From Gammaproteobacteria bacterium (lineage in GTDB: Bacteria; Pseudomonadota; Gammaproteobacteria; Steroidobacterales; Steroidobacteraceae), in the NCBI GenBank assembly GCA_025350055.1, contig JANXYK010000001.1, positions 62,001 to 126,000 of the forward strand: a stretch of 64,000 bases of DNA. Direction: 5' to 3'. This document shows positions 1 to 64,000 of this stretch, piece after piece (the first letter of the stretch is position 1; every line of letters starts with the position of its first letter). A program made the position numbers and the translations under genes. The notes beneath the pieces are model-generated. The model had not been told where the DNA came from. It made no database searches and saw only the letters and a list, made by a program, of their open reading frames with translations.

Positions 1-312
1 GACGCCGCGGCGCTCGCCGAGGCACTGGCCGCGGCAGTGCGCGAACGTGAGGATCCGGGTGCCACGCGCGTGCTGCGCGGTTACGAGCAGGCGCGCCTCG
101 CGCACAATGCGCTGATGAGCGTGGCAATGAGCGCCTTCAATGCAGTGTTCTCGCGCGAGTCGGGGGCAGCGGGCTGGTTCGCCGCAAGGCTGCTGGGTCT
201 CGCGGGTGCGCGGGCTGTGACACGGCGCTGGTTCGCGCGTCGTGCGCTGGGGCTCAGTGGTGAACGACCGGCACTGGCGCGCGCGGCGCAACTGCCCAGG
301 AGTGCTGCCTGA
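1..312 (+). CDS. UbiH/UbiF/VisC-family FAD hydroxylase, C-terminal end (partial)
   Basis: The last 103 codons of a protein whose start lies before the window. The tail carries the closing signature of ubiquinone-ring hydroxylases of the UbiH/UbiF/UbiI/COQ6 family: LRGYEQARLAHN, then MSAFNAVFS, then RRALGLSGERPALAR. Family members are FAD and NAD(P)H dependent and add oxygen to the polyprenyl-phenol ring during ubiquinone synthesis at the inner membrane. The FAD-binding and substrate motifs are outside the window, so the ring position cannot be assigned. The stop codon shares one base with the next start, which suggests co-transcription with the small membrane protein. Confidence 0.85.
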   Translation, partial: DAAALAEALAAAVREREDPGATRVLRGYEQARLAHNALMSVAMSAFNAVFSRESGAAGWFAARLLGLAGARAVTRRWFARRALGLSGERPALARAAQLPRSAA

Positions 313-512
313 TGAAACTGCTGCTGTGGCTGATCCTGCTGGTGTTGTGCTGGCCGCTGGCCTTGCTCGCACTGATAATCTGGCCGATAGTCTGGCTGAT
401 TTCGCTGCCGCTGCGGGCGGTGGGTATCGCGCTTGAGGGCGTTTTCGCGCTGCTGCGTGCGATCATCATGCTGCCCGCGCGAGTGCTGGGCGGTGGCGGC
501 GCGGCGCGCTGA
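312..512 (+). CDS. Small two-helix membrane protein, unknown function
   Basis: A 66-residue, almost wholly hydrophobic protein predicted to form two transmembrane helices (about residues 3-27 and 30-57) with a short Gly/Arg tail. Its ATG overlaps the stop of the upstream ubiquinone hydroxylase by one base, so translational coupling is likely. I do not recognise a family. An accessory role beside the membrane-bound quinone hydroxylase is possible but only inferred from position. Confidence 0.6.
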   Translation: MKLLLWLILLVLCWPLALLALIIWPIVWLISLPLRAVGIALEGVFALLRAIIMLPARVLGGGGAAR

Positions 513-551
513 AGGGCGCGCGCGCCGCAACTACAATCAAGAGGTACAACC

Positions 552-1148
552 ATGTTACGCATCGATCGACTGCTGGTTTGCTCCTGGGTACTGCTGCTGG
601 CGGCTGTGGCCGTGCCGCTGCCCGCTTTGGCCTCAGGCAGCAGCGCGGCACCCGGCGGCTCGCAGCCCGCCTACAGCGACGATGAGGTCGTCAAGGCGGC
701 CAACGATTTCTTCAAGAACGGCGCCGCTGATCTCGGCAAGGTGTTGGGCAAGGTACTGAAGGAAAAAGGCCAGCCGGTAGCCATCATCCGTGGCGAAGAA
801 GCCGGCGGCGCGATCGGCGTAGGGCTGCGCTATGGTCATGGCGATCTGATCTACAAGGGCGGCGCGGGTCGCAAGATCTACTGGCAGGGTCCGTCCATCG
901 GCTTCGATGTTGGTGGCAATGCAGTCAAGGTGTTTGCGCTGGTGTATGACCTGCCGACCGCCGAGCGGCTGTTCCGGCGCTTCCCCGGCATAGAGGGCAG
1001 CCTCTACTTCGTCGGCGGTTTCGGTGTGAACTACGTGCAGGGCGACAAGACCGTGATTGCACCGGTGCGCTTTGGCGTTGGCTGGCGCCAGGGCATCGCC
1101 ATCAGCTACATGCATTTCTCGCCGACCAAGCGCATCAATCCGTTCTAA
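552..1148 (+). CDS. eipA: EipA-family (DUF1134) periplasmic envelope protein
   Basis: A 198-residue protein with a clear signal peptide (cleavage expected after the PALA segment near residue 27). The mature part matches the DUF1134/EipA family: a short helical region (EVVKAANDFF), then a Gly-rich beta-barrel-like body with GEEAGGAIGVGLRYGHG, KIYWQGPSIGFDVGGN and a C-terminal GVNYVQGD. EipA is known from Brucella as a periplasmic protein needed for envelope integrity; its biochemical activity is not established. It lies 15 bp ahead of the peptide transporter. Family assignment is confident; a role in this organism is inferred. Confidence 0.85.
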   Translation: MLRIDRLLVCSWVLLLAAVAVPLPALASGSSAAPGGSQPAYSDDEVVKAANDFFKNGAADLGKVLGKVLKEKGQPVAIIRGEEAGGAIGVGLRYGHGDLIYKGGAGRKIYWQGPSIGFDVGGNAVKVFALVYDLPTAERLFRRFPGIEGSLYFVGGFGVNYVQGDKTVIAPVRFGVGWRQGIAISYMHFSPTKRINPF

Positions 1149-1163
1149 ACAGCAGGAGTCCGC

Positions 1164-2765
1164 ATGGATAGCAAAGCCGCCGGCGCCGCGGTAGCGGGGC
1201 CACGCGACAACCGGATGCCGTCAGGCATTCCGTTCATCGTTGCCAACGAGTTCGCCGAGCGCTTCTGCTTCTATGGCATCAACGCGATCCTGTCGCTGTA
1301 CATGGTGCAGTTCCTGCACTACGGCGATGCCAAGGCGACCAGCTGGCAAAGCCTGTTCAAGTTCGGCGCCTATTTCTTCCCGCTGGTGGGCGCGATCGTC
1401 TCGGATGTCTTCTGGGGAAAATTCCGCACCATCATCAGCTTCTCGCTGGCCTATGTGCTGGGCTGTTCGATCTTGGCGCTGGGCCCGCCGAGCCCGACCA
1501 CGCTGGCCCTGGGCCTGGGGTTCATGGCCTTCGGCACCGGCGGCATCAAGCCCTGCGTGTCGACTAATGTGGGCGATCAGTTCACCAGCCGCAACCAGCA
1601 CCTGATCGAACGTGCGTTCAGCTATTTCTATTTCTCGATCAATGCGGGCTCGTCGATCTCGATCTGGTATTGCCCGGTGCTGCTCAACAAGTATGGTCCG
1701 AAGGCGGCGTTTGGGATGCCGGCGGCGATGATGGCGGTGGCGACGATCGTGTTCTGGCTGGGGCGTAAGCGCTTCACGGTGGTGCCGCCGGCAGGCAAGG
1801 AGTGGCTGCGCGAGATCGTCTCGCCGGAGGGCCGCCACCTGATGCTGCGGTTGCTGAGCCTGCTGATCTTCATCGCCGGCTTCTGGGCGCTGTGGGAGCA
1901 GAGCAATGGGCAGACCTGGACCTTGCAGGCGACCTCCGACCTGATGGACAAGACCCTGTGGCCTGGCTTCCAGATCCTGCCCGCACAGATCCAGGTGGTG
2001 AACGGGCCGATGATCCTGCTGATGATCCCGCTGTTCAGCTTTGTCGTGTACCCGGTTGCCGGCCGCTTGGTCACTGTCACGCCACTGCGCAAGATGTGCG
2101 CCGGCATGTTCCTCTCGGCGTTGTCATTCCTGGTCATCGCCGGCATCGAGAACAAGATCCAGCACGGCATCAGTGTTTCGGTGTGGTGGCAGATCTTCGC
2201 CTATGTGGTGCTCTCGGCCTCCGAGGTGCTGCTGTCGATCACCGCGCTCGAGTTCTTCTACAAGCAGGCGCCGCTGCGCATGAAAAGCTTCGTGATGGCG
2301 CTGTATCTGTGCGCCATCGCGGTGGGCGACCTGACCACCGCGGTCGTGAACAAGGCCATGGTCAGGGAACTGCCCGGCAGCCAGGCAGTGGCAGGCAGTG
2401 AAACCTGGGTGAGCCTGCCGCCGTCGCTCAGTCTCGTCACCGGCCAGAAGATCGATTTCGAGAATACCGGCCTGACAGTGCAGGAAGCGGACGGCAAGAC
2501 GGCGCCGCTCGCCGGTACTTTCCTGGTGGCCGGGATCCAGGGCAGTCGCGTGCGGCTGATGGATAACGACCATCGCCGCCCGGTAGTGACCACAGGCACG
2601 TGGAACAGCCAGACCGCGGTGGTTTCCACCTACCGCCTGGTCGGTCCCGAGTACTTCAACTTCTTTGCCTACATGATGGCGGCGATGGGAGTGATCTTCA
2701 TCGGTGTCGCCGTGCTGTATCGCGAACGTACCTACGTGCGGGTGGCCGAAGCGCCAGCCGTGTAG
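1164..2765 (+). CDS. POT/PTR-family proton-coupled oligopeptide transporter
   Basis: A 533-residue major-facilitator protein of the proton-dependent oligopeptide transporter family. The N-terminal E-x-x-E-R-F motif (NEFAERFCFYG, residues about 28-38) and the PTR2 signature SYFYFSINAG (about residues 152-161) are present. AGGAG lies 7 bp before the ATG. After a helix near residues 370-398 there is an extra loop of about 95 residues (roughly 398-493), rich in beta-forming segments such as GTFLVAGIQGSRVRL, before the last helix FFAYMMAAMGVIFIG. With an inside N-terminus this loop would be periplasmic. Substrate is probably di- or tripeptides, by family. Confidence 0.9.
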   Translation: MDSKAAGAAVAGPRDNRMPSGIPFIVANEFAERFCFYGINAILSLYMVQFLHYGDAKATSWQSLFKFGAYFFPLVGAIVSDVFWGKFRTIISFSLAYVLGCSILALGPPSPTTLALGLGFMAFGTGGIKPCVSTNVGDQFTSRNQHLIERAFSYFYFSINAGSSISIWYCPVLLNKYGPKAAFGMPAAMMAVATIVFWLGRKRFTVVPPAGKEWLREIVSPEGRHLMLRLLSLLIFIAGFWALWEQSNGQTWTLQATSDLMDKTLWPGFQILPAQIQVVNGPMILLMIPLFSFVVYPVAGRLVTVTPLRKMCAGMFLSALSFLVIAGIENKIQHGISVSVWWQIFAYVVLSASEVLLSITALEFFYKQAPLRMKSFVMALYLCAIAVGDLTTAVVNKAMVRELPGSQAVAGSETWVSLPPSLSLVTGQKIDFENTGLTVQEADGKTAPLAGTFLVAGIQGSRVRLMDNDHRRPVVTTGTWNSQTAVVSTYRLVGPEYFNFFAYMMAAMGVIFIGVAVLYRERTYVRVAEAPAV

Positions 2766-2776
2766 TTCGCCGCATC

Positions 2777-3208
2777 GTGGCTGTCAGCGCGCAGTTCAAC
2801 GCTTTCGTGCTCGAGCTGCTGGGCGAGGTCACGCCGGTGGTGGCGCGGCGCATGTTCGGTGGCGTGGGCTACTACGCCGACGGCCAGTTCTTTGCGCTCG
2901 CCGATGATGACGAGCTGTACTTCCGGGTCGATGAGCGCACGCGTGCCGACTTTGAGCGCGAGGGCATGAAGGCCTTCAGCCCGATGGGCCCGGACAGCAA
3001 GTCGATGAGTTATTTTGCCGTGCCGCCACGGTTGTACGACGAGCTTGAGGAGTGGGCGCTGTGGACGCGCCGCGCGATCAGTGTCGCTCGGGCGGCGCCA
3101 CCGAAGGCGCTGCGGAAGTCTCAGCCGAAGTCTCCGCAGTCGCCGCGCAAGAGCGCACCAGCGCCAGCCCGCGCCGCGGCGCGGCGGAACCCACGGCGCG
3201 CACGCTAG
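2777..3208 (+). CDS. TfoX N-terminal-domain protein
   Basis: A 143-residue protein reading from a GTG 11 bp after the transporter stop. Residues about 5-95 match the TfoX N-terminal domain: FVLELLGEV, ARRMFGGVGYYADGQFFAL, ELYFRVDERTRADFE, and SMSYFAVPPRLYDE. The tail from about residue 105 is Lys/Pro/Arg/Ala-rich and low in complexity. Stand-alone TfoX-N proteins are common and unlike TfoX/Sxy have not generally been tied to competence. The tail could bind nucleic acid (inference). The 3' part overlaps an opposed MazG-like fragment. The GTG is chosen because the domain begins right after it. Confidence 0.8.
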   Translation: MAVSAQFNAFVLELLGEVTPVVARRMFGGVGYYADGQFFALADDDELYFRVDERTRADFEREGMKAFSPMGPDSKSMSYFAVPPRLYDELEEWALWTRRAISVARAAPPKALRKSQPKSPQSPRKSAPAPARAAARRNPRRAR

Positions 3209-3404
3209 TCACCGCACGCTGCAGTTGCGCTTCGCCGGCACTCACCAGATCGATGCCCAGACGGTCGGCCTGCTGCATCAGGCACAGGATCAGATCGCCC
3301 AGCTCCAGCGCGGCCGCGTCCGGGCGCCATTGCTGCCGTTCGGCGGTGAAACGGCGCAGCATCGCCTTCACCTCGTCCACGGCGATGGTGGGGGCATTGT
3401 TCAC
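3078..3404 (-). pseudogene. MazG-like NTP pyrophosphohydrolase remnant, internally deleted
   Basis: Reading leftward from a GTG, the frame holds two recognisable pieces of a MazG-like (dCTP-pyrophosphatase type) protein: LRRFTAERQQW, equivalent to the family's N-terminal helix, and ALELGDLILCLMQQADRLGID, the C-terminal helix. The roughly 40 residues that normally lie between, with the Glu-rich metal-binding helix, are absent. The frame then runs on into the opposed TfoX gene as low-complexity sequence. The sequence shows the two pieces directly; loss of activity is inferred from the missing metal ligands. It could also be a short functional divergent form, but that seems less likely. Confidence 0.45.
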
Positions 3405-3620
3405 AGGCAGTTCCTGAAATCCGTGCTGGTCACAGGCGGGCACGTCCTTGTTGCTGGCCCGCGTGCTGCGGGGTCGACCCTGGTCCCTCTGGGCCGCAGC
3501 ATTTAGCCTCAAGGACTGTTGCCTTGCAGCGCCACTTGCACAGAATGCGAACTGCGTCGCATGCTTCCCATTCGTGGCACCGACAGCGACGCCGATACCG
3601 GCTGTATGGGAACACCAGGC

Positions 3621-4019
3621 ATGACTGCTGACAGCAACGAGCTCATCGAACGCCTCGGACGGCGCAGCATGCGATTGCTGGTGCTGGGCTCGGGCATGTT
3701 CTTCATGGTGCTGGTGACCGGATGGACCATGGTGCGCATCATGATCCTGTGGCGCAGCGACCTCGGCGTGCGTGCCACGCTGCTGGGCCTGGCCCTGTTG
3801 CTGGTATTCGGCGTGTGGTTGCGCGTGATGAGCCTGAACTGGCAGGCGCTCGGTGATGAGCAAGCGCATGCAATCGAAGAGTCACCGGTGACGCCACCTG
3901 ATCCGGACGAAGGCACTGGCATCTGGGGCGTGGGCGGGCCAGCGATGCGCGAACCTGGCAGCACCGGCACCTGGCCGCGGCGCGTGATCGACCGGCGCTA
4001 CGACAACAACGAAGATTAG
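3621..4019 (+). CDS. Two-helix inner-membrane protein, unknown function
   Basis: A 132-residue protein from ATG 3621 (a longer frame opens at 3519 but the extra residues look non-coding). Two predicted transmembrane helices lie at about residues 17-40 and 50-70. A soluble Pro/Gly/Glu-rich tail follows, ending in RRVIDRRYDNNED. I do not recognise a family. The stop overlaps the stop of the opposed downstream gene by two bases, so the pair converge with no spacer. Confidence 0.6.
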   Translation: MTADSNELIERLGRRSMRLLVLGSGMFFMVLVTGWTMVRIMILWRSDLGVRATLLGLALLLVFGVWLRVMSLNWQALGDEQAHAIEESPVTPPDPDEGTGIWGVGGPAMREPGSTGTWPRRVIDRRYDNNED

Positions 4020-4447
4020 TACGCGGCGTCGATGCGCTTGGCGAGGAAGGGGCCCAGGTCGAAGTTCATGCCACGCTCGCTGGCTTCCTGCCCCAGGTAT
4101 TCCGACACGATCATGTACTTGACGATGTCGCGAAAGGTGGGACCCCGATCGCTCATCCAGTCCTCGAGACTGGCATGGGTGCGCCACACGATCGCGCGCG
4201 CGCCGGCGGAATCGAGGTTGATGCGGCGGGCGATCACCGCCTCGTAGAGATCATCGCCTGCGAGCGCCGGATTCTGCCTGCGGATGGCGTGATAGGCCGC
4301 CAGCGATTCGGAGCACACGCGGCCGGCGAACACTCGTTCCTCGACACGCTTGAGTTTGTCGGCGAGCAGTGCGCGCAGGCGCTGCGTCGGCGATGCAACT
4401 TTGTCGGCACTATCCACAGCGGCTCCCGCAATCCATGACTGGATCAT
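4016..4447 (-). CDS. Conserved-looking soluble protein, unknown function
   Basis: A 143-residue, mostly helical, charged protein. The start ATG at 4447 is chosen over an upstream one at 4573 because the extra N-terminus is Arg/Ala-rich and looks non-coding. Composition and the run of amphipathic segments (RLRALLADKLKRVEERVFAG, AIVWRTHASLEDWMSDRG, DIVKYMIVSEYLG) suggest a real folded protein. No family is recognised, and no signal peptide or membrane segment is seen. It converges tail-to-tail with the membrane protein at 3621-4019. Confidence 0.6.
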   Translation of the reverse strand: MIQSWIAGAAVDSADKVASPTQRLRALLADKLKRVEERVFAGRVCSESLAAYHAIRRQNPALAGDDLYEAVIARRINLDSAGARAIVWRTHASLEDWMSDRGPTFRDIVKYMIVSEYLGQEASERGMNFDLGPFLAKRIDAAY

Positions 4448-4802
4448 AGCAACTGCGCGGCAGCTGGCGACAGCGAGGCACTGCGCGCCGCGAGGGAAAA
4501 TCGCACGCCTGCGAGCAGCCTCCCGCAACGAAGCAATATGCGGCGCGAGCATTGAACCACCCACGCGCGGCATGGGTACCTACGGCCACCCCAACTCCTG
4601 GTGAGCGTGTTGCACGGGCTGTCGCGCGCAACGTCGTTCCAGTCCAAATAGCTGAAATTCCAGGGCTTCGGGCGGCTTGCCATAACGCCGCGGTCGAGCG
4701 CTCCCGGCAGCCGGAATTGCCTTGTTTTTGAGAGCCGTGTCTCAGCACTGGGTCAAATCGGGGCAGCGCCGCCCGCGCCCGGCGCCCATAGTAGATTCCA
4801 TC
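4448..4802. other. Intergenic region between divergent genes
   Basis: About 355 bp separate two divergent unknown genes. Several short frames cross it, the best being a leftward one at 4444-4683, but their translations lack any family signal and are Arg/Ser-rich. I see no tRNA, strong terminator or repeat. It presumably carries the promoters of both flanking genes; no convincing -35/-10 pair stands out. Confidence 0.4.
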
Positions 4803-5228
4803 ATGGCTGCAGTTCGCGCCCCGCGATTCTCCAGCGCCGCAATGCTGGCGGCCTTGTTCCTGTGCGCAGGCTCCGCCGGTGCAGCCGAGCGGCTCGGCCC
4901 GATGGGCCCACCCAGCGAGCAATTCATGGTCTATGTCTCGCGTTCGATCGGTGGGGCGGGGCGTCCGACGCACACCTACGGATTGAAATACGAGCACACC
5001 TCTTCGGCGGCGGTCGACAACAGCTCGCGCTTCGCGGCGCCCTTGCGTCATCGCACGCTCATCGACCTGCAGTTCTCTTACCGCAAGAGTGCGCGCCTGC
5101 AACTGGGTTCGCGCACCACCTGGGACATGGGCCTGCGCCATCTCGGGCCGACCTCCGAACTGGTTGACTCGCCGTGGCGACCCGGCGCCATGACCTCGAT
5201 CATCAAGCCCGAGCTGCAGCTGCCCTGA
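4803..5228 (+). CDS. Small exported protein, unknown function
   Basis: A 141-residue protein from ATG 4803, chosen because it places a standard signal peptide at the N-terminus (hydrophobic stretch AAMLAALFLCAGSAGAA, cleavage about residue 26). The mature part is beta-leaning, with alternating polar/aromatic segments (EQFMVYVSRSI, HTYGLKYEHTS, LIDLQFSYRKSARLQLGS), compatible with a periplasmic or outer-membrane-associated protein. No family is recognised. Upstream in-frame codons from 4722 read Arg/Pro-rich and are unlikely to be translated. Confidence 0.6.
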   Translation: MAAVRAPRFSSAAMLAALFLCAGSAGAAERLGPMGPPSEQFMVYVSRSIGGAGRPTHTYGLKYEHTSSAAVDNSSRFAAPLRHRTLIDLQFSYRKSARLQLGSRTTWDMGLRHLGPTSELVDSPWRPGAMTSIIKPELQLP

Positions 5229-5295
5229 TCCGCCCCCGCGTGTAGACTGCGCCCCTGGCTGCAACCCCTGTTGCAGATCTGGAGCCCGCATCCTG

Positions 5296-5592
5296 ATGGA
5301 GCCATCCGCCGAGCCGCCCTACGTCGATCGGCCCGAAGTTGCCGAGACCTATGCCGATCAGGTGCGCCTGATCCATTTCGATGGCCAGACCGTGCGCATC
5401 GAGTTTACCGTCACGCGCCCGACGCTCGCTGGCCCCAACCACGCCGCGATCGAGGTGCACCCCTCAGCACGCCTGGTGCTGACGCCACTTGCCGCCGTGA
5501 CGCTGCAGGAACAGCTCACGCGCCTGATCGCGGCACTCGAGGATGGCGGTGTCATCAAGCGCGTCACGCCTGTGTCCGTGACCCGGCAATAG
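5296..5592 (+). CDS. Small DUF3467-like protein
   Basis: A 98-residue soluble protein. Its plan resembles the DUF3467 family: an opening ETYADQVRLIHFDGQTVRIEF (strand-like), a central loop, then the segment PSARLVLTPLAA followed by a C-terminal helix LQEQLTRLIAALEDGG. Family function is not known. It precedes the AI-2E-family permease by 19 bp and may share a transcript. The family call is from pattern recognition and is moderate. Confidence 0.55.
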   Translation: MEPSAEPPYVDRPEVAETYADQVRLIHFDGQTVRIEFTVTRPTLAGPNHAAIEVHPSARLVLTPLAAVTLQEQLTRLIAALEDGGVIKRVTPVSVTRQ

Positions 5593-5611
5593 TCGGCAGG
5601 GCACCCAAGTC

Positions 5612-6655
5612 ATGGAACGTCGCAACGAACTGATCAGCGCCACGCTGTTGCTGGCCACGGTGGCCGCACTGTTGCTCGGCACTTTTGCGGTGCTGCGCCC
5701 GTTCCTGCCCGCCATTGTCTGGGCGGCGATCGTCGTGGTCGCGACCTGGCCGATCCTGCTGCGTGTGCAGGCCGTCTTCGGTGGGCGCCGCAAGCTGGCG
5801 GTGGCGGCCATGAGCAGCGGCCTGTTCGTGGTGGTGCTCGCGCCCGTCACGCTACTGCTGGGCACACTCGTGAACCGTTTCCCGGAACTGCGCGAACTGG
5901 GCACGCGCATCCTGGCCGGGCCCTGGCCTGGGCCACCGGCCTGGTTGTCGCGCCTGCCCCTTGGCGCCACGCTCGGTGAACACTGGCGGCGCCTGGCCTC
6001 GCAGAGCAGCAGCGAGTGGACCGAGTTCGTGAAGCCCTACATCGGCAAGGTGGCGCTGTGGTTCAGCCAGCACATCGGCACGCTGGGTGGTCTCACGCTC
6101 GAGTTCCTGCTGACACTAGTGCTGGTGGTGGTGTTCTACCTGCACGGCGAAGCGCTGGCGCGGCTGGTGAAGCGCGTGGCGCGGCGCATGGGCGGCGCGC
6201 GCGGTGAGGAGAGCGTGCAGCTCGCGGTGCAGGCCGCGCGCGCGGTCGCCGCTGGCGTCGTGCTCACGGCGCTGGGTCAGTCGGTGCTGAGCGGTTTCGG
6301 TTTGTGGGTGGTGGGCGCACCGGCGGTCGGCATCCTCACCTCGCTGATGTTCATGCTGTGTGTGATGCAGATCGGTCCGCTGCCGGTGCTGATCCCCGCG
6401 ATCCTGTGGTTGTGCATCGATGGCAGGATCGGCTGGGGCGTGGCTCTCGCGATCTGGGCCGTGGGCATGTCGGTGGGCGACAGCCTGCTGCGACCGTGGT
6501 TGATACAACGCGGCGCGCGCTTGCCGTTCATCCTGATCCTGGGCGGCGTGATCGGCGGCTTGCTGGCTTTCGGCGTGGCGGGCATTTTCATCGGGCCGAT
6601 CCTGCTGGCCGTGATCAAACGGCTGCTCGAACGCTGGGTGGCCGAACATGTCTGA
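5612..6655 (+). CDS. AI-2E family transporter (YdiK/PerM-type permease)
   Basis: A 347-residue inner-membrane protein of the AI-2E transporter family (UPF0118). It shows the expected plan: two N-terminal helices (residues about 8-48), a third near 65-85, a large soluble middle section with TLGEHWRRLASQSSSEW, and a C-terminal block of helices including LEFLLTLVLVVVFYLH and the Gly-rich FILILGGVIGGLLAFGVAGIFIGP. Family members export or transport diverse substrates, and only a few are linked to autoinducer-2, so the substrate is unknown. It overlaps the next gene by 8 bp. Confidence 0.85.
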   Translation: MERRNELISATLLLATVAALLLGTFAVLRPFLPAIVWAAIVVVATWPILLRVQAVFGGRRKLAVAAMSSGLFVVVLAPVTLLLGTLVNRFPELRELGTRILAGPWPGPPAWLSRLPLGATLGEHWRRLASQSSSEWTEFVKPYIGKVALWFSQHIGTLGGLTLEFLLTLVLVVVFYLHGEALARLVKRVARRMGGARGEESVQLAVQAARAVAAGVVLTALGQSVLSGFGLWVVGAPAVGILTSLMFMLCVMQIGPLPVLIPAILWLCIDGRIGWGVALAIWAVGMSVGDSLLRPWLIQRGARLPFILILGGVIGGLLAFGVAGIFIGPILLAVIKRLLERWVAEHV

Positions 6656-7040
6656 AGATGCTGACCTCGGCGCCGCGCGCGGCGCGGCCCGCACATTGCT
6701 GTGGTTCGCGGCGGCGCTGCTGGCTGCGGCCTTTGGCTGGTACGCCTGGGTGGATGCGCCCTTGAGCAACCTGGCCTTGCTGTTGTTTTCCGCGGCCACG
6801 GTCTGCGCAGCGGTGACGATCGTTGCTGCGCTGCTGGCGATCGAATCCGGCCTGCCGATGCCTGCAGGCGAGGGCGCGGGGAATGTGGCCGCGGCGCTGG
6901 CGCGCAGCATGCGCCTGCGGCGCATCGCACTGCTGTTCCTGGCCGTGGCCTTGGTGCTGATGCTCACTTCGGCGACGCTGACACTGAGCCTGCAAGGGCA
7001 GGCGAACGATCAGCAGGACGACATGGCCACCAGCGCCTGA
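6648..7040 (+). CDS. Three-helix membrane protein, unknown function
   Basis: A 130-residue protein whose ATG lies 8 bp inside the upstream permease gene, so it is probably translationally coupled. Three predicted transmembrane helices are at about residues 16-34, 41-62 and 88-110. The last 20 residues are polar. No family is recognised. The overlap suggests a partner or accessory of the AI-2E-family permease (inference). Confidence 0.6.
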   Translation: MSEDADLGAARGAARTLLWFAAALLAAAFGWYAWVDAPLSNLALLLFSAATVCAAVTIVAALLAIESGLPMPAGEGAGNVAAALARSMRLRRIALLFLAVALVLMLTSATLTLSLQGQANDQQDDMATSA

Positions 7041-7061
7041 TCCGGCGCCTCAGCTACTGGG

Positions 7062-8111
7062 TCAGCGCGGCGCGATGGCCGCCAGCAGCGCATCGATGTC
7101 TTCGGCGCGCATGTCATATGCCGTCACCAGGCGCACCACCGGCAACGGTTGATCCGGTGGCGCCGGCCATTGATAGAACTCGAAGCCCTGGGCGTGCAGC
7201 GCGCTGATCATCGTCGCGGGCATCACGGCGAACACCTCGTTGGCCTGTACCGGCTGCTGCAGCGCCAGGCCGCGCTCTTGCAGGCCCGCGGCGAGGCGCG
7301 CCGCCAGCGCGTTGGCATTGCGCGCATTGCGCAGCCACAGGTCGTTGTGCAGGCAGGCCACGAGCTGGGCGCTGATGTAGCGCATTTTCGACCACAGGTG
7401 GCCGGCGCGTTTGCGACGCAGTTCGAATTCCCGCGCCAGCTCCGGCTTGAAGAAGATCACCGCCTCGGCGGCCAGTGCGCCATTCTTGGTGCCACCGAAG
7501 CACAGTACATCGATGCCGCTGCGCCAGCTGCCCTCCGCAGGGGTGCAGCCCAGGTGTGCGATCGCATTGGCGAAGCGTGCGCCATCCACGTGCACCTTGA
7601 GCCCCAGTTCGTGCGCGGTCTGCGTTAGCGCCGCCAGCTCCGCGCAGGAATAGACCGTGCCCCACTCAGTGGCCTGCGAAATGCTCAAGCTGGCCGGCAA
7701 CACGTGGTGCACGCCCATCTCGCGCGCGTGCGCAATCGGCCCCGCCAGTTGTGCCGGCCGCAGCTTGCCATCGCTTGAGGGCAGGCCGATCAGCTTGGCG
7801 CCAGCGCTGTAGAACTCTGGCGCACCGCACTCATCGGAATTCACATGCGATTCGGCCTGGCAGTACACGGCGCCGAAGGGCGGCGTGAGCGAGGCCAGCG
7901 CCAGTGCGTTGGCGCTGGTGCCGGTGGCCACCGGAAAGATCGCGAGCTCGCACTCGAACACTTCGGCTGCCAGCTTCTGCAGCTTCCCGGTCCACGGGTC
8001 ATCGCCGTAGGAATGCACGGTGCCGCTGTTGGCCTCGGCGAGCGCCGCCATGATCTCGGGCGCCACCGGCGCGACGTTGTCGCTGGCAAAAGAGCGTCGG
8101 GATTGAGACAT
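7062..8111 (-). CDS. ltaE: Low-specificity L-threonine aldolase
   Basis: A 349-residue fold-type I PLP enzyme that cleaves L-threonine/allo-threonine to glycine and acetaldehyde. Visible family features: FASDNVAPVAPEIM at the N-terminus, the PLP-contact HSYGDDPWTGKL (residues 33-44), the substrate region SHVNSDECGAPEF, the Asp-containing KVHVDGARFANA (about 172-183) and the Schiff-base lysine in CFGGTKNGAL (Lys209). Length is typical. It is transcribed divergently from the HNH protein gene. Glycine made here would feed the glycine-cleavage system encoded 6 kb away, though the genes are not co-transcribed. Confidence 0.92.
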   Translation of the reverse strand: MSQSRRSFASDNVAPVAPEIMAALAEANSGTVHSYGDDPWTGKLQKLAAEVFECELAIFPVATGTSANALALASLTPPFGAVYCQAESHVNSDECGAPEFYSAGAKLIGLPSSDGKLRPAQLAGPIAHAREMGVHHVLPASLSISQATEWGTVYSCAELAALTQTAHELGLKVHVDGARFANAIAHLGCTPAEGSWRSGIDVLCFGGTKNGALAAEAVIFFKPELAREFELRRKRAGHLWSKMRYISAQLVACLHNDLWLRNARNANALAARLAAGLQERGLALQQPVQANEVFAVMPATMISALHAQGFEFYQWPAPPDQPLPVVRLVTAYDMRAEDIDALLAAIAPR

Positions 8112-8159
8112 GCATCCTCCGGGAGTCGCGGCAACTGTTGCGATAATCTAGCCCATACG

Positions 8160-8180
8160 GCCGGCCCCGATCGGGCCGGC
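8160..8180 (+). promoter_or_regulatory. Hairpin abutting the HNH gene start codon
   Basis: An 8-bp perfect stem (8160-8167 with 8173-8180, all G-C pairs) with a 5-base loop ends directly before the ATG at 8181. No Shine-Dalgarno sequence is visible in front of the start. In mRNA this structure would sit in the ribosome-binding region and should limit translation, or the transcript could be leaderless. Regulation is inferred; only the stem and the missing ribosome site are seen. Confidence 0.5.
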
Positions 8181-9113
8181 ATGGGAGCGCCATTGTACTG
8201 GTGGGTCAATCTCTCGCAGTCGCGACGTCACGAGCTCGACGCGGGTTACCTGTGGTCGGTCGCGCCCTCGATGCGCCGCGCCCGTCCGGGGGATATCGTC
8301 TTCGTGCATTCCGGCCGGCAGGTGGCGCAGCTCGGCCTGGTCACGGGTGCGCCCTTTGCGGCGCGTCGCAGTGTCGCGGCCGGGCGCCGTGGCGTCCGCC
8401 GCAGCAGCGAGGGTCTGCGCCTGCCCGTGCATTTCGAGGAGCTGCTGCAACCGCTGCAGCCCGCAAAGCACCTCGTGGCGCTGAAGAAGGCGCTGCCGGC
8501 ACGGCTCTCGCCGCTGCGGGCCAGCGGTGATGCCAACCCGGCGGTGTATTTCTGCGCGCTGAGCGAGCCGCTGGCGGCGCTGCTGTGCGAACTGCTCGGC
8601 GGCCAGGTCGAGGAGCTGCAACGTGCCGCGCCCGCGCTCGAGAATTCCGAGCGGGCCGACGATGTGGCCGAGCAGGCGCTGCTGGCCAGGCTCGATCTGG
8701 ATGCCGGCACGCGCAAGCGCCTGCTCAGTGCGCGCCGTGGGCTGGGTGTCTATCGCGAGCATGTGGAGCGCCATGAGCAGTCTTGTCGGCTCACGGGGCT
8801 GCTCGACCGGCGTCACCTGCGCGCGCGCCACATCAAGCCCTGGCGTGACTGCAACGATCGCGAAAAACTCGATGGTGCCAACGGCCTGCTGTGCTCGCCG
8901 CACATCGACCAGCTGTTCGAGCGCGGCCTGATTTCCTTCACCGATGCCGGCGATCTGCTGGTCGCGCGGCAGCTCAATCCCGCGGTGCTGCAGGCCTGGG
9001 GCATCACCATGCCCCGCAATGTCGGGCCGTTCCAGACCGGCCAGTGCAGCTATCTGGAGTGGCATCGGCTGCAGGTCTTCGAACATGGCGAGGGCGGTCG
9101 GCGCATCGCCTGA
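8181..9113 (+). CDS. HNH endonuclease with EVE/PUA-like N-terminal domain
   Basis: A 310-residue two-part protein. Residues 5-60 (LYWWVNLSQSRRHEL ... ARPGDIVFVHSGRQVAQLGLV) resemble the EVE/PUA-like fold that reads modified bases in several restriction enzymes. The middle (60-200) is helical and unassigned. Residues 200-262 are an HNH_2-type nuclease domain: CRLTGLLDRRHLRARHIKPW (His217), DGANGLLCSPHIDQLFERG (Asn234, His241) and LISF. Such fusions are typical of modification-dependent (type IV-like) restriction nucleases. No partner methylase is nearby. The HNH call is strong and the EVE-like call moderate. Start chosen because YWWVN follows at once. Confidence 0.8.
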   Translation: MGAPLYWWVNLSQSRRHELDAGYLWSVAPSMRRARPGDIVFVHSGRQVAQLGLVTGAPFAARRSVAAGRRGVRRSSEGLRLPVHFEELLQPLQPAKHLVALKKALPARLSPLRASGDANPAVYFCALSEPLAALLCELLGGQVEELQRAAPALENSERADDVAEQALLARLDLDAGTRKRLLSARRGLGVYREHVERHEQSCRLTGLLDRRHLRARHIKPWRDCNDREKLDGANGLLCSPHIDQLFERGLISFTDAGDLLVARQLNPAVLQAWGITMPRNVGPFQTGQCSYLEWHRLQVFEHGEGGRRIA

Positions 9114-9139
9114 GGCCTCGAGTCTCTATACTGGCGGCC

Positions 9140-9757
9140 ATGGCAACCAGAGCACTGTTTCCCACGCTGGTCTACTCCGCCAGCCTGCAGCCACGCGCTG
9201 GCGCGGCGCTGAACCGCCAGTTGCTGCGCGAGTGCGTGCAGCTGCGCCATGACGATCGCGCCGGACGCGACTGGTCGGCGCGCAACTATCCGGGCGGCTA
9301 CACCTCGTACCAGACGCAGTGCCGGCTGCAGAACATCTCGCCGACCTTTGCACGGCTGGAGCGGCTGCTCGGCGCGCACGTGCGCTGCTACGCCGCGGCG
9401 CTCGATTTCGACCTGCGCGGCCGCGCGCTGGTGATGACCGATTGCTGGGCCAACCTCATGCGTCGCCAGGTGGTGCACAGCCTGCACCTGCATCCGCTGG
9501 CCAGCATCAGCGGCACCTACTATGTGCGCACGCCGCGCGGCTGCGCCGGGCTGAAGTTCGAGGACCCGCGACTCGAGCGCTTCATGGCCGCACCGCCGCG
9601 CAAGGCCAGCGCCCGTGCACGCAGCCGCGCCTGGGTGGTGTACCCGGCGCGGGCCGGTTCACTGCTGTTGTTCGAGAGCTGGCTAAGGCACGAAGTGCCG
9701 CCGAATCCCGTGAACGCAGAGCGCGTCAGCGTCAGTTTCAATTACAGTTGGTTTTGA
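9140..9757 (+). CDS. TIGR02466-type putative 2OG-Fe(II) oxygenase
   Basis: A 205-residue protein with the plan of the TIGR02466 family of predicted 2-oxoglutarate/Fe(II) oxygenases. The double-stranded beta-helix features are visible: SLHLHPLASISGTYYV (His116/His118), FEDPR (Asp142), and LLLFESWLRHEVPPN with His184, followed by ERVSVSFNY with Arg195 for 2-oxoglutarate. Family function is unsettled. It starts 26 bp after the HNH gene and its stop overlaps the rhomboid start by one base, so HNH, oxygenase and rhomboid may be one transcript. Confidence 0.75.
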   Translation: MATRALFPTLVYSASLQPRAGAALNRQLLRECVQLRHDDRAGRDWSARNYPGGYTSYQTQCRLQNISPTFARLERLLGAHVRCYAAALDFDLRGRALVMTDCWANLMRRQVVHSLHLHPLASISGTYYVRTPRGCAGLKFEDPRLERFMAAPPRKASARARSRAWVVYPARAGSLLLFESWLRHEVPPNPVNAERVSVSFNYSWF

Positions 9758-10350
9758 TGAGTGCTAACAACCTGTTATTGGCCGTCATCGCGATCGCCAG
9801 CCTGCTCGGCCTCTACGCGCAGCCGGCGCTGATCCAGAAGTGCCTGTTCCGTCCGTACTGGCTGCTGCCCAGGCGCCAGTACCTGACGCTGCTGACCAGC
9901 GGCTTCGTGCACGCCAATGTGCCGCACCTGCTGTTCAATGCGCTGACGCTGTGGTCTTTCGGCAGTCCGCTCGAGCGGGCCATGGGCACGCCGCAGTACC
10001 TGGCGCTGTATTTCGTCTGCCTGTTCGTCAGCGATTGGGGCACCTGGATCAAGCACCATGCCAATCCCGACTACGCCTCGCTCGGCGCCTCGGGCGCGAT
10101 CCTGGGCGTGCTGTTCGCATCGATCGTGTACTTTCCAACCCAGTCGATATCGTTCATTTTCCTGCCGATCCCGATACCCGGACCGCTGTTCGCGGTCGGC
10201 TACCTGGCCTACACCTGGTACGCCTCGCGACAGGCGCGCGGCAACATCAACCACGATGCCCACTTCAGCGGCGCGTTGGCCGGCCTGGCCTTCGTGGCGC
10301 TGTTCGATCCCTACGTCTTGAGCCGCGCCGTCGACATGCTGCTGCACTAG
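9757..10350 (+). CDS. Rhomboid-family intramembrane serine protease
   Basis: A 197-residue polytopic protein. The rhomboid catalytic serine is in SLGASGAILG (Ser112) and the catalytic histidine in HDAHFSGALAG (His169). His57 and Asn61 of HLLFNALTL match the conserved oxyanion region. Five or six transmembrane helices are predicted. Rhomboids cut substrate proteins within the membrane; the substrate here is unknown. ATG overlaps the upstream stop by one base, suggesting coupling to the oxygenase-like gene. Confidence 0.88.
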   Translation: MSANNLLLAVIAIASLLGLYAQPALIQKCLFRPYWLLPRRQYLTLLTSGFVHANVPHLLFNALTLWSFGSPLERAMGTPQYLALYFVCLFVSDWGTWIKHHANPDYASLGASGAILGVLFASIVYFPTQSISFIFLPIPIPGPLFAVGYLAYTWYASRQARGNINHDAHFSGALAGLAFVALFDPYVLSRAVDMLLH

Positions 10351-10365
10351 CCCTACCAATTGCGG

Positions 10366-11712
10366 ATGAAAGACCTCACCCAGGGTTCGATTCGCACCCA
10401 CCTGATCACCATGGCCATACCGATCGCCATCGGCATGCTGTTCCAGACGCTGTATTTCCTCATCGACCTGTATTTCGTCGCGCGGCTCGGCAACGCGGCG
10501 ATTGCCGGTGTCGCCTCGGCTGGAAACCTCAGCTTCCTGGTGCTGGCCTGCACGCAGGTGCTCGGGGTCGGCACCGTGGCGCTCATCTCGCAGTCCGTCG
10601 GCCGCAAGGATCAGCCCGCGGCAAACCTGGTGTTCAACCAGTCGTTGAGCCTGGGGCTGTGCTGCGCACTGGCCTGCCTGGTGTTCGGGTATCTGGGCGA
10701 GCGCGGTTTTGCCGGAGCCTTCGGGTCCGATGAGGCCACGCGCATCGCGGGCGGCACGTACCTGCGCTGGTACCTGCCGGCATTGGCGCTGCAGTTCACG
10801 CTGGTGGCGATGGGCTCGGCACTGCGCGGCACCGGCATCGTCAAGCCGACCATGATGGTGCAGATGCTCTCGGTGCTGCTCAACATCGCGCTCGCGCCGA
10901 TCCTGATTGGTGGCTGGCTCACCGGGCATCCCCTCGGCGTGGCTGGCGCGGGCCTGGCCAGTTCGATCGCGGTGCTGGTCGGCGTGCTGGTGATGGCGAT
11001 CTATTTCTACCGCCTCGAGCACTACGTTGCAGTCGATCGTGCGCTGATGCCGCCGCGCTGGCGCAGCTGGCGCCAGATCCTGGCGATCGGTCTGCCCTCG
11101 GGCGGCGAGTTCCTGATGATGTTCGTGATCTTCGGCTTCCTGTTCTGGGTGGTGAAGCCCTTCGGCGCGCAGGCGCAGGCCGGTGTTGGTGTGGGTTCGC
11201 GCGTGATGCAGGGCATTTTCCTGCCGGCGATGGCCGTGGCCTTCGCCGTGGCGCCAGTGGTCGGACAGAATTTCGGCGCGCAGCATTACGAGCGCGTGCG
11301 CGCCGCCTTTCGCAATGCTGCGTTCATGAGCGCGCTGTTGATGGTGCTGGCGATGGTGCTGTGCTTATGGCGTGCCCCGTCGCTGATCAGGTTCTTCACC
11401 AGCGACGGGGCGGCGATACAGGTAGGCTCTGACTACCTGCGCTATCTTTCCTGGAATTTCCTCTGCAGCGGTTTCGTGTTCACCTGCTCGGGCACGCTGC
11501 AGGGGCTGGGCAACACCTGGCCATCCTTGTGGAGCTCGGCCTCGCGCCTGTTCACCTTCGTGGTGCCGGTGCTGTGGTTGTCAGTACAACCGGATTTCGC
11601 GATCACCCACGTGTGGGTGGTGTCGATCATCTCGGTGACGCTGCAGGCGCTGCTGATCGGCGCGTTGCTGCTGCGCAAGCTGATGCAGCTGCCGGTAACC
11701 CGCGCCGCCTGA
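10366..11712 (+). CDS. MATE-family multidrug/toxin exporter
   Basis: A 448-residue, 12-helix inner-membrane protein of the MATE family. Visible features include the opening helix region TMAIPIAIGMLFQTLYFLID, the helix AIAGVASAGNLSF, and the second-half repeat beginning at about residue 230 (ILAIGLPSGGEFLMMFVIF), as expected for the two-bundle MATE fold. These antiporters export cationic compounds using Na+ or H+. ATG 10366 is chosen over an in-frame TTG two codons earlier; no good ribosome site is seen for either. Confidence 0.88.
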   Translation: MKDLTQGSIRTHLITMAIPIAIGMLFQTLYFLIDLYFVARLGNAAIAGVASAGNLSFLVLACTQVLGVGTVALISQSVGRKDQPAANLVFNQSLSLGLCCALACLVFGYLGERGFAGAFGSDEATRIAGGTYLRWYLPALALQFTLVAMGSALRGTGIVKPTMMVQMLSVLLNIALAPILIGGWLTGHPLGVAGAGLASSIAVLVGVLVMAIYFYRLEHYVAVDRALMPPRWRSWRQILAIGLPSGGEFLMMFVIFGFLFWVVKPFGAQAQAGVGVGSRVMQGIFLPAMAVAFAVAPVVGQNFGAQHYERVRAAFRNAAFMSALLMVLAMVLCLWRAPSLIRFFTSDGAAIQVGSDYLRYLSWNFLCSGFVFTCSGTLQGLGNTWPSLWSSASRLFTFVVPVLWLSVQPDFAITHVWVVSIISVTLQALLIGALLLRKLMQLPVTRAA

Positions 11713-11721
11713 GCGTTGCCG

Positions 11722-12060
11722 CTATTTCAGCGGCAGCTGATCGATCTTCGCCGCGCAGATGAAGTCGTTGTCCGAGAGCCCATTGACCGCATGCGTGTTG
11801 TAGCGCACGCGGCAATAGTTGTAGCCGACTTCGAGATCGGGATGGTGATCCTCGATGTTGGCGATGTGCGCCAGCGCATTCACGAAGCTCATCGTGCGGT
11901 AGAAATCGATGAACTTGAATTCGCGCCGGATGCTGCGCGCATCGGTGGCGAGCTGCCACTCGGTGGCGAGCTTGCCCATCTGCGCGCGCGCCGCTTCGCT
12001 CGTGAGTGCCGGGATGCCGCCTTCGCAGGGCACGCAGCGCCGGGATGCCAGATCGTTCAT
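11722..12060 (-). CDS. phhB: Pterin-4a-carbinolamine dehydratase
   Basis: A 112-residue PCD/DCoH-family enzyme that dehydrates 4a-hydroxytetrahydropterin, recycling the pterin cofactor of aromatic amino-acid hydroxylases. Conserved pieces seen: LATEWQL, REFKFIDFYRTMSFVNALA, and the active-site IANIEDHHPDLEVGYNYCRVRY. The ATG at 12060 has a GGAG ribosome site (AAGGAGCAAGCACC) and is preferred to an upstream ATG at 12093. It lies 13 bp downstream of ispG on the same strand. No phenylalanine hydroxylase is in the window. Confidence 0.92.
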   Translation of the reverse strand: MNDLASRRCVPCEGGIPALTSEAARAQMGKLATEWQLATDARSIRREFKFIDFYRTMSFVNALAHIANIEDHHPDLEVGYNYCRVRYNTHAVNGLSDNDFICAAKIDQLPLK

Positions 12061-12073
12061 GGTGCTTGCTCCT

Positions 12074-13324
12074 TCAGGTAGGGGTGTTGGCACCGCGCTT
12101 CGGATAGCGGCGCGCCACGTACTGCTCGACCAGCTGCTGGAATTCCTCGGCGATGTGCTCGCCCTTGAGCGTCACGGTCTTGGCGCCATCTTCGTACACC
12201 GGCGCCACCGGGCGCTCGCCGGTGCCGGGCAGGCTGATGCCGATGTTGGCGTGCTTGCTCTCGCCCGGGCCATTTACCACGCAGCCCATCACCGCGACCG
12301 AGAGTTCCTCGACGCCCACGTGACTGCGCCGCCACTCCGGCATGCGCCTCCGCAGGTGTTCCTGGATGCTCTGCGCCAGGGTCTGGAAGAAAGTGCTGGT
12401 CGTGCGCCCGCAGCCGGGGCAGGCGGTGACCAGCGGCGCGAAGCTGCGCAGCCGCATGGTCTGCAGCAGCTCCTGCGCCACATACACCTCGCGGCGCCGA
12501 TCGCCCTCGGGCTCGGGCGTCAGCGAGATGCGGATCGTGTCGCCGATACCTTCCTGCAGCAGGATCGCGAGCGCGGCACTCGAGGCAACGATGCCCTTCG
12601 AACCCATGCCCGCTTCCGTGAGCCCGAGGTGCAGCGGCTGGCGCGTGCGGCGCGCGAGTTCGCGGTACACGCTGATCAGATCCTGCACGCCTGAGACCTT
12701 GGCCGAGAGCACGATGCGGTTCGCGGGCAGGCCGAGTTCGATGGCGCGCACGGTACTGTCGACGCAGGATCGCACCAGCGCCTCGCGCATCACAGCCGGC
12801 GAGGATTGTGGCTCGGGTAACTGGTTGTTGGCATCCATCAGCCGCGCCAGCAGTTCCTGATCGAGGCTCCCCCAGTTCACGCCGATGCGCACCGGCTTGT
12901 CATAACGACAGGCGAATTCGATCAGCGTCGCGAACTGCGGATCGCGCTTGCTGCCGCGACCGACATTGCCCGGATTGATGCGGTACTTGGCGAGCGCCGT
13001 GGCGCACTCAGGGTGATCGGCCAGCAGCTTGTGGCCGTTGTAGTGGAAATCGCCGATCAGCGGCACGGTGCAGCCGGCCGTGTGCAGGGCATCGCGGATC
13101 GGCGCCACTGCGGCGGCGGCCTCATCGCTGTTGACGGTGATGCGCACCAGCTCCGAGCCGGCCTCCGCCAGCTCGCGCACCTGGCGCACCGTGGCCGCGA
13201 TATCGGCCGTATCGGTGTTGGTCATCGACTGCACCGCGATCGGCGCGCCGCCGCCGACCGCAATGCCGGCGATGTCCACCTGCAGCGTGCTGCCGCGATG
13301 CGGATAATGATCCAGAGCTTCCAT
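12074..13324 (-). CDS. ispG: 4-hydroxy-3-methylbut-2-enyl-diphosphate synthase (IspG/GcpE)
   Basis: A 416-residue [4Fe-4S] enzyme of the non-mevalonate isoprenoid pathway, converting methylerythritol cyclodiphosphate to HMBPP. The N-terminal barrel shows [18 protein letters not shown] and RITVNSDE. The C-terminal reductase domain carries the cluster cysteines in ACPGCGRT and [11 protein letters not shown] central stretch between about residues 280 and 300 corresponds to the family's usual segment; length is slightly above the E. coli form. It is transcribed divergently from the glycine operon. Confidence 0.96.
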
Positions 13325-13360
13325 CGGCCTTAATTGTAGAGGCAGCGGAAGCCTTGCTGT

Positions 13361-13366
13361 TATGAT
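13361..13366 (+). promoter_or_regulatory. Probable -10 box of the glycine-cleavage operon
   Basis: TATGAT matches the -10 consensus in five of six positions. It lies in the short divergent gap after ispG, about 26 bases before the first riboswitch aptamer, giving a transcription start near 13373. No strong -35 is visible at 16-18 bp spacing. Placement is inferred from the riboswitch position. Confidence 0.45.
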
Positions 13367-13391
13367 TCGCGCCTCGTTGAAAGATCTGTCC

Positions 13392-13590
13392 GAAGAGTTC
13401 CGCCGTCACGGCCCTGTGGGCCCACGCGGTGGACGCCGAAGGCGCAATTCCGCCCGGAAACGCTCAGGCACCCGGAACGGCAGATGCAGACGAGCTCTGG
13501 AGAGCGGTGGCCGAATGTGGTCATCCACCGAAGGGGTGCGGCGGCAGGCTTTGGCTGGCTGCCCGATCTCTCAGGTACGAAGGACAGAGG
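13392..13590 (+). ncRNA. Tandem glycine riboswitch
   Basis: Two consecutive glycine aptamers. Aptamer 1 has the core CCGAAGG at 13436-13442, CTCAGGCA at 13463-13470 and CCGGAAC at 13472-13478. Aptamer 2 opens with GCTCTGGAGAGC (13494-13505) and has CCGAAGG at 13528-13534, ATCTCTCAGGTA at 13566-13577 and GGACAGAGG at 13582-13590. A linker of about 15 bases separates them, as in the well-known Vibrio cholerae gcvT element. It is followed at once by an intrinsic terminator and gcvT, so glycine is expected to turn the operon on by preventing termination. Confidence 0.92.
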
Positions 13591-13635
13591 GGCGGCCGGT
13601 GCCTTGAGCGTCAGGGCAGCGGCCGCCCTTTTTTT
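13590..13635 (+). terminator. Intrinsic terminator, expression platform of the glycine riboswitch
   Basis: GGGCGGCC (13590-13597) pairs perfectly with GGCCGCCC (13621-13628), followed by seven T residues (13629-13635). The 5' arm begins at the last base of aptamer 2, the arrangement used by ON-type glycine switches. Readthrough enters gcvT 32 bases later. Confidence 0.9.
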
Positions 13636-13667
13636 ATGGCCCGATAGCCGGGCCGGGAGCCGAGCGC

Positions 13668-14771
13668 TTGGGACTGAAAACGCCGCTGTTTGATCTGCAT
13701 GTCGCCCTCGGCGGCCATATGGTCGATTTCGGTGGCTGGGATCTGCCAGTGAACTACGGTTCGCAGATCGAGGAACACCAGGCGGTGCGCCGCAGCGCGG
13801 GCGTGTTCGATGTCTCGCACATGTGCGTGATCGATCTGGTGGGTGCGCGCGTGCGTGAATTCCTGCGCTACCTGCTCGCCAACGATGTCGCGCGCCTCAG
13901 GTTGCCCGGCAAGGCGCTGTATAGCTGCATGCTGCGCGTGGATGCCGGCATCCTCGATGACCTGATCGTCTATTTTCTGGACGACCAGCATTTCCGCCTG
14001 GTGGTGAATGCCGGTACACGCGACCAGGACCTGGCCTGGATACGCCAGCAGGCCGTGGCCTTCGAGGTTGCGGTCACCGAGCGCAAGGAACTCGCGATGC
14101 TGGCGGTGCAGGGCCCCGAGGCGCGCGCACAGCTCGCGGCGCTGTTGAGCGCAGACGAGGCGGCCGCAGCCCTGCAGCTCGGCGTTTTCAGTGGTGCCGC
14201 CATCGGTGGCTCATGCGGCGCGCATTTCATTGCCCGCACCGGCTATACGGGTGAAGACGGCTTCGAGGTCATGCTCGACGCTGCTGCCGCCGCGTCGCTG
14301 TGGACGCGGCTCAACGAGCGCGGCGTGCAATCCTGCGGGCTCGGTGCGCGCGATACGTTGCGGCTCGAGGCCGGCATGAATCTCTACGGCAGCGACATGA
14401 ACGAGAATTTCCACCCGCTCGAATCAGGCCTGACCTGGACAGTGGCCTTCGAGCCGCGTGAGCGCAACTTCATCGGTCGCTCCAAGCTCGATGCGGTGCT
14501 TGAGTACGGCAGTGAGCGTGCGCTCACCGGCCTGCTGTTGGATGATCGAGCCATCATGCGCGCGCACCAGCGCGTGCTCACGAGCGCGGGCATTGGGGAG
14601 ATCACCAGTGGCAGCTTTGCGCCCAGCCTCGGGCGCTCGGTGGCGCTGGCGCGCGTGCCCACCGCAGTCGCTCTGCCAGGCACACAGGTGCAGGTGGAGG
14701 TGCGCGGCAAGGCGCTGCCGGCGCGCGTGGTGCGCCCGCCCTTCGTGCGCCACGGCAAAGTGCTCGTGTAA
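13668..14771 (+). CDS. gcvT: Aminomethyltransferase, glycine cleavage T protein
   Basis: A 367-residue T protein that transfers the aminomethyl carbon from lipoyl-H protein to tetrahydrofolate, releasing ammonia. Family features: GLKTPLFDLHVALGGHMVDF and GGWDLPVNYGSQIEEH at the N-terminus, FDVSHMC, the folate-binding TGYTGEDGFEVML, and LGARDTLRLEAGMNLYG. The start is a TTG at 13668, preferred because GGGAG lies 8 bases before it and the encoded MGLKTPL matches the usual N-terminus. No alternative in-frame ATG exists. First gene after the glycine riboswitch. Confidence 0.95.
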   Translation: MGLKTPLFDLHVALGGHMVDFGGWDLPVNYGSQIEEHQAVRRSAGVFDVSHMCVIDLVGARVREFLRYLLANDVARLRLPGKALYSCMLRVDAGILDDLIVYFLDDQHFRLVVNAGTRDQDLAWIRQQAVAFEVAVTERKELAMLAVQGPEARAQLAALLSADEAAAALQLGVFSGAAIGGSCGAHFIARTGYTGEDGFEVMLDAAAAASLWTRLNERGVQSCGLGARDTLRLEAGMNLYGSDMNENFHPLESGLTWTVAFEPRERNFIGRSKLDAVLEYGSERALTGLLLDDRAIMRAHQRVLTSAGIGEITSGSFAPSLGRSVALARVPTAVALPGTQVQVEVRGKALPARVVRPPFVRHGKVLV

Positions 14772-14802
14772 GCACACAGAATTCGCACAGGAGATCGTGA
14801 CG

Positions 14803-15192
14803 ATGAGCAATGTACCCGCCGACCTGCATTACGCCCGCAGCCACGAATGGTTGCGCGAGCTGCCCGATGGGAGCGTGGAAATCGGCATCAGCGATCATGC
14901 CCAGCACGCGCTCGGCGACCTGGTGTTCGTCGAGGCGCCGGCAGTTGGTCGCAAGCTCAAGGCGGGCGAAGCCTGTGCCGTGGTCGAATCGGTCAAGGCG
15001 GCATCGGACGTCTACAGCCCCGTGGGCGGCGAAGTGCTGGCGATCAACGATGCGCTGGTGAAGGCACCGGAACTGATCAACCAGGATCCTTACGGTGCGG
15101 GCTGGATCTGGCGCCTGCGTCCCGATGGGGCCATTGCTGCCGCCGGATTGCTCGATGCGAACACCTACTCTGCCGTAGCGGAAGCGGGCTGA
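14803..15192 (+). CDS. gcvH: Glycine cleavage H protein (lipoyl carrier)
   Basis: A 129-residue H protein that carries the aminomethyl group on lipoamide between the P, T and L proteins. The lipoylated lysine is in ESVKAASDVYSPV (Lys65). YARSHEWLRELPDGSVEIGI and DHAQHALGDLVFVE are standard N-terminal features. CAGGAG precedes the ATG. It sits 31 bp after gcvT and 30 bp before gcvPA. A lipoate ligase/synthase and L protein are not in the window. Confidence 0.95.
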   Translation: MSNVPADLHYARSHEWLRELPDGSVEIGISDHAQHALGDLVFVEAPAVGRKLKAGEACAVVESVKAASDVYSPVGGEVLAINDALVKAPELINQDPYGAGWIWRLRPDGAIAAAGLLDANTYSAVAEAG

Positions 15193-15222
15193 AGCGCCAG
15201 CAGATCTCTCAAGGAGCCGCAC

Positions 15223-16592
<1,370 letters not shown>

Positions 16593-16596
<4 letters not shown>

Positions 16597-18083
16597 GCCT
16601 CGATCTGTGCGAAGCGCTGATTTACGACTATGGTTGTCCGGGGCGTGGTGCGCACAGTCAGTGGCCGGCCGCCGAGGCCGCGCCGCCGGCGATCCCTGCG
16701 GCCCTGAAGCGCAAACAGCGCGCAGCGCTTCCCGAAGTGAGCGAGCTCGATGCGCTGCGCCACTACACGCGCCTCTCGCAGCTGAATTTTTCCATCGACA
16801 CGCATTTTTATCCGCTCGGCTCCTGCACGATGAAATACAACCCGCGCGCCTGCAATGCCGCGGCGATGCTGCCGGAATTCCTCGGCCGTCATCCGCTGGC
16901 CAGCGCGCGCCACAGCCAGGGGTTCCTCTCGTGCATGTACGAGCTGCAGGAGATGCTGCAGGAAGTCACCGGCATGCAGGGCGTGGCGCTCACGCCGATG
17001 GCCGGCGCGCACGGCGAATTCGCCGGCGTGGCGATGATCCGCGCCTACCACCGCGCGCGCGGTGATTTGAAGCGCAACGAGATCATCGTGCCGGCCGCGG
17101 CGCATGGCACGAATCCGGCCACCGCCACCATGTGCGGTTGCGTGGCGCGCGAAGTGGCCGTGGGTGCCGATGGCGACGTCGATATCCAGGCCCTGCGTGC
17201 CGCGGTCGGGCCGCAGACCGCCGGCATCATGTTGACCAATCCCTCGACGCTGGGTGTGTTCGAGCGACGCATCGAAGAGGTCGCGCAGATCGTGCACGAT
17301 GCCGGTGGCCTGCTGTACTACGACGGCGCCAACCTCAATGCGATCCTCGGCAAGGTGCGGCCGGGCGACATGGGTTTCGATGTGATCCACATGAACCTGC
17401 ACAAGACCTTCTCGACGCCGCACGGCGGTGGTGGTCCGGGCGCGGGCGCGGTGGGCGTAGGGCCGCGCCTGCTGCCGCTGCTGCCGCAGCCGATCGTCAC
17501 GCGCACGGTGGAGGAGGGCCAGCCGCACTATCGCTGGCTGGACGCGCACGATCTGCCGCTATCGATCGGCCGGCTGGCGGGTTTCATGGGCAACGCCGGC
17601 GTGCTGCTGCGCGCCTACGTGTACATGCGCATGCTGGGCCGCGCCGGCATGAGCCGGGTGGGCGAATTCGCGACGCTGAATTCCAACTACCTGCACAAAC
17701 GCCTGCAGCAGGCCGGTTTCACGGCCGCCTATCCGCAGCGTCGCGCCAGCCACGAGTTCATCCTGACCTTGAAGCCGCAGCTGCAGGAGCTGGGCGTGAG
17801 CGCCATGGATGTGGCCAAGCGGCTGCTCGATTTTGGATTCCACGCGCCAACTACTTATTTTCCGCAGCTGGTGCCAGAATGCCTGCTGATCGAGCCGACC
17901 GAGACCGAGAGCAAAGAGACCCTGGATGCCTTCGTCGCAGCCATGAGCGAAGTATTGCGCGAAGCGGCCAGCACGCCTGAAGTCCTGCGCACGGCGCCGC
18001 ATCGCATGCCGGTGCGCCGCCTCGATGATGTGCGCGCGGCCCGCGAGCTCGACCTGGCGCATCGCCCCGCGGTCCTGGGCTAG
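16593..18083 (+). CDS. gcvPB: Glycine dehydrogenase (decarboxylating) subunit 2
   Basis: A 496-residue beta chain of the split P protein, carrying the PLP lysine in [20 protein letters not shown]. Other conserved parts: [14 protein letters not shown] near residue 70, NPATATMCG, and [14 protein letters not shown]. The C-terminus has [10 protein letters not shown] and [20 protein letters not shown]. It completes the glycine cleavage P component with GcvPA. Only 4 bp separate its stop from dgkA. Confidence 0.95.
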
Positions 18084-18087
18084 TACC

Positions 18088-18459
18088 ATGCAAATCGCCC
18101 GCGACAAGCCGCGCGGCTTCACGCGCCTGTTCAAAGCCTTTGGCGCCAGCTGGAAGGGATTGCAGGGTGCATTCCGCGAAGAAGCCGCGTTCCGCCAGGA
18201 ACTGGGCTTCGCTGCAATCGCCGTGCCATTGGGCCTGTGGCTGGGGCACAGCGGCATCGAGCGCGCGCTGCTGGTCGCGCCGGTATTTCTGGTGCTGATC
18301 GTCGAGTTGCTCAACAGCGCCATCGAGGCCACGGTCGATCGCATCGGTCTCGAGCGTCATGTGTTGGCGGGGCTCGCTAAGGATATCGGCTCAGCGGCAG
18401 TGCTCATGTCTTTCGTGCTGCTCACCTGCGTGTGGGCGCTGGTGTTGCTGGGTCGTTGA
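18088..18459 (+). CDS. dgkA: Diacylglycerol kinase (prokaryotic DgkA)
   Basis: A 123-residue, three-helix inner-membrane kinase that phosphorylates diacylglycerol, recycling lipid released by periplasmic glucan and lipoprotein-related reactions. The family hallmark EEAAFRQELGF and the active-site VELLNSAIEATVDRIG are clear, as is the closing AKDIGSAAVLMS. The start at 18088 gives the expected length. It follows gcvPB by 4 bp, an unusual companion for glycine cleavage genes. Confidence 0.94.
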   Translation: MQIARDKPRGFTRLFKAFGASWKGLQGAFREEAAFRQELGFAAIAVPLGLWLGHSGIERALLVAPVFLVLIVELLNSAIEATVDRIGLERHVLAGLAKDIGSAAVLMSFVLLTCVWALVLLGR

Positions 18460-18468
18460 GAGGTTTGC

Positions 18469-19401
18469 ATGACGGCATTGATCTGCGGTTCGCTGGCCTA
18501 TGACACGGTGATGGTCTTCGAAGGCCGCTTTCGCGAGCACATCCTGGCCGATCGGCTGCACATGCTGAACGTGTCTTTCCTCGCGCCGCAGATGCGGCGC
18601 AATTTCGGCGGCTGCGCCGGCAACATCGCCTATAACCTGAAACTGCTGGGTGGCGATGGGCTGATCATGGCAACCGTGGGCCACGACTTCGCGCCTTACG
18701 AGCGCTGGTTGCAGCAGTACGGCATAGCGCTGCACGGCGTGCGGCGCATCGAGGCGGAATTCACCGCGCAGGCGTACATCACCACCGATCTCGACGACAA
18801 CCAGATCACGGCCTTTCATCCCGGCGCGATGAACCACGCGCACCTGAATCGCGTCAGCGATGTGACGGGCATCAAGCTCGGCGTGGTGGCGCCCGATGGC
18901 CGCCAGGCGATGATCGAGCATGCTGCGCAGTTCAGCGCCGCCGGCATTCCCTTCCTGTTCGATCCCGGCCAGGGCCTGCCGATGTTCGATGGCGAGGCGC
19001 TGCGCGCCTTCATCGCGCAGGCGACCTGGGTGGCAGTGAATGACTACGAGGCCAGCCTGCTGGCCGAGCGCACCGGCTGGTCGCACGAGGAGATTGCCAG
19101 TCGCGTCGAGGCGCTGATCATCACCCGCGGTGGCGATGGCTCCTGGATCTACGCCGCGGGGGCGCGTCACGACATTCCGCCTGCGAAGCCGGCACGCATC
19201 GCTGATCCGACCGGATGCGGTGATGCCTACCGCGCCGGTCTCCTGTTCGGTCTGCAGAGCAAACGTGACTGGCCAGCCACAGGGCGCATCGCCTCACTGG
19301 CCGGCGCCATCAAGATCGAGAAGCACGGCACGCAGCAGCACAGCTACGACTGGGCCGGCTTCGCCGCGCGCTTTCACGACAATTTCGGACACGCACCATG
19401 A
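18469..19401 (+). CDS. PfkB-family carbohydrate/nucleoside kinase
   Basis: A 310-residue ribokinase-fold kinase. The N-terminal strand MTALICGSLAYDTVM, the substrate loop NFGGCAGNIAYNLKLLGG, and the C-terminal PfkB signature DPTGCGDAYRAGLL with catalytic Asp in GCGD are present. It belongs to a proteobacterial PfkB group often labelled adenosine kinase, but the substrate is not established by sequence. It starts 9 bp after dgkA and its stop overlaps the following protease gene by 4 bp. Confidence 0.85.
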   Translation: MTALICGSLAYDTVMVFEGRFREHILADRLHMLNVSFLAPQMRRNFGGCAGNIAYNLKLLGGDGLIMATVGHDFAPYERWLQQYGIALHGVRRIEAEFTAQAYITTDLDDNQITAFHPGAMNHAHLNRVSDVTGIKLGVVAPDGRQAMIEHAAQFSAAGIPFLFDPGQGLPMFDGEALRAFIAQATWVAVNDYEASLLAERTGWSHEEIASRVEALIITRGGDGSWIYAAGARHDIPPAKPARIADPTGCGDAYRAGLLFGLQSKRDWPATGRIASLAGAIKIEKHGTQQHSYDWAGFAARFHDNFGHAP

Positions 19402-22292
19402 ACACCAGCCGATTCCCGTCCCTGTGCGCGTTGGCGCTGGCTGCGCTGTGGAGCGGACTCGCACTCGAGGCTGCCGCCGCAGGCAACAAGGCTGCCGGCA
19501 ACGGCAAGTCGCCGGCCGCAATCGCAGCTGTCGCTGCCGCAGCGCCTGCCGAACCGGCGCCGCCGGCCGACTGGGCGCGCACGCTCGAGCGCATCGCCAG
19601 CAGCGTGGTCACGATCGAGATCGACCAGACGCGCTCCTTCGACACCGAGCGCAACACCAGTGCGCAGGCCACCGGCTTCGTGGTAGATGCGCAGCGCGGC
19701 TTGATCCTCACCAATCGCCATGTGGTCACGCCGGGGCCGGTCACGGCTGAAGCCACCTTCCTCAATCGCGAGGAAGTACAGCTCTATCCCGTGTATCGCG
19801 ATCCGGTGCACGACTTCGGCCTGTATCGCTACGACCCGGCCAAGCTGCGCTTCATCAAGCCGCAGGCGCTGCCGCTGGCGCCCGAGGCGGCGCAGGTGGG
19901 GCGCGAGATTCGCGTGGTCGGCAACAACGCGGGCGAACAGCTCTCGATCCTCGCCGGCACGCTGGCGCGACTCGATCGCGAAGCGCCGGAATATGGCATT
20001 GGGCGCTACAACGACTTCAACACCTTCTACATCCAGGCGGCGTCCGGCACTTCGGGCGGGTCCTCCGGTTCGCCGGTGATCGATGTGCAGGGGCGGGTGG
20101 TGGCGCTGAACGCGGGTGGCGCGAGCGGCGCAGCCTCGAGCTTTTATCTGCCGCTGGGGCGCGTGCAGCGCGCGCTGCGCTTGATCCAGCAGGGTCTGCC
20201 GGTAGCACGCGGCACGCTCGAGACCGAGTTCCGTTATCGACCCTACGATGAACTGCGGCGCCTGGGGCTGCACACTGAAACCGAGGCGGCCGCGCGCGCG
20301 GCCAAGCCCGACAACACCGGCATGCTGGTGGTGGAGAACGTGCAGCCCGGTTCCGCGAGCGATGCACAGCTTTCCCCGGGCGACATCCTGGTGCGCCTCA
20401 ACGGCGTGGCGCTCACCGGCTTCGAGCCGCTCGAGACCGTGCTCGATGAATCGGTGGGCAAGAGCGTGACGCTGGAGCTCGAGCGCGGCGGCCAACCCTA
20501 CAGCGCGCACCTGCAGGTGGAAGACCTGCATGCGATCACGCCAGCGAGTTACCTCGAGACCGGCGACGCGGTATTGCACACGCTTTCTTACCAGGAAGCG
20601 CGGCATTTCCATCTGCCGATACGCGGCGTGTTCGTTGCCGCCTCGGGCTACAGCTTCGACGCTGCGGGCGTACCCCGCGGCGCCGTGATCACGGAACTCA
20701 ATTCGCACCCGGTGAATACTCTGGAAGATTTCGAAGCCGGCATCGCCACCTTGAGCGATGGCGTGCGCGTCAGCGTGCGCTACGTGACGCTCGATGATCC
20801 CAACCGCAGTGAGCTGCGCTCGGTGCACATGGACCGGCGCTGGTTCCCCTCGCGCCACTGCCAGCGCAACGACGTGTCGGGCGTGTGGGATTGCCACGAG
20901 CTGCCGGCCGTGACCAGCGTGGCGGCGCCGCAAGGCGGCTCGGCGCGCTATCCGCAGGGGCGCGATCGCATCCTCAGCGAGCTGATGCCCTCGCTCGTGG
21001 GCATCACCTTCGACATGCCCTATTCGGTTTCCGGGGTCACCGAGCGCAACTACCACGGCACGGGCCTGATCCTCGATACCGCGCGCGGTCTGGTGATCAC
21101 CGATCGCAACACGGTGCCGGTCTCGATCGGCGATGTGCGCCTCACCTTCGCCGGCACGCTGGAGATTCCCGGGCACGTGCTGTACGTGCACCCGCTCCAC
21201 AACCTGACAGTGATCCAGTATGACCCGGCGTTGATCGATGCCACGCCGGTGCGCGCCGCCACTCTCGACACCGAGCCCATGCGGGCGGGCGAGGCGCTGA
21301 GCGTGGTCGGGCTGGACAACAGCGGCGATGTGAAAGAGCGCGCCACCGCCGTTGCCGAAGTGGATCCGCTGTTGTTGCCGCTGTCGCGCTCGGTCGCGTT
21401 CCGCGACAGCAATATCGAAGTGGCGACGGTACTGAATCCACCCGAAGACGTGGTGGGTGTACTGGCCGACAAGGCCGGCAAGGTGCGTGGCCTGTGGGCC
21501 AGCTTCGCCACCGACAACGGTCGCGAGCTGGTGCAGGAGAGCCGCGGCGTGCCCTCGGATCTCGTGGCCGAGACGCTAGCCATCGTGCGCCGCGCGGCGC
21601 CCCTGCATTCACTGGAAGCAGAACTGGTCACGCAAACGCTGGCCAGCGCCCGCGGCCTGGGATTGAGCGATGCCTGGGTGGCACGCATCCAGGGCAGCAA
21701 CCAGGCGCAGCGCCAGGTGCTGAGCGTGGCGCGGCTGATCGGTGGTTCGGATGCGGCGCGCGCGCTGCAGACCGGTGACATCCTGCTGGCGATCGACGGC
21801 AAGGTGGTCACCCAGTTTCGCGACGTGGAGCGCGCCACCAAGGATCGCGACACCGTCGCGGTCACGGTCTGGCGCACCGATGGCGAGCACACCGAGAACG
21901 TGCGCACCGCTGCCCTGAGCGGCAGCGACATCGACCGCGTGGTGCAGTGGGCGGGCGCTACCCTGCAGGCGCCGCACCGCGCCATCAGCGCGCAGCGCGG
22001 CATCGAACCCAAGGGTGTGTACGTCGCCTGGTTCGCCTATGGCTCGCCTGCCAGCCGCTTTGGCCTGTTGCCCGGGCGTCGTATCGTCGAGGTCGATGGC
22101 CAGCCTACGCCAGACCTCGACGCGTTCCTGAAGCTGGCGGGTGGCCATGCCGATCGCTCCTCACTGCGCATCAAGACGCTGGCCTGGAATGGCTCGCCCG
22201 AGATGATCACGCTGAAGCTCGACCGGCACTACTGGCCAGCCTACGAGCTGCGGCGCACGGCCACGGGTTGGGAGCGGTTGCCGCTCGAATAG
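19398..22292 (+). CDS. Nma111p-like duplicated trypsin/PDZ serine protease
   Basis: A 964-residue exported HtrA-type protein with a signal peptide (about residues 1-28) and an Ala/Pro linker. The first protease domain (about 60-265) has an intact triad: His108 in TNRHVVTPGP, Asp139 in YRDPVHDFGLYRYDP, and Ser223 in GGSSGSPV. PDZ-like segments follow (about 300-400). A second, degenerate protease domain (about 540-720) has Asn at the His site (TDRNTV) and at the Asp site (HPLHNLTVIQYDP). More PDZ-like regions end with GVYVAWFAYGSPASRFGL and HYWPAYEL. This order and these motifs match fungal Nma111p. Substrate unknown; periplasmic by signal peptide. Confidence 0.88.
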   Translation: MNTSRFPSLCALALAALWSGLALEAAAAGNKAAGNGKSPAAIAAVAAAAPAEPAPPADWARTLERIASSVVTIEIDQTRSFDTERNTSAQATGFVVDAQRGLILTNRHVVTPGPVTAEATFLNREEVQLYPVYRDPVHDFGLYRYDPAKLRFIKPQALPLAPEAAQVGREIRVVGNNAGEQLSILAGTLARLDREAPEYGIGRYNDFNTFYIQAASGTSGGSSGSPVIDVQGRVVALNAGGASGAASSFYLPLGRVQRALRLIQQGLPVARGTLETEFRYRPYDELRRLGLHTETEAAARAAKPDNTGMLVVENVQPGSASDAQLSPGDILVRLNGVALTGFEPLETVLDESVGKSVTLELERGGQPYSAHLQVEDLHAITPASYLETGDAVLHTLSYQEARHFHLPIRGVFVAASGYSFDAAGVPRGAVITELNSHPVNTLEDFEAGIATLSDGVRVSVRYVTLDDPNRSELRSVHMDRRWFPSRHCQRNDVSGVWDCHELPAVTSVAAPQGGSARYPQGRDRILSELMPSLVGITFDMPYSVSGVTERNYHGTGLILDTARGLVITDRNTVPVSIGDVRLTFAGTLEIPGHVLYVHPLHNLTVIQYDPALIDATPVRAATLDTEPMRAGEALSVVGLDNSGDVKERATAVAEVDPLLLPLSRSVAFRDSNIEVATVLNPPEDVVGVLADKAGKVRGLWASFATDNGRELVQESRGVPSDLVAETLAIVRRAAPLHSLEAELVTQTLASARGLGLSDAWVARIQGSNQAQRQVLSVARLIGGSDAARALQTGDILLAIDGKVVTQFRDVERATKDRDTVAVTVWRTDGEHTENVRTAALSGSDIDRVVQWAGATLQAPHRAISAQRGIEPKGVYVAWFAYGSPASRFGLLPGRRIVEVDGQPTPDLDAFLKLAGGHADRSSLRIKTLAWNGSPEMITLKLDRHYWPAYELRRTATGWERLPLE

Positions 22293-22316
22293 CCCCGGTT
22301 CGCGAGATACTGCCTC

Positions 22317-23321
22317 ATGGCCAAGGCCATCCGCGCCACTCAGATCGAGCTGGACAGCGCCGTGCAGGCGCTGCGCGACGGCGACGTGGTCGCGTTTCCG
22401 ACCGAGACCGTCTACGGACTCGGCGCCAACGCGCAGCACGCGAGCGCGTTGCAAAAGATCTATACGCTCAAGGGTCGCCCAACCACACATCCGCTGATCG
22501 TGCATCTGGACAGCGCGCGCTTCCTGCATCGCTGGGCGCGCGAGGTGCCGACCGCGGCGCAGCGCCTCGCCGAGCGCTTCTGGCCGGGGCCGCTGACGCT
22601 GGTATTGCCAAAGGCCGATGGCGTGCTGGATCTCGTCACCGGCGGCCAGGACAGCATCGCACTGCGCGTGCCCGCGCACCCGATGGCGCAGCAGCTGCTC
22701 ACGGCCTTTGGCGGCGGCATCGCCGCACCCTCGGCGAATCGCTACGGCCATGTGAGCGCGACGCGTGCCGAGCATGTGCGTGAGGAGTTCGGCGTGGCGG
22801 TGCGCGTGGTGCTCGATGGCGGCGAGTGCAAGGTCGGGCTCGAGTCCACGATTGTGGCCTGCCTCGATGGCAGCGTGCGCCTGCTGCGGCCCGGCGCGAT
22901 AACGCTCTCGCAGCTGCGCGAGGCGGTGGGCGAGGTGCACAGCGGTGCCGTCGCGGATTCCCCGCGCACGCCCGGTTCCACGCGTGCGCACTATGCGCCG
23001 AGCACGCCGCTGCGGCTGGTGGCGGAGGGGCAGTTCGAACGAGAGGTCGCGCTGCTCGCGGCCGCCGGCCAGCGCATCGGCGTGCTGGCGCAGCGCCCGC
23101 CGCTGGGCAGCTACCCGCATGTCACCTGGATCAACGGCGGCTCGCGCCCTGATGCCTACGGCCACGATTTGTATGCTCACCTGCGCACGCTCGATCACGC
23201 CGGCGCCAGCTGCCTGCTGGTGCAGGAAGTGCCGCGCGATGAGCGTTGGGATGCCATACGCGATCGCCTGACGCGTGCGGCTGCTGCAACGCTGGATTCC
23301 GAAACTGGAGAAATGCCCTGA
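22317..23321 (+). CDS. tsaC: L-threonylcarbamoyladenylate synthase (TsaC/Sua5 type)
   Basis: A 334-residue enzyme that makes threonylcarbamoyl-AMP for the t6A37 modification of ANN-reading tRNAs. The YrdC domain (about 1-210) shows VVAFPTETVYGLGANA, KIYTLKGRPTTHPL and the C-terminal APSANRYGHVSATRA. A PGSTRAHYAPSTPL linker leads to the extra Sua5 domain (about 225-325), so this is the long Sua5 form and not the short E. coli TsaC. It begins 24 bp after the protease gene and its stop overlaps the next start by one base. Confidence 0.93.
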   Translation: MAKAIRATQIELDSAVQALRDGDVVAFPTETVYGLGANAQHASALQKIYTLKGRPTTHPLIVHLDSARFLHRWAREVPTAAQRLAERFWPGPLTLVLPKADGVLDLVTGGQDSIALRVPAHPMAQQLLTAFGGGIAAPSANRYGHVSATRAEHVREEFGVAVRVVLDGGECKVGLESTIVACLDGSVRLLRPGAITLSQLREAVGEVHSGAVADSPRTPGSTRAHYAPSTPLRLVAEGQFEREVALLAAAGQRIGVLAQRPPLGSYPHVTWINGGSRPDAYGHDLYAHLRTLDHAGASCLLVQEVPRDERWDAIRDRLTRAAAATLDSETGEMP

Positions 23322-24478
23322 TGGCGTCCAAAGCGATCGATCCATTCGAGCCGGCGCAGATCCGCCGCCTGGTGGCCGAATTCGGCTCGCCGCTCCTGAT
23401 CCTCGATTGCGCGCGCGTGCGTGCGCAGTACCGGAAGCTCCGCAAGGCGCTGCCGGGTGTCGATCTGCACTATGCGCTCAAGCCGCTGCCGCACAGCGCC
23501 GTCGTGCGCACCATCATCGATGAGGGCGGGTGGCTGGATCTGGCCACCAGCGGTGAAGTGCAGCTCGTGGCCGGCATGAAGATCGACCCGGCGCTTTGCA
23601 TCCACACGCATCCGATCAAGCGCGACAGCGATATCCGCAACGCGCTCGCTTACGGCGTGCGCGTGTTCGTGGCCGACAATCCCGATGAAGTGCGCAAGTT
23701 CCGGCCCTATGCCGGCAAGGTCAAGTTGCTGTTGCGCGTGTCGTTCCGCTCTCCAGGGGCGGTCTGCGACCTGTCACGCAAATTCGGTTGCGACCCCGAG
23801 GATGCGCTGGCGCTCGCGCGCCTGGCTGCGGAACTGGGCGTGCAGGTGCGGGGCTTTTCCTTTCACGTCGGCTCGCAGTCGGCCGATGCCCTCAAGCATG
23901 TCGAGGCGATCGAGACCTGCGTGCGGTTGCTTGCTGCTGCGCGGCGCGAGCGACTCGGCGCATTCGACACGCTCGACATTGGCGGCGGCTTTCCGATCGA
24001 GTACGCGCAGCGCGCACCCGACATCGGCCGCTTCTGCGCGCCGATCCGCAAGGCGCTGGCGAAACTGCCGCGGCGCGTGCGCGTGATTGCCGAGCCCGGC
24101 CGCTACATCGCCGGCCCTGCAGCGATCGGCGTGGCGACCGTCATGGGCCGCGCACGGCGCGAGGGCCACTGGTGGTACTACCTCGATGACGGCCTGTACG
24201 GTTCCTACAGCGGTCAGCTCTACGATCACGCACGCTATCCGGTCGAGGCGCTGCGAGAAGGGCCGCTGCTGCCCGCGGTGCTGGCAGGACCCACCTGCGA
24301 CAGCATCGATGTGATCGCCGAGAACATGATGCTGCCAGAGCTGCGCGCCGGCGACCTGATCGTCGGCCGCGCGATGGGTGCCTACACGGTGGCCAGCGCC
24401 TCGGAGTTTAATTTCTTCCCGAAGGCGACGGTGGTGGCGGTCAATCGCCGCGCGGGCGACGGCGGCGGCGTCGAGTAG
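23321..24478 (+). CDS. Fold-type III PLP decarboxylase (ornithine/lysine-type)
   Basis: A 385-residue alanine-racemase-fold decarboxylase. The PLP lysine is in LHYALKPLPHS (near residue 50), phosphate-binding and substrate parts are FHVGSQSAD and DTLDIGGGFPIEY, and the C-terminal catalytic Cys is in LAGPTCDSIDVI. Family members decarboxylate ornithine, lysine or diaminopimelate-like substrates to polyamines. The start overlaps tsaC by one base. A second member of the family lies behind kdpE at 55.6 kb. Substrate cannot be fixed by eye. Confidence 0.85.
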   Translation: MASKAIDPFEPAQIRRLVAEFGSPLLILDCARVRAQYRKLRKALPGVDLHYALKPLPHSAVVRTIIDEGGWLDLATSGEVQLVAGMKIDPALCIHTHPIKRDSDIRNALAYGVRVFVADNPDEVRKFRPYAGKVKLLLRVSFRSPGAVCDLSRKFGCDPEDALALARLAAELGVQVRGFSFHVGSQSADALKHVEAIETCVRLLAAARRERLGAFDTLDIGGGFPIEYAQRAPDIGRFCAPIRKALAKLPRRVRVIAEPGRYIAGPAAIGVATVMGRARREGHWWYYLDDGLYGSYSGQLYDHARYPVEALREGPLLPAVLAGPTCDSIDVIAENMMLPELRAGDLIVGRAMGAYTVASASEFNFFPKATVVAVNRRAGDGGGVE

Positions 24479-24498
24479 CAGCGCGCAGGATCGCCGGT

Positions 24499-25158
24499 TC
24501 AGGCCAGCGCCGACACCGTGGCAAACAGCGCCCGCAGCCTGGCGGTGGCGCCCTCGACATCGCCGGCGCGCATCCGCGCCAGCAGCGCGCGATGCAGGTT
24601 CAGCAGCGGCTTCAGGCCACGACGCTGCGCGGCGATGCGTCGCAATGCGATGCGGCCACGCACTTCCCAGTGCAGTGAATCCCACAGCCGCAGGAAAGTC
24701 TGGTTGCCGCTGCCTTGCACCAGGGCGCGATGGAAGCGCAGCGCTTCATCGATGTAGCCTTCGTGATTGTCGCGCGCGACTGCGCTCGCCATGGTGCGCA
24801 GGCAGCGCGCAAAATTCTGCAGCGCCGCCGGCGCGTAGGGCACCGCCAGCTCCAGCGAGCGCACTTCCATGATCTCACGCAGTTCGTAGGATTCGCGCAG
24901 CTCCGCGAAATCGGCGCCGCGCACGCGCGTGCCACGATACCGTTCGCAACTCACCAGCCCCGAGCCCTCGAGCTCGCGCAGCGCCTCGCGGATCGGCGCC
25001 TGGCTGACATTGAACTCGCGCGCCAGCGGCAGCTCCTTGAGCTTGGTGCCGGTGGGGTAGGTGCCATCGAGGATGCGCGCCACCAGCGTCTCGCGGATGC
25101 GATCGCGCATGCACACGCGCAGCGGCGCAGGCTCGACTGCCGCGGCACGCAGGTTCAC
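24499..25158 (-). CDS. GntR-family regulator (FCD type)
   Basis: A 219-residue repressor-type protein. The N-terminal winged helix (about 15-80) shows ILDGTYPTGTKLKELPLARE, VSQAPIREALRELEGSGLV and the wing RYRGTRVRG. The C-terminal all-helical FCD ligand domain starts near residue 90 (YELREIMEVRSLEL) with metal-site-like His residues (FHRALVQG). Start is a GTG overlapping the stop of the adaptor gene. It is the last gene of the RND operon and is the likely regulator of that operon through the palindrome at 29562. Confidence 0.88.
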   Translation of the reverse strand: MNLRAAAVEPAPLRVCMRDRIRETLVARILDGTYPTGTKLKELPLAREFNVSQAPIREALRELEGSGLVSCERYRGTRVRGADFAELRESYELREIMEVRSLELAVPYAPAALQNFARCLRTMASAVARDNHEGYIDEALRFHRALVQGSGNQTFLRLWDSLHWEVRGRIALRRIAAQRRGLKPLLNLHRALLARMRAGDVEGATARLRALFATVSALA

Positions 25159-26339
25159 TTGGGCGCAGCCTGCCCGGCGGCCGGTTGCACGACGCGCACT
25201 TCCGCATTGTCGATGAGCGAATCGGCCGGATTCATGATCAGCTGGTCGTCGGCCTGCAGGCCATCGACCACTTCCACTTCCGCACCGTAGTCACGGCCGA
25301 TGGTGATCGGCTTCAGCCGTGCGCGCTGCTGCGCATCGACGGTCGCTACCCGCACGCCCTCGCCGCGGAAGATCAGCGTATTGGCCGGCACCCTGTAGCG
25401 GTGGCCGGCCGTGTCGGCGGCCAGCTTGAAACTCACCTCGGCATAGGCGCCGGGCAGCAGCTCATGGTGCGCATTGTCGATGATCAGTTGCGCCAGCATG
25501 GTGCGCGAGCCCGGATCCAGGGCCTTGGCGGTGCTCTCGAGCCGGGCCGGGTAACTGGCGCCCAGCCGGTCCGGAAACCTAACGGTCGCGAGCAGGCCAG
25601 GTTGCATCAGCGACGCGTAGCTCTGCGGCACATGCACGTAGACGCGCAGTCGCTCGAGATCGGCGACGCGGAACAGCTCGGCGCCCGCGCTGTTGCCGGC
25701 ATTGACGAGTTGACCGACATCGACGTTGCGCGCGGTGACCACGCCGGCAAAGGGAGCCACGATCCGCTTGAAGGCCGACAACTCGTGCAGGCGCTGCAGG
25801 TTCGCTTCGGCCGAGTGCAGCTGGGCATCAGCGCCAGCGGCCAGACTGATCTTCTCGTCGGCTTCCTGCCGGGCCACCGAGCCGCTGTCGCGCAAGCCGC
25901 GCCAGCGCTCGGCCGTGAGGTTGGCGATGTTGCGGTTCACCTGCGCGGTGACCAGGTCGGCCTCAGCCTGGCGCAGCTGCTGGTCGACTTCCGGTGCATC
26001 GATCTCGGCCAGCAATTGTCCGGCCCGCACCGGCGCGCCGATGTCCACCTGCCAGCGCTTCAGGTAGCCGCTGGTGCGCGCGTAGATCGGCGCCTCCAGG
26101 TTGGCCTGCACGGTAGCCGGCAGTGTGAGCAGTGTGGCGTCGCCCGGTACCTTTGGCCGGGTCGTGGAAACATTGATCCGTGTCTGCGCCGCCGTCGTTT
26201 CTTGCAGTGCGGCGTGCGCGCGCACCCTCGAGAGCACGACCCACGCCAACGCGACCAGCAGTACGAACAGGGCCAGCATGGCAGTACGCGCCATGCCGCG
26301 CGCGGTATGCAGCTCGGCGCTCTTGCGGGGCAGATTCAT
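25155..26339 (-). CDS. RND efflux membrane-fusion (adaptor) protein
   Basis: A 394-residue HlyD/AcrA-type periplasmic adaptor. From ATG 26339 it has an N-terminal signal anchor (RTAMLALFVLLVALAWVVL), the lipoyl half-motifs ARTSGYLKRWQVDIGAPVRA and APFAGVVTARNVDVGQLVNA, a helical hairpin between them (about 110-175), and beta-barrel/membrane-proximal domains. It links the RND pump to an outer-membrane channel that is not encoded here. It starts 22 bp after the pump gene's stop. Confidence 0.9.
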   Translation of the reverse strand: MNLPRKSAELHTARGMARTAMLALFVLLVALAWVVLSRVRAHAALQETTAAQTRINVSTTRPKVPGDATLLTLPATVQANLEAPIYARTSGYLKRWQVDIGAPVRAGQLLAEIDAPEVDQQLRQAEADLVTAQVNRNIANLTAERWRGLRDSGSVARQEADEKISLAAGADAQLHSAEANLQRLHELSAFKRIVAPFAGVVTARNVDVGQLVNAGNSAGAELFRVADLERLRVYVHVPQSYASLMQPGLLATVRFPDRLGASYPARLESTAKALDPGSRTMLAQLIIDNAHHELLPGAYAEVSFKLAADTAGHRYRVPANTLIFRGEGVRVATVDAQQRARLKPITIGRDYGAEVEVVDGLQADDQLIMNPADSLIDNAEVRVVQPAAGQAAPK

Positions 26340-26361
26340 GGGCAGGTTCCGTGTGTAGGGT

Positions 26362-29300
26362 TCATGGTGAAGCATCCGCCAGCGCGGCGGCGCCGCCACG
26401 ACCGTGGATGGCCGCGAACAGCGTGGGTACGAACAGCAGGGTGGCGATCGTGGCCCAGATCAGGCCACCGATCACGGCGCGGCCCAGCGGTGCATTCTGT
26501 TCGCCGCCTTCGCCGAGGCTGATGGCCATCGGCAGCATGCCGATGATCATCGCCAATGCGGTCATCAGCACTGGCCGGAAGCGCGTGTGGCCGGCATCGA
26601 GCGCCGCCTGTAGCGCAGTGGCGCCTTCGTTCATGCGTTCACGCGCGAAGCTCACCACCAGGATGCTGTTGGCGGTGGCCACGCCCATGCACATGATCGC
26701 GCCGGTGAGCGCCGGCACGCTGAGCGTGGTGCCGGTCAGCAGCAGGATCCAGGCGATGCCGGCAACGGCGGCGGGCAGCGCCGAGATGATGATGAAGGGA
26801 TCGAGCCAGGACTGGAAATTGATCACGATCAGCAGATACACCAGCAGTATCGCGCCGACCAGGCCGACCATCAGGCCTGTGTACGAGGCTGACATGGTCT
26901 GCATCTGGCCGCGCGCCACGATGCGAGTGCCCTTGGGCAGGTGCTGCTGCTGCTCGGCAATGACGCGGTTGATGTCGTTCGCCACCGCGCCCAGGTCGCG
27001 CCCTTGCACGGCACCGAACAGATCGATCACCGGCTGCGCGTCATAGCGCGAGATCACGCCAGGGCCCACACCACGGCTGATGCTGGCGACGGCGCCGAGG
27101 ATCTGTGACTGGCCCGGCACATTGATCGGCAGGTTCTGCAGGTCTTCGAGCGAATCCATGGTGTATTGCGGCGCCTGCGCGATGATCGGGTACTGCACGC
27201 CGGTCTCGGGGTTCAGCCAGAACGCGGGGGACACCTGGCCGCTGCCCGAGAGCGTGAGCAGCAGGTTGCTGGCGACATCGCGCTGGCTAATGCCCAGCGC
27301 CGCGGCGCGGCTGCGATCGGTGCTCACGCGCAGCTCCGGCTGGTTGAAGGTCTGCTGCATGCGCAGGTCCACAAGCCCGGGAATGCCGCGCAGTTTTGAC
27401 AGCAGCTGGTTGGCCAGTTCGCGATTCTGGCGGTTCGGCCCCATGACCTGGATGTCGATCGGCGCCGGCAAGCCGAAATTCAGGATCTGGCTGACGATGT
27501 CAGCCGGCAGGAATGCGAAGCTGACTTCGGGAAACTCCTGCGGCAGGCGGCTGCGCAACTGGCGCACGTAGCCCGCGGTCGGTGCATGATCGCCCGTCAG
27601 CGACACCAGGATGTCGGCATCGCCGCTGCCGATGACGCCCGAGTTGCTGTAGGTGATGTTGATGCCGGAGACCGGCAAGCCGATGTTGTCGACGATGTTG
27701 GCGATTTCGCGGGGCGGAATGACCTCGCGCAACGCCGCCTCGACACGATCGGTCAGCGCCGCGGTCTGTTCGACGCGCTGGCCGCTGGGGCCGCGCAGGT
27801 GCAGCTTGATCTGCCCGGAATCGACCTCGGGGAAAAAATTGCGCCCCAGGATCGCGAACAGCAGCAACGAGAGCGCGACCACACCCATGAACGAAGCGAG
27901 CAGCAGCCGGCTGTGGCGCAGGCACGCACGCAGCGCGGCCAGGTAGCGCTCGCGCAGCGCCGCGAAGCGCACTTCGAAGCGTTGCTGGAATCGGTGCCAG
28001 GCATTGGGATTGCCGGCCGCGGCAACTTCCTCGGCGGCGGTGCGCAGCCAGAAGCTGGCCAGCGTCGGGATCAGCGTGCGCGAGAGCAGGTAGGAGGTGA
28101 GCATCGCGAACACAACGGCCTCGGCCATCGGCACGAACAGGAAGCGCGCCACGCCGGAGAGCAGGAACATCGGCAGGAACACGATGCAGATCGCCAGCGT
28201 CGAGACCAAAGCCGGCGTCAATATCTGGCGCGAACCCTCGAGGATCGCCTGCTCGACGCCGTTGCCCTGCTCAAGATAGCGGTTGATGTTCTCGATGGTG
28301 ACGGTGGCATCGTCCACCAGGATGCCGACCGCAAGCGCCAGGCCGCCGAGGGTCATCAGATTGATGGTCTCGCCGAGCGCATCGAGCAGGATTACCGAGG
28401 CCAGGATCGACAGCGGAATCGAGATCGTGATCATCAGCGTGCTGCGCCAGCTGCCGAGGAACAGCATGATCATCAGCGCGGTCAGCGCCGCGGCGATCAC
28501 GGCCTCGGCGACCACGCCGCGCACGGCGGCTTTCACGAACACTGATTGATCGCCGGTGGACGCAATCGATGCGCCCTCGGGCAGCTGCTCGCGGATCGCC
28601 GGCAGGCGCTCCTTGATGGTGTTGACGATCTGCAGCGTCGAGGCCGAGCCGGTCTTCTGGATTGTCATCAGCACCGCGCGTTTGCCGTTGACGCGCACGA
28701 TGTTGGTCTGCGGCGGGTGACCGTCGTGCACGTAGGCCACATCGCGCACATAGGTAGTGACGCCGTGATCGTTGCCGATCGGCAGATCGTTGAGATCGGT
28801 GAGCTTGGCGGGGCTGGCATTCAGCTTGACGTTGTATTCGGTGTCGCCGATCTTCTGCGTGCCCGCGGGCAGCACCAGGTTCTGGTTGCCGATCGCGACA
28901 TTCACGTCGGCGGCCGAGAGTCCGTGCGCGCGCAGCGCATCGGGGCGCAGGTCCACCTGCACCTGGCGCGTGGCGCCGCCAAAGGGGTAGGGCACCGAGG
29001 CGCCGGCCACGGTGGCGATCTGCGCGCGCGCGAACTGGTTGGCGAAATCGAACAGCTGCGACTCGGGCAGCCGCTCGCTCGAGAGTGCCAGCTGGATGAT
29101 CGGCACACTCGAGGCGTTGTACTTGAGGATCAGCGGCGGCGTGGTGCCCGGCGGCAGCTGGCGCAGGCCGGTCTGCGCGATGGCGGTCACCTGCGCCATC
29201 GCGAGGTTGATATCGGTGTGCGGCTGGAAATAGACCTTGATAACCGAGACGCCCGGATAGCTCTGCGACTCCACGTGCTCGACGTCATTGACGATCGTGG

Positions 29301-29532
29301 TCAGGTAGCGCTCGATGTTGGAGGTGATGCGGCCCGACATCTCATCGGGCGGAATGCCCGCGTAGCTGTAGGTGATGCCGATCACCGGGATGCCGATGTC
29401 CGGGAAGATGTCGGTCGGCATGCCAGCCCGGCCGGGTGAGCCGAACAGCGTCAGTGCGCCCAGCAGCGGCAGCAGCAACGCGAGCACAATAAACGTGTAC
29501 GGGCGCCGCAGCGCCAGCTGGACAATCCACAT
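26362..29532 (-). CDS. RND-family efflux pump, inner-membrane subunit
   Basis: A 1056-residue RND transporter with twelve expected helices and two large periplasmic loops. Conserved pieces: the N-terminal TDIFPDIGIPVIGITYSYAG, the proton-relay aspartates in GLALAVGILVDDATVTIENI (about residue 405), and the C-terminal TGAIMCMGVATANSILVV and LGRAVIGGLIWATIATLLFV. It has the HAE/heavy-metal-like plan rather than close AcrB identity, so substrates are not assigned. It is the first gene of the operon, ahead of its adaptor, the reverse of the usual order. Confidence 0.93.
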   Translation of the reverse strand: MWIVQLALRRPYTFIVLALLLPLLGALTLFGSPGRAGMPTDIFPDIGIPVIGITYSYAGIPPDEMSGRITSNIERYLTTIVNDVEHVESQSYPGVSVIKVYFQPHTDINLAMAQVTAIAQTGLRQLPPGTTPPLILKYNASSVPIIQLALSSERLPESQLFDFANQFARAQIATVAGASVPYPFGGATRQVQVDLRPDALRAHGLSAADVNVAIGNQNLVLPAGTQKIGDTEYNVKLNASPAKLTDLNDLPIGNDHGVTTYVRDVAYVHDGHPPQTNIVRVNGKRAVLMTIQKTGSASTLQIVNTIKERLPAIREQLPEGASIASTGDQSVFVKAAVRGVVAEAVIAAALTALMIMLFLGSWRSTLMITISIPLSILASVILLDALGETINLMTLGGLALAVGILVDDATVTIENINRYLEQGNGVEQAILEGSRQILTPALVSTLAICIVFLPMFLLSGVARFLFVPMAEAVVFAMLTSYLLSRTLIPTLASFWLRTAAEEVAAAGNPNAWHRFQQRFEVRFAALRERYLAALRACLRHSRLLLASFMGVVALSLLLFAILGRNFFPEVDSGQIKLHLRGPSGQRVEQTAALTDRVEAALREVIPPREIANIVDNIGLPVSGINITYSNSGVIGSGDADILVSLTGDHAPTAGYVRQLRSRLPQEFPEVSFAFLPADIVSQILNFGLPAPIDIQVMGPNRQNRELANQLLSKLRGIPGLVDLRMQQTFNQPELRVSTDRSRAAALGISQRDVASNLLLTLSGSGQVSPAFWLNPETGVQYPIIAQAPQYTMDSLEDLQNLPINVPGQSQILGAVASISRGVGPGVISRYDAQPVIDLFGAVQGRDLGAVANDINRVIAEQQQHLPKGTRIVARGQMQTMSASYTGLMVGLVGAILLVYLLIVINFQSWLDPFIIISALPAAVAGIAWILLLTGTTLSVPALTGAIMCMGVATANSILVVSFARERMNEGATALQAALDAGHTRFRPVLMTALAMIIGMLPMAISLGEGGEQNAPLGRAVIGGLIWATIATLLFVPTLFAAIHGRGGAAALADASP

Positions 29533-29561
29533 CGGTGGGAGCCTGGTCGAGGGAACTGATC

Positions 29562-29575
29562 GATTATCGATAATC
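29562..29575. promoter_or_regulatory. Perfect 14-bp palindrome, candidate operator of the RND operon
   Basis: GATTATCGATAATC is identical on both strands. It lies 30 bp upstream of the pump gene's start and overlaps the predicted -10 box and transcription start. The operon ends with a GntR/FCD regulator, and such proteins bind short palindromes, so autoregulated repression is a natural reading (inference). Confidence 0.65.
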
Positions 29576-29600
29576 TACCGGCTGGGGCCGGCGGAAGCAA
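29572..29600 (-). promoter_or_regulatory. Predicted promoter of the RND-adaptor-GntR operon
   Basis: On the minus strand, TTGCTT (29595-29600) and TAGATT (29572-29577) are spaced by 17 bp. Matches to the -35/-10 consensus are partial (three and four of six). The position fits a short leader to the pump gene. The 14-bp palindrome overlaps the -10 box. Confidence 0.45.
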
Positions 29601-29603
29601 TCC

Positions 29604-30233
29604 TTAAGGTGGGGTGTAGCCCAGCCACCAGGCCGCCAGCGCGGCGGCCATGCCCGCGCCGGTGAGGGTAGGGGCGCTGTCCGCAGGCGCTGCCGGCGCT
29701 GCCGGCGCCGCGGGCACAAAACGCAGCGGCACACCGGCCGCCTCGCTCATCCAGAGGAAACCCCCGGCCGCAATGGCCAGCGACTCGTCGCCAGCTTGCA
29801 GTGTGCCGGCCACGGCGCTGTACAGGCCACGTTGTGGGCAGGGGCTGGTCCAGCGGCTGGCACTCGCGACAGGCAGCATTTCGCCGCGGCCGGCGGCCGT
29901 CATCAGGTTCAGATCGATGCTGGGACCCGCGAGCGGTGCGGCCGCTACTGCAGCAGTGCCGGCGAAGAAAACCGGCTCACTGCCGGGGTGCAGGCGTTGC
30001 GCCTTGCCATCGATGGTCAGCAGCAGACCAGCACCGCTCACCAGCGCCAGCGCGCGCTGCACGCCCGGAAATACCGAGAACGGTCCGGCGGCATCGATGG
30101 TCGCGAGGCTGAGGCGCAGTTGCCAGGCCGCGGGTGGCGCGGGCCAGGTGTGCAGCTCGCGGGTCCAGCCGCCGCCATTGCGCCAGCGTTGCGGTGCGAC
30201 ATCCGCCGCTGCAATCCGGGCCATCACGCGCAT
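29604..30233 (-). CDS. HutD/Ves-family protein
   Basis: A 209-residue cupin-like HutD-family protein. Clear family parts: RWRNGGGWTRELHTWP near the N-terminus, WQLRLSLATIDAAGPFSVFPGVQRAL, and LNLMTAAGRGEM. HutD is linked to histidine utilisation regulation in Pseudomonas; Ves in E. coli is cold-induced. No hut genes are nearby. The C-terminus holds an Ala/Pro repeat and a final Trp-rich helix, which is unusual and may be a loosely conserved tail. Confidence 0.8.
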   Translation of the reverse strand: MRVMARIAAADVAPQRWRNGGGWTRELHTWPAPPAAWQLRLSLATIDAAGPFSVFPGVQRALALVSGAGLLLTIDGKAQRLHPGSEPVFFAGTAAVAAAPLAGPSIDLNLMTAAGRGEMLPVASASRWTSPCPQRGLYSAVAGTLQAGDESLAIAAGGFLWMSEAAGVPLRFVPAAPAAPAAPADSAPTLTGAGMAAALAAWWLGYTPP

Positions 30234-30391
30234 CGATCACCCATTGCTCACCTCGTCGCCTCGCCTCAGGTGCGACGCGGGTCTCAACACCAGGCAATAC
30301 ACCGGAACTACCGGGCCGCGACGCTACATTCGATCGGCGCTGGAGCCGATAGCCCATCGGACGTCAGAAATTTCCGGGCAGGCCATCCAGC

Positions 30392-30622
30392 ATGAACGAT
30401 TCGAACCAACACGCCGCACCAGGGCTGGCCGCCATCCGGGCCGCCCTCGACAGCTATTTTGCCAGCCGCGGTCACTGGCCGCCGCATCGGCGCGCGCAGG
30501 CCGAAAAGGAACTCGCCGATCTGCTGGCGCAGCTGCAGCGCCTGGCCGCCAGCCTGGGGGTAGATCTGGTGCCGACCGATGAGCGCACGCGCCGCAATGC
30601 GGGTGGCGAACTCGCCGACTAG
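30392..30622 (+). CDS. Small soluble protein, unknown function
   Basis: A 76-residue protein, helical and charged, with a plausible heptad-like segment (AEKELADLLAQLQRLAASLG). It is transcribed divergently from hutD and converges on the YyaL-type gene. No family recognised. Codon use looks like the neighbours, but at this length coding status is not certain. Confidence 0.45.
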   Translation: MNDSNQHAAPGLAAIRAALDSYFASRGHWPPHRRAQAEKELADLLAQLQRLAASLGVDLVPTDERTRRNAGGELAD

Positions 30623-30634
30623 CAGCGGGCACGA

Positions 30635-32734
<2,100 letters not shown>

Positions 32735-32794
32735 GGGGTGTGCCCTTCACATTGAGTAGAATGGCGCGCCACTATACCCGAGACCCTTCAGCCC

Positions 32795-34039
32795 ATGATT
32801 CCCCAGGACGATGAACCGGCGGCGAGCGATGCCCCGCCGGCTGCGGCGCTGGCACTGCCCGCACTGCAGCTCAAGCGTGGCGAGGATCGGCGTCTGCGTG
32901 CCGGGCATCTGTGGGTGTTCTCGAACGAGGTCGACAACGAGGCCACGCCGCTCACCGCTTTCGCGGTCGGCGCGCAGGCGCGGGTGTTGAGCGATCGCGG
33001 CCAGTTCCTGGGCTATGCCTATGTGAATCCGCACGCGCTGATCTGTGCGCGCATCCTCGCGCGCAGTCCCGTGCATCCGCCGGATCGCTCGCTGCTGGTG
33101 CATCGCCTGAAGGTGGCACTCGCGCTGCGCGAGCGGCATTACTCCGCGCCGTACTACCGCCTGGTATTTGGCGAAGCCGACGGCCTGCCAGGCCTGGTGC
33201 TCGATCGCTACGGCGAGGTGCTGGTCGGCCAGATCGCCACCGCCGGCATGGAAGCGCTGCGCGCCGATATCGAGGCGGCTGTGGCGCAGGTGCTGAATCC
33301 GCAGGCACTGGTCTGGAAGAACGATGGCAGTGCGCGCGAGCTCGAGCAGCTGCCGCGCCAGATCATCACCGCCATCGGCAAGGCGCCCGAAGAAGTGTCG
33401 GTCATCGAGGGCGTGCTGCAGTTCCAGGCGCCGCTCGCCGAGGGCCAGAAAACCGGTTGGTTCTATGATCAGTGCGCCAATCGCGAACTGTTCCGCCGGC
33501 TGCTGTGGCCGGGCGTACGGGTGCTGGATATCTGCAGCTATGCCGGCGCATGGGCGGTCACGGCCATGCGCTGCGGCGCGCGTGAAGCCTTGTGCGTGGA
33601 TTCCTCGGCTGCGGCGCTGACGCTGGCCGAGCGCAATGCCGCGGCCAATGGTGTGAGCGTGGGCACACGCCGCGGTGATGCTTTCGACGTGCTCGATGAA
33701 CTGCTGCGCGCCGGTGAGCGCTTCGATGTGGTGGTGCTCGATCCGCCCGCCTTTATCAAGCGACGCAAGGACCTGGCGCGCGGCGCCGCTGGGTATCGCA
33801 AGCTCAACCAGTTGGCGATGCGGCTGCTCGAGCGCGATGCGCTGCTGGTGAGCTGTTCGTGTTCATGGCACCTGCCCGCCGAGGAACTGTTGCTACTGAT
33901 CCAGTCGGCGGGCCGGCACAGCAGCCGCTTCGTGCAGCTGCTGGCCGCGGGCGGCCAGTCGCCCGATCACCCGGTGCATCCGGCCATACCGGAGACCCGC
34001 TATCTGAAGGCCTACTTCTGCCGCGTCACGCGCGAGTGA
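32795..34039 (+). CDS. RlmI-like 23S rRNA (cytosine-5) methyltransferase
   Basis: A 414-residue class I SAM methyltransferase with an N-terminal PUA domain (about 20-100: LQLKRGEDRRLRAGHLWVFS), an EEHEE-like central region (RLVFGEADGLPGLVLDRYGE), and a C-terminal Rossmann domain with the SAM site VRVLDICSYAGAWAV and the catalytic DPPAFIKRRKDL. E. coli RlmI methylates C1962 of 23S rRNA, and this protein is about 15 residues longer at the N-terminus. Target base by homology only. Confidence 0.87.
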   Translation: MIPQDDEPAASDAPPAAALALPALQLKRGEDRRLRAGHLWVFSNEVDNEATPLTAFAVGAQARVLSDRGQFLGYAYVNPHALICARILARSPVHPPDRSLLVHRLKVALALRERHYSAPYYRLVFGEADGLPGLVLDRYGEVLVGQIATAGMEALRADIEAAVAQVLNPQALVWKNDGSARELEQLPRQIITAIGKAPEEVSVIEGVLQFQAPLAEGQKTGWFYDQCANRELFRRLLWPGVRVLDICSYAGAWAVTAMRCGAREALCVDSSAAALTLAERNAAANGVSVGTRRGDAFDVLDELLRAGERFDVVVLDPPAFIKRRKDLARGAAGYRKLNQLAMRLLERDALLVSCSCSWHLPAEELLLLIQSAGRHSSRFVQLLAAGGQSPDHPVHPAIPETRYLKAYFCRVTRE

Positions 34040-34062
34040 GTTGCGGGTAGAATTGCACCTTC

Positions 34063-34923
34063 ATGCTGACCTATCCGCACATCAATCCGATCGCGCTCGA
34101 AGTGGGCCCGCTGCATTGGCACTGGAATGGCATGCTGCATACGCTGGGGCCGCTGCGCGTGCATTGGTACGGCATCATGTACCTGGTGGCTTTCGGCGCG
34201 GCCTGGTGGCTGGCGCGCCGCCGTGCGGCGCAGCCTGGCTCCACCTGGTCGGCACGCGCGGTCGATGATTTCATCTTCTACGCCATGCTCGGCACCATCA
34301 TCGGCGGGCGCGTGGGCTATGTGCTGTTCTATGGCGAGAGCATGTGGCGCGCCGACCCCTGGTATCCGCTGAAAGTGTGGGAGGGCGGCATGTCCTTCCA
34401 CGGCGGCTTCCTGGGCGTGCTCACGGCGGTGGCCTGGTACGCGCGCTCGCAGGGGCGAAGGATTTTCGATGTCTTTGACTTCACGGCGCCTCTCCCGGGT
34501 ATCGGCATCTTCGCGGTGCGCATTGGCAATTTCATCAACAGTGAGTTGTGGGGCCGACCGACCGATGGCTGGTACGGCATGCTGGTGAGTGACGGCCCCG
34601 GTGCGCCACTGATCGCGCGCCATCCCTCGCAGCTCTACGAAGCGGCGCTCGAAGGCCTGGCGCTGTTCCTGATCCTCTGGTTCTACACCCGCCGGCCGCG
34701 CTGGCGCTACGCGCCCTCCGCCGTGTTCCTGCTGTGCTATGCAATCGCGCGCATCAGCGTGGAATTCGTGCGCGTGCCCGATGTGCAGCTTGGCTACCTG
34801 GCCTTCAATTGGCTGACCATGGGCCAGGTGTTGTCGATCCCGATGCTGCTGGCCGGCGTGCTGTTGTGGTTCTACGCGCGTGCGCGCCGCGAAGCCTCCG
34901 GGAATTTCACCAGCCTGACATGA
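34063..34923 (+). CDS. lgt: Prolipoprotein diacylglyceryl transferase
   Basis: A 286-residue, seven-helix inner-membrane enzyme that moves diacylglycerol from phosphatidylglycerol to the lipobox cysteine of prolipoproteins. Signatures: [22 protein letters not shown], the Lgt signature [16 protein letters not shown], and [13 protein letters not shown]. It overlaps thyA by 4 bp, the classical lgt-thyA order of many proteobacteria. The lipoprotein candidates at 60.9 and 63.4 kb would be its substrates. Confidence 0.96.
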
Positions 34924-35714
34924 AGAGCTACCTCGAGCTGCTGCGCCGCGTGCGCGAACACGGCGTGGCCAAGGCCGATCGCACCGGCACCGGCACGCGC
35001 GCCCTGTTTGGCCACCAGATGCGCTTTGATCTCGCGACCGGCTTTCCGCTGGTCACCACCAAGAAGATCCATCTGCCCTCCGTGGTGCACGAACTGCTGT
35101 GGTTCCTGAGCGGCGATACCAACACGGCGTATCTCGCGCGCCACGGCGTGCGCATCTGGGACGAATGGGCCGACGTGCAGGGTGAGCTCGGCCCCGTGTA
35201 CGGCAAGCAGTGGCGCCGCTGGCAGGCCGCCGACGGCCGCCTGATCGATCAGATGAGCGAAGCGCTGCGGCTGATCAAAAGCGACCCGGATTCGCGGCGG
35301 ATTATCGTGAGCGCCTGGAATGTCGGCGACCTGCCGGCGATGGCGCTGCAACCCTGCCACGCGCTGTTCCAGTTCTTCGTGGCCGAGGGGCGCCTCTCCT
35401 GCCAGCTCTACCAGCGCAGTGCCGATGTGTTCCTGGGCGTGCCCTTCAACATCGCTTCCTATGCGCTACTGACGCACATGTGCGCGCAGCAGTGCGACCT
35501 GCTGCCGGGCGAGTTCATCTGGAGCGGCGGCGATTGCCACCTGTATGCAAATCACTTTGCGCAGGCCGATGAACAGCTCGTGCGCGTGCCACTGCAATCT
35601 CCGCGCCTGGTGTTGCGCCGCCGGCCGGCTACACTATTTGATTTTCACTACGAGGATTTCGATTTCGTGAACTACCAATTTCATCCGGCGATCAAAGCGC
35701 CGATTGCAGTATGA
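34920..35714 (+). CDS. thyA: Thymidylate synthase
   Basis: A 264-residue ThyA, the same length as the E. coli enzyme, making dTMP from dUMP with methylenetetrahydrofolate. Seen: [18 protein letters not shown], catalytic Cys146 in [33 protein letters not shown] and the closing [11 protein letters not shown]. It overlaps lgt and the SET gene by 4 bp each. The dihydrofolate it produces is reduced by FolA, encoded two genes downstream. Confidence 0.97.
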
Positions 35715-36229
35715 GTACGGCCAGCAGCGGCACGCGGCGGCCGATGTTTCGTGTGCGCCGCTCCAAGGTGCACGGTCTCGGGGTATTTGCGCTACGGCGC
35801 ATCCGCAAGGGCACGCGCATCGTCGAGTATCTTGGCGATCGGGTTTCGCATCGCGAAGCCGACCGGCGCTACGAGCAGAAGACCACTGACGACAATCACA
35901 CCTTCCTGTTCATCGTCGATCGCGGCATCGTGATCGACGCGGGCGTGAACGGCAACGATGCGCGCTTCATCAATCACGGTTGCGATCCCAACTGCGAATC
36001 GGTGACCGAGGACCGGCGCGTGTTTGTCGAGGCGCTCCGCACCATCCAGCCGGGCGAGGAGCTCAAGTACGACTATTCGATCGGCCGCGCGAAGGATGAT
36101 CCGCCCGATGTCGATGTAGTCTTCGCCTGTCATTGCAGCGCGGAGCAATGCCGCGGCACGATGCTGTGGCCGGCCAAGCGGCCGAAGCCGCGCAAGAGCG
36201 GGCGGCGCAGGCAGCGGGTGCGCAAGTGA
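35711..36229 (+). CDS. SET-domain protein lysine methyltransferase
   Basis: A 172-residue protein with a nearly minimal SET fold. N-terminal [19 protein letters not shown] leads to the SAM/catalytic [13 protein letters not shown] (Asn88, His89) and [11 protein letters not shown] (Tyr120, Tyr122). A post-SET-type zinc cluster CHCSAEQC (Cys140, Cys142, Cys147) follows, then a strongly basic tail [19 protein letters not shown] enzymes methylate protein lysines; bacterial members target histone-like or ribosomal proteins in known cases. Substrate here unknown. Overlaps thyA and kup by 4 bp. Confidence 0.9.
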
Positions 36230-38085
36230 GCGCCAGCAGGCTCTCGCTCGGCGCGACCCTGGGAGCAGTGGGCGTCGTGTATGGCGACATCGGCACGAGC
36301 CCCCTGTACGCGCTGGAACAGTCCCTCGGCGCTACTGGCCGTGCGCCGATGCCGGCGGACATCCTGGGCATCCTGTCGCTGATGTTCTGGAGCCTGCTGA
36401 TCGTCGTCACGCTCAAGTACGTGGTGCTGATCATGCGTGCCGACAACGAGGGTGAGGGCGGCATCCTTTCCTTGTTCGCGCTGGTGCAACGTCGCCTCGA
36501 GGAGATGCACCGCTGGGGGCGGATCATCATCGCGCTGGCGGTCATGGGCGCGGCGCTGTTTTATTGTGATGCGCTGATTACGCCTGCGATCTCGGTGCTG
36601 GGCGCCGTCGAAGGCCTGGAGCTGCTGGATTCCAAGGCTGCCAGCGCCGTCGTGCCCATTTCGCTGGTCGTCATCATGGTGCTGTTCGCGATCCAGCGGC
36701 GCGGCACCGAACGCGTGGGTCGGCTGTTCGGGCCGGTTATGTTGTTGTGGTTCCTGGTGATTGCGATCACCGGGGCCAGCGCCATCGCGCGCAATCCAGC
36801 GGTACTGGCGGCGCTCAATCCCGCCTATGGCCTGCACATGCTGCTGGCGCGTCCGGCGGTGACCGTAGCCATTCTGGGTGCGGTATTCCTGACAGTGACA
36901 GGCGGTGAAGCCCTGTATGCCGACATGGGCCACTTCGGCAAGGGTCCGGTGCGCCTGGCGTGGTTCGCCTTGGTATGGCCGGCGCTGCTGCTCAGTTACT
37001 TTGGCCAGGGGGCGCTGATACTCACCGACGCCAGCGCGGCCCACAAGCCCCTGTTCGCGCTGGTGCCGGCACCGCTTCTGCCGTGGATGGTGGTGCTGGC
37101 GACGCTGGCTGCGGTCATCGCTTCGCAGGCCACCATTACCGGAGCCTTCTCGGTCACACGCCAGGCCGTGCAGCTTGACCTGCTGCCGCGCCTGCGCATC
37201 CTGCAGACTTCGGCACACGAGCACAGCCAGATCTTCGTGCCGATCGTCAATGCCATCGTGCTGATTGCAGTGTGCGTGCTCGTGATTGGTTTCGGCTCCT
37301 CCGATGCGCTGGGCGGCGCCTATGGAGCGGCCGTTGCCGGCACCATGAGCATCACGACCATCCTGGGCATGGTGCTGGCAAGTTCGCGCTGGCGCTGGTC
37401 GCGCTGGCAGGTGGCGCTGAGCTTCGGCGCGTTGTTGATCATCGACCTGGTCTACCTGTTCAGCAATCTGGCGAAATTTGCCCAGGGTGCCTGGGTGCCA
37501 TTGCTGTTGGCGTCACTGCTGTTCAGCGTGTTCATGACCTGGCGTTCGGGTCGACGACTGATGCGCAGTGCCTTGCGCGAGATCGCGATGCCACTTACCG
37601 AGCTGCCGCGTGTGATCAGCGGGGCGACGCGCGTGCCTGGCACTGCGGTGTTCCTGGTAAGCGAACCGCGCTATGTGCCGACCGCGTTGCTGCGCAACCT
37701 CGAGCACAACCACGTGGTGCACGAGCGTCTCGTGTTCCTGAACATGGAGTTCTCGCGCTCGCCGCGCCAGGACCCTGCCGATCGCGTGCGCATCGAAACC
37801 CTGCAGGAAAATGTGTTCCTGGTAACCGCGCGCTTCGGCTTCATGGAAACCCCTGATGTCAACGAGGCGCTCAAGCAGTGCCGCGTGCGCGGGCTCACGC
37901 TATTCGGTCTCGACTGTTCCTTCTTCCTCGGCTGGCACCTGGTGCGTCCGCGTCCGCGCGCCGGCTATGAGGGTTTTCGCCGCCGACTGTTCGCCTGGAT
38001 GCAGAGGCGCAGCACGCAGGCCGCGGAGTTCTTCCGCATGCCGGACAAACGCGTGATCGTGCTGGCCACGCAGGTCGAGCTGTAG
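36226..38085 (+). CDS. kup: Kup-family potassium/proton symporter
   Basis: A 619-residue low-affinity K+ uptake protein. The hallmark VVYGDIGTSPLYALEQS lies near the N-terminus, with twelve predicted helices up to about residue 440 and a C-terminal cytoplasmic domain (FLNMEFSRSPRQDP, FGFMETPDVNEAL, FFLGWHLVRPRPRAG). The GTG at 36226 is preferred over an in-frame ATG at 36133 because it gives the usual length and overlaps the SET stop by 4 bp. It complements the high-affinity Kdp system 11 kb away. Confidence 0.94.
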   Translation: MSASRLSLGATLGAVGVVYGDIGTSPLYALEQSLGATGRAPMPADILGILSLMFWSLLIVVTLKYVVLIMRADNEGEGGILSLFALVQRRLEEMHRWGRIIIALAVMGAALFYCDALITPAISVLGAVEGLELLDSKAASAVVPISLVVIMVLFAIQRRGTERVGRLFGPVMLLWFLVIAITGASAIARNPAVLAALNPAYGLHMLLARPAVTVAILGAVFLTVTGGEALYADMGHFGKGPVRLAWFALVWPALLLSYFGQGALILTDASAAHKPLFALVPAPLLPWMVVLATLAAVIASQATITGAFSVTRQAVQLDLLPRLRILQTSAHEHSQIFVPIVNAIVLIAVCVLVIGFGSSDALGGAYGAAVAGTMSITTILGMVLASSRWRWSRWQVALSFGALLIIDLVYLFSNLAKFAQGAWVPLLLASLLFSVFMTWRSGRRLMRSALREIAMPLTELPRVISGATRVPGTAVFLVSEPRYVPTALLRNLEHNHVVHERLVFLNMEFSRSPRQDPADRVRIETLQENVFLVTARFGFMETPDVNEALKQCRVRGLTLFGLDCSFFLGWHLVRPRPRAGYEGFRRRLFAWMQRRSTQAAEFFRMPDKRVIVLATQVEL

Positions 38086-38127
38086 CGGCGCGGCCGCGAC
38101 CGTCGCTGGGCCTGTCGCGGGGTAATC

Positions 38128-38679
38128 GTGCGCATTTCCATCATCGTGGCCCTGGCCGACAATGGTGTCATCGGCCGCGCACAGCAGTTGCCCTGGCATT
38201 TGCCCGACGACCTGCGACGCTTCAAGGCGCTGACCATGGGCAAACCCATGTTGATGGGGCGACGTACCTTCGAATCGATAGGCCGACCATTGCCCGGCCG
38301 CGCCAATCTGGTATTGAGCCGTGCGCCACTGGCGTGTACGGCCACTGCGGCAGCCAATGCCGCAACCCCAGCTGCGACCTGTGGGGCGGGCGCGCTGCCG
38401 TCGGCGACCACTCTCGAGCAGGTGACAAGCATCGATGAGGCACTGCACCGCTGTGCCGGCGCCGAAGAATTGTGCGTGATCGGCGGCGCCGATGTATTCG
38501 GTGCGCTGCTGTCTCAGGCCACCGATCTGCATCTGACCCGAGTGCATGGTGACATCGAAGGTGATGTGTACTTTCCGAGCATCCACGAGAGTGAGTGGCG
38601 CGAGGTCGATCGCAGCGAACATGCGGCCGACGAGCGCCATGCGTGGCCCATGAGTTTCATCGATCTGGTGCGACGCTGA
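38128..38679 (+). CDS. folA: Dihydrofolate reductase
   Basis: A 183-residue DHFR from a GTG start. It shows ALADNGVIGRAQQLPWHLP with the active-site DDLRRFKALTMG, LMGRRTFESIGRPLPGRANL, and IGGADVFGALL. It is about 24 residues longer than E. coli FolA because of an Ala/Thr-rich insert after VLSRAPL (around residues 72-96). FolA regenerates tetrahydrofolate after ThyA. It lies 42 bp beyond kup, extending the lgt-thyA-SET-kup group. Confidence 0.94.
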   Translation: MRISIIVALADNGVIGRAQQLPWHLPDDLRRFKALTMGKPMLMGRRTFESIGRPLPGRANLVLSRAPLACTATAAANAATPAATCGAGALPSATTLEQVTSIDEALHRCAGAEELCVIGGADVFGALLSQATDLHLTRVHGDIEGDVYFPSIHESEWREVDRSEHAADERHAWPMSFIDLVRR

Positions 38680-38687
38680 GCGCATCC

Positions 38688-39375
38688 ATGAACCGAAGCG
38701 GAGCCGCAGATCTGAGCAAGGTGCCCGAAGTCACGCTGGTCTTCTGGATCATCAAGATCGCCGCCACCACGCTCGGCGAGACCGGTGGCGATGCCGTGTC
38801 GATGTCGATGAACCTAGGGTACCTGGTCGGCACGCTCATCTTTGCTGTGCTGTTTGCGCTGGCGGTCAGTGTGCAGATTGCGGCCAAACGCTTCCATCCC
38901 TGGCTCTACTGGCTGACCATCGTGGCCACCACGACCGTGGGCACCACGCTGGCCGATTTCGCCGACCGTTCGTTGGGCATCGGCTATGCCGGAGGCTCGG
39001 CGCTGTTGCCGCTGCTGCTGCTGGCATCGCTCTTCATCTGGTATCGCACGCTCGGCACCGTGGCGGTGAGTTCCGTGAGTACACCGCGTGCCGAGATGTA
39101 CTACTGGATCACGATCATGTTCTCGCAGACCCTGGGCACGGCCCTTGGCGACTGGACCGCGGACAAAGACGGCCTGGGCCTCGGCTACGGTGGCAGCGCT
39201 GTACGTCGTGCCGCGCGTGGCGCGCACCGCGCTGTTCTGGGCCGCGTTCATCCTCACGCGCCCAATGGGCGCGGTATTGGGCGATTTCCTCGACAAGCCA
39301 GTGGAGCATGGCGGCCTGGCGCTCAGCCGCTACGTGGCCTCCGGCGTGCTGCTGGCACGGCCGACAGCGAGCTAG
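38688..39375 (+). pseudogene. COG4705-type multi-helix membrane protein, frameshifted
   Basis: From ATG 38688 the frame encodes repeated membrane units of the COG4705 family (IKIAATTLGETGGDAVSMS, TVGTTLADFADRSLGIGYAG, SQTLGTALGDWTADKDGLGL). At about 39195-39205 the family sequence jumps to another frame, continuing as LYVVPRVARTALFWAAFILT and GAVLGDFLDKPVEHGGLALS to a stop at 39375. About a dozen residues of one helix also seem to be missing at the junction, so a small out-of-frame deletion is likely rather than a one-base error. Function of the family is not established. Confidence 0.7.
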
Positions 39376-39791
39376 CGCGCAATCCTGATCACCAGCGTCA
39401 CCCACAATAGAAGCAAGAGCGCCCAGCTCGCCATGTAGGCGCGAATGCGCTGGCGCAAGCGGTTGGCGCCGGTGTGGATGTAGGCATGAATGGCCCGCGC
39501 GGCGACGTAGAGCCACGCCAACACGAGCAGGGTCAAGCTGGTCGCATGCACGGCGATCGCCGCCAGGCAGGCCGCGTAGAAGAGCAGCGGCGATTCAAAC
39601 TGGTTGATGAAATGTCGCGACAGCTTCGCTGAACGCTCGGGCTCTGCCGCACCCTGATAGATCCGGTAGTAGCTGACCTCGATCTTGCCTTCCTTCACCA
39701 GCGAGACCCGAGCGCGGAACAGGCGTACCAGGGTCGAGAAGGTCAGCAGGACCATCGCAAACATGGGATAGATGAGCCAGGTGTCTTTCAT
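39372..39791 (-). CDS. MAPEG-family membrane protein
   Basis: A 139-residue, four-helix inner-membrane protein of the MAPEG group (eicosanoid/glutathione-metabolism relatives). Supporting parts: YPMFAMVLLTFSTLVRLFRAR, SRHFINQFESPLLFYAACL, and LAWLYVAARAIHAYIHTGAN, with the family's N-Q-x-E-x-P-like NQFESP. Bacterial members are mostly uncharacterised. Its stop overlaps that of the opposed broken membrane gene. Confidence 0.85.
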   Translation of the reverse strand: MKDTWLIYPMFAMVLLTFSTLVRLFRARVSLVKEGKIEVSYYRIYQGAAEPERSAKLSRHFINQFESPLLFYAACLAAIAVHATSLTLLVLAWLYVAARAIHAYIHTGANRLRQRIRAYMASWALLLLLWVTLVIRIAR

Positions 39792-39871
39792 CTGAACTGC
39801 CTCCGGTGCGCTTGCAAGCGCGGCGTAGAGTTTGCCAGACTCGCGTCGAATTCATACCAGGGGGGCGAGAT

Positions 39872-41152
39872 ATGAAGATTATGCGCAATTTGGCGTTGGT
39901 ATTGTTGCTGGCAAGCGGCTTGGCGATGCCCCTGCTGGCAGACGAATCGGTGACCGTGGTGCGCGCCGGGCACCTGATCGACACGCTGGCCGGGCGTACG
40001 CTGGGCCCGCAGACCATCATCATTCGCGACGGCGTCATCGTCGATGTCGGCGCGAAGCTCGCCGAGCCTGCAGGTGCACGCGTCGTCGATCTCTCCGATT
40101 ACACGGTGCTGCCCGGCCTGATGGATGCGCACACGCACCTGACCATCGACTACGGCAACCAGGATCCGCTCGCCGAACTCGCGCACACTGCGGCCGAGCG
40201 CGCCTTCAGTTCGATTCCGAATGCGCGCGCCGTGCTGCTGGCGGGCTTCACCACGGTGCGCGATCTGGGCAGTTATCGCGCGCTGGTCGATGTCGCCTTG
40301 CGCGATGCCATCAATCGCGGCGATGTCATCGGCCCGCGCATGCTGGTCGCCGGCGCCTACGTCACGATCACCGGCGGTGCCGGCGCGGTGACCGGTTTTG
40401 CCGCCGACCTCAAGTTGCCGTGGGACATGCACTACGGTGAGGCCAACTCGCCCTCTGAGGTGCGCGAGCGCATCCGCACGCTCGTCAGCCAGCGCGTCGA
40501 TGTGATCAAGATGTTCGCCACTGGCGCGATTCTTACGCACAACAGCAATCCGGCGGCGCGCGAGGCCACGCCCGAGGAGCTGCAGGCCGGCGCCGAAGAG
40601 GCGCACAATTTCGGCCTCAAGCTCGCGGTGCACGCGCATGGCACCGAGGGCATCAAGGCCGCGATACGTGCCGGCGCCGCCTCGATCGAACATGGCACGC
40701 TGATGGACGATGAAGGCCGGACGCTGATGGTGCAGCATGGCACCTACCTGGTGCCTACGCTTGAAGTGCGCGAGTGCGTCGGCAGCAATTATCCGGCCGA
40801 GTTCGTCGCCAAGGCCAATCACTTCCTGACGGTGCAGCTCGAGAACTTCCGCAAGGATGTGGCAGCCGGCGTGAAGATCGGCTTTGGCACCGACATCGGC
40901 GTGTGTGCTTTTGGCCGCAACGCGCGCGAGTTCAATTTCATGGTGCAAAATGGCATGACGCCGATGCAGGCGATCATGTCCGCCACCTCGGCCGACGCCG
41001 ATCTGCTGGGCGTCGCCGACAAGCTCGGTTCAATCAGCAAGGGGAAACTCGCTGACCTGATCGCGGTACGCGGCGACCCGATAGTCAACGTGCGCCTGCT
41101 CGAGGATGTGCGCTTCGTGATGAAGCAGGGCACGATCTACAAGCAGGACTAG
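39872..41152 (+). CDS. Exported amidohydrolase (Xaa-Pro dipeptidase/imidazolonepropionase-like)
   Basis: A 426-residue amidohydrolase with an N-terminal signal peptide (MKIMRNLALVLLLASGLAMPLLA). Metal-site motifs are complete: VLPGLMDAHTHL, the carboxylated-lysine site VDVIKMFATGA, LAVHAHGTEG, AASIEHGT and FGTDIGV. This arrangement matches periplasmic amidohydrolases that cleave Xaa-Pro or N-acyl amino acids. ATG 39872 is chosen because it begins the signal peptide and is preceded by GGGGGCGAG. Exact substrate unknown. Confidence 0.9.
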   Translation: MKIMRNLALVLLLASGLAMPLLADESVTVVRAGHLIDTLAGRTLGPQTIIIRDGVIVDVGAKLAEPAGARVVDLSDYTVLPGLMDAHTHLTIDYGNQDPLAELAHTAAERAFSSIPNARAVLLAGFTTVRDLGSYRALVDVALRDAINRGDVIGPRMLVAGAYVTITGGAGAVTGFAADLKLPWDMHYGEANSPSEVRERIRTLVSQRVDVIKMFATGAILTHNSNPAAREATPEELQAGAEEAHNFGLKLAVHAHGTEGIKAAIRAGAASIEHGTLMDDEGRTLMVQHGTYLVPTLEVRECVGSNYPAEFVAKANHFLTVQLENFRKDVAAGVKIGFGTDIGVCAFGRNAREFNFMVQNGMTPMQAIMSATSADADLLGVADKLGSISKGKLADLIAVRGDPIVNVRLLEDVRFVMKQGTIYKQD

Positions 41153-41201
41153 ATTGCAAGCAAGGCGCCGGCGGCTTTGGCCGGCAGATCAAGCGGTGAG
41201 G

Positions 41202-41235
41202 CGAGGACCGGCCGCTGAAATGCGGCCAGTCCTCG
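41202..41235. terminator. Hairpin between convergent genes, possible bidirectional terminator
   Basis: CGAGGAC (41202-41208) and GGCCGC (41210-41215) pair with GCGGCC (41222-41227) and GTCCTCG (41229-41235), a 13-bp stem with one C-A mismatch and a 6-base loop. There is no T-run, so strength is uncertain. It sits between the stops of the amidohydrolase and the collagen-like gene. Confidence 0.45.
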
Positions 41236-41251
41236 ACTGCGATTCAGGTGC

Positions 41252-42292
41252 TCAAGGCGCCTTGATGTAGATGGCGAAAAAGCCGATCGCACCATTCGAC
41301 TTCGTCAGCGCAGATATGCCCAGCAGGGCGTAACCAGCAGGTGCAGGCGGCGGAGTCGCTTTGAGACCCGATACCGCAGCCACTACCGCATTGCCGGTCG
41401 TAATCGGCCCGGCGGGTCCCTGCGCGCCTGCGGGGCCCGAAGGCCCGGCAGGACCCGCGGCTCCCGTTGCCCCGGTAGTACCCGCAGGACCAGAAAAGCC
41501 GCCGGGGCCCGTGGGGCCTGTTGGCCCTGCGCCTCCCGCAGGCCCCGTGTTTCCCGCAGGACCGGCGCTGCCCGTAGGGCCAATTGGTCCCGCCGGGCCT
41601 ATGCTTCCCTGTGGACCCACAGTGCCTGCGGGGCCCATGGGGCCAGTGTCGCCCTTCGGACCCTGCGCTCCGCTAGCACCTGCGAGCCCTTGTGGGCCGA
41701 TATCGCCTTGCGTGCCCGCCGCACCCTGCGGACCCGCCAGCCCCTGAGGACCTGCCGGGCCCTGCGCGCCTGCTACTCCCGAGAGGTCGGATACCAGTCC
41801 GTCAAAAGGCTGCCAGGAGGTGGTGTCTGTCAGTGGCGGGTGTGACACGAAATTGGTGGTGACCACGGTTGACGCCGTGACGTCGACGTAAAGGTAGGCC
41901 TTGCCAGTCACAGGATCAGTGACGACGTCGCCAACGTGGTGAGCACGCCCAAGCGCCTGCCAATTGCCCATGAAATTGAAAGGGTAGGCATTGTTGACGC
42001 AGAGGTTCGTCCCCGTCGGGTCGGTGCTGCTCGCAAAGAGCGTGGTGCAGGTCTGCGAAACAGTACAGCCCGGCGTGCAGACCATATTGGGATCGGCTGA
42101 AAGAGTGCCCACAAGCACGTCACGGCCATAGTTGATGCCGGCAGTGAGCGGCGTCGACGCGAATGCAGCTACTAACAGCGCGAGGCTGCCGGCGCCACGA
42201 AATAGCCACGGGACAGCAGGACGTACGATCGAGTTGAACGATGAAGTAGCTCGCACAGCGTAGACTCCCAGGGTGACCGAATTTCCCAACAT
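41252..42292 (-). CDS. Exported collagen-like (Gly-X-Y) protein
   Basis: A protein of about 346 residues from ATG 42292 (a start at 42337 is possible). A long n-region leads to a signal-type helix (GAGSLALLVAAFASTPLTA). The N-terminal domain (about 70-170) has five cysteines near VCTPGC and a carbohydrate-binding-like YLYVDVTASTVV segment. Then come 42 uninterrupted Gly-X-Y triplets, and a C-terminal cap ending GFFAIYIKAP. Bacterial collagen-like proteins form triple helices on the surface or outside the cell; a role in adhesion or matrix is inferred. Divergent from the next gene. Confidence 0.85.
   Translation of the reverse strand: MLGNSVTLGVYAVRATSSFNSIVRPAVPWLFRGAGSLALLVAAFASTPLTAGINYGRDVLVGTLSADPNMVCTPGCTVSQTCTTLFASSTDPTGTNLCVNNAYPFNFMGNWQALGRAHHVGDVVTDPVTGKAYLYVDVTASTVVTTNFVSHPPLTDTTSWQPFDGLVSDLSGVAGAQGPAGPQGLAGPQGAAGTQGDIGPQGLAGASGAQGPKGDTGPMGPAGTVGPQGSIGPAGPIGPTGSAGPAGNTGPAGGAGPTGPTGPGGFSGPAGTTGATGAAGPAGPSGPAGAQGPAGPITTGNAVVAAVSGLKATPPPAPAGYALLGISALTKSNGAIGFFAIYIKAP
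41402..41779 (-). repeat. Collagen triplet repeat, 42 Gly-X-Y units
   Basis: The coding strand reads 42 consecutive Gly-X-Y codons triplets without interruption. Triplets such as GPA, GPQ, GPT and GAQ dominate, and Thr, Gln and Ala often replace hydroxyproline-type positions, as in other bacterial collagens. One charged triplet pair, GPKGDT, resembles stabilising Lys-Gly-Asp contacts. The DNA is repetitive enough to allow slippage. Confidence 0.9.
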
Positions 42293-42385
42293 ACTTTTTA
42301 GCCGGACTTTTTGCCATGGGCGCGCAGTTGATCGCACATGCGCGCAATGGGGCTGTCCGCGACCTCGACGGGTTAAGTTAAATTT

Positions 42386-42907
42386 ATGGCCGTGAAAAAA
42401 CTGTCATTGCAGTGGGTGATTGCGCTGGTCCTGGTCGCAGCGGTCGCTGTGTATTCGACCTGGCGTGTCGCGGCACGTGAAGTCCGGCAATGCAGAGTCG
42501 ATCAGGGGCTTGCGCCCGTGGCCGCACTGCTTCAGGAGAACCAGAAGATCTTCGTTGCACTCGCGGCAGGCGGCTACACGGGAACCGAGCCGGCCATCAT
42601 CGAGCGCTACCTGAGTGACATCCGTCGGGACGGCGTCCCGAAACACACGGCCGCCCGACGCAACATCGATGCGCTCGTCGACAACAACACGCTGATCGTC
42701 GCGCTGCTCGCGAATCACGCGAGCAGCCTGCGCACGCTGGAGCTTGGTATCCAATCCGAGAAATTCCGCGCCTATGCAGCGAGTCTGCGCGAGCGCTGGC
42801 GCTCGACTTTCGAGCTGTTCATGGCGGGAGGCGGTCTGCCCGCAGCGGGACCGGAGCGTCCCACCCGCATAGTGGCCGCCGTGAGCGCTGAAATCGCCGC
42901 GCAATAG
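42386..42907 (+). CDS. Membrane-anchored protein, unknown function
   Basis: A 173-residue protein with one N-terminal transmembrane helix (VIALVLVAAVAVYSTWRVAA, residues about 11-30) and a helical periplasmic part, with possible coiled-coil tendency in ASLRERWRSTFELF. A short AT-rich stretch (GGTTAAGTTAAATTT) lies just before the ATG. No family recognised. It is divergent from the collagen-like gene and converges with the first MttB-type gene. Confidence 0.65.
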   Translation: MAVKKLSLQWVIALVLVAAVAVYSTWRVAAREVRQCRVDQGLAPVAALLQENQKIFVALAAGGYTGTEPAIIERYLSDIRRDGVPKHTAARRNIDALVDNNTLIVALLANHASSLRTLELGIQSEKFRAYAASLRERWRSTFELFMAGGGLPAAGPERPTRIVAAVSAEIAAQ

Positions 42908-42923
42908 CGCAAGCCTTATCGCT

Positions 42924-44444
42924 TCAGGCGCGCGAGCGTCGTCCGGTGCCGCGTCGCCCAGGGCCACCTGCGGTCGCTGGTGCAGGCGGTGGCGGCAACA
43001 CAGGCAGTTCGGTCTGCTGTTCGAGACCCGAGATCACCAGGCGCCGCATCTCGGTATCAACGTGCGCGTCGGTCTCGAAGGGCACGTAGGCGGCGAGGCG
43101 TCGCTCCACCTGCTCGCAGGCGCGCTGGTAGGCATCCTTCGAACCGCCTTTGACCCAGTTCTCGCGGTTCTCGCGATCGAACACCGGGTCGGTGAGATAC
43201 AGTTCTTTGGGCCAGTATTTCAGCGTCTGGGGCGAGGTGATCAGGTGATCGTTCTGCCTGAGGTAGCTCACCAGGTCGGCTGCCGGCAGATCTTCGAGCA
43301 CGCGGATGTCGCGCACGAAATGCAGGCACTGGCCGCAGACCTCGTTGTCGAACACCAGCTTCGCAAGACTGAAGGTCAGCACGTAATCGAGCATGCCCGG
43401 GCCCGAGACCGAGTTCACGCCGGCGAGTGCCGCCAACATCGCGCTGGTCATGGTCTCGGCGCCGGCCTGCGCATCGAGCAGCTTACCATCGCTGAGCGCC
43501 ATGTAAGCTTGCGTCGGCAATCCAAGTGATTTGGCGATCGCCACGTAACCCACGTTCAGGTGTTGCGCCTCGATCGCCGCCATCGGCGAGCTCGCGGCCT
43601 TCATATGGAAGGTGGCGGGTGCGCCGCCGAACAGTACCGGTGCGCCGGGCCTCACCACCTGCGTCATCGTGATGCCGGCGAGCGTGTCGACACAGTGGAA
43701 CACCAGCGCGCCCACCAGCGTCACGGGCGCGATCAGGCCCATCAGCGTGACCGGCACGATTTCCAGCGGAATGCCGGCCTCGGCGCAATCGATCAGGTTC
43801 TGGCAGGAATCCTCGCCGAAGCGGAAATTGCCGGTCGCGGTGACCGTGAAGATCGACATGGGCTTGGCGATCAGGTCAGCGCGATCGCGGCGGAACAGCT
43901 GCATCATCTCGACCATGCGCGGCACGCCGTGCTCGCTGAAGGCGCCCGAGACCACTGGCTTCTTCGAGTTGGTCATCACCATGTAGAGGCGCCAGGCATC
44001 CGAGACCTTCGACTCGATGTCATCGTTGGTCGAGAAGGCGGTGGCGAGATAGGCGATGTGCTCGAGTCCGTCGCAGAGGCGCGCGTATTCGACGAAATCG
44101 GTGGAGTTGGCGAGCCGCGTCTCCCCGCTGCGATGGTCCATGATCTTCAGGCCACTCGAGCCCGGCACGTAGTGCACGTTGTTGCCGCCGAGTTCGGCAT
44201 GCGCATTGCCGTCGCGGTTGTAAAGCGTGAAGGACTTGGGCGCCGTGGCGATCGCGCGCTCGACCACATCGGTGGAAAACAATATCCGCTGGCCATCCTG
44301 CGAAGGCTTCATGCCGTGATCGAGCAGGCGCTGGCGCATGCCCGCGCCGCGAATCTCGAGGCCGATCTCGGCCAGGATCTTCTTCGCCTCGACGAGGATC
44401 GCCGCGATCATCTCGGGCGCGAGGATATTCAGGGTCGGTCGCAT
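42924..44444 (-). CDS. MttB-superfamily methyltransferase (non-pyrrolysine), copy A
   Basis: A 506-residue trimethylamine-methyltransferase-superfamily protein. Family traits: [16 protein letters not shown] near the N-terminus, [33 protein letters not shown], and the C-terminal [19 protein letters not shown]. There is no in-frame amber codon at the pyrrolysine region, so it belongs to the larger non-Pyl group, whose studied members demethylate quaternary amines such as glycine betaine onto a corrinoid protein. No corrinoid protein gene is nearby. The C-terminus is Pro/Ala/Arg-rich and divergent. Confidence 0.85.
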
Positions 44445-44462
44445 GACACGGTCTCCAGAGGC

Positions 44463-45983
44463 TCAGGCAGCGCCCGCAACAATGGCCTGCTTGCGGCGCG
44501 CAACGTAGTCGGCCAACTCCTCGTGAATGGCCGGGTCGATAGTGGGCTGCTGGTAGTCGGCCAGTAGCTGCTTCCAGATGCGGTTGGCGCGTTGCGCCGC
44601 ATCCTGCGAACCGGCCTCCTGCCAGGTCTCGAAGTTCTGGCGGGTCGAGAGCAGTGGCTCGTAGAAAGCAGTCTCGTAGTGCGCCAGCGTATGGGCAGTG
44701 CCGAAATGGTGACCGCCCGGCGCCACCTCGGCGATTGCCGCGAGCGCCAGTTCATCCTCGTTCACCGCGATCGGTCGCAGGAACTCGGCCATCATCTGCA
44801 GCATCTCTGCATCGGTGATCAGCTTCTCGAACGATGCTGTCAGGCCGCTCTCGAGCCAGCCGGCGGCATGGTACACAAGGTTGGCGTGACCCATGATCGC
44901 GCCCCACAGCGACATCGAGCTTTCATAAGCGGACTGCGCATCCACGCAGTTGGACGAGGTGGTATTGCTCGAGCGCAGCGGGAGCTTCAGCCGGCGCGCG
45001 ATCTGGCCGCTGGCCAGCGCCGCCTTGCTGTATTCGGGCGTGCCGAGCGCGGGTGCGCCGCTGCGCATGTCGACGTTTGATGCGAAAGAACCGTAAATGA
45101 TGCGCGCGCCGGCGCGCACCGTCTGCGCCAGCGTGGCGACCGCCAGCACCTCGGCGGTCTGCTGCGCGAGCGTGCCGGCCAGCGTCACCGGACTCATGGA
45201 GCCGGCCAGGGTGAAAGGCGTGATGCAGCAGGCCTGGCCGTTGCCCGCGAGTTCGATCACGGCTTCGGTCATCGGAATGTCGAGCTGCATGGGCGAGTTG
45301 GTGTTGACGATCGCCATCACCAGCGCGTCCTGCGACAGCGCCTCGGGCTTCACGCCCAGCGCAATGCGGTTCATCTCGATGCAGTCCGCAGTGCGCATCC
45401 GCCCAAGCCCGTTGGCCTGACAGTTCTTGTCCAGCAGCGTCAGCTGCGCGAGGTACAGGTCGAGATGGCGCGTTTCGGGCGGCAGGTCCATGGCTTCGAA
45501 AGGTCCGCCGGATTCCTGGTGGATGATGTTGAGGCTCTGCACCAGGCGCAGGAAATCGCAGACCTCGGCATGCGTACCCGCGCGCCGCCCGCGATCCAGA
45601 TCGGAGCAGAAGGCTGGCCCGCCCACCGCGCAGAACACCAGGTTGTTGCCGCCGATCACAAGATCGTGCGCGCTGTTGCGTGCCCGCAGGCGGAATTCCG
45701 GCGGCGCCAGCGCCAGCTTCTCCAGCACCAGGGCGCGATCGAAGCGCACCTGCATCGTGGCCTCATCAACCTGCGCGCCCGCGGCCTGCAGCAGGCGGCG
45801 GCTGCTGGCCTCGAGGAAGCGCATGCCCTGGTTCTCGAGAATACTGAACGCTGCCGCGATGATTGCATCGACCTGATCGCTGCTCAGGATTTCAATCGGT
45901 GCGTAGCGATTGACCAGCGACTGGAACGGCAGCTGACGGACGGCAGACGCGGCGCGACGCGGCCTGCCGCCGGGGCGGCTCAT
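44463..45983 (-). CDS. MttB-superfamily methyltransferase (non-pyrrolysine), copy B
   Basis: A 506-residue paralogue of the downstream gene, same strand, 18 bp apart. ATG 45983 is preferred over 46073 because GAGAGG precedes it. Family features: IIAAAFSILENQGMRFLEAS, VIGGNNLVFCAVGGPAFCSD, QESGGPFEAMDLPPETRHLD, SMSPVTLAGTLAQQTAEVLA and GGHHFGTAHTLAHYETAFYE. No in-frame amber codon. It differs clearly from copy A, so the two may act on different methylamines or form a hetero-oligomer (inference). Confidence 0.85.
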   Translation of the reverse strand: MSRPGGRPRRAASAVRQLPFQSLVNRYAPIEILSSDQVDAIIAAAFSILENQGMRFLEASSRRLLQAAGAQVDEATMQVRFDRALVLEKLALAPPEFRLRARNSAHDLVIGGNNLVFCAVGGPAFCSDLDRGRRAGTHAEVCDFLRLVQSLNIIHQESGGPFEAMDLPPETRHLDLYLAQLTLLDKNCQANGLGRMRTADCIEMNRIALGVKPEALSQDALVMAIVNTNSPMQLDIPMTEAVIELAGNGQACCITPFTLAGSMSPVTLAGTLAQQTAEVLAVATLAQTVRAGARIIYGSFASNVDMRSGAPALGTPEYSKAALASGQIARRLKLPLRSSNTTSSNCVDAQSAYESSMSLWGAIMGHANLVYHAAGWLESGLTASFEKLITDAEMLQMMAEFLRPIAVNEDELALAAIAEVAPGGHHFGTAHTLAHYETAFYEPLLSTRQNFETWQEAGSQDAAQRANRIWKQLLADYQQPTIDPAIHEELADYVARRKQAIVAGAA

Positions 45984-46135
45984 GGGTGGCCTCTCAAGAG
46001 CTGCGGCGTGGCGCAAACCGTCGCGCACGCCATGGCAGGCGATGGCAAATGGCTGTCGGTGTGGTACATCCACTGCACTTTAATGCTTTTCAGCGCAGGA
46101 GGGCACCTGCCGGCGGCAGGGCCTTGCCGCCCGGT

Positions 46136-47313
46136 CTAGAGCGCTTCGCCAGGATCGCCGAGCGCGCGCGCATCCGCGGCCAGTGGCGCACTGGCTTCGA
46201 TGGTGGTGCCTTCATCGCGCACGCTCGCCACGCGCAGCGTGCCGCCGATCTGTGCCAGGCGCTCGGAGGCGGCCAGCAGGCCGAAACAGCCCGGTTTGTT
46301 GCGATCCTGATCGCGCATGCCGACGCCATTGTCTCTGACGCGCAGGCGCACGCTCTCGCCGCGCAGCTCCACCTGGACGTCGATGCGCGTGCCACGTGCG
46401 TGCTGCAGGGCATTGGCAAGCGCCTCGCGGGCGACTTCGTGCAGCACGCACAAGGTCCACTGATGCACCTGCAGCCCCTTGTCGGGGAGCGAGAGCACCA
46501 GCTGCGTGCCGCGGAGGTTGTCCAGGTCACTGACCAGGCGCTGCATCGCGCCTTCGAAGCCCAGATCGCCGACGCCGGGAGGCGTGAGCTCGAACACGAT
46601 GCGCCGCAGGCTCTCGAGGGTTGCGCCGGCGAGCCTTGACAGCCCCACGGGCGCGTGGCGCAGCTGCGATTCCTCGACAACCGGTCGGCCAGCGCGTGCA
46701 CCTGGCTGTGCGCGCGATCGGTGGCGGCGCGTTGCAGCAGGCTGTCGGTGATGTCATGGCTGGCGCGCAGGAACCCGAGGGTCTGGTGGGCGGCATCCTT
46801 GAGCACCGTGGCGTGCGCCTGCACCCAGCGTACCTCGCCCCCAGGGCGTCGATAGCGGTATTCGACGGTAGTGTTCGAGCCATGCCCAACCCGGTCGCGA
46901 TCCTCCGGATGCATCAGCGACTGGAACAGTTCAAAGGAGGCCGGGGTGTCGGGCGCGACGCCCAGCAATTCGCGGCTACCATCGGACCAGACCAGTTCGC
47001 CGGTGCCCGGATTCCAGTGCCACTGGCCGAGTTCGGTGGCCTCGAGCGCCAGCTGCAGCTGGTGCTCGTGATCGCCGAGCCAGTCGAGCAGCGCGCGGAT
47101 GTGATTCCTGGGTTCCTCGCGCGGGCTCGGCGCGAACGCCGGAGCCTTGGGATCCGGATGAAGCCACGGCAGCGCTCCGCGTGCTTGCCACGATCGGGTG
47201 GCGTAGATACCTTGCCATTTCCTGCAGATCCGGCAAGTGCTTGGCGAGGCCACTTCATGCAACTGGCGCTGGTCGCGCTCCACGAGTACGAGGGCGCTTT
47301 CGAGTACCGCCAC
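46136..47313 (-). pseudogene. PAS-domain sensor histidine kinase, frameshifted
   Basis: Reading leftward, one frame encodes a PAS domain (LEATELGQWHWNPGTGELVW, MHPEDRDRVG, YRYRRPGGEVRWVQAHATVL, about 47064-46744). At about 46681 the coding continues in a second frame, VVEESQLRHAPVGLSRLAGA, into a NarL-type kinase core (SLRRIVFELTPPGVGDLGFE, HEVAREALANALQHA, RVRDNGVGMRDQDR) to the stop at 46136. Loss of one base at 46680-46684 explains it. The N-terminus before the PAS domain looks non-coding and may be lost too. No response regulator is adjacent. Confidence 0.75.
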
Positions 47314-47580
47314 CTCGGCGACGATTCGAGCGCGGCGCCGCAGCTCAAGGCACTGTGGCCGCTGAACCGTTTTTCGCTGCGGCTCAGGCGCCCGAAGTGC
47401 GCTGCATGGATCGCTGCTTCGATAACTAGGTGATGACGCCGATGCGGAAAGTGGTGCTCGATATCTGCCTGGTGTCGCCGAAGCCCGGAAATATCTGCTG
47501 ACCCCCTACGGCTGGCTGGCCTCGTGGCCGCGAGGGCCTGGGCGCCGGATCGCGACTGAACCCATGGGTTTTGTGAAATG
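47195..47580. other. Degenerate stretch before the kdp operon
   Basis: About 390 bp with no intact gene. One plus-strand frame, from about 47257 to 47433, reads like protein (MQLALVALHEYEGAFEYRHL then APQLKALWPLNRFSLRL) but has no proper upstream part or recognised family. A further short frame ends in VLDICLVSPKPGNIC. The stretch may be the remains of a plus-strand gene whose terminator survives at 47582. It abuts the damaged histidine kinase. Confidence 0.35.
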
Positions 47581-47581
47581 G

Positions 47582-47604
47582 GGCCCGGTGCAGCGGGCCT
47601 TTTT
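47582..47604 (+). terminator. Rho-independent terminator, plus strand
   Basis: GGCCCG (47582-47587) pairs with CGGGCC (47594-47599) around a 6-base loop, followed by five T residues (47600-47604). It lies 63 bp before kdpF and would stop plus-strand transcription coming from upstream, where no intact plus-strand gene exists. Confidence 0.6.
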
Positions 47605-47666
47605 GCACAGGATTTTCACAGCGGCCGCACTAACATGAACTGGCATTCCCGCTGGAGGCCAGAGTT

Positions 47667-47759
47667 ATGGACGCTATCATGCTGCTGTTGCTGGCGGCGC
47701 TTTACCTGCTGAGCCAGGGCCTGGTGCATCTGCTGCGCCGGGCGGGGTGCACCCGATGA
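47667..47759 (+). CDS. kdpF: KdpF-like small subunit of the Kdp potassium ATPase
   Basis: A 30-residue single-helix peptide (MDAIMLLLLAALYLLSQGLV followed by a basic end) with GGAGG 8 bases before its ATG. Its stop overlaps the kdpA ATG in the ATGA arrangement. Position, size and helix match KdpF, the peptide that stabilises KdpABC. It is too short for usual gene finders. Confidence 0.75.
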   Translation: MDAIMLLLLAALYLLSQGLVHLLRRAGCTR

Positions 47760-49495
47760 GCGCCACGACAATCTTCTACCTGATGTTGCTGGCTTTCCTG
47801 GGCCTGGTGCTGCTCGGCGTGAAGCCGCTCGGTCGCTACATCGCTCAGGTCATGACCGGCGAGTCCAATCTCGTCGTGCGTTGTGGCGCGCGCCTGGAAG
47901 CGCTGCTGTATCGCCTGTGCGGTATCGATGCGCGCGAGGAGATGTCCTGGTACCGCTATGCCAGCGCGCTGCTGCAGTTCAACGTGCTGGGTGCGGCGCT
48001 GGTCTATGCGTTGCAGCGTCTGCAATTCTGGCTGCCGCTGAATCCGCAGCGCTTGGCAGCCGTCAGCGCCGATTCCAGTTTCAATACCGCGATAAGTTTC
48101 GTCACCAATACCGACTGGCAGGGGTATGCCGGCGAGTCCACGCTCGGCTACCTGGTGCAGATGGCAGGGCTGGCGGTGCAGAATTTCCTGTCGGCCGCGA
48201 CTGGCCTGGCAGTGGCGGTCGCACTGATGCGTGGCTTCGCGCGCCACACCACGCAGACCATCGGCAACTTCTGGGCGGATGTCACCCGCTCGACACTCTA
48301 CGTGCTGCTGCCCCTGTCGCTGCTGCTGGCGCTGGCGCTGGTCAGCCAGGGCGTGATCCAGAACCTGCATGCCTATCGCGATGTGAAGGTGCTGCAGGGC
48401 GCGGGTCAGACGCAGACGCAGACCTTGCCGATGGGGCCGATCGCCTCGCAGGAATCGATCAAGGAGCTGGGTACCAATGGGGGCGGGTTCCTGAACGCCA
48501 ACTCGGCCCATCCCTTCGAGAATCCGACGCCGCTCAGCAACTTCCTGCAGATGCTGGCGATCGTGCTTATTCCGTTCGCGCTCACCTACACCTTCGGCAG
48601 CATGGTCGGTGATACCCGGCAGGGGTGGGCGATCCTGGCGGCCATGCTGGTGCTGCTGGTGCCGCTGATCGCACTGGCCTACCACAGCGAACAGCACGGC
48701 AATCCGCTGGTGGCAGCGCAGGGAATCGATCAGCTGGCCAGCGCCACGCAGTCCGGCGGCAACATGGAAGGCAAGGAGACGCGCTTCGGCATTGCCGCCT
48801 CCTCGCTGTATGCGGCCCTCACCACGGCGACGTCCTGCGGCGCCGTCAACATGAGTTATGACTCGATGACGCCGCTCGGCGGCTTCGTGCCGCTGTTCCT
48901 GATCCAGTTGGGCGAGCTGGCGCCAGGAGGAGTCGGTACCGGTATGTACAGCGTGCTGATGTTCGCGATCCTCGGTGTGTTCATCGCCGGGTTGATGATC
49001 GGGCGCACGCCCGAGTACCTGGGCAAGAAGGTCGAGGCGCTGGAGATGAAACTCGCCTCGGTATTCATCCTGACCACACCCTTCGTGGTGCTGATCGGCA
49101 CGGCCGTGGCGGTCTCACTCGCGGCTGGCCGTGCCGGCGTCGGCAATCCGGGCGCGCATGGCTATAGCGAGATCCTCTACGCCTTTTCCTCGGCCGCGAA
49201 CAACAACGGCAGCGCATTCGGCGGCCTCAGCGCGAATACCCCGTTCTACAACGTCGCCCTGGCCGTGGCGATGTTCATCGCGCGCTTCTGGCCGATCGTT
49301 GCGGCTCTGGCGATCGCCGGTTCACTGGCCGCCAAGAAGCGGGTGCCGGTCACCGAGGGCACCATGCCCACGCATGGTCCGCTGTTCGTGGCACTGCTGG
49401 TCGGCTCGGTGCTGCTGATCGGCGTACTGACGTATGTGCCGGCGCTGGCGCTCGGACCGGTCGTCGAACATCTCAAGCTCTTCGCGGGCAGTTGA
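47756..49495 (+). CDS. kdpA: Potassium-transporting ATPase, channel-like subunit A
   Basis: A 579-residue, ten-helix subunit that carries the K+ selectivity path. Filter-type loops are visible: GTNGGGFLNANSAHPFENPT, TSCGAVNMSYDSMTP and SAANNNGSAFGGLSA. ATG 47756 is preferred over a GTG 9 bases earlier because it gives the usual MSATTIFYLM-type start and the kdpF overlap. High-affinity K+ uptake under low potassium is the family role. Confidence 0.96.
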   Translation: MSATTIFYLMLLAFLGLVLLGVKPLGRYIAQVMTGESNLVVRCGARLEALLYRLCGIDAREEMSWYRYASALLQFNVLGAALVYALQRLQFWLPLNPQRLAAVSADSSFNTAISFVTNTDWQGYAGESTLGYLVQMAGLAVQNFLSAATGLAVAVALMRGFARHTTQTIGNFWADVTRSTLYVLLPLSLLLALALVSQGVIQNLHAYRDVKVLQGAGQTQTQTLPMGPIASQESIKELGTNGGGFLNANSAHPFENPTPLSNFLQMLAIVLIPFALTYTFGSMVGDTRQGWAILAAMLVLLVPLIALAYHSEQHGNPLVAAQGIDQLASATQSGGNMEGKETRFGIAASSLYAALTTATSCGAVNMSYDSMTPLGGFVPLFLIQLGELAPGGVGTGMYSVLMFAILGVFIAGLMIGRTPEYLGKKVEALEMKLASVFILTTPFVVLIGTAVAVSLAAGRAGVGNPGAHGYSEILYAFSSAANNNGSAFGGLSANTPFYNVALAVAMFIARFWPIVAALAIAGSLAAKKRVPVTEGTMPTHGPLFVALLVGSVLLIGVLTYVPALALGPVVEHLKLFAGS

Positions 49496-49513
49496 CCAAA
49501 AGCAGGAGTGCGC

Positions 49514-51583
<2,070 letters not shown>

Positions 51584-51596
51584 AGGAGCAAAGATC

Positions 51597-52172
51597 ATGA
51601 TGATGCGCAGCCTGAGATCCGCGTTGAGCCTGCTGCTGTTGATGACGCTGTTGCTGGGTGTGGTCTATCCCCTCATCGTCACGGGCGCTGCGCAGCTGCT
51701 ATTCCCACGGCAGGCGAATGGCAGCCTGATCGAGCGCGATGGCAAGGCCGTCGGCTCGGCGCTGATCGGTCAGGACTTCACGGACCCCAGGTACTTCTGG
51801 GGTCGGCCATCGGCGATCTCGCCACATCCCTACGACGCCACAGCCTCGACGGCTTCCAATCTCGGCCCACTCAATCCGGCGCTGATCGATGCCGTCAAGG
51901 CGCGGATACAAGCGCTGCGTGCGGCTGATCCGGGCAATGCGCTACCGATACCCGTGGAACTGGTCAGCGCTTCGGGTAGCGGGCTCGACCCGGACATCAG
52001 CCCGGCGGCGGCTGCGTTCCAGGCCGGGCGCGTGGCGCGCCTGCGCGGCCTGAAGCTCGAGCAGGTGGAAGCGCTGATCGCCAGTCACGAGCAGCGGCGC
52101 CTGCTCGGCTTCATCGGTGAGCCACGCCTCATCGTGCTCGAACTCAACCTCGCACTGGACGGGCTACACTAG
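51597..52172 (+). CDS. kdpC: Potassium-transporting ATPase, subunit C
   Basis: A 191-residue protein with one N-terminal helix (LSLLLLMTLLLGVVYPLIVTG) and a periplasmic domain carrying SALIGQDFTDPRYFWGRPS and YDATASTASNLGP. KdpC raises the K+ affinity of the complex. AAGGAG precedes the ATG. It starts 13 bp after kdpB and ends 5 bp before kdpD. Confidence 0.96.
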   Translation: MMMRSLRSALSLLLLMTLLLGVVYPLIVTGAAQLLFPRQANGSLIERDGKAVGSALIGQDFTDPRYFWGRPSAISPHPYDATASTASNLGPLNPALIDAVKARIQALRAADPGNALPIPVELVSASGSGLDPDISPAAAAFQAGRVARLRGLKLEQVEALIASHEQRRLLGFIGEPRLIVLELNLALDGLH

Positions 52173-52177
52173 AGCCG

Positions 52178-54904
52178 ATGGCAGACCTCGAGCGCCGCGA
52201 TCCGGACCAGCTGCTGGCTGAGGTGCAACTCGCCGAGCTGCGCTCGCACCGCGGCCGCCTGCGCATCTTCATCGGCGCTTCGGCTGGTGTGGGCAAGACC
52301 TACTCGATGCTCGAGGCGGCCCGCGCCGCGCGTGCCGGCGGCGCCGATGTGGTGGTCGGCTATGTCGAGCCGCACGGCCGCATCGAGACCGAACGCCTGC
52401 TGGATGGCCTTGAGCAGCTGCCGTTCCTGGAGGTGCGCTACCGCGGCATCACGCGGCGCGAGTTCGATCTGGATGCGGCACTCCGGCGCGCCCCGGCCAC
52501 GCTGCTGGTCGATGAACTCGCGCATTCCAACCTCAATGAGGGCGAGCCACGGCCGCGGCACGCCAAGCGCTGGCAGGACATCGAAGAGCTGCTCGACGCC
52601 GGCATCAATGTCTGGACCACGGTCAACGTGCAGCACCTGGAGAGCCTCAACGATGTGGTCGCCGGCATTACCGGCGTGCGCCAGCAGGAGACCATCCCCG
52701 ATCGCATCTTCGACGAGGCCGACGAAGTCGAGCTGATCGACCTGCCGCCCGATGACCTGCTGGCGCGCCTGAGCGCTGGCAAGGTGTATGTGTCCGACCA
52801 GGTGGCGACCGCGACTGAACGCTTCTTTCGCAAGCCCAACCTGATCGCGCTGCGCGAACTGGCGCTGCGCCGCACCGCCGATCGCGTCGATGCGGCCGCA
52901 CAGGAATATGCGGGCAAGGAGCGCGGCTCGCAGCCCTGGCTGGCGCGCGATCGCTTCCTGATCGCGGTAGCGCCCGACGAGCAGTCGGAGCAGCTGGTGC
53001 GCGTCGGCAAGCGCTTTGCCGATGCGCTCGATGCCGAGTGGCTGGTGGTGTCGGTGGAGACACCGGACCTGCTCAAGCTCTCGGAGCGCGAGCGCAACCG
53101 GCGCATCGACGTGCTGCGACTGGCCGAGTCATTGGGCGCCGAGACCGTCACGCTCGATGGGCCCTCGGCGGCCGAGACCCTGATCGAGTACGCGCGCCTG
53201 CGCAACATCGCCCGCATCGTGGTCGGGGAGCCGCGCCGCCGCGGCTGGCGCGCCTGGTGGCGCCGCTCGACCGCCACGGAGTTGCTGCGGCGTGCACCTG
53301 GTTTCGACATCTCCGTAATCGCACGTCGCGAGACCACACTTGGCAGGCCGCGCGATCTGCCCGGTAGCGGGCCGGTCCCAATCCGCTGGGATCGCTACGG
53401 TTCGGCGCTGCTGACCAGCGCCTTGTGCACCGGCATCGCTGCGCTGATGTATCCGCACTTCCAGCTCACTGATCTGGTGATGGTGTATCTGCTCGGCGGC
53501 ACGATCGCGGCGCTGCGCCTGGGTCGCGGTCCTGCGAGCCTGGCGGCGCTGGTCAATGTGGCGGCGCTCGATTTCTGTTTCGTGCCCCCGCGTTTCAGTT
53601 TCGCCGTGAGTGGCTTCCAGTACCTGGTGACCTTCATCGTGATGCTGGGCATGACGCTGCTGATCGCGAACCTGGTCGCCAGCGTGCGGGCGCAGACTCG
53701 GGTGGCGGGCGCGCGCGAGCGGCGCACCTCGCTGCTGTATGCCATGAGCCGCGAGCTGGCGGCGAATCGCAGTCGCGAGCGCCTGGCGCAGCTGGCGATC
53801 AAGCATGTCGCCGAGACTTTTGCGAGCGAGGCCGCGGTGCTGCTGCCCGATAGTGATGGCAGGCTGCAGGCGCAGCCCGCGAGCGCGACTGCCGGAGTGC
53901 TGCGCAATGCCGACTTGTCGGTGGCGCAATGGGTCTGCGATCACGGCAAGCCGGCAGGGCTCGGCACCGACACACTGCCCGCGGCTGCTGCGCAATACCT
54001 GCCGCTGACGGGCACCGAGCGCACGCTGGGTGTGCTGGCCGTACGGCCGACGCAGAAGCGGCGCTTGCTGCTGCCCGAACAGCGTCACCTGCTCGAGACC
54101 TTTGCCGGCCAGATCGCGCTGGCGCTCGAACGCGCCCAGTTGGCCGAGGCTGCGGAACAGGCGCGCGTCGCCGCTGAAACCGAAAGCCTGCGCAATACGC
54201 TGCTGGCTTCGATCTCGCATGACCTGCGCACGCCGCTGGCGGTGATTACCGGTGCGAGTTCGGCGCTCAACGATTCGAGCCTGAAACTTACGGATGCGGC
54301 GCGCGCGCAGCTCGTGCGCTCGATCGACGGCAAGGCGCGCGAGATGTCTGAGCTGATCTCGAACGTGCTGGACCTGATGCGCTTCGAAGCGGGCGAGGTG
54401 CGCCTGCGCCGTGACTGGCAGACCATCGACGATCTGGTTGGCACCGCGCTCGCCCGCTGCGAGGAGCGCCTGAAGCAGCATCCGGTCACGGTGAATCTGC
54501 CGGCCGAGCTGCCGGCAGTGTACGTCGATGCGCCGCTGGTCACGCAGGTGCTGGTGAACCTGCTCGAGAATGCCGTGAAGCACACGCCGGCAGGCACGCA
54601 GATCGCCATCTCCGCACAGCCGGTCGACGAGCTGCTGCAGGTGGTGGTCGAAGACTCGGGCCCCGGGTTGCCGCCCGGAGATCCGGAGCTGCTGTTCGCC
54701 AAGTTCCAGCGCGGCCGCGAGGAAAGCAACGCGGGCGGCGCGGGTCTCGGGTTGGCGATCTGTCGCGCCATCGTCAATGCGCATGGTGGCGCGATCAGTG
54801 CGGCTACGCGTGCTGGCGGCGGTGCGCGTTTTGCGCTCACGCTGCCGCTCGCGGAACCAGGTGCGAATCCGGATACGCAGTCAGTCGGAGCGCCGCTCGC
54901 GTGA
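52178..54904 (+). CDS. kdpD: KdpD osmosensitive potassium-sensor histidine kinase
   Basis: A 908-residue sensor with all expected parts: N-terminal KdpD domain with Walker A GASAGVGKT (33-41), a Usp-like domain (about 250-370), four helices (about 405-505: ALLTSALCTGIAALMYPHF onward), a GAF domain (about 530-650), and HisKA/HATPase with SISHDLRTPLAVITG (His681), NLLENAVKHTPAG and GAGLGLAICRAIV. It reads K+ limitation and turgor and phosphorylates KdpE. Its TGA overlaps the kdpE GTG start. Confidence 0.96.
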   Translation: MADLERRDPDQLLAEVQLAELRSHRGRLRIFIGASAGVGKTYSMLEAARAARAGGADVVVGYVEPHGRIETERLLDGLEQLPFLEVRYRGITRREFDLDAALRRAPATLLVDELAHSNLNEGEPRPRHAKRWQDIEELLDAGINVWTTVNVQHLESLNDVVAGITGVRQQETIPDRIFDEADEVELIDLPPDDLLARLSAGKVYVSDQVATATERFFRKPNLIALRELALRRTADRVDAAAQEYAGKERGSQPWLARDRFLIAVAPDEQSEQLVRVGKRFADALDAEWLVVSVETPDLLKLSERERNRRIDVLRLAESLGAETVTLDGPSAAETLIEYARLRNIARIVVGEPRRRGWRAWWRRSTATELLRRAPGFDISVIARRETTLGRPRDLPGSGPVPIRWDRYGSALLTSALCTGIAALMYPHFQLTDLVMVYLLGGTIAALRLGRGPASLAALVNVAALDFCFVPPRFSFAVSGFQYLVTFIVMLGMTLLIANLVASVRAQTRVAGARERRTSLLYAMSRELAANRSRERLAQLAIKHVAETFASEAAVLLPDSDGRLQAQPASATAGVLRNADLSVAQWVCDHGKPAGLGTDTLPAAAAQYLPLTGTERTLGVLAVRPTQKRRLLLPEQRHLLETFAGQIALALERAQLAEAAEQARVAAETESLRNTLLASISHDLRTPLAVITGASSALNDSSLKLTDAARAQLVRSIDGKAREMSELISNVLDLMRFEAGEVRLRRDWQTIDDLVGTALARCEERLKQHPVTVNLPAELPAVYVDAPLVTQVLVNLLENAVKHTPAGTQIAISAQPVDELLQVVVEDSGPGLPPGDPELLFAKFQRGREESNAGGAGLGLAICRAIVNAHGGAISAATRAGGGARFALTLPLAEPGANPDTQSVGAPLA

Positions 54905-55608
54905 CCGATGCGATGTTCACGTTGCTCATCGTCGAGGATGATGCCGGCATCCGCAGCGTGCTGCGCACCCTGCTCGAATCGCAGCGCTATCGGGTGGTGG
55001 AGGCCGAGAACGCCGCGCGCGGTGTCATCGAGGCGCGCAATCACCGGCCCGATCTCGCGATCGTCGATCTGGGTCTGCCAGACCGCGATGGCGTGGCGCT
55101 GATCCGCGAGGTGCGGCGCTTCTCGCCCTTGCCGATCCTGGTGCTGTCGGCGCGCACCATGGAGGCCGACAAGATCGCGGCACTCGATGCCGGTGCCGAT
55201 GACTACGTCGCCAAGCCCTTCAGCGCGCCGGAACTGCTGGCGCGGGTGCGCGCCGGGCTACGCCGCAACGCGCAGGGCGGCGAGCAGTTGCCGATACTGC
55301 GCTTCGGGCCCATCAGCGTAGACCTGCACACGCGCAGCACCAGCGGGCCGGAAGGCGCTGTGCACCTCACGCCGCTCGAATACCGCGTGCTCGATTGCCT
55401 GGCGCGCCATTCAGGCCTGATCGTCACCCAGGCGCAGCTGATCCGCGAGGCCTGGGGGCCGGAGCGCGCCGGCGACAGCCGCGGACTGCGCAGCTATATT
55501 AAGATGCTGCGACAGAAGCTCGAGCCCGATCCGCGGCAACCGCGCTACCTGCTCACCGAGGCCGGTGTCGGGTACCGGCTCAGGGTCGATGACGAGCTCG
55601 CCAAATGA
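54901..55608 (+). CDS. kdpE: KdpE response regulator (OmpR/PhoB type)
   Basis: A 235-residue regulator. Receiver: LLIVEDDAG, phosphoacceptor Asp56 in LAIVDLGLP, and ADDYVAKPFS. The winged-helix output domain (about 130-228) has HLTPLEYRVLDCLARHSG and RSYIKMLRQKLEPDPRQPRY. The first codon is a GTG overlapping kdpD by 4 bp; ATG at 54913 is an alternative. It activates kdpFABC by family knowledge. The operon continues directly into a decarboxylase gene. Confidence 0.95.
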   Translation: MTDAMFTLLIVEDDAGIRSVLRTLLESQRYRVVEAENAARGVIEARNHRPDLAIVDLGLPDRDGVALIREVRRFSPLPILVLSARTMEADKIAALDAGADDYVAKPFSAPELLARVRAGLRRNAQGGEQLPILRFGPISVDLHTRSTSGPEGAVHLTPLEYRVLDCLARHSGLIVTQAQLIREAWGPERAGDSRGLRSYIKMLRQKLEPDPRQPRYLLTEAGVGYRLRVDDELAK

Positions 55609-55620
55609 GTGAACTCATCG

Positions 55621-56739
55621 ATGGAGCATTTTGACTCGGTAGAGCAGCTGCTGGCGCGCAAGCGCGATAGCACGCCGGTGTTCTGCTTCCACCCACAGGG
55701 TTTTCGCGCCGCCGCGCGGCATTTCAGCGAGCATTTCCCCGGCACTGTGCTCTATGCGGTCAAGGCCAATCCGCATCCGCAAGTGCTGCAGTGGTTGATC
55801 GATGGCGGCATTCGCGCCTTCGACACCGCCTCGATCGCCGAGATGGCCATGGTGCGTGGCCTGCTGCCCGAGGCTGCCTGTTCCTACAATCATCCAGTCA
55901 AGCCGCGCGACGCCATCGAGGTGGCCTGGCGCCAGTTCGGCATCCGCGATTTCGTGGTCGATCATCCGGCCGAGCTCGACAAGTTGCTGGCGGTGGTGGG
56001 CAGCGACATCGTGGTGCAGGTGCGCGTGGCCGCTCCAAATCCACACGCCACCATCAGCTTCAATTCAAAATTCGGCGCCGGCCCGGAGCAGGCGGTGCCG
56101 TTGCTGCGCGCTATTGCCCAGCGCGGCGTCACGCCGGCGCTGTGCACGCACATCGGCTACCAGACCACGGCACCAGAGGCCTATGCGCGCGGGCTCCGGC
56201 TGCTGGCTGAAGTCGCGGCGCTTGCCAGCGTGCGCCCGCAGTACATCAATATCGGTGGTGGGTTCCCCAGTCTGCTGCTGCCGAAGGACAAGACGCTGGA
56301 CGACTATTTCACGGCGATTGCCACGGCCCATCGCGAGGCTCGCGGCATCGCCGATGTGCCGCTGAAGTGCGAGCCCGGTAGTGCGCTCACGCATCGGGGT
56401 GGCACCGTGCTGGCGCAGGTAGTGTTGGTCAAGGAAGACTCCGTGCACATCAACGACGGCGTCTATGGTGCGATGGCCGAGATGATCCATGCCAAGACCC
56501 AGCCGCCGACGCGCGTGCTGGCTACCGGCGGCGAAGAGCGTCGCGGCAGCTTGCGCTCGTACACGGTGTTCGGCCCGACCTGCGATTCCTACGATGTAAT
56601 GCCCGCGCGTTTTATGCTGCCCGAAGCATTGCGCGAGGGCGACTGGCTGGTGTTCAGCATGATGGGCGCCTATTCGAACGTGCTGATCTCCGATTTCAAC
56701 GGCCTGGGCGAACATCAGTTCGCCATTGTCGGCGACTAG
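55621..56739 (+). CDS. Fold-type III PLP ornithine/lysine decarboxylase
   Basis: A 372-residue alanine-racemase-fold decarboxylase (a GTG at 55609, touching the kdpE stop, could add four residues). PLP lysine is in VLYAVKANPHP (Lys48 from this start), with AFDTASIAEMAMV, HIGYQTTAPEA, YINIGGGFPSLLLP, and the catalytic Cys in FGPTCDSYDVM. Fold-type III ornithine decarboxylases make putrescine. It lies 12 bp behind kdpE, so potassium stress could control its transcription. It is clearly distinct from the similar enzyme at 23321-24478. Confidence 0.87.
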   Translation: MEHFDSVEQLLARKRDSTPVFCFHPQGFRAAARHFSEHFPGTVLYAVKANPHPQVLQWLIDGGIRAFDTASIAEMAMVRGLLPEAACSYNHPVKPRDAIEVAWRQFGIRDFVVDHPAELDKLLAVVGSDIVVQVRVAAPNPHATISFNSKFGAGPEQAVPLLRAIAQRGVTPALCTHIGYQTTAPEAYARGLRLLAEVAALASVRPQYINIGGGFPSLLLPKDKTLDDYFTAIATAHREARGIADVPLKCEPGSALTHRGGTVLAQVVLVKEDSVHINDGVYGAMAEMIHAKTQPPTRVLATGGEERRGSLRSYTVFGPTCDSYDVMPARFMLPEALREGDWLVFSMMGAYSNVLISDFNGLGEHQFAIVGD

Positions 56740-56777
56740 AGCCGGCGACCAGGGTCGGTGCCGCGCGCCACCGTTCG

Positions 56778-58130
56778 CTACAGGCCCGCGTTGTCCAGCA
56801 GGCGCAGGGGCTCACTGCTCCCGGCCAGCAGTGCATCGAGCACCGCTTCCTGCAGCGCGCCGCGGCGTTGCGCTTCGGCGTAGGGAATCTCCGGGTGGAA
56901 CATCACCATGGAGTAGCGGGCGATGAAGCGGCCCGGAAAGCGGCGCTCGAGATCGGCGGCCAGCTGCTTGCGGCGCGCAAAGTCGGGCGCCAGCACGCGC
57001 GAGCGCATCTCCTCGTAATTCTCCAGCGCCATTGCGGCGATCGCATCCGTGTTGGGGCGGCGCTCGCGCTCGAAGCGCGCCCAGCAGCGCAGTGGATCTT
57101 CGCCACTGGCCAGCAGCTGCGCCAGCAACGCGCAGTCCTCGAAGCCGCAATTAAGGCCTTGTCCATGGAAGGGCACGATCGCGTGCGCGGCATCGCCGAT
57201 CAGCAGCGTGCCGCGCTGGTGCCAGGGCCAGCAGTAGAGCGTCGCCAGCTTGCCCTGCGGATTTTGCTCGTATTGCGCATCGAAATCCGGCAGCAGTGCC
57301 AGCGCATCCGGGAATTCGCGCGTAAAGAAGGCGCGCGCCGCGCCAGGCGCTGCGAGTGTCTCGAAGCTGGGTGCCGCGCCACGCACCGGCAGGAACAGCG
57401 TGGCCGTGAAACTGCCGTCGGGATTGGGAAGCGCGATCAGCATGTAGCCGCCGCGCGGCCAGATATGCAGGGCGTTGCGCTCGAGCGCGTAGCCGCCCGA
57501 GGCGGTGGCCGGAATCACCAACTCCTTGTAGTCGTGGTCCAGTGGCGCTTCGCGCTCCTGCAAGGCCCCGCGCGCGAGCAGCGCTGCGCGCACGGCCGAA
57601 CCCGCGCCATCGGCGCCGATCACCAGCGGCGCATGTTCGGTGTGCACCTGGCCGCTCTGTTCATCGCGCCATTGCAGCGTGCTTGCCACCGGGTCGACAT
57701 CAAGGCAGCGCTGTTCGAAGCGCAGCGAGATGCCCTGGGTATGCGCTGCAACCTCGACCAGCGCGGCGTTGAGCCGCGAGCGGCTGATCGCATGGATCAC
57801 CTCATTCGGGTGCAGCCCATAGTTCATCAGCGCGCTGTTGCCGCCCGGTTCATGCACCTGGCGACCGCGCATCGTCACCATTTCGCGCCGCAGGGTGGCC
57901 AGCACGCCGGCCTGCTCGAGCGCCACGAGGCCGCGTGCAGCCAACGCGAGGTTGATGGATCTGCCGCTCTCGGTGGTGGCGCGGCGCGGGTCGGCGCGCC
58001 GCTCGAATATCTGTACGTTGCGGCCTGCGCGCGCCAGCAACAGCGCCAGCAGCGTGCCGACAGGACCTGCGCCGACAATGGTTATTGTGGCGCTGTTGAT
58101 CGTGGAAGCGGCGCTCGCAGCCTCGTACAT
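56778..58130 (-). CDS. kmo: Kynurenine 3-monooxygenase
   Basis: A 450-residue FAD hydroxylase that turns L-kynurenine into 3-hydroxykynurenine with NADPH and O2. Evidence: FAD motif TIVGAGPVGTLLALLLARAG, ESGRSINLALAARG, LIGDAAHAIVPFHGQGLNCG (second FAD motif), and FEDCALLAQLL. ATG 58130 is chosen to place the FAD motif near residue 18. It is the last gene of the kynurenine operon, 11 bp after kynU. Confidence 0.94.
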   Translation of the reverse strand: MYEAASAASTINSATITIVGAGPVGTLLALLLARAGRNVQIFERRADPRRATTESGRSINLALAARGLVALEQAGVLATLRREMVTMRGRQVHEPGGNSALMNYGLHPNEVIHAISRSRLNAALVEVAAHTQGISLRFEQRCLDVDPVASTLQWRDEQSGQVHTEHAPLVIGADGAGSAVRAALLARGALQEREAPLDHDYKELVIPATASGGYALERNALHIWPRGGYMLIALPNPDGSFTATLFLPVRGAAPSFETLAAPGAARAFFTREFPDALALLPDFDAQYEQNPQGKLATLYCWPWHQRGTLLIGDAAHAIVPFHGQGLNCGFEDCALLAQLLASGEDPLRCWARFERERRPNTDAIAAMALENYEEMRSRVLAPDFARRKQLAADLERRFPGRFIARYSMVMFHPEIPYAEAQRRGALQEAVLDALLAGSSEPLRLLDNAGL

Positions 58131-58141
58131 CGCGCGCGTAC

Positions 58142-59431
58142 TCAGATGCGCAGTGCTTGCGCCAGCAGCTGCGCAGCGCGCAGTGCATCGGCATAGCGGT
58201 TGTAGAGCGGCACCGGCGCCAACCGTATGGTGTCGGGCTCGCGCCAGTCGGTGACCACGCCATTGGCATCGAGTGCTGCATGCACGCTGCGCGCCCGCTC
58301 GCTGTTGCCGCGCACGCGGATCGAGAGCTGGCAACCGCGCTGCTGCGGATCGCTGCCGGTCAGCAGCGTGATCTCCTGGCCGCACAGCTGCATGAGGCAG
58401 CATTCAAGGTACGCAGTCAGCTGCAGCGACTTGGCGCGGAGCGCTGCCATGCCCGCGCCTGAAAACTGTTCCAGCGCCGCGATCAGCGGCGCGGAGGAGA
58501 GCACCGGTGGATTGCTGATCTGCCAGCCGGCAGCGCCCGGAGTCAGCGTGAGCTCGGGGCCCATGCGAAAGCGCGTGGCCGCCTCATGCGCCCACCAGCC
58601 CGAGAGTCGCGGCAAGGACAGATCGCGCGCATGCCGCTCGTGCACGAAAGCACCGCCGATCGCGCCCGGTCCGCCGTTCAGGTACTTGTAGCTGCACCAG
58701 GCCGCGAAATCCGCATTGCCATCGTGCAGGCTCAGGGGCACATTGCCGATCGAATGCGCGAGATCGAAGCCAATCCGTGCGCCGGCGCGCTGTGCAGCAT
58801 GCGCAATGTGCGCCAGCTCGAAACTCTGGCCCGTGCGGTACTGCACGCCGGGCCACAACACGAGTGCCAGCTTGCCCGCCTGCGCGGCGATCGTCTGTTC
58901 GATTTCTTCCGCGCGCAGCGTCTCTTCGCCGGCACGCGGCGCAAGCTCGATCAGTGCCACAGCCGGATCGTAGCCGTGCCAGCGCAGCTGCGAAGTAACC
59001 ACGTGGCGATCGGAAGGAAAGGCGCCTGCTTCGATCAGGATGCGGTGTCGTGCCGCCGTTGGCCGATAGAAGCTGACCAGCAGCAGATGCAGGTTGACGC
59101 TGAGTGAATTCATCGCCACCACTTCCTGCGGGGCGGCACCAGCGAGCACGGCGAGCGGTGCCTGCAGGCGCTCGGCGTAGCTGATCCAGTCGCGGCGCGC
59201 GTGTTCGTGGCCGCGCACGCCGAGCCGCTCCCAGTCCTCCAGCTCTTCGAGCACGCGGGCGCGGGCGTTGCGCGGCGCGAGTCCCAGCGAATGGCCGCAC
59301 AGGTAGGTGAGTTCCGCACCATCGGCGCCGCGGGGGATCGAGAAGGCGTCGCGAAAGTGCGCGAGCGCATCCGCTGCGTCTAGTGCGCGGGCGCAGGGTT
59401 CGGTGGCCGACCAGTCAGTGCCAGCGTTCAT
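58142..59431 (-). CDS. kynU: Kynureninase
   Basis: A 429-residue PLP enzyme that cleaves 3-hydroxykynurenine to 3-hydroxyanthranilate and alanine. Family parts: YLCGHSLGLAPRNARA near the N-terminus, the substrate-pocket GFDLAHSIGNVPLSLHDG, the PLP lysine in WCSYKYLNGGPGAIGGAFVH, and SGWWAHEAATRFRMG. Its start overlaps the formamidase-like gene by 4 bp. Length is normal. Confidence 0.95.
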   Translation of the reverse strand: MNAGTDWSATEPCARALDAADALAHFRDAFSIPRGADGAELTYLCGHSLGLAPRNARARVLEELEDWERLGVRGHEHARRDWISYAERLQAPLAVLAGAAPQEVVAMNSLSVNLHLLLVSFYRPTAARHRILIEAGAFPSDRHVVTSQLRWHGYDPAVALIELAPRAGEETLRAEEIEQTIAAQAGKLALVLWPGVQYRTGQSFELAHIAHAAQRAGARIGFDLAHSIGNVPLSLHDGNADFAAWCSYKYLNGGPGAIGGAFVHERHARDLSLPRLSGWWAHEAATRFRMGPELTLTPGAAGWQISNPPVLSSAPLIAALEQFSGAGMAALRAKSLQLTAYLECCLMQLCGQEITLLTGSDPQQRGCQLSIRVRGNSERARSVHAALDANGVVTDWREPDTIRLAPVPLYNRYADALRAAQLLAQALRI

Positions 59432-60267
59432 GTGTCGAGCAGCTCATAAAGCAGCGGGCGCGAAGGCAGCGCATCGCCACTCAAGGCTGGGACCTGCAGC
59501 TGCAGCAGGCAGGGGCCGTCAGGCAGCGTTTCGGGCATGTAGGCCAGCTCCGTAATCGTGCACTGCGCGCGCCGCGCGCCGCCCAGCGCCCTGGCGTCAG
59601 GCTGCAACCCGAAGAACACGCGATGTGCCGCCAGCTGGCCCGCATCCTCGGCGCGATCGGCCGAAGGCACATCGAGCACCAGATGTTCGATGCCGCGCTC
59701 GACCAGCAGCTCGGCTGCCGGCAATGAAAGGAACGCTGCACCGGAGTGGGTGTAGTCGCGACTGCGTTTTTCAGGGCCGTTGGGGAGCGTGCGCACGATC
59801 AACGCCTCAGGCCTGAATGGCAGATCGGCAATCCACGCCTGCTCGAGCGACTGGCGCGTGATCAGCAGGTCGGCAGCGTGCGGCGCGGGGCGCGAGCTCT
59901 CGCCACTCTGCGCGGCACGTCGTGGCGCAACGCTCAGCAGCAGGGCCGCGATGAATCCGCCCGGCACCACGGAGCGCACATCGTGGCGCTCGAGCGTGAG
60001 ATGACCCACGCTCTCGGTGTGCGTGCCATCGCAATGGGGCGTGAGCTTGAGCGTGCTGGCGTTGCAGCTGGCGCCGCTCACCACGCGTCCTGAAAAGCTG
60101 CCTGAGCGCAGCGGTTCGCTGCTCGGCGCCGGCGCGCCGAACCACTGCGGACCGTGGCCGTCGAAATCGAGCTCGAGCGCCAGCGAGTGCGCAGCGCCGG
60201 CATCGAATGCCACTCGCTTGCCCTGGATTTCAAGCCAGGCTGCTTGCCGAGCCGCCGCGCTCATCAA
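59428..60267 (-). CDS. Cyclase-family protein, probable kynurenine formamidase
   Basis: A 279-residue protein of the metal-dependent cyclase/KynB family. The metal motif is present in altered form, [12 protein letters not shown], where usual KynB has H-x-G-T-H-x-D-x-P-x-H. [20 protein letters not shown] and [20 protein letters not shown] match the family's second half. It lies between 3-hydroxyanthranilate dioxygenase and kynureninase with 4-bp overlaps on both sides, so hydrolysis of N-formylkynurenine is the natural role. It is about 70 residues longer than classical KynB. Function is inferred from place and family. Confidence 0.8.
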
Positions 60268-60812
60268 GTTGCTGGCACCGATGCCGCGACCGGAGCCGGA
60301 GTGGGCGGGGCCATCACCGTGCCGCAGCGCTTGCAGGTGCGCAGACCCAGATTGCCGAAGAAGCGCTCGAACACGGGCGGAAACTGCGTCTCGATGTTGG
60401 TGAGCGCGAAGAATTCCTCATACAGCGGCGCGCTGCATTGCTCGCAGTACCACTGCAGCCCGTCGAGCTCGCCCGCGCGGCGCTGGCGCTCGATCACCAG
60501 GCCCACCGAACCCGCGCTGCGCTGGGGCGAGTGCGGCACGCCCGGCGGCAGCAGCAGGATGTCGCCCGCGCGAATCGGCACATCGCGGATGGCGCCGTGC
60601 TCGGCGACGCGCAGCACCATGTCGCCCTCGAGCTGGTAGAAGAATTCCTCGGCCGGATCGATATGGAAATCGCGACGCGAGTTCGGGCCGCCCACGACCA
60701 TGATGATGAATTCCGTGTCGTGGAACACCAGCTTGTTGCCCACCGGCGGCTTGAGCAGATGCCGGTGCGCATCGATCCATTGGCGGAAATTGAAGGCCTG
60801 CAAGGCGCCCAT
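60264..60812 (-). CDS. nbaC: 3-hydroxyanthranilate 3,4-dioxygenase
   Basis: A 182-residue cupin dioxygenase that opens 3-hydroxyanthranilate, giving the precursor of quinolinate for NAD. The Fe ligands lie in [18 protein letters not shown] and [13 protein letters not shown]. The C-terminal rubredoxin-like metal site WYCEQC and LRTCKRCG of the bacterial form is intact. ATG 60812 has AGGA nearby (AGGAATGGCAGC). First gene of the operon; its leader contains the hairpin at 60829-60850. Confidence 0.95.
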
Positions 60813-60828
60813 GCTGCCATTCCTGTCG

Positions 60829-60850
60829 AAAAAAGCCGACAACTGTCGGC
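60829..60850 (-). promoter_or_regulatory. Inverted repeat and T-run in the leader of the kynurenine operon
   Basis: On the minus strand GCCGACA, two central bases and TGTCGGC form a 7+2+7 inverted repeat (60835-60850), followed by six T residues (60829-60834), 17 bp before the dioxygenase start. A third CGACAG copy follows the T-run. It may be an operator for a transcription regulator or an attenuator-type hairpin; the 2-base centre is tight for an RNA loop, though it could open. Function inferred. Confidence 0.5.
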
Positions 60851-60920
60851 CGGAGGTCACTCTCGCGTATGGTACGCATATCCGGGCGGTGCTTGCGACC
60901 GCCGCAGAGAAGGAAGCATT

Positions 60921-61427
60921 GTGATTCCCACCCGATCCAGCATGCAGGCGCTCCAGGGCGAGCGCGGCGCACGGCCGTTGAAGCTCTTGCTTTGGGCCAT
61001 GCTGATCGGCTCCGCGCTGCTGACCGGCTGCAGCCACCTGCACCGGCCGCACCCTTCGGCCTGGCATCTGCCCTGGCATCATCCACCGGCCGGCCTGGAG
61101 CCGCTGGTGAACGAACTGGTGGTCGAGGCGGGCGTCGGCACCGCGGCGCCCGTGCTGCCCCAGACCTGGGATCGCAACGCGCTGCGGGTCGATATGGTTG
61201 CCGTGACGGGCGAGGGCGTGCTGACGCTGCGCCCGCTGCAGGGCCACGACTGGCCGATACGGCTGGAATTCGGCGTGCAGCCCGGCAGCTTCGGGCACCT
61301 GGAAATCCGCGGCGAACAGCGTGTGATCCTGCCGGTGGCCGCGAGCGGGGCAGTCACCACGATGGCCGTGCCGCAGGGCACCTATGCGCCGGCGACCAAG
61401 GAACTGGTCATTCATTACGGCCCTTGA
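60921..61427 (+). CDS. Predicted small lipoprotein, unknown function
   Basis: A 168-residue protein from a GTG with AAGGA in front; ATG 60942 is an alternative. It has a basic n-region, a hydrophobic stretch ([14 protein letters not shown]) and a lipobox LLTGC (Cys37 from the GTG). The mature part opens with a His/Pro-rich segment ([18 protein letters not shown]) that might bind metal, then a beta-rich domain with [20 protein letters not shown]. No family recognised. Divergent from the kynurenine operon; the next genes encode an exporter. Confidence 0.7.
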
Positions 61428-61553
61428 GGCGCCCTGGATCAGGCGCAGCGTCCGGACTGAAAACGCGCTGAAAATCGCCTGAAAATTCGCCATTGAGCAT
61501 TGGCGGGCAGACACGTATCGTAACTTCTTGTGCGTTACGGTGTCTTAACCCTG

Positions 61554-62693
61554 ATGTCCCTTGCGCTCTCAACCCTGCTGTACGAATGGCGACGCTACCT
61601 CGCTGCGGTGATCGCGCTTTCCGTGGCGGGCCTGCTGGTGCTCTCGCTCACTGGAATGTTCATGGGCATGAGCAAATCCTTTACCGCAACGGTGGATCGC
61701 TCGCCGGCTGAAGTGATGGTGCTGCCGCCCAATTCAAACAACGTGTTCGATTCCGGGGGTGGCCAGCCGCGGCGCCTGATTCCCGAGATCTACCAGCATC
61801 CCGCGGTGATGGAGGCGCGGCCGCTGAATATCGGGTTCACGGGCTGGTCGAATTTTCCCACCGACGGGCAGCCCGCCAAGGATCAGGGCGTCGAGATATT
61901 CATCGTCGACCCCGTGCGCGGCGCGGTGACACTGCCCAGTGATTTCAGCGACCAGGTGATCAATGCGCTCAAGGAGCCCTTCGCTGTGGTGGTCGATCGC
62001 TCGAGCCTGGGGAAGCTGGGCGTGCAGGTCGGCGACAAGGCCAAGATGAACGGCTTTACCGTCTGGGTGCGCGACACGGTGGAAGGCTATCCCTCGATGT
62101 TCAACGCCGTGGTGTTCGTCTCGCCGCAGACCGCCAAGCTGATCCGCCAGTTCAATGACGGGCCGCAGATCGGCGCCATCGTGGTCAAGATCGCCCACGG
62201 TGCGCGCGCCACTGAAGTGGCCCAGCAGCTGAATGCCATGTCCAAGGGTCGCTACCGCGCCTGGTCGCGCGAAGAGCTCTCCGATGCCGGCCAGCGCTCG
62301 ATGCTGAAGGAAGGCGGCATTGTAGTAATCCTGGGTTTCGCGGTGGTGGTCGGCATCTTCATCGGCGTCGTGATCACCTGGCAGACGTTGCAGGGCGCGA
62401 TCATGGCGAACATCAAGGAATTCGCGAGCCTCCGGGCCCTTGGGGTCTCGATGCGCAGCCTCCGGTTGATCGTGATGGAACTGAGCCTGTGGGTAGGGCT
62501 TGCGGGCCTGGCGCTGACGGCAGTACTGGCCGGTGTGGTCTGGGTGCTGTCCACGACCTTCGGGGTGCCGATGGATTTCCCGCTGTTCATCGACATTCCG
62601 GTGGGCATCGCCATGGTCATTGTTGCCGTGCTGTCGGGCATGCTGTCGCTGCGCATCCTGAAGAAAAGCCAGCCGGCGGAGCTGCTGCGATGA
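61554..62693 (+). CDS. DevC-like ABC transporter permease (FtsX/MacB type)
   Basis: A 379-residue permease from ATG 61554; an in-frame GTG at 61530 would add eight residues. It has one N-terminal helix (AAVIALSVAGLLVLSLTGMF), a large periplasmic domain (about 40-250) and three C-terminal helices (GGIVVILGFAVVVGIFIGVV onward), the plan of DevC/MacB-FtsX permeases. FASLRALGVSMRSLRLIVM is the typical coupling region. It overlaps the ATPase gene by 4 bp. Confidence 0.87.
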   Translation: MSLALSTLLYEWRRYLAAVIALSVAGLLVLSLTGMFMGMSKSFTATVDRSPAEVMVLPPNSNNVFDSGGGQPRRLIPEIYQHPAVMEARPLNIGFTGWSNFPTDGQPAKDQGVEIFIVDPVRGAVTLPSDFSDQVINALKEPFAVVVDRSSLGKLGVQVGDKAKMNGFTVWVRDTVEGYPSMFNAVVFVSPQTAKLIRQFNDGPQIGAIVVKIAHGARATEVAQQLNAMSKGRYRAWSREELSDAGQRSMLKEGGIVVILGFAVVVGIFIGVVITWQTLQGAIMANIKEFASLRALGVSMRSLRLIVMELSLWVGLAGLALTAVLAGVVWVLSTTFGVPMDFPLFIDIPVGIAMVIVAVLSGMLSLRILKKSQPAELLR

Positions 62694-63403
62694 GCAAGCT
62701 TGCGATCGACGCCAAGGGCCTCAGCAAGGCCTACCGCATCGGCAAGCGCACCGAGCAGGTGCTCAAGGGCATCAATTTCAACGCCTATCACGGCCAGGTC
62801 ACGATGGTGATGGGGCCGTCGGGTTCCGGCAAATCAACGCTGATTGCCGCGCTTTCGGGGCTCATGAAACCCGACGAGGGGGAGGTGCTGGCGCTCGGTG
62901 AGAACCTGTGGACGAAGCGCGCCGGCAAGATCGACAAGTTCCGGCTCGATCACTGTGGTTTTATTTTCCAGGGCTTCAACCTGTTTCCCGCGCTCGATGC
63001 TACGGAACAGGTGGCGCAGGTGCTCAAGTACTGCGGCATCGGCCGCAAGGAAGCACGCCTGCGCGCCACCGCGGTGCTCGAGTCGGTGGGTCTGGGCAAT
63101 CGCCTGCACCAGCGGCCGGCGGAACTTTCGGGCGGCGAGAAGCAGCGCGTCGCGATCGCGCGCGCACTCGCCAAATCACCGGCGCTGATCTTCGCGGACG
63201 AACCCACCTCGGCGCTCGATTCCGGCAACGGGCAGCTGGTGATCCGGCTGCTGCACGAAGCGGCCAGGCAGCGTAACGCGGCGATCGTGGTCGTGACGCA
63301 CGATCCGCGCCTCGAAGCGCATGCCGATCGCGTGATCCAGATGGAAGATGGCAACATCAAGAGCGACCATATGGTTTCCGATCCGCCGTCGGTCGGGGCC
63401 TAG
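62690..63403 (+). CDS. DevA-like ABC transporter ATP-binding protein
   Basis: A 237-residue ABC ATPase of the LolD/MacB/DevA group. Walker A GPSGSGKST, Q-loop GFIFQGFNLFPALDA, signature LSGGEKQRV, Walker B ALIFADEPTSALD and the switch His in VVTHD are all present. It powers the permease upstream, and the adaptor gene begins 18 bp downstream. Confidence 0.94.
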   Translation: MSKLAIDAKGLSKAYRIGKRTEQVLKGINFNAYHGQVTMVMGPSGSGKSTLIAALSGLMKPDEGEVLALGENLWTKRAGKIDKFRLDHCGFIFQGFNLFPALDATEQVAQVLKYCGIGRKEARLRATAVLESVGLGNRLHQRPAELSGGEKQRVAIARALAKSPALIFADEPTSALDSGNGQLVIRLLHEAARQRNAAIVVVTHDPRLEAHADRVIQMEDGNIKSDHMVSDPPSVGA

Positions 63404-63421
63404 ACACCACGGGAATTCACC

Positions 63422-64000
63422 ATGCAGCGCCGACTCGAAAAATTCTCCACGCTGGCTGTGCTGGCCACCGCGCTCGCCTGCCTGTGGCTCAGTGGCTGCA
63501 GCCACGCAGGTGCCGACGGCAAGGGCCCCGATGGCAAGCCGCTGGCGCCGCCGCCTTCACCCTATGCCACCATCGCCAACGGCAAGATCGACGTCGAGGG
63601 CGGCGTGGTCGAGGTGGCCGCGCGGCGCGCGGGTGTGATCCGCGCCGTGTACGTGCAGGAAGGCGCGCAGGTGAAGAAGGGCGACATACTGGCGCGACAG
63701 GAAGATGACGATGCCGCACTGGCCGTCAACAGCGCCAGGGCAGCCGTGGCGCAGGCCGAGAGCCAGCTGATCCTGACCCAGGTGAACATCAGAACGGCGC
63801 AGCGCGAGCATGAACGACTCGCGGCGTTGGTGCCCACGAACCTGGTGGCACGCCAGCAGCTCGATCAGGCCAGCGATGCGATCGCCACGGCGCAGGCGCA
63901 GCTTGGCATCCAGCAGGCCGCCGTCGCCACCGCGAAGGCGCAGCTCGCGCAGGCCGTGTACAACCAGGACCTGACCGTGATTCGCGCGCCGATGGATGGC
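63422..64000 (+). CDS. HlyD/DevB-type adaptor of the ABC exporter (partial, runs off window)
   Basis: The first 193 codons of a membrane-fusion protein, open at the window end. A signal/lipobox region ends LWLSGCS (Cys near residue 26), so it may be a lipoprotein. A lipoyl half-motif VEVAARRAGVIRAVYVQEGA is followed by KKGDILARQ and a long helical hairpin (AVNSARAAVAQAESQL through AQLGIQQAAVATAKAQLAQA), then the return strand DLTVIRAPMDG. With the permease and ATPase it makes a DevBCA-like tripartite exporter. Substrate unknown. Confidence 0.88.
   Translation, partial: MQRRLEKFSTLAVLATALACLWLSGCSHAGADGKGPDGKPLAPPPSPYATIANGKIDVEGGVVEVAARRAGVIRAVYVQEGAQVKKGDILARQEDDDAALAVNSARAAVAQAESQLILTQVNIRTAQREHERLAALVPTNLVARQQLDQASDAIATAQAQLGIQQAAVATAKAQLAQAVYNQDLTVIRAPMDG

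Follow-up and report, generated by a model that had tools for sequence, protein, structure and literature searches.

A predicted two-unit HtrA-type protease of the Nma111/Deg7 plan, encoded behind glycine cleavage genes in a gammaproteobacterium

Introduction

Two HtrA units within a single polypeptide are a feature of yeast Nma111p. The layout has also been described for plant Deg7 (At3g03380 in Arabidopsis, a clade III member of the plant Deg proteins), which is about 1000 aa long with the order protease domain (PD)-PDZ-PDZ-inactive PD-PDZ-PDZ, its first triad being intact and its second degenerate; gene duplication and fusion has been proposed as its origin, and trimerisation is reported to run through its inactive domain (PMC3473262, PMC4754418). 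The available excerpts of these papers mention bacterial relatives in general terms only (PMC3473262, PMC4754418), and our literature search found neither a description of a bacterial two-unit HtrA form nor an experiment on a bacterial two-unit member.

Here we describe a 964-aa protein encoded in a 64,000-nt stretch of DNA (the window; Gammaproteobacteria bacterium, assembly GCA_025350055.1, contig JANXYK010000001.1, positions 62,001 to 126,000). We think it likely to be a serine protease of Nma111/Deg7 type that is exported and needs no ATP, in which unit 1 would cleave and a dead second unit organise; it is encoded in an operon preceded by a glycine riboswitch (Table 1).

Table 1. The protease gene, its parts and its neighbours (positions in the window; residue numbers are those of the 964-aa protein)
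Feature	Position	Strand	Basis
Glycine riboswitch aptamer, RF00504	13379..13490	+	46.1 bits, gathering 32
Terminator-like hairpin and T run in the aptamer-gcvT interval	13613..13629	+	terminator scan
gcvT	13668..14771	+	TIGR00528, 399.9 bits, over cut-off
gcvH	14803..15192	+	TIGR00527, 145.2 bits, over cut-off
gcvPA	15223..16596	+	NF001696, 607.8 bits, over cut-off
gcvPB	16593..18083	+	NF003346, 701 bits, over cut-off
dgkA, diacylglycerol kinase	18088..18459	+	PF01219, 1.8e-33
pfkB-family kinase	18469..19401	+	PF00294, 9.6e-37
Two-unit HtrA-type protease gene, 964 aa	19398..22292	+	ORF, ATG start; Pfam
Likely signal peptide, residues 1-28	19398..19481	+	sequence; cleavage site assigned visually
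Unit 1 protease domain, residues 57-262, triad intact	19566..20183	+	Trypsin_2 match 91-237; VIA-align
His108, catalytic by homology	19719..19721	+	family alignment
Asp139, catalytic by homology	19812..19814	+	family alignment
Ser223, catalytic by homology	20064..20066	+	family alignment
PDZ domain a, residues 268-376	20199..20525	+	PDZ_6 and PDZ_2 matches
PDZ_1-type domain b, residues 377-480	20526..20837	+	PF12812 match 379-454
Inter-unit beta hairpin with Cys488, Cys499, Trp482, Trp497	20841..20900	+	family alignment; model strands
Dead protease domain of unit 2, residues 518-732	20949..21593	+	hhalign to unit 1; second-half model fold
Asn571 replacing catalytic His	21108..21110	+	family alignment, hhalign
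Asn602 replacing catalytic Asp	21201..21203	+	family alignment, hhalign
PDZ domain c (matching a), residues 733-840	21594..21917	+	hhalign a/c E 2.5e-20
PDZ_1-type domain d (matching b), residues 841-964	21918..22289	+	PF12812 match 846-913, 32.2 bits
L-threonylcarbamoyladenylate synthase (Sua5/TsaC type)	22317..23321	+	TIGR00057, 193.8 bits, over cut-off

Two units in one chain

An earlier note on this DNA had seen two HtrA-like units in the protein, and both profile and fold comparisons bear this out. Aligned by hhalign, the first half matches the second from end to end (probability 100, E 2.2e-39, 423 columns). The second half modelled alone (pLDDT 91.7, pTM 0.91; full-length model, 86.5 and 0.82) matches HtrA/DegP structures at Z 23, and the second protease-like fold against which the note had proposed to check its reading is thus present in the model. 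Since the halves match in this way and the second on its own models as an HtrA fold, the two-unit layout is, as judged from sequence and model, far beyond chance. The open frame together with the end-to-end match of the halves rules out a chance repeat or pseudogene.

Pfam, hhalign and the models give one domain order along the chain, protease-PDZ-PDZ-inactive protease-PDZ-PDZ, each unit having a trypsin-like protease domain (HtrA fold, PA clan) and then PDZ. By hhalign the PDZ domains pair a with c and b with d (E 1.5e-13) far better than in other combinations. PDZ_1 (PF12812) is above its cut-off of 28 bits in both units (68.6 and 32.2 bits; 91.3 for the whole protein). The four motifs that the note had picked out are all present: YRDPVHDF at residues 133-140, GGSSGSP at 220-226, YGSPASRFGL at 881-890 and HYWPAYEL at 944-951.

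Unit 1 superimposes on Deg8 with a VIA-align Z of 25.5 over model residues 51-403. Its triad, which the note had called intact, is kept throughout the family alignment of 113 rows (among them L015, which repeats L061 in shorter form): His in 112, Asp in 113 and Ser in 113, the sole row without His, L011, having a broken N-terminus.

The protease domain of unit 2 aligns with that of unit 1 at E 3.3e-16 over 132 columns. As the note had read it, Asn stands at both the His and the Asp site: the former is Asn in 102 rows, Asp in 5, Ser in 3, Thr in 2, Ala in 1 and His in none, and the latter Asn in 109 and Asp in 4. The serine loop is absent from the stretch of unit 2 that hhalign places against the serine loop of unit 1. 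Strings of the form GxSA or GxSG, some of them GDSG, do occur in unit 2 of 24 rows, all at residues 710-719, which is at least 25 residues past the place aligned to the loop. A second Trypsin_2 stretch in the 964-aa protein passed only at an E limit of 1, and three of four other members tested had a single such stretch at E 0.01. Pfam is thus a poor detector of this domain, and it is the profile alignments and the modelled fold that carry the argument for unit 2. Mean pairwise identity over sampled pairs, with rows L006, L011 and L041 left out, is 0.544 for the unit 2 protease domain versus 0.744 for that of unit 1.

Relation to known HtrA proteins

Sequence and model support assignment of the protein to the Nma111/Deg7 type of HtrA, with its two-unit plan. 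DegP, DegQ and DegS are among the best solved matches and share the HtrA protease fold with PDZ domains, but they are single units (at most 480 aa among the solved chains listed), whereas the bacterial protein described here adds a dead second one. Its score with the Do-family profile (TIGR02037) is 127.6 bits versus a cut-off of 416.2, and its scores are also far under the DegP, DegQ and DegS cut-offs. Profile searching thus keeps it apart from single-unit DegP proteins; a placement among them is what the note had named as refuting its reading. On the Do-family score and the presence of the second unit we reject an ordinary DegP.

A sequence that we take to be that of Saccharomyces cerevisiae Nma111p (Ynm3), set down after bacterial members were known, has two stretches each of Trypsin_2 and PDZ_1 and, as an approximate query, is 36% identical to the 964-aa protein across 923 aligned columns (E 0.0). 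It differs in having Arg at the second His site and Tyr in place of the two inter-unit cysteines. A tree that included it grouped N halves together and C halves together with 100/100 support, its own branch being very long. Of 18 class-outlier loci, 11 were considered for this tree, and four of them, L153, L154, L162 and L165, were dropped since they gave no usable protein.

The likeness to Nma111p drawn in the note finds support. PDZ_1, which the available part of one source reports in fungal HtrA/Omi proteases and not in the mammalian branch (PMC5982838), is present in both units, but plant Deg7, likened here through published descriptions and not sequence, serves no less well as a model. 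Its likely location sets the bacterial protein apart from both. Nma111p is nuclear (PMC11596484, in the portion available) and Deg7 stromal, while the bacterial protein, probably exported, starts with what is likely a signal peptide, carries an inter-unit pair of invariant cysteines and is encoded in a bacterial operon.

Gene neighbourhood

The ATG of the protease gene overlaps the stop codon of the pfkB-type gene (ATGA), and the glycine riboswitch operon claimed earlier is confirmed by the aptamer and gcv matches of Table 1. The terminator scan alone is weak because 7 such sites were found in the region versus 4.8 (sd 2.2) in shuffles. Across related loci, gcv genes lie upstream on the same strand, often close by, in 69 of 82. 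Where gcvPB is upstream (n=71), 38 loci have no detected dgkA or pfkB, with 137-423 bp between the matched stretches. Scanning 27 gcv-linked loci gave a riboswitch in 20: 18 of these came from the 20 loci picked because their DNA reaches far enough upstream and 2 from the 7 others, the scanned DNA perhaps ending too early in some of the remaining five. Our literature search found no HtrA gene in a gcv operon.

As the gene is mostly behind gcv genes, often with the riboswitch in front, its transcription would probably rise with glycine. We give even weight to the alternative that its place is inherited gene order only, with no functional link to glycine. The Sua5-type gene likewise stays downstream (40 of 101 loci), 14 of the 17 copies sampled in other parts of the class lie away from gcv genes, and one genome of genus g12, G025, keeps riboswitch and operon around an empty protease slot; with that genus lacking the protease and this member keeping the operon, the link between the two is not obligatory. 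Gene order alone is less easily squared with the commoner presence upstream of gcv than of dgkA (27 of 82) or pfkB (23 of 82), though short divergent DgkA may escape tblastn.

Probable export and the joint between units

A hydrophobic 11-mer precedes Trp59 in 106 of 113 rows, and on this basis export, which the note had claimed, is likely; the signal peptide was assessed by hydrophobicity only. Between the units, Cys488, Cys499, Trp482 and Trp497 are invariant in all 113 rows, in a hairpin whose model strands are 486-491 and 496-501. Downstream of Trp59, this pair supplies the only cysteines in 106 of the 113 rows. The two cysteines are probably joined as a disulfide, and their retention in every row fits export.

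Trp59 itself, which immediately precedes the opening helix of unit 1 and is kept in 111 of 113 rows, sits near what we take to be the place of an aromatic trimer contact of human HtrA1. This would suit a protein that forms oligomers through unit 1, as in DegP, with the dead unit chiefly binding substrate or acting as an allosteric regulator, a reading to which we give some weight but consider unlikely. Against it, the published excerpts report that the inactive domain of Deg7 mediates trimerisation (PMC3473262, PMC4754418). By that analogy the bacterial two-unit protein may trimerise too, and its dead half could plausibly organise trimers or substrates.

Distribution

The two-unit protease is present in 137 of 148 sampled genomes of the host's order, which rules out a single-genome oddity; the note had called a periplasmic version in a glycine-controlled operon unusual, but within this order the protein is common. 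One match spans at least 907 of 948 positions in 133 of the 148. Of 369 sampled genomes of the class 25 have it, and it is missing from all 4 sampled of genus g12; the genome scan for relatives yielded at least 372 matches, of which the top 80 were kept. A plasmid search at E 1e-30 gave no match to the protease. The one match in 246 genomes sampled around G703, labelled Actinobacteria, is G703 itself, and this copy is likely a misbinned contig because the contig is only 7.2 kb and the protein 66% identical to that of the window. PF12812 was found at E 0.001 in 69 of 299 genomes of the phylum sample and over its cut-off in 15, exceeding 60 bits only in the window genome and G066; in the other 13 the open frames are of DegP size (474-561 aa). 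The window genome has six other Trypsin_2 loci, some of which may share the job of the protease.

That this is a DegP/DegQ-type protease with a decayed, functionless second copy, as the lost triad and faster divergence of unit 2 might suggest, is very improbable given the nearly whole-model single match in those 133 genomes, the near fixation of Asn571 and Asn602, the confident prediction of the second half and model scores far from DegP-type cut-offs.

Proposed mechanism and significance

In the Nma111/Deg7-type reading that we favour, a whole HtrA gene (protease, PDZ and PDZ_1) would have been duplicated in tandem and then fused. By alignment and model, unit 1 has kept its triad, and unit 2 has lost all three catalytic residues but retained its fold. 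Unit 1 would cut misfolded envelope proteins in the periplasm, exposed peptide ends being the ligands of the PDZ domains, and the dead unit, to judge from Deg7, would hold the oligomer together and present substrates as a built-in partner subunit. The probable disulfide hairpin would brace the joint between units.

A wider reading, which we regard as a long shot, is that this is a glycine-sensing operon for envelope protection and that Nma111p and Deg7 descend from such a bacterial gene. If so, glycine build-up would, through the riboswitch, turn on glycine cleavage and a periplasmic two-unit HtrA, to which some species add the envelope lipid enzyme DgkA, and the envelope would be shielded from glycine damage; the ancestor of Nma111p and Deg7 would have been already duplicated and half dead when it moved from periplasm to nucleus and chloroplast.

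A bacterial clade with a fixed dead half, probably exported, offers a simple system for asking what a dead unit is for, and bears on the origin of Nma111p and Deg7. Its frequent placement behind glycine cleavage genes raises the possibility that envelope quality control is tied to glycine.

Two HtrA units in one chain

The protein carries a signal-peptide-like stretch at its N-terminus, and Pfam finds Trypsin_2 (PF13365, 1.3e-26) and PDZ_1 (PF12812, 4e-26) in it, with PDZ_2/PDZ_6 matches also present. PDZ_1 falls at residues 379–454 (68.6 bits) and again at 846–913 (32.2 bits), both above the cut-off; a second Trypsin_2 stretch passes solely at the loose limit of E 1. NCBIfam groups the protein with the HtrA proteases. 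Its scores are far under the curated cut-offs of the Do, DegP, DegQ and DegS models (127.6 against 416.2 bits for Do), and the profile search does not place it among ordinary single-unit DegP proteins.

Profiles built on up to 113 family rows match one half to the other over 423 columns at 23% identity (probability 100, E 2.2e-39). At the level of single domains, the two protease domains pair with each other (E 3.3e-16, 132 columns, the aligned columns ending ahead of the serine loop), PDZ a with PDZ c (E 2.5e-20) and b with d (1.5e-13), the remaining PDZ pairings being weak (1e-5 to 9e-4). The domain-by-domain pairing shows that the two-unit protein arose by duplication and fusion of a whole gene. 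The AlphaFold models are confident, both at full length (pLDDT 86.5, pTM 0.82) and for the second half alone (pLDDT 91.7, pTM 0.91). The former matches HtrA-family structures mainly over residues 50–477 (Deg8: Z 25.5, rmsd 4.1, 293 aligned), and the latter matches 8kic (Z 23.4, rmsd 5.1, 287 aligned) and Mycobacterium tuberculosis HtrA, 7w4s (Z 23.0, rmsd 3.8, 273 aligned). An HtrA fold is accordingly present in the models of both units, a second protease-like fold included, and the two units that the earlier note had read in one exported-type chain stand. No solved two-unit HtrA structure is among the matches listed from two sequence searches (the best 60 out of 177 in one and out of 108 in the other).

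The earlier note had also described an intact first triad, and a second unit with Asn at the His and Asp sites and no serine loop. This pattern is conserved through the family alignment (113 rows, L015 being a shorter copy of L061). In unit 1, His is kept in 112 rows and Asp and Ser in all 113, the sole row lacking His being L011, whose N-terminus is broken. In unit 2 the His site is Asn in 102, Asp in 5, Ser in 3, Thr in 2, Ala in 1 and His in none; the Asp site is Asn in 109 and Asp in 4, and a short stretch, with Pro in most cases, aligns with the serine loop. Mean pairwise identity (three poor rows excluded) is higher in the unit 1 protease domain, 0.744, than in that of unit 2, 0.544. [GDSG strings in the dead unit of L094, L095, L102 and L118, near window-protein residue 711 and far from the serine-loop site, are probably due to chance.]

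Relation to Deg7 and Nma111p

Plant Deg7 has six domains in an order identical to that of the window protein; its proposed origin is duplication and fusion, and it reportedly trimerises through its inactive protease domain (PMC3473262, PMC4754418). PDZ_1, found here in both units, is carried by fungal HtrA/Omi proteases, and some bacterial proteins have been noted as nearer to the yeast protein than the human one (PMC5982838). The observation made in the earlier note stands, and its interpretation does so for the most part.

For direct comparison, a provisional sequence of yeast Nma111p was used. It scores 191.9 bits against PDZ_1, the five bacterial proteins tried 80 to 100, so that it does more than mirror them. 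The yeast sequence is 36% identical to the window protein over 923 columns; the best other HtrA of the window genome is 28% identical over 301. A tree of 17 proteins cut into halves splits N from C halves with 100/100 support, and one half of the provisional yeast sequence falls in each clade. As a lead rather than a test, given that the yeast sequence is provisional, the duplication would therefore be older than the split between the bacterial and yeast proteins.

Probable export and a cysteine pair

A hydrophobic stretch lies upstream of Trp59 in 106 of the 113 rows. The seven others include L006, cut at a contig end, and the broken L011; in the rest the start codons may have been misjudged. 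A lipobox-like motif occurs in 5 rows representing 4 genes, Colwellia and genome G066 included; two Colwellia-like copies, L061 and L072, have an LTSC lipobox-like signal at their N-termini and may be lipoproteins.

Cys488, Cys499, Trp482 and Trp497 are invariant (113/113), and 106 rows have no further cysteine after Trp59. In the AlphaFold model the two cysteines are on opposite strands (486–491 and 496–501) of a hairpin between the units and likely form a disulfide, which would fit a periplasmic location; the provisional Nma111p sequence has Tyr at both sites. The protein is probably exported.

Distribution

The protein is present, in some cases in pieces, in 58 of 60 near relatives (own genome counted), the remaining two, G025 and G048, giving only weak matches like those of other HtrA proteins. 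The two-unit form was found in 137 of 148 genomes of the order, 133 of them with a single match that spans no fewer than 907 of the 948 positions in the model, and in 25 of 369 of a class sample, where the window genome and other members of its order account for five. Named relatives, among the best 80 of at least 372 matches, include Steroidobacteraceae, Woeseiaceae, Peristeroidobacter, Natronospiraceae, Colwellia, Thalassotalea and Catenovulum, together with many unclassified gammaproteobacterial MAGs, which makes an origin of the window in Steroidobacterales probable. The genus that includes G025 lacks the protease in all 4 sampled genomes. A 7.2 kb contig labelled Actinobacteria (L151) encodes a protein 66% identical to the window protein; none of 245 other genomes in a sample of that phylum matched, and the contig is probably misbinned. 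The window protein represents the known Nma111/Deg7 kind in a bacterial, probably exported version that is widespread within one order.

The glycine operon

Features of the protease locus in the window
Feature	Position	Strand	Remark
Glycine riboswitch	13379-13490	+	46.1 bits; upstream of protease
Terminator-like hairpin	13613-13629	+	upstream of gcvT
Two-unit HtrA protease gene	19398-22292	+	open frame, 964 residues

The protease had been assigned to a glycine-controlled operon, and gene order agrees. Upstream, following the riboswitch and the hairpin, are gcvT, gcvH, gcvPA and gcvPB, each above its curated cut-off, then dgkA and a pfkB-type kinase gene (block 13379–19401), whose stop is overlapped by the protease start codon. 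A Sua5-type gene is downstream. [At 23321–24478 there is a PLP-dependent, diaminopimelate decarboxylase-like gene, at 184 bits against the LysA cut-off of 297.9.]

Of the loci for which 4 kb or more of upstream DNA is available (82 distinct ones), 69 have same-strand upstream gcv genes, 27 a detected dgkA and 23 pfkB; the 13 without gcv include L061, L073 and L089 of the Colwellia-like group. In 38 of the 71 loci with upstream gcvPB neither dgkA nor pfkB was detected, and the matched stretches are 137–423 bp apart. Class outliers with enough upstream DNA are linked to gcv in 3 of 17 cases. The Rfam glycine riboswitch was found in 10/10 and 8/10 linked loci picked for having gcvT well inside the available DNA. 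Of seven more loci that carry the protease, 2 showed it; the DNA of some of these seven may stop short upstream. The riboswitch–gcvT-H-PA-PB block followed by the protease, often at short distance, is the arrangement in most loci examined. The link is not a necessary one, since G025 keeps the riboswitch, gcvT, gcvPA, gcvPB, dgkA, pfkB, the Sua5-type gene and the gene after it without the protease. [Where the protease would stand, after pfkB and ahead of the Sua5-type gene, G025 has a DUF72 gene (PF01904; L177, 6020–7090).] A literature search for the riboswitch–gcv–protease gene set found none.

Unit 1 would cleave misfolded envelope proteins, with unit 2 organising the oligomer and its substrates, and the protease would be induced by glycine. 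Excess glycine weakens bacterial cell walls, a possible reason, offered here as a hypothesis, for linking glycine cleavage to envelope quality control.
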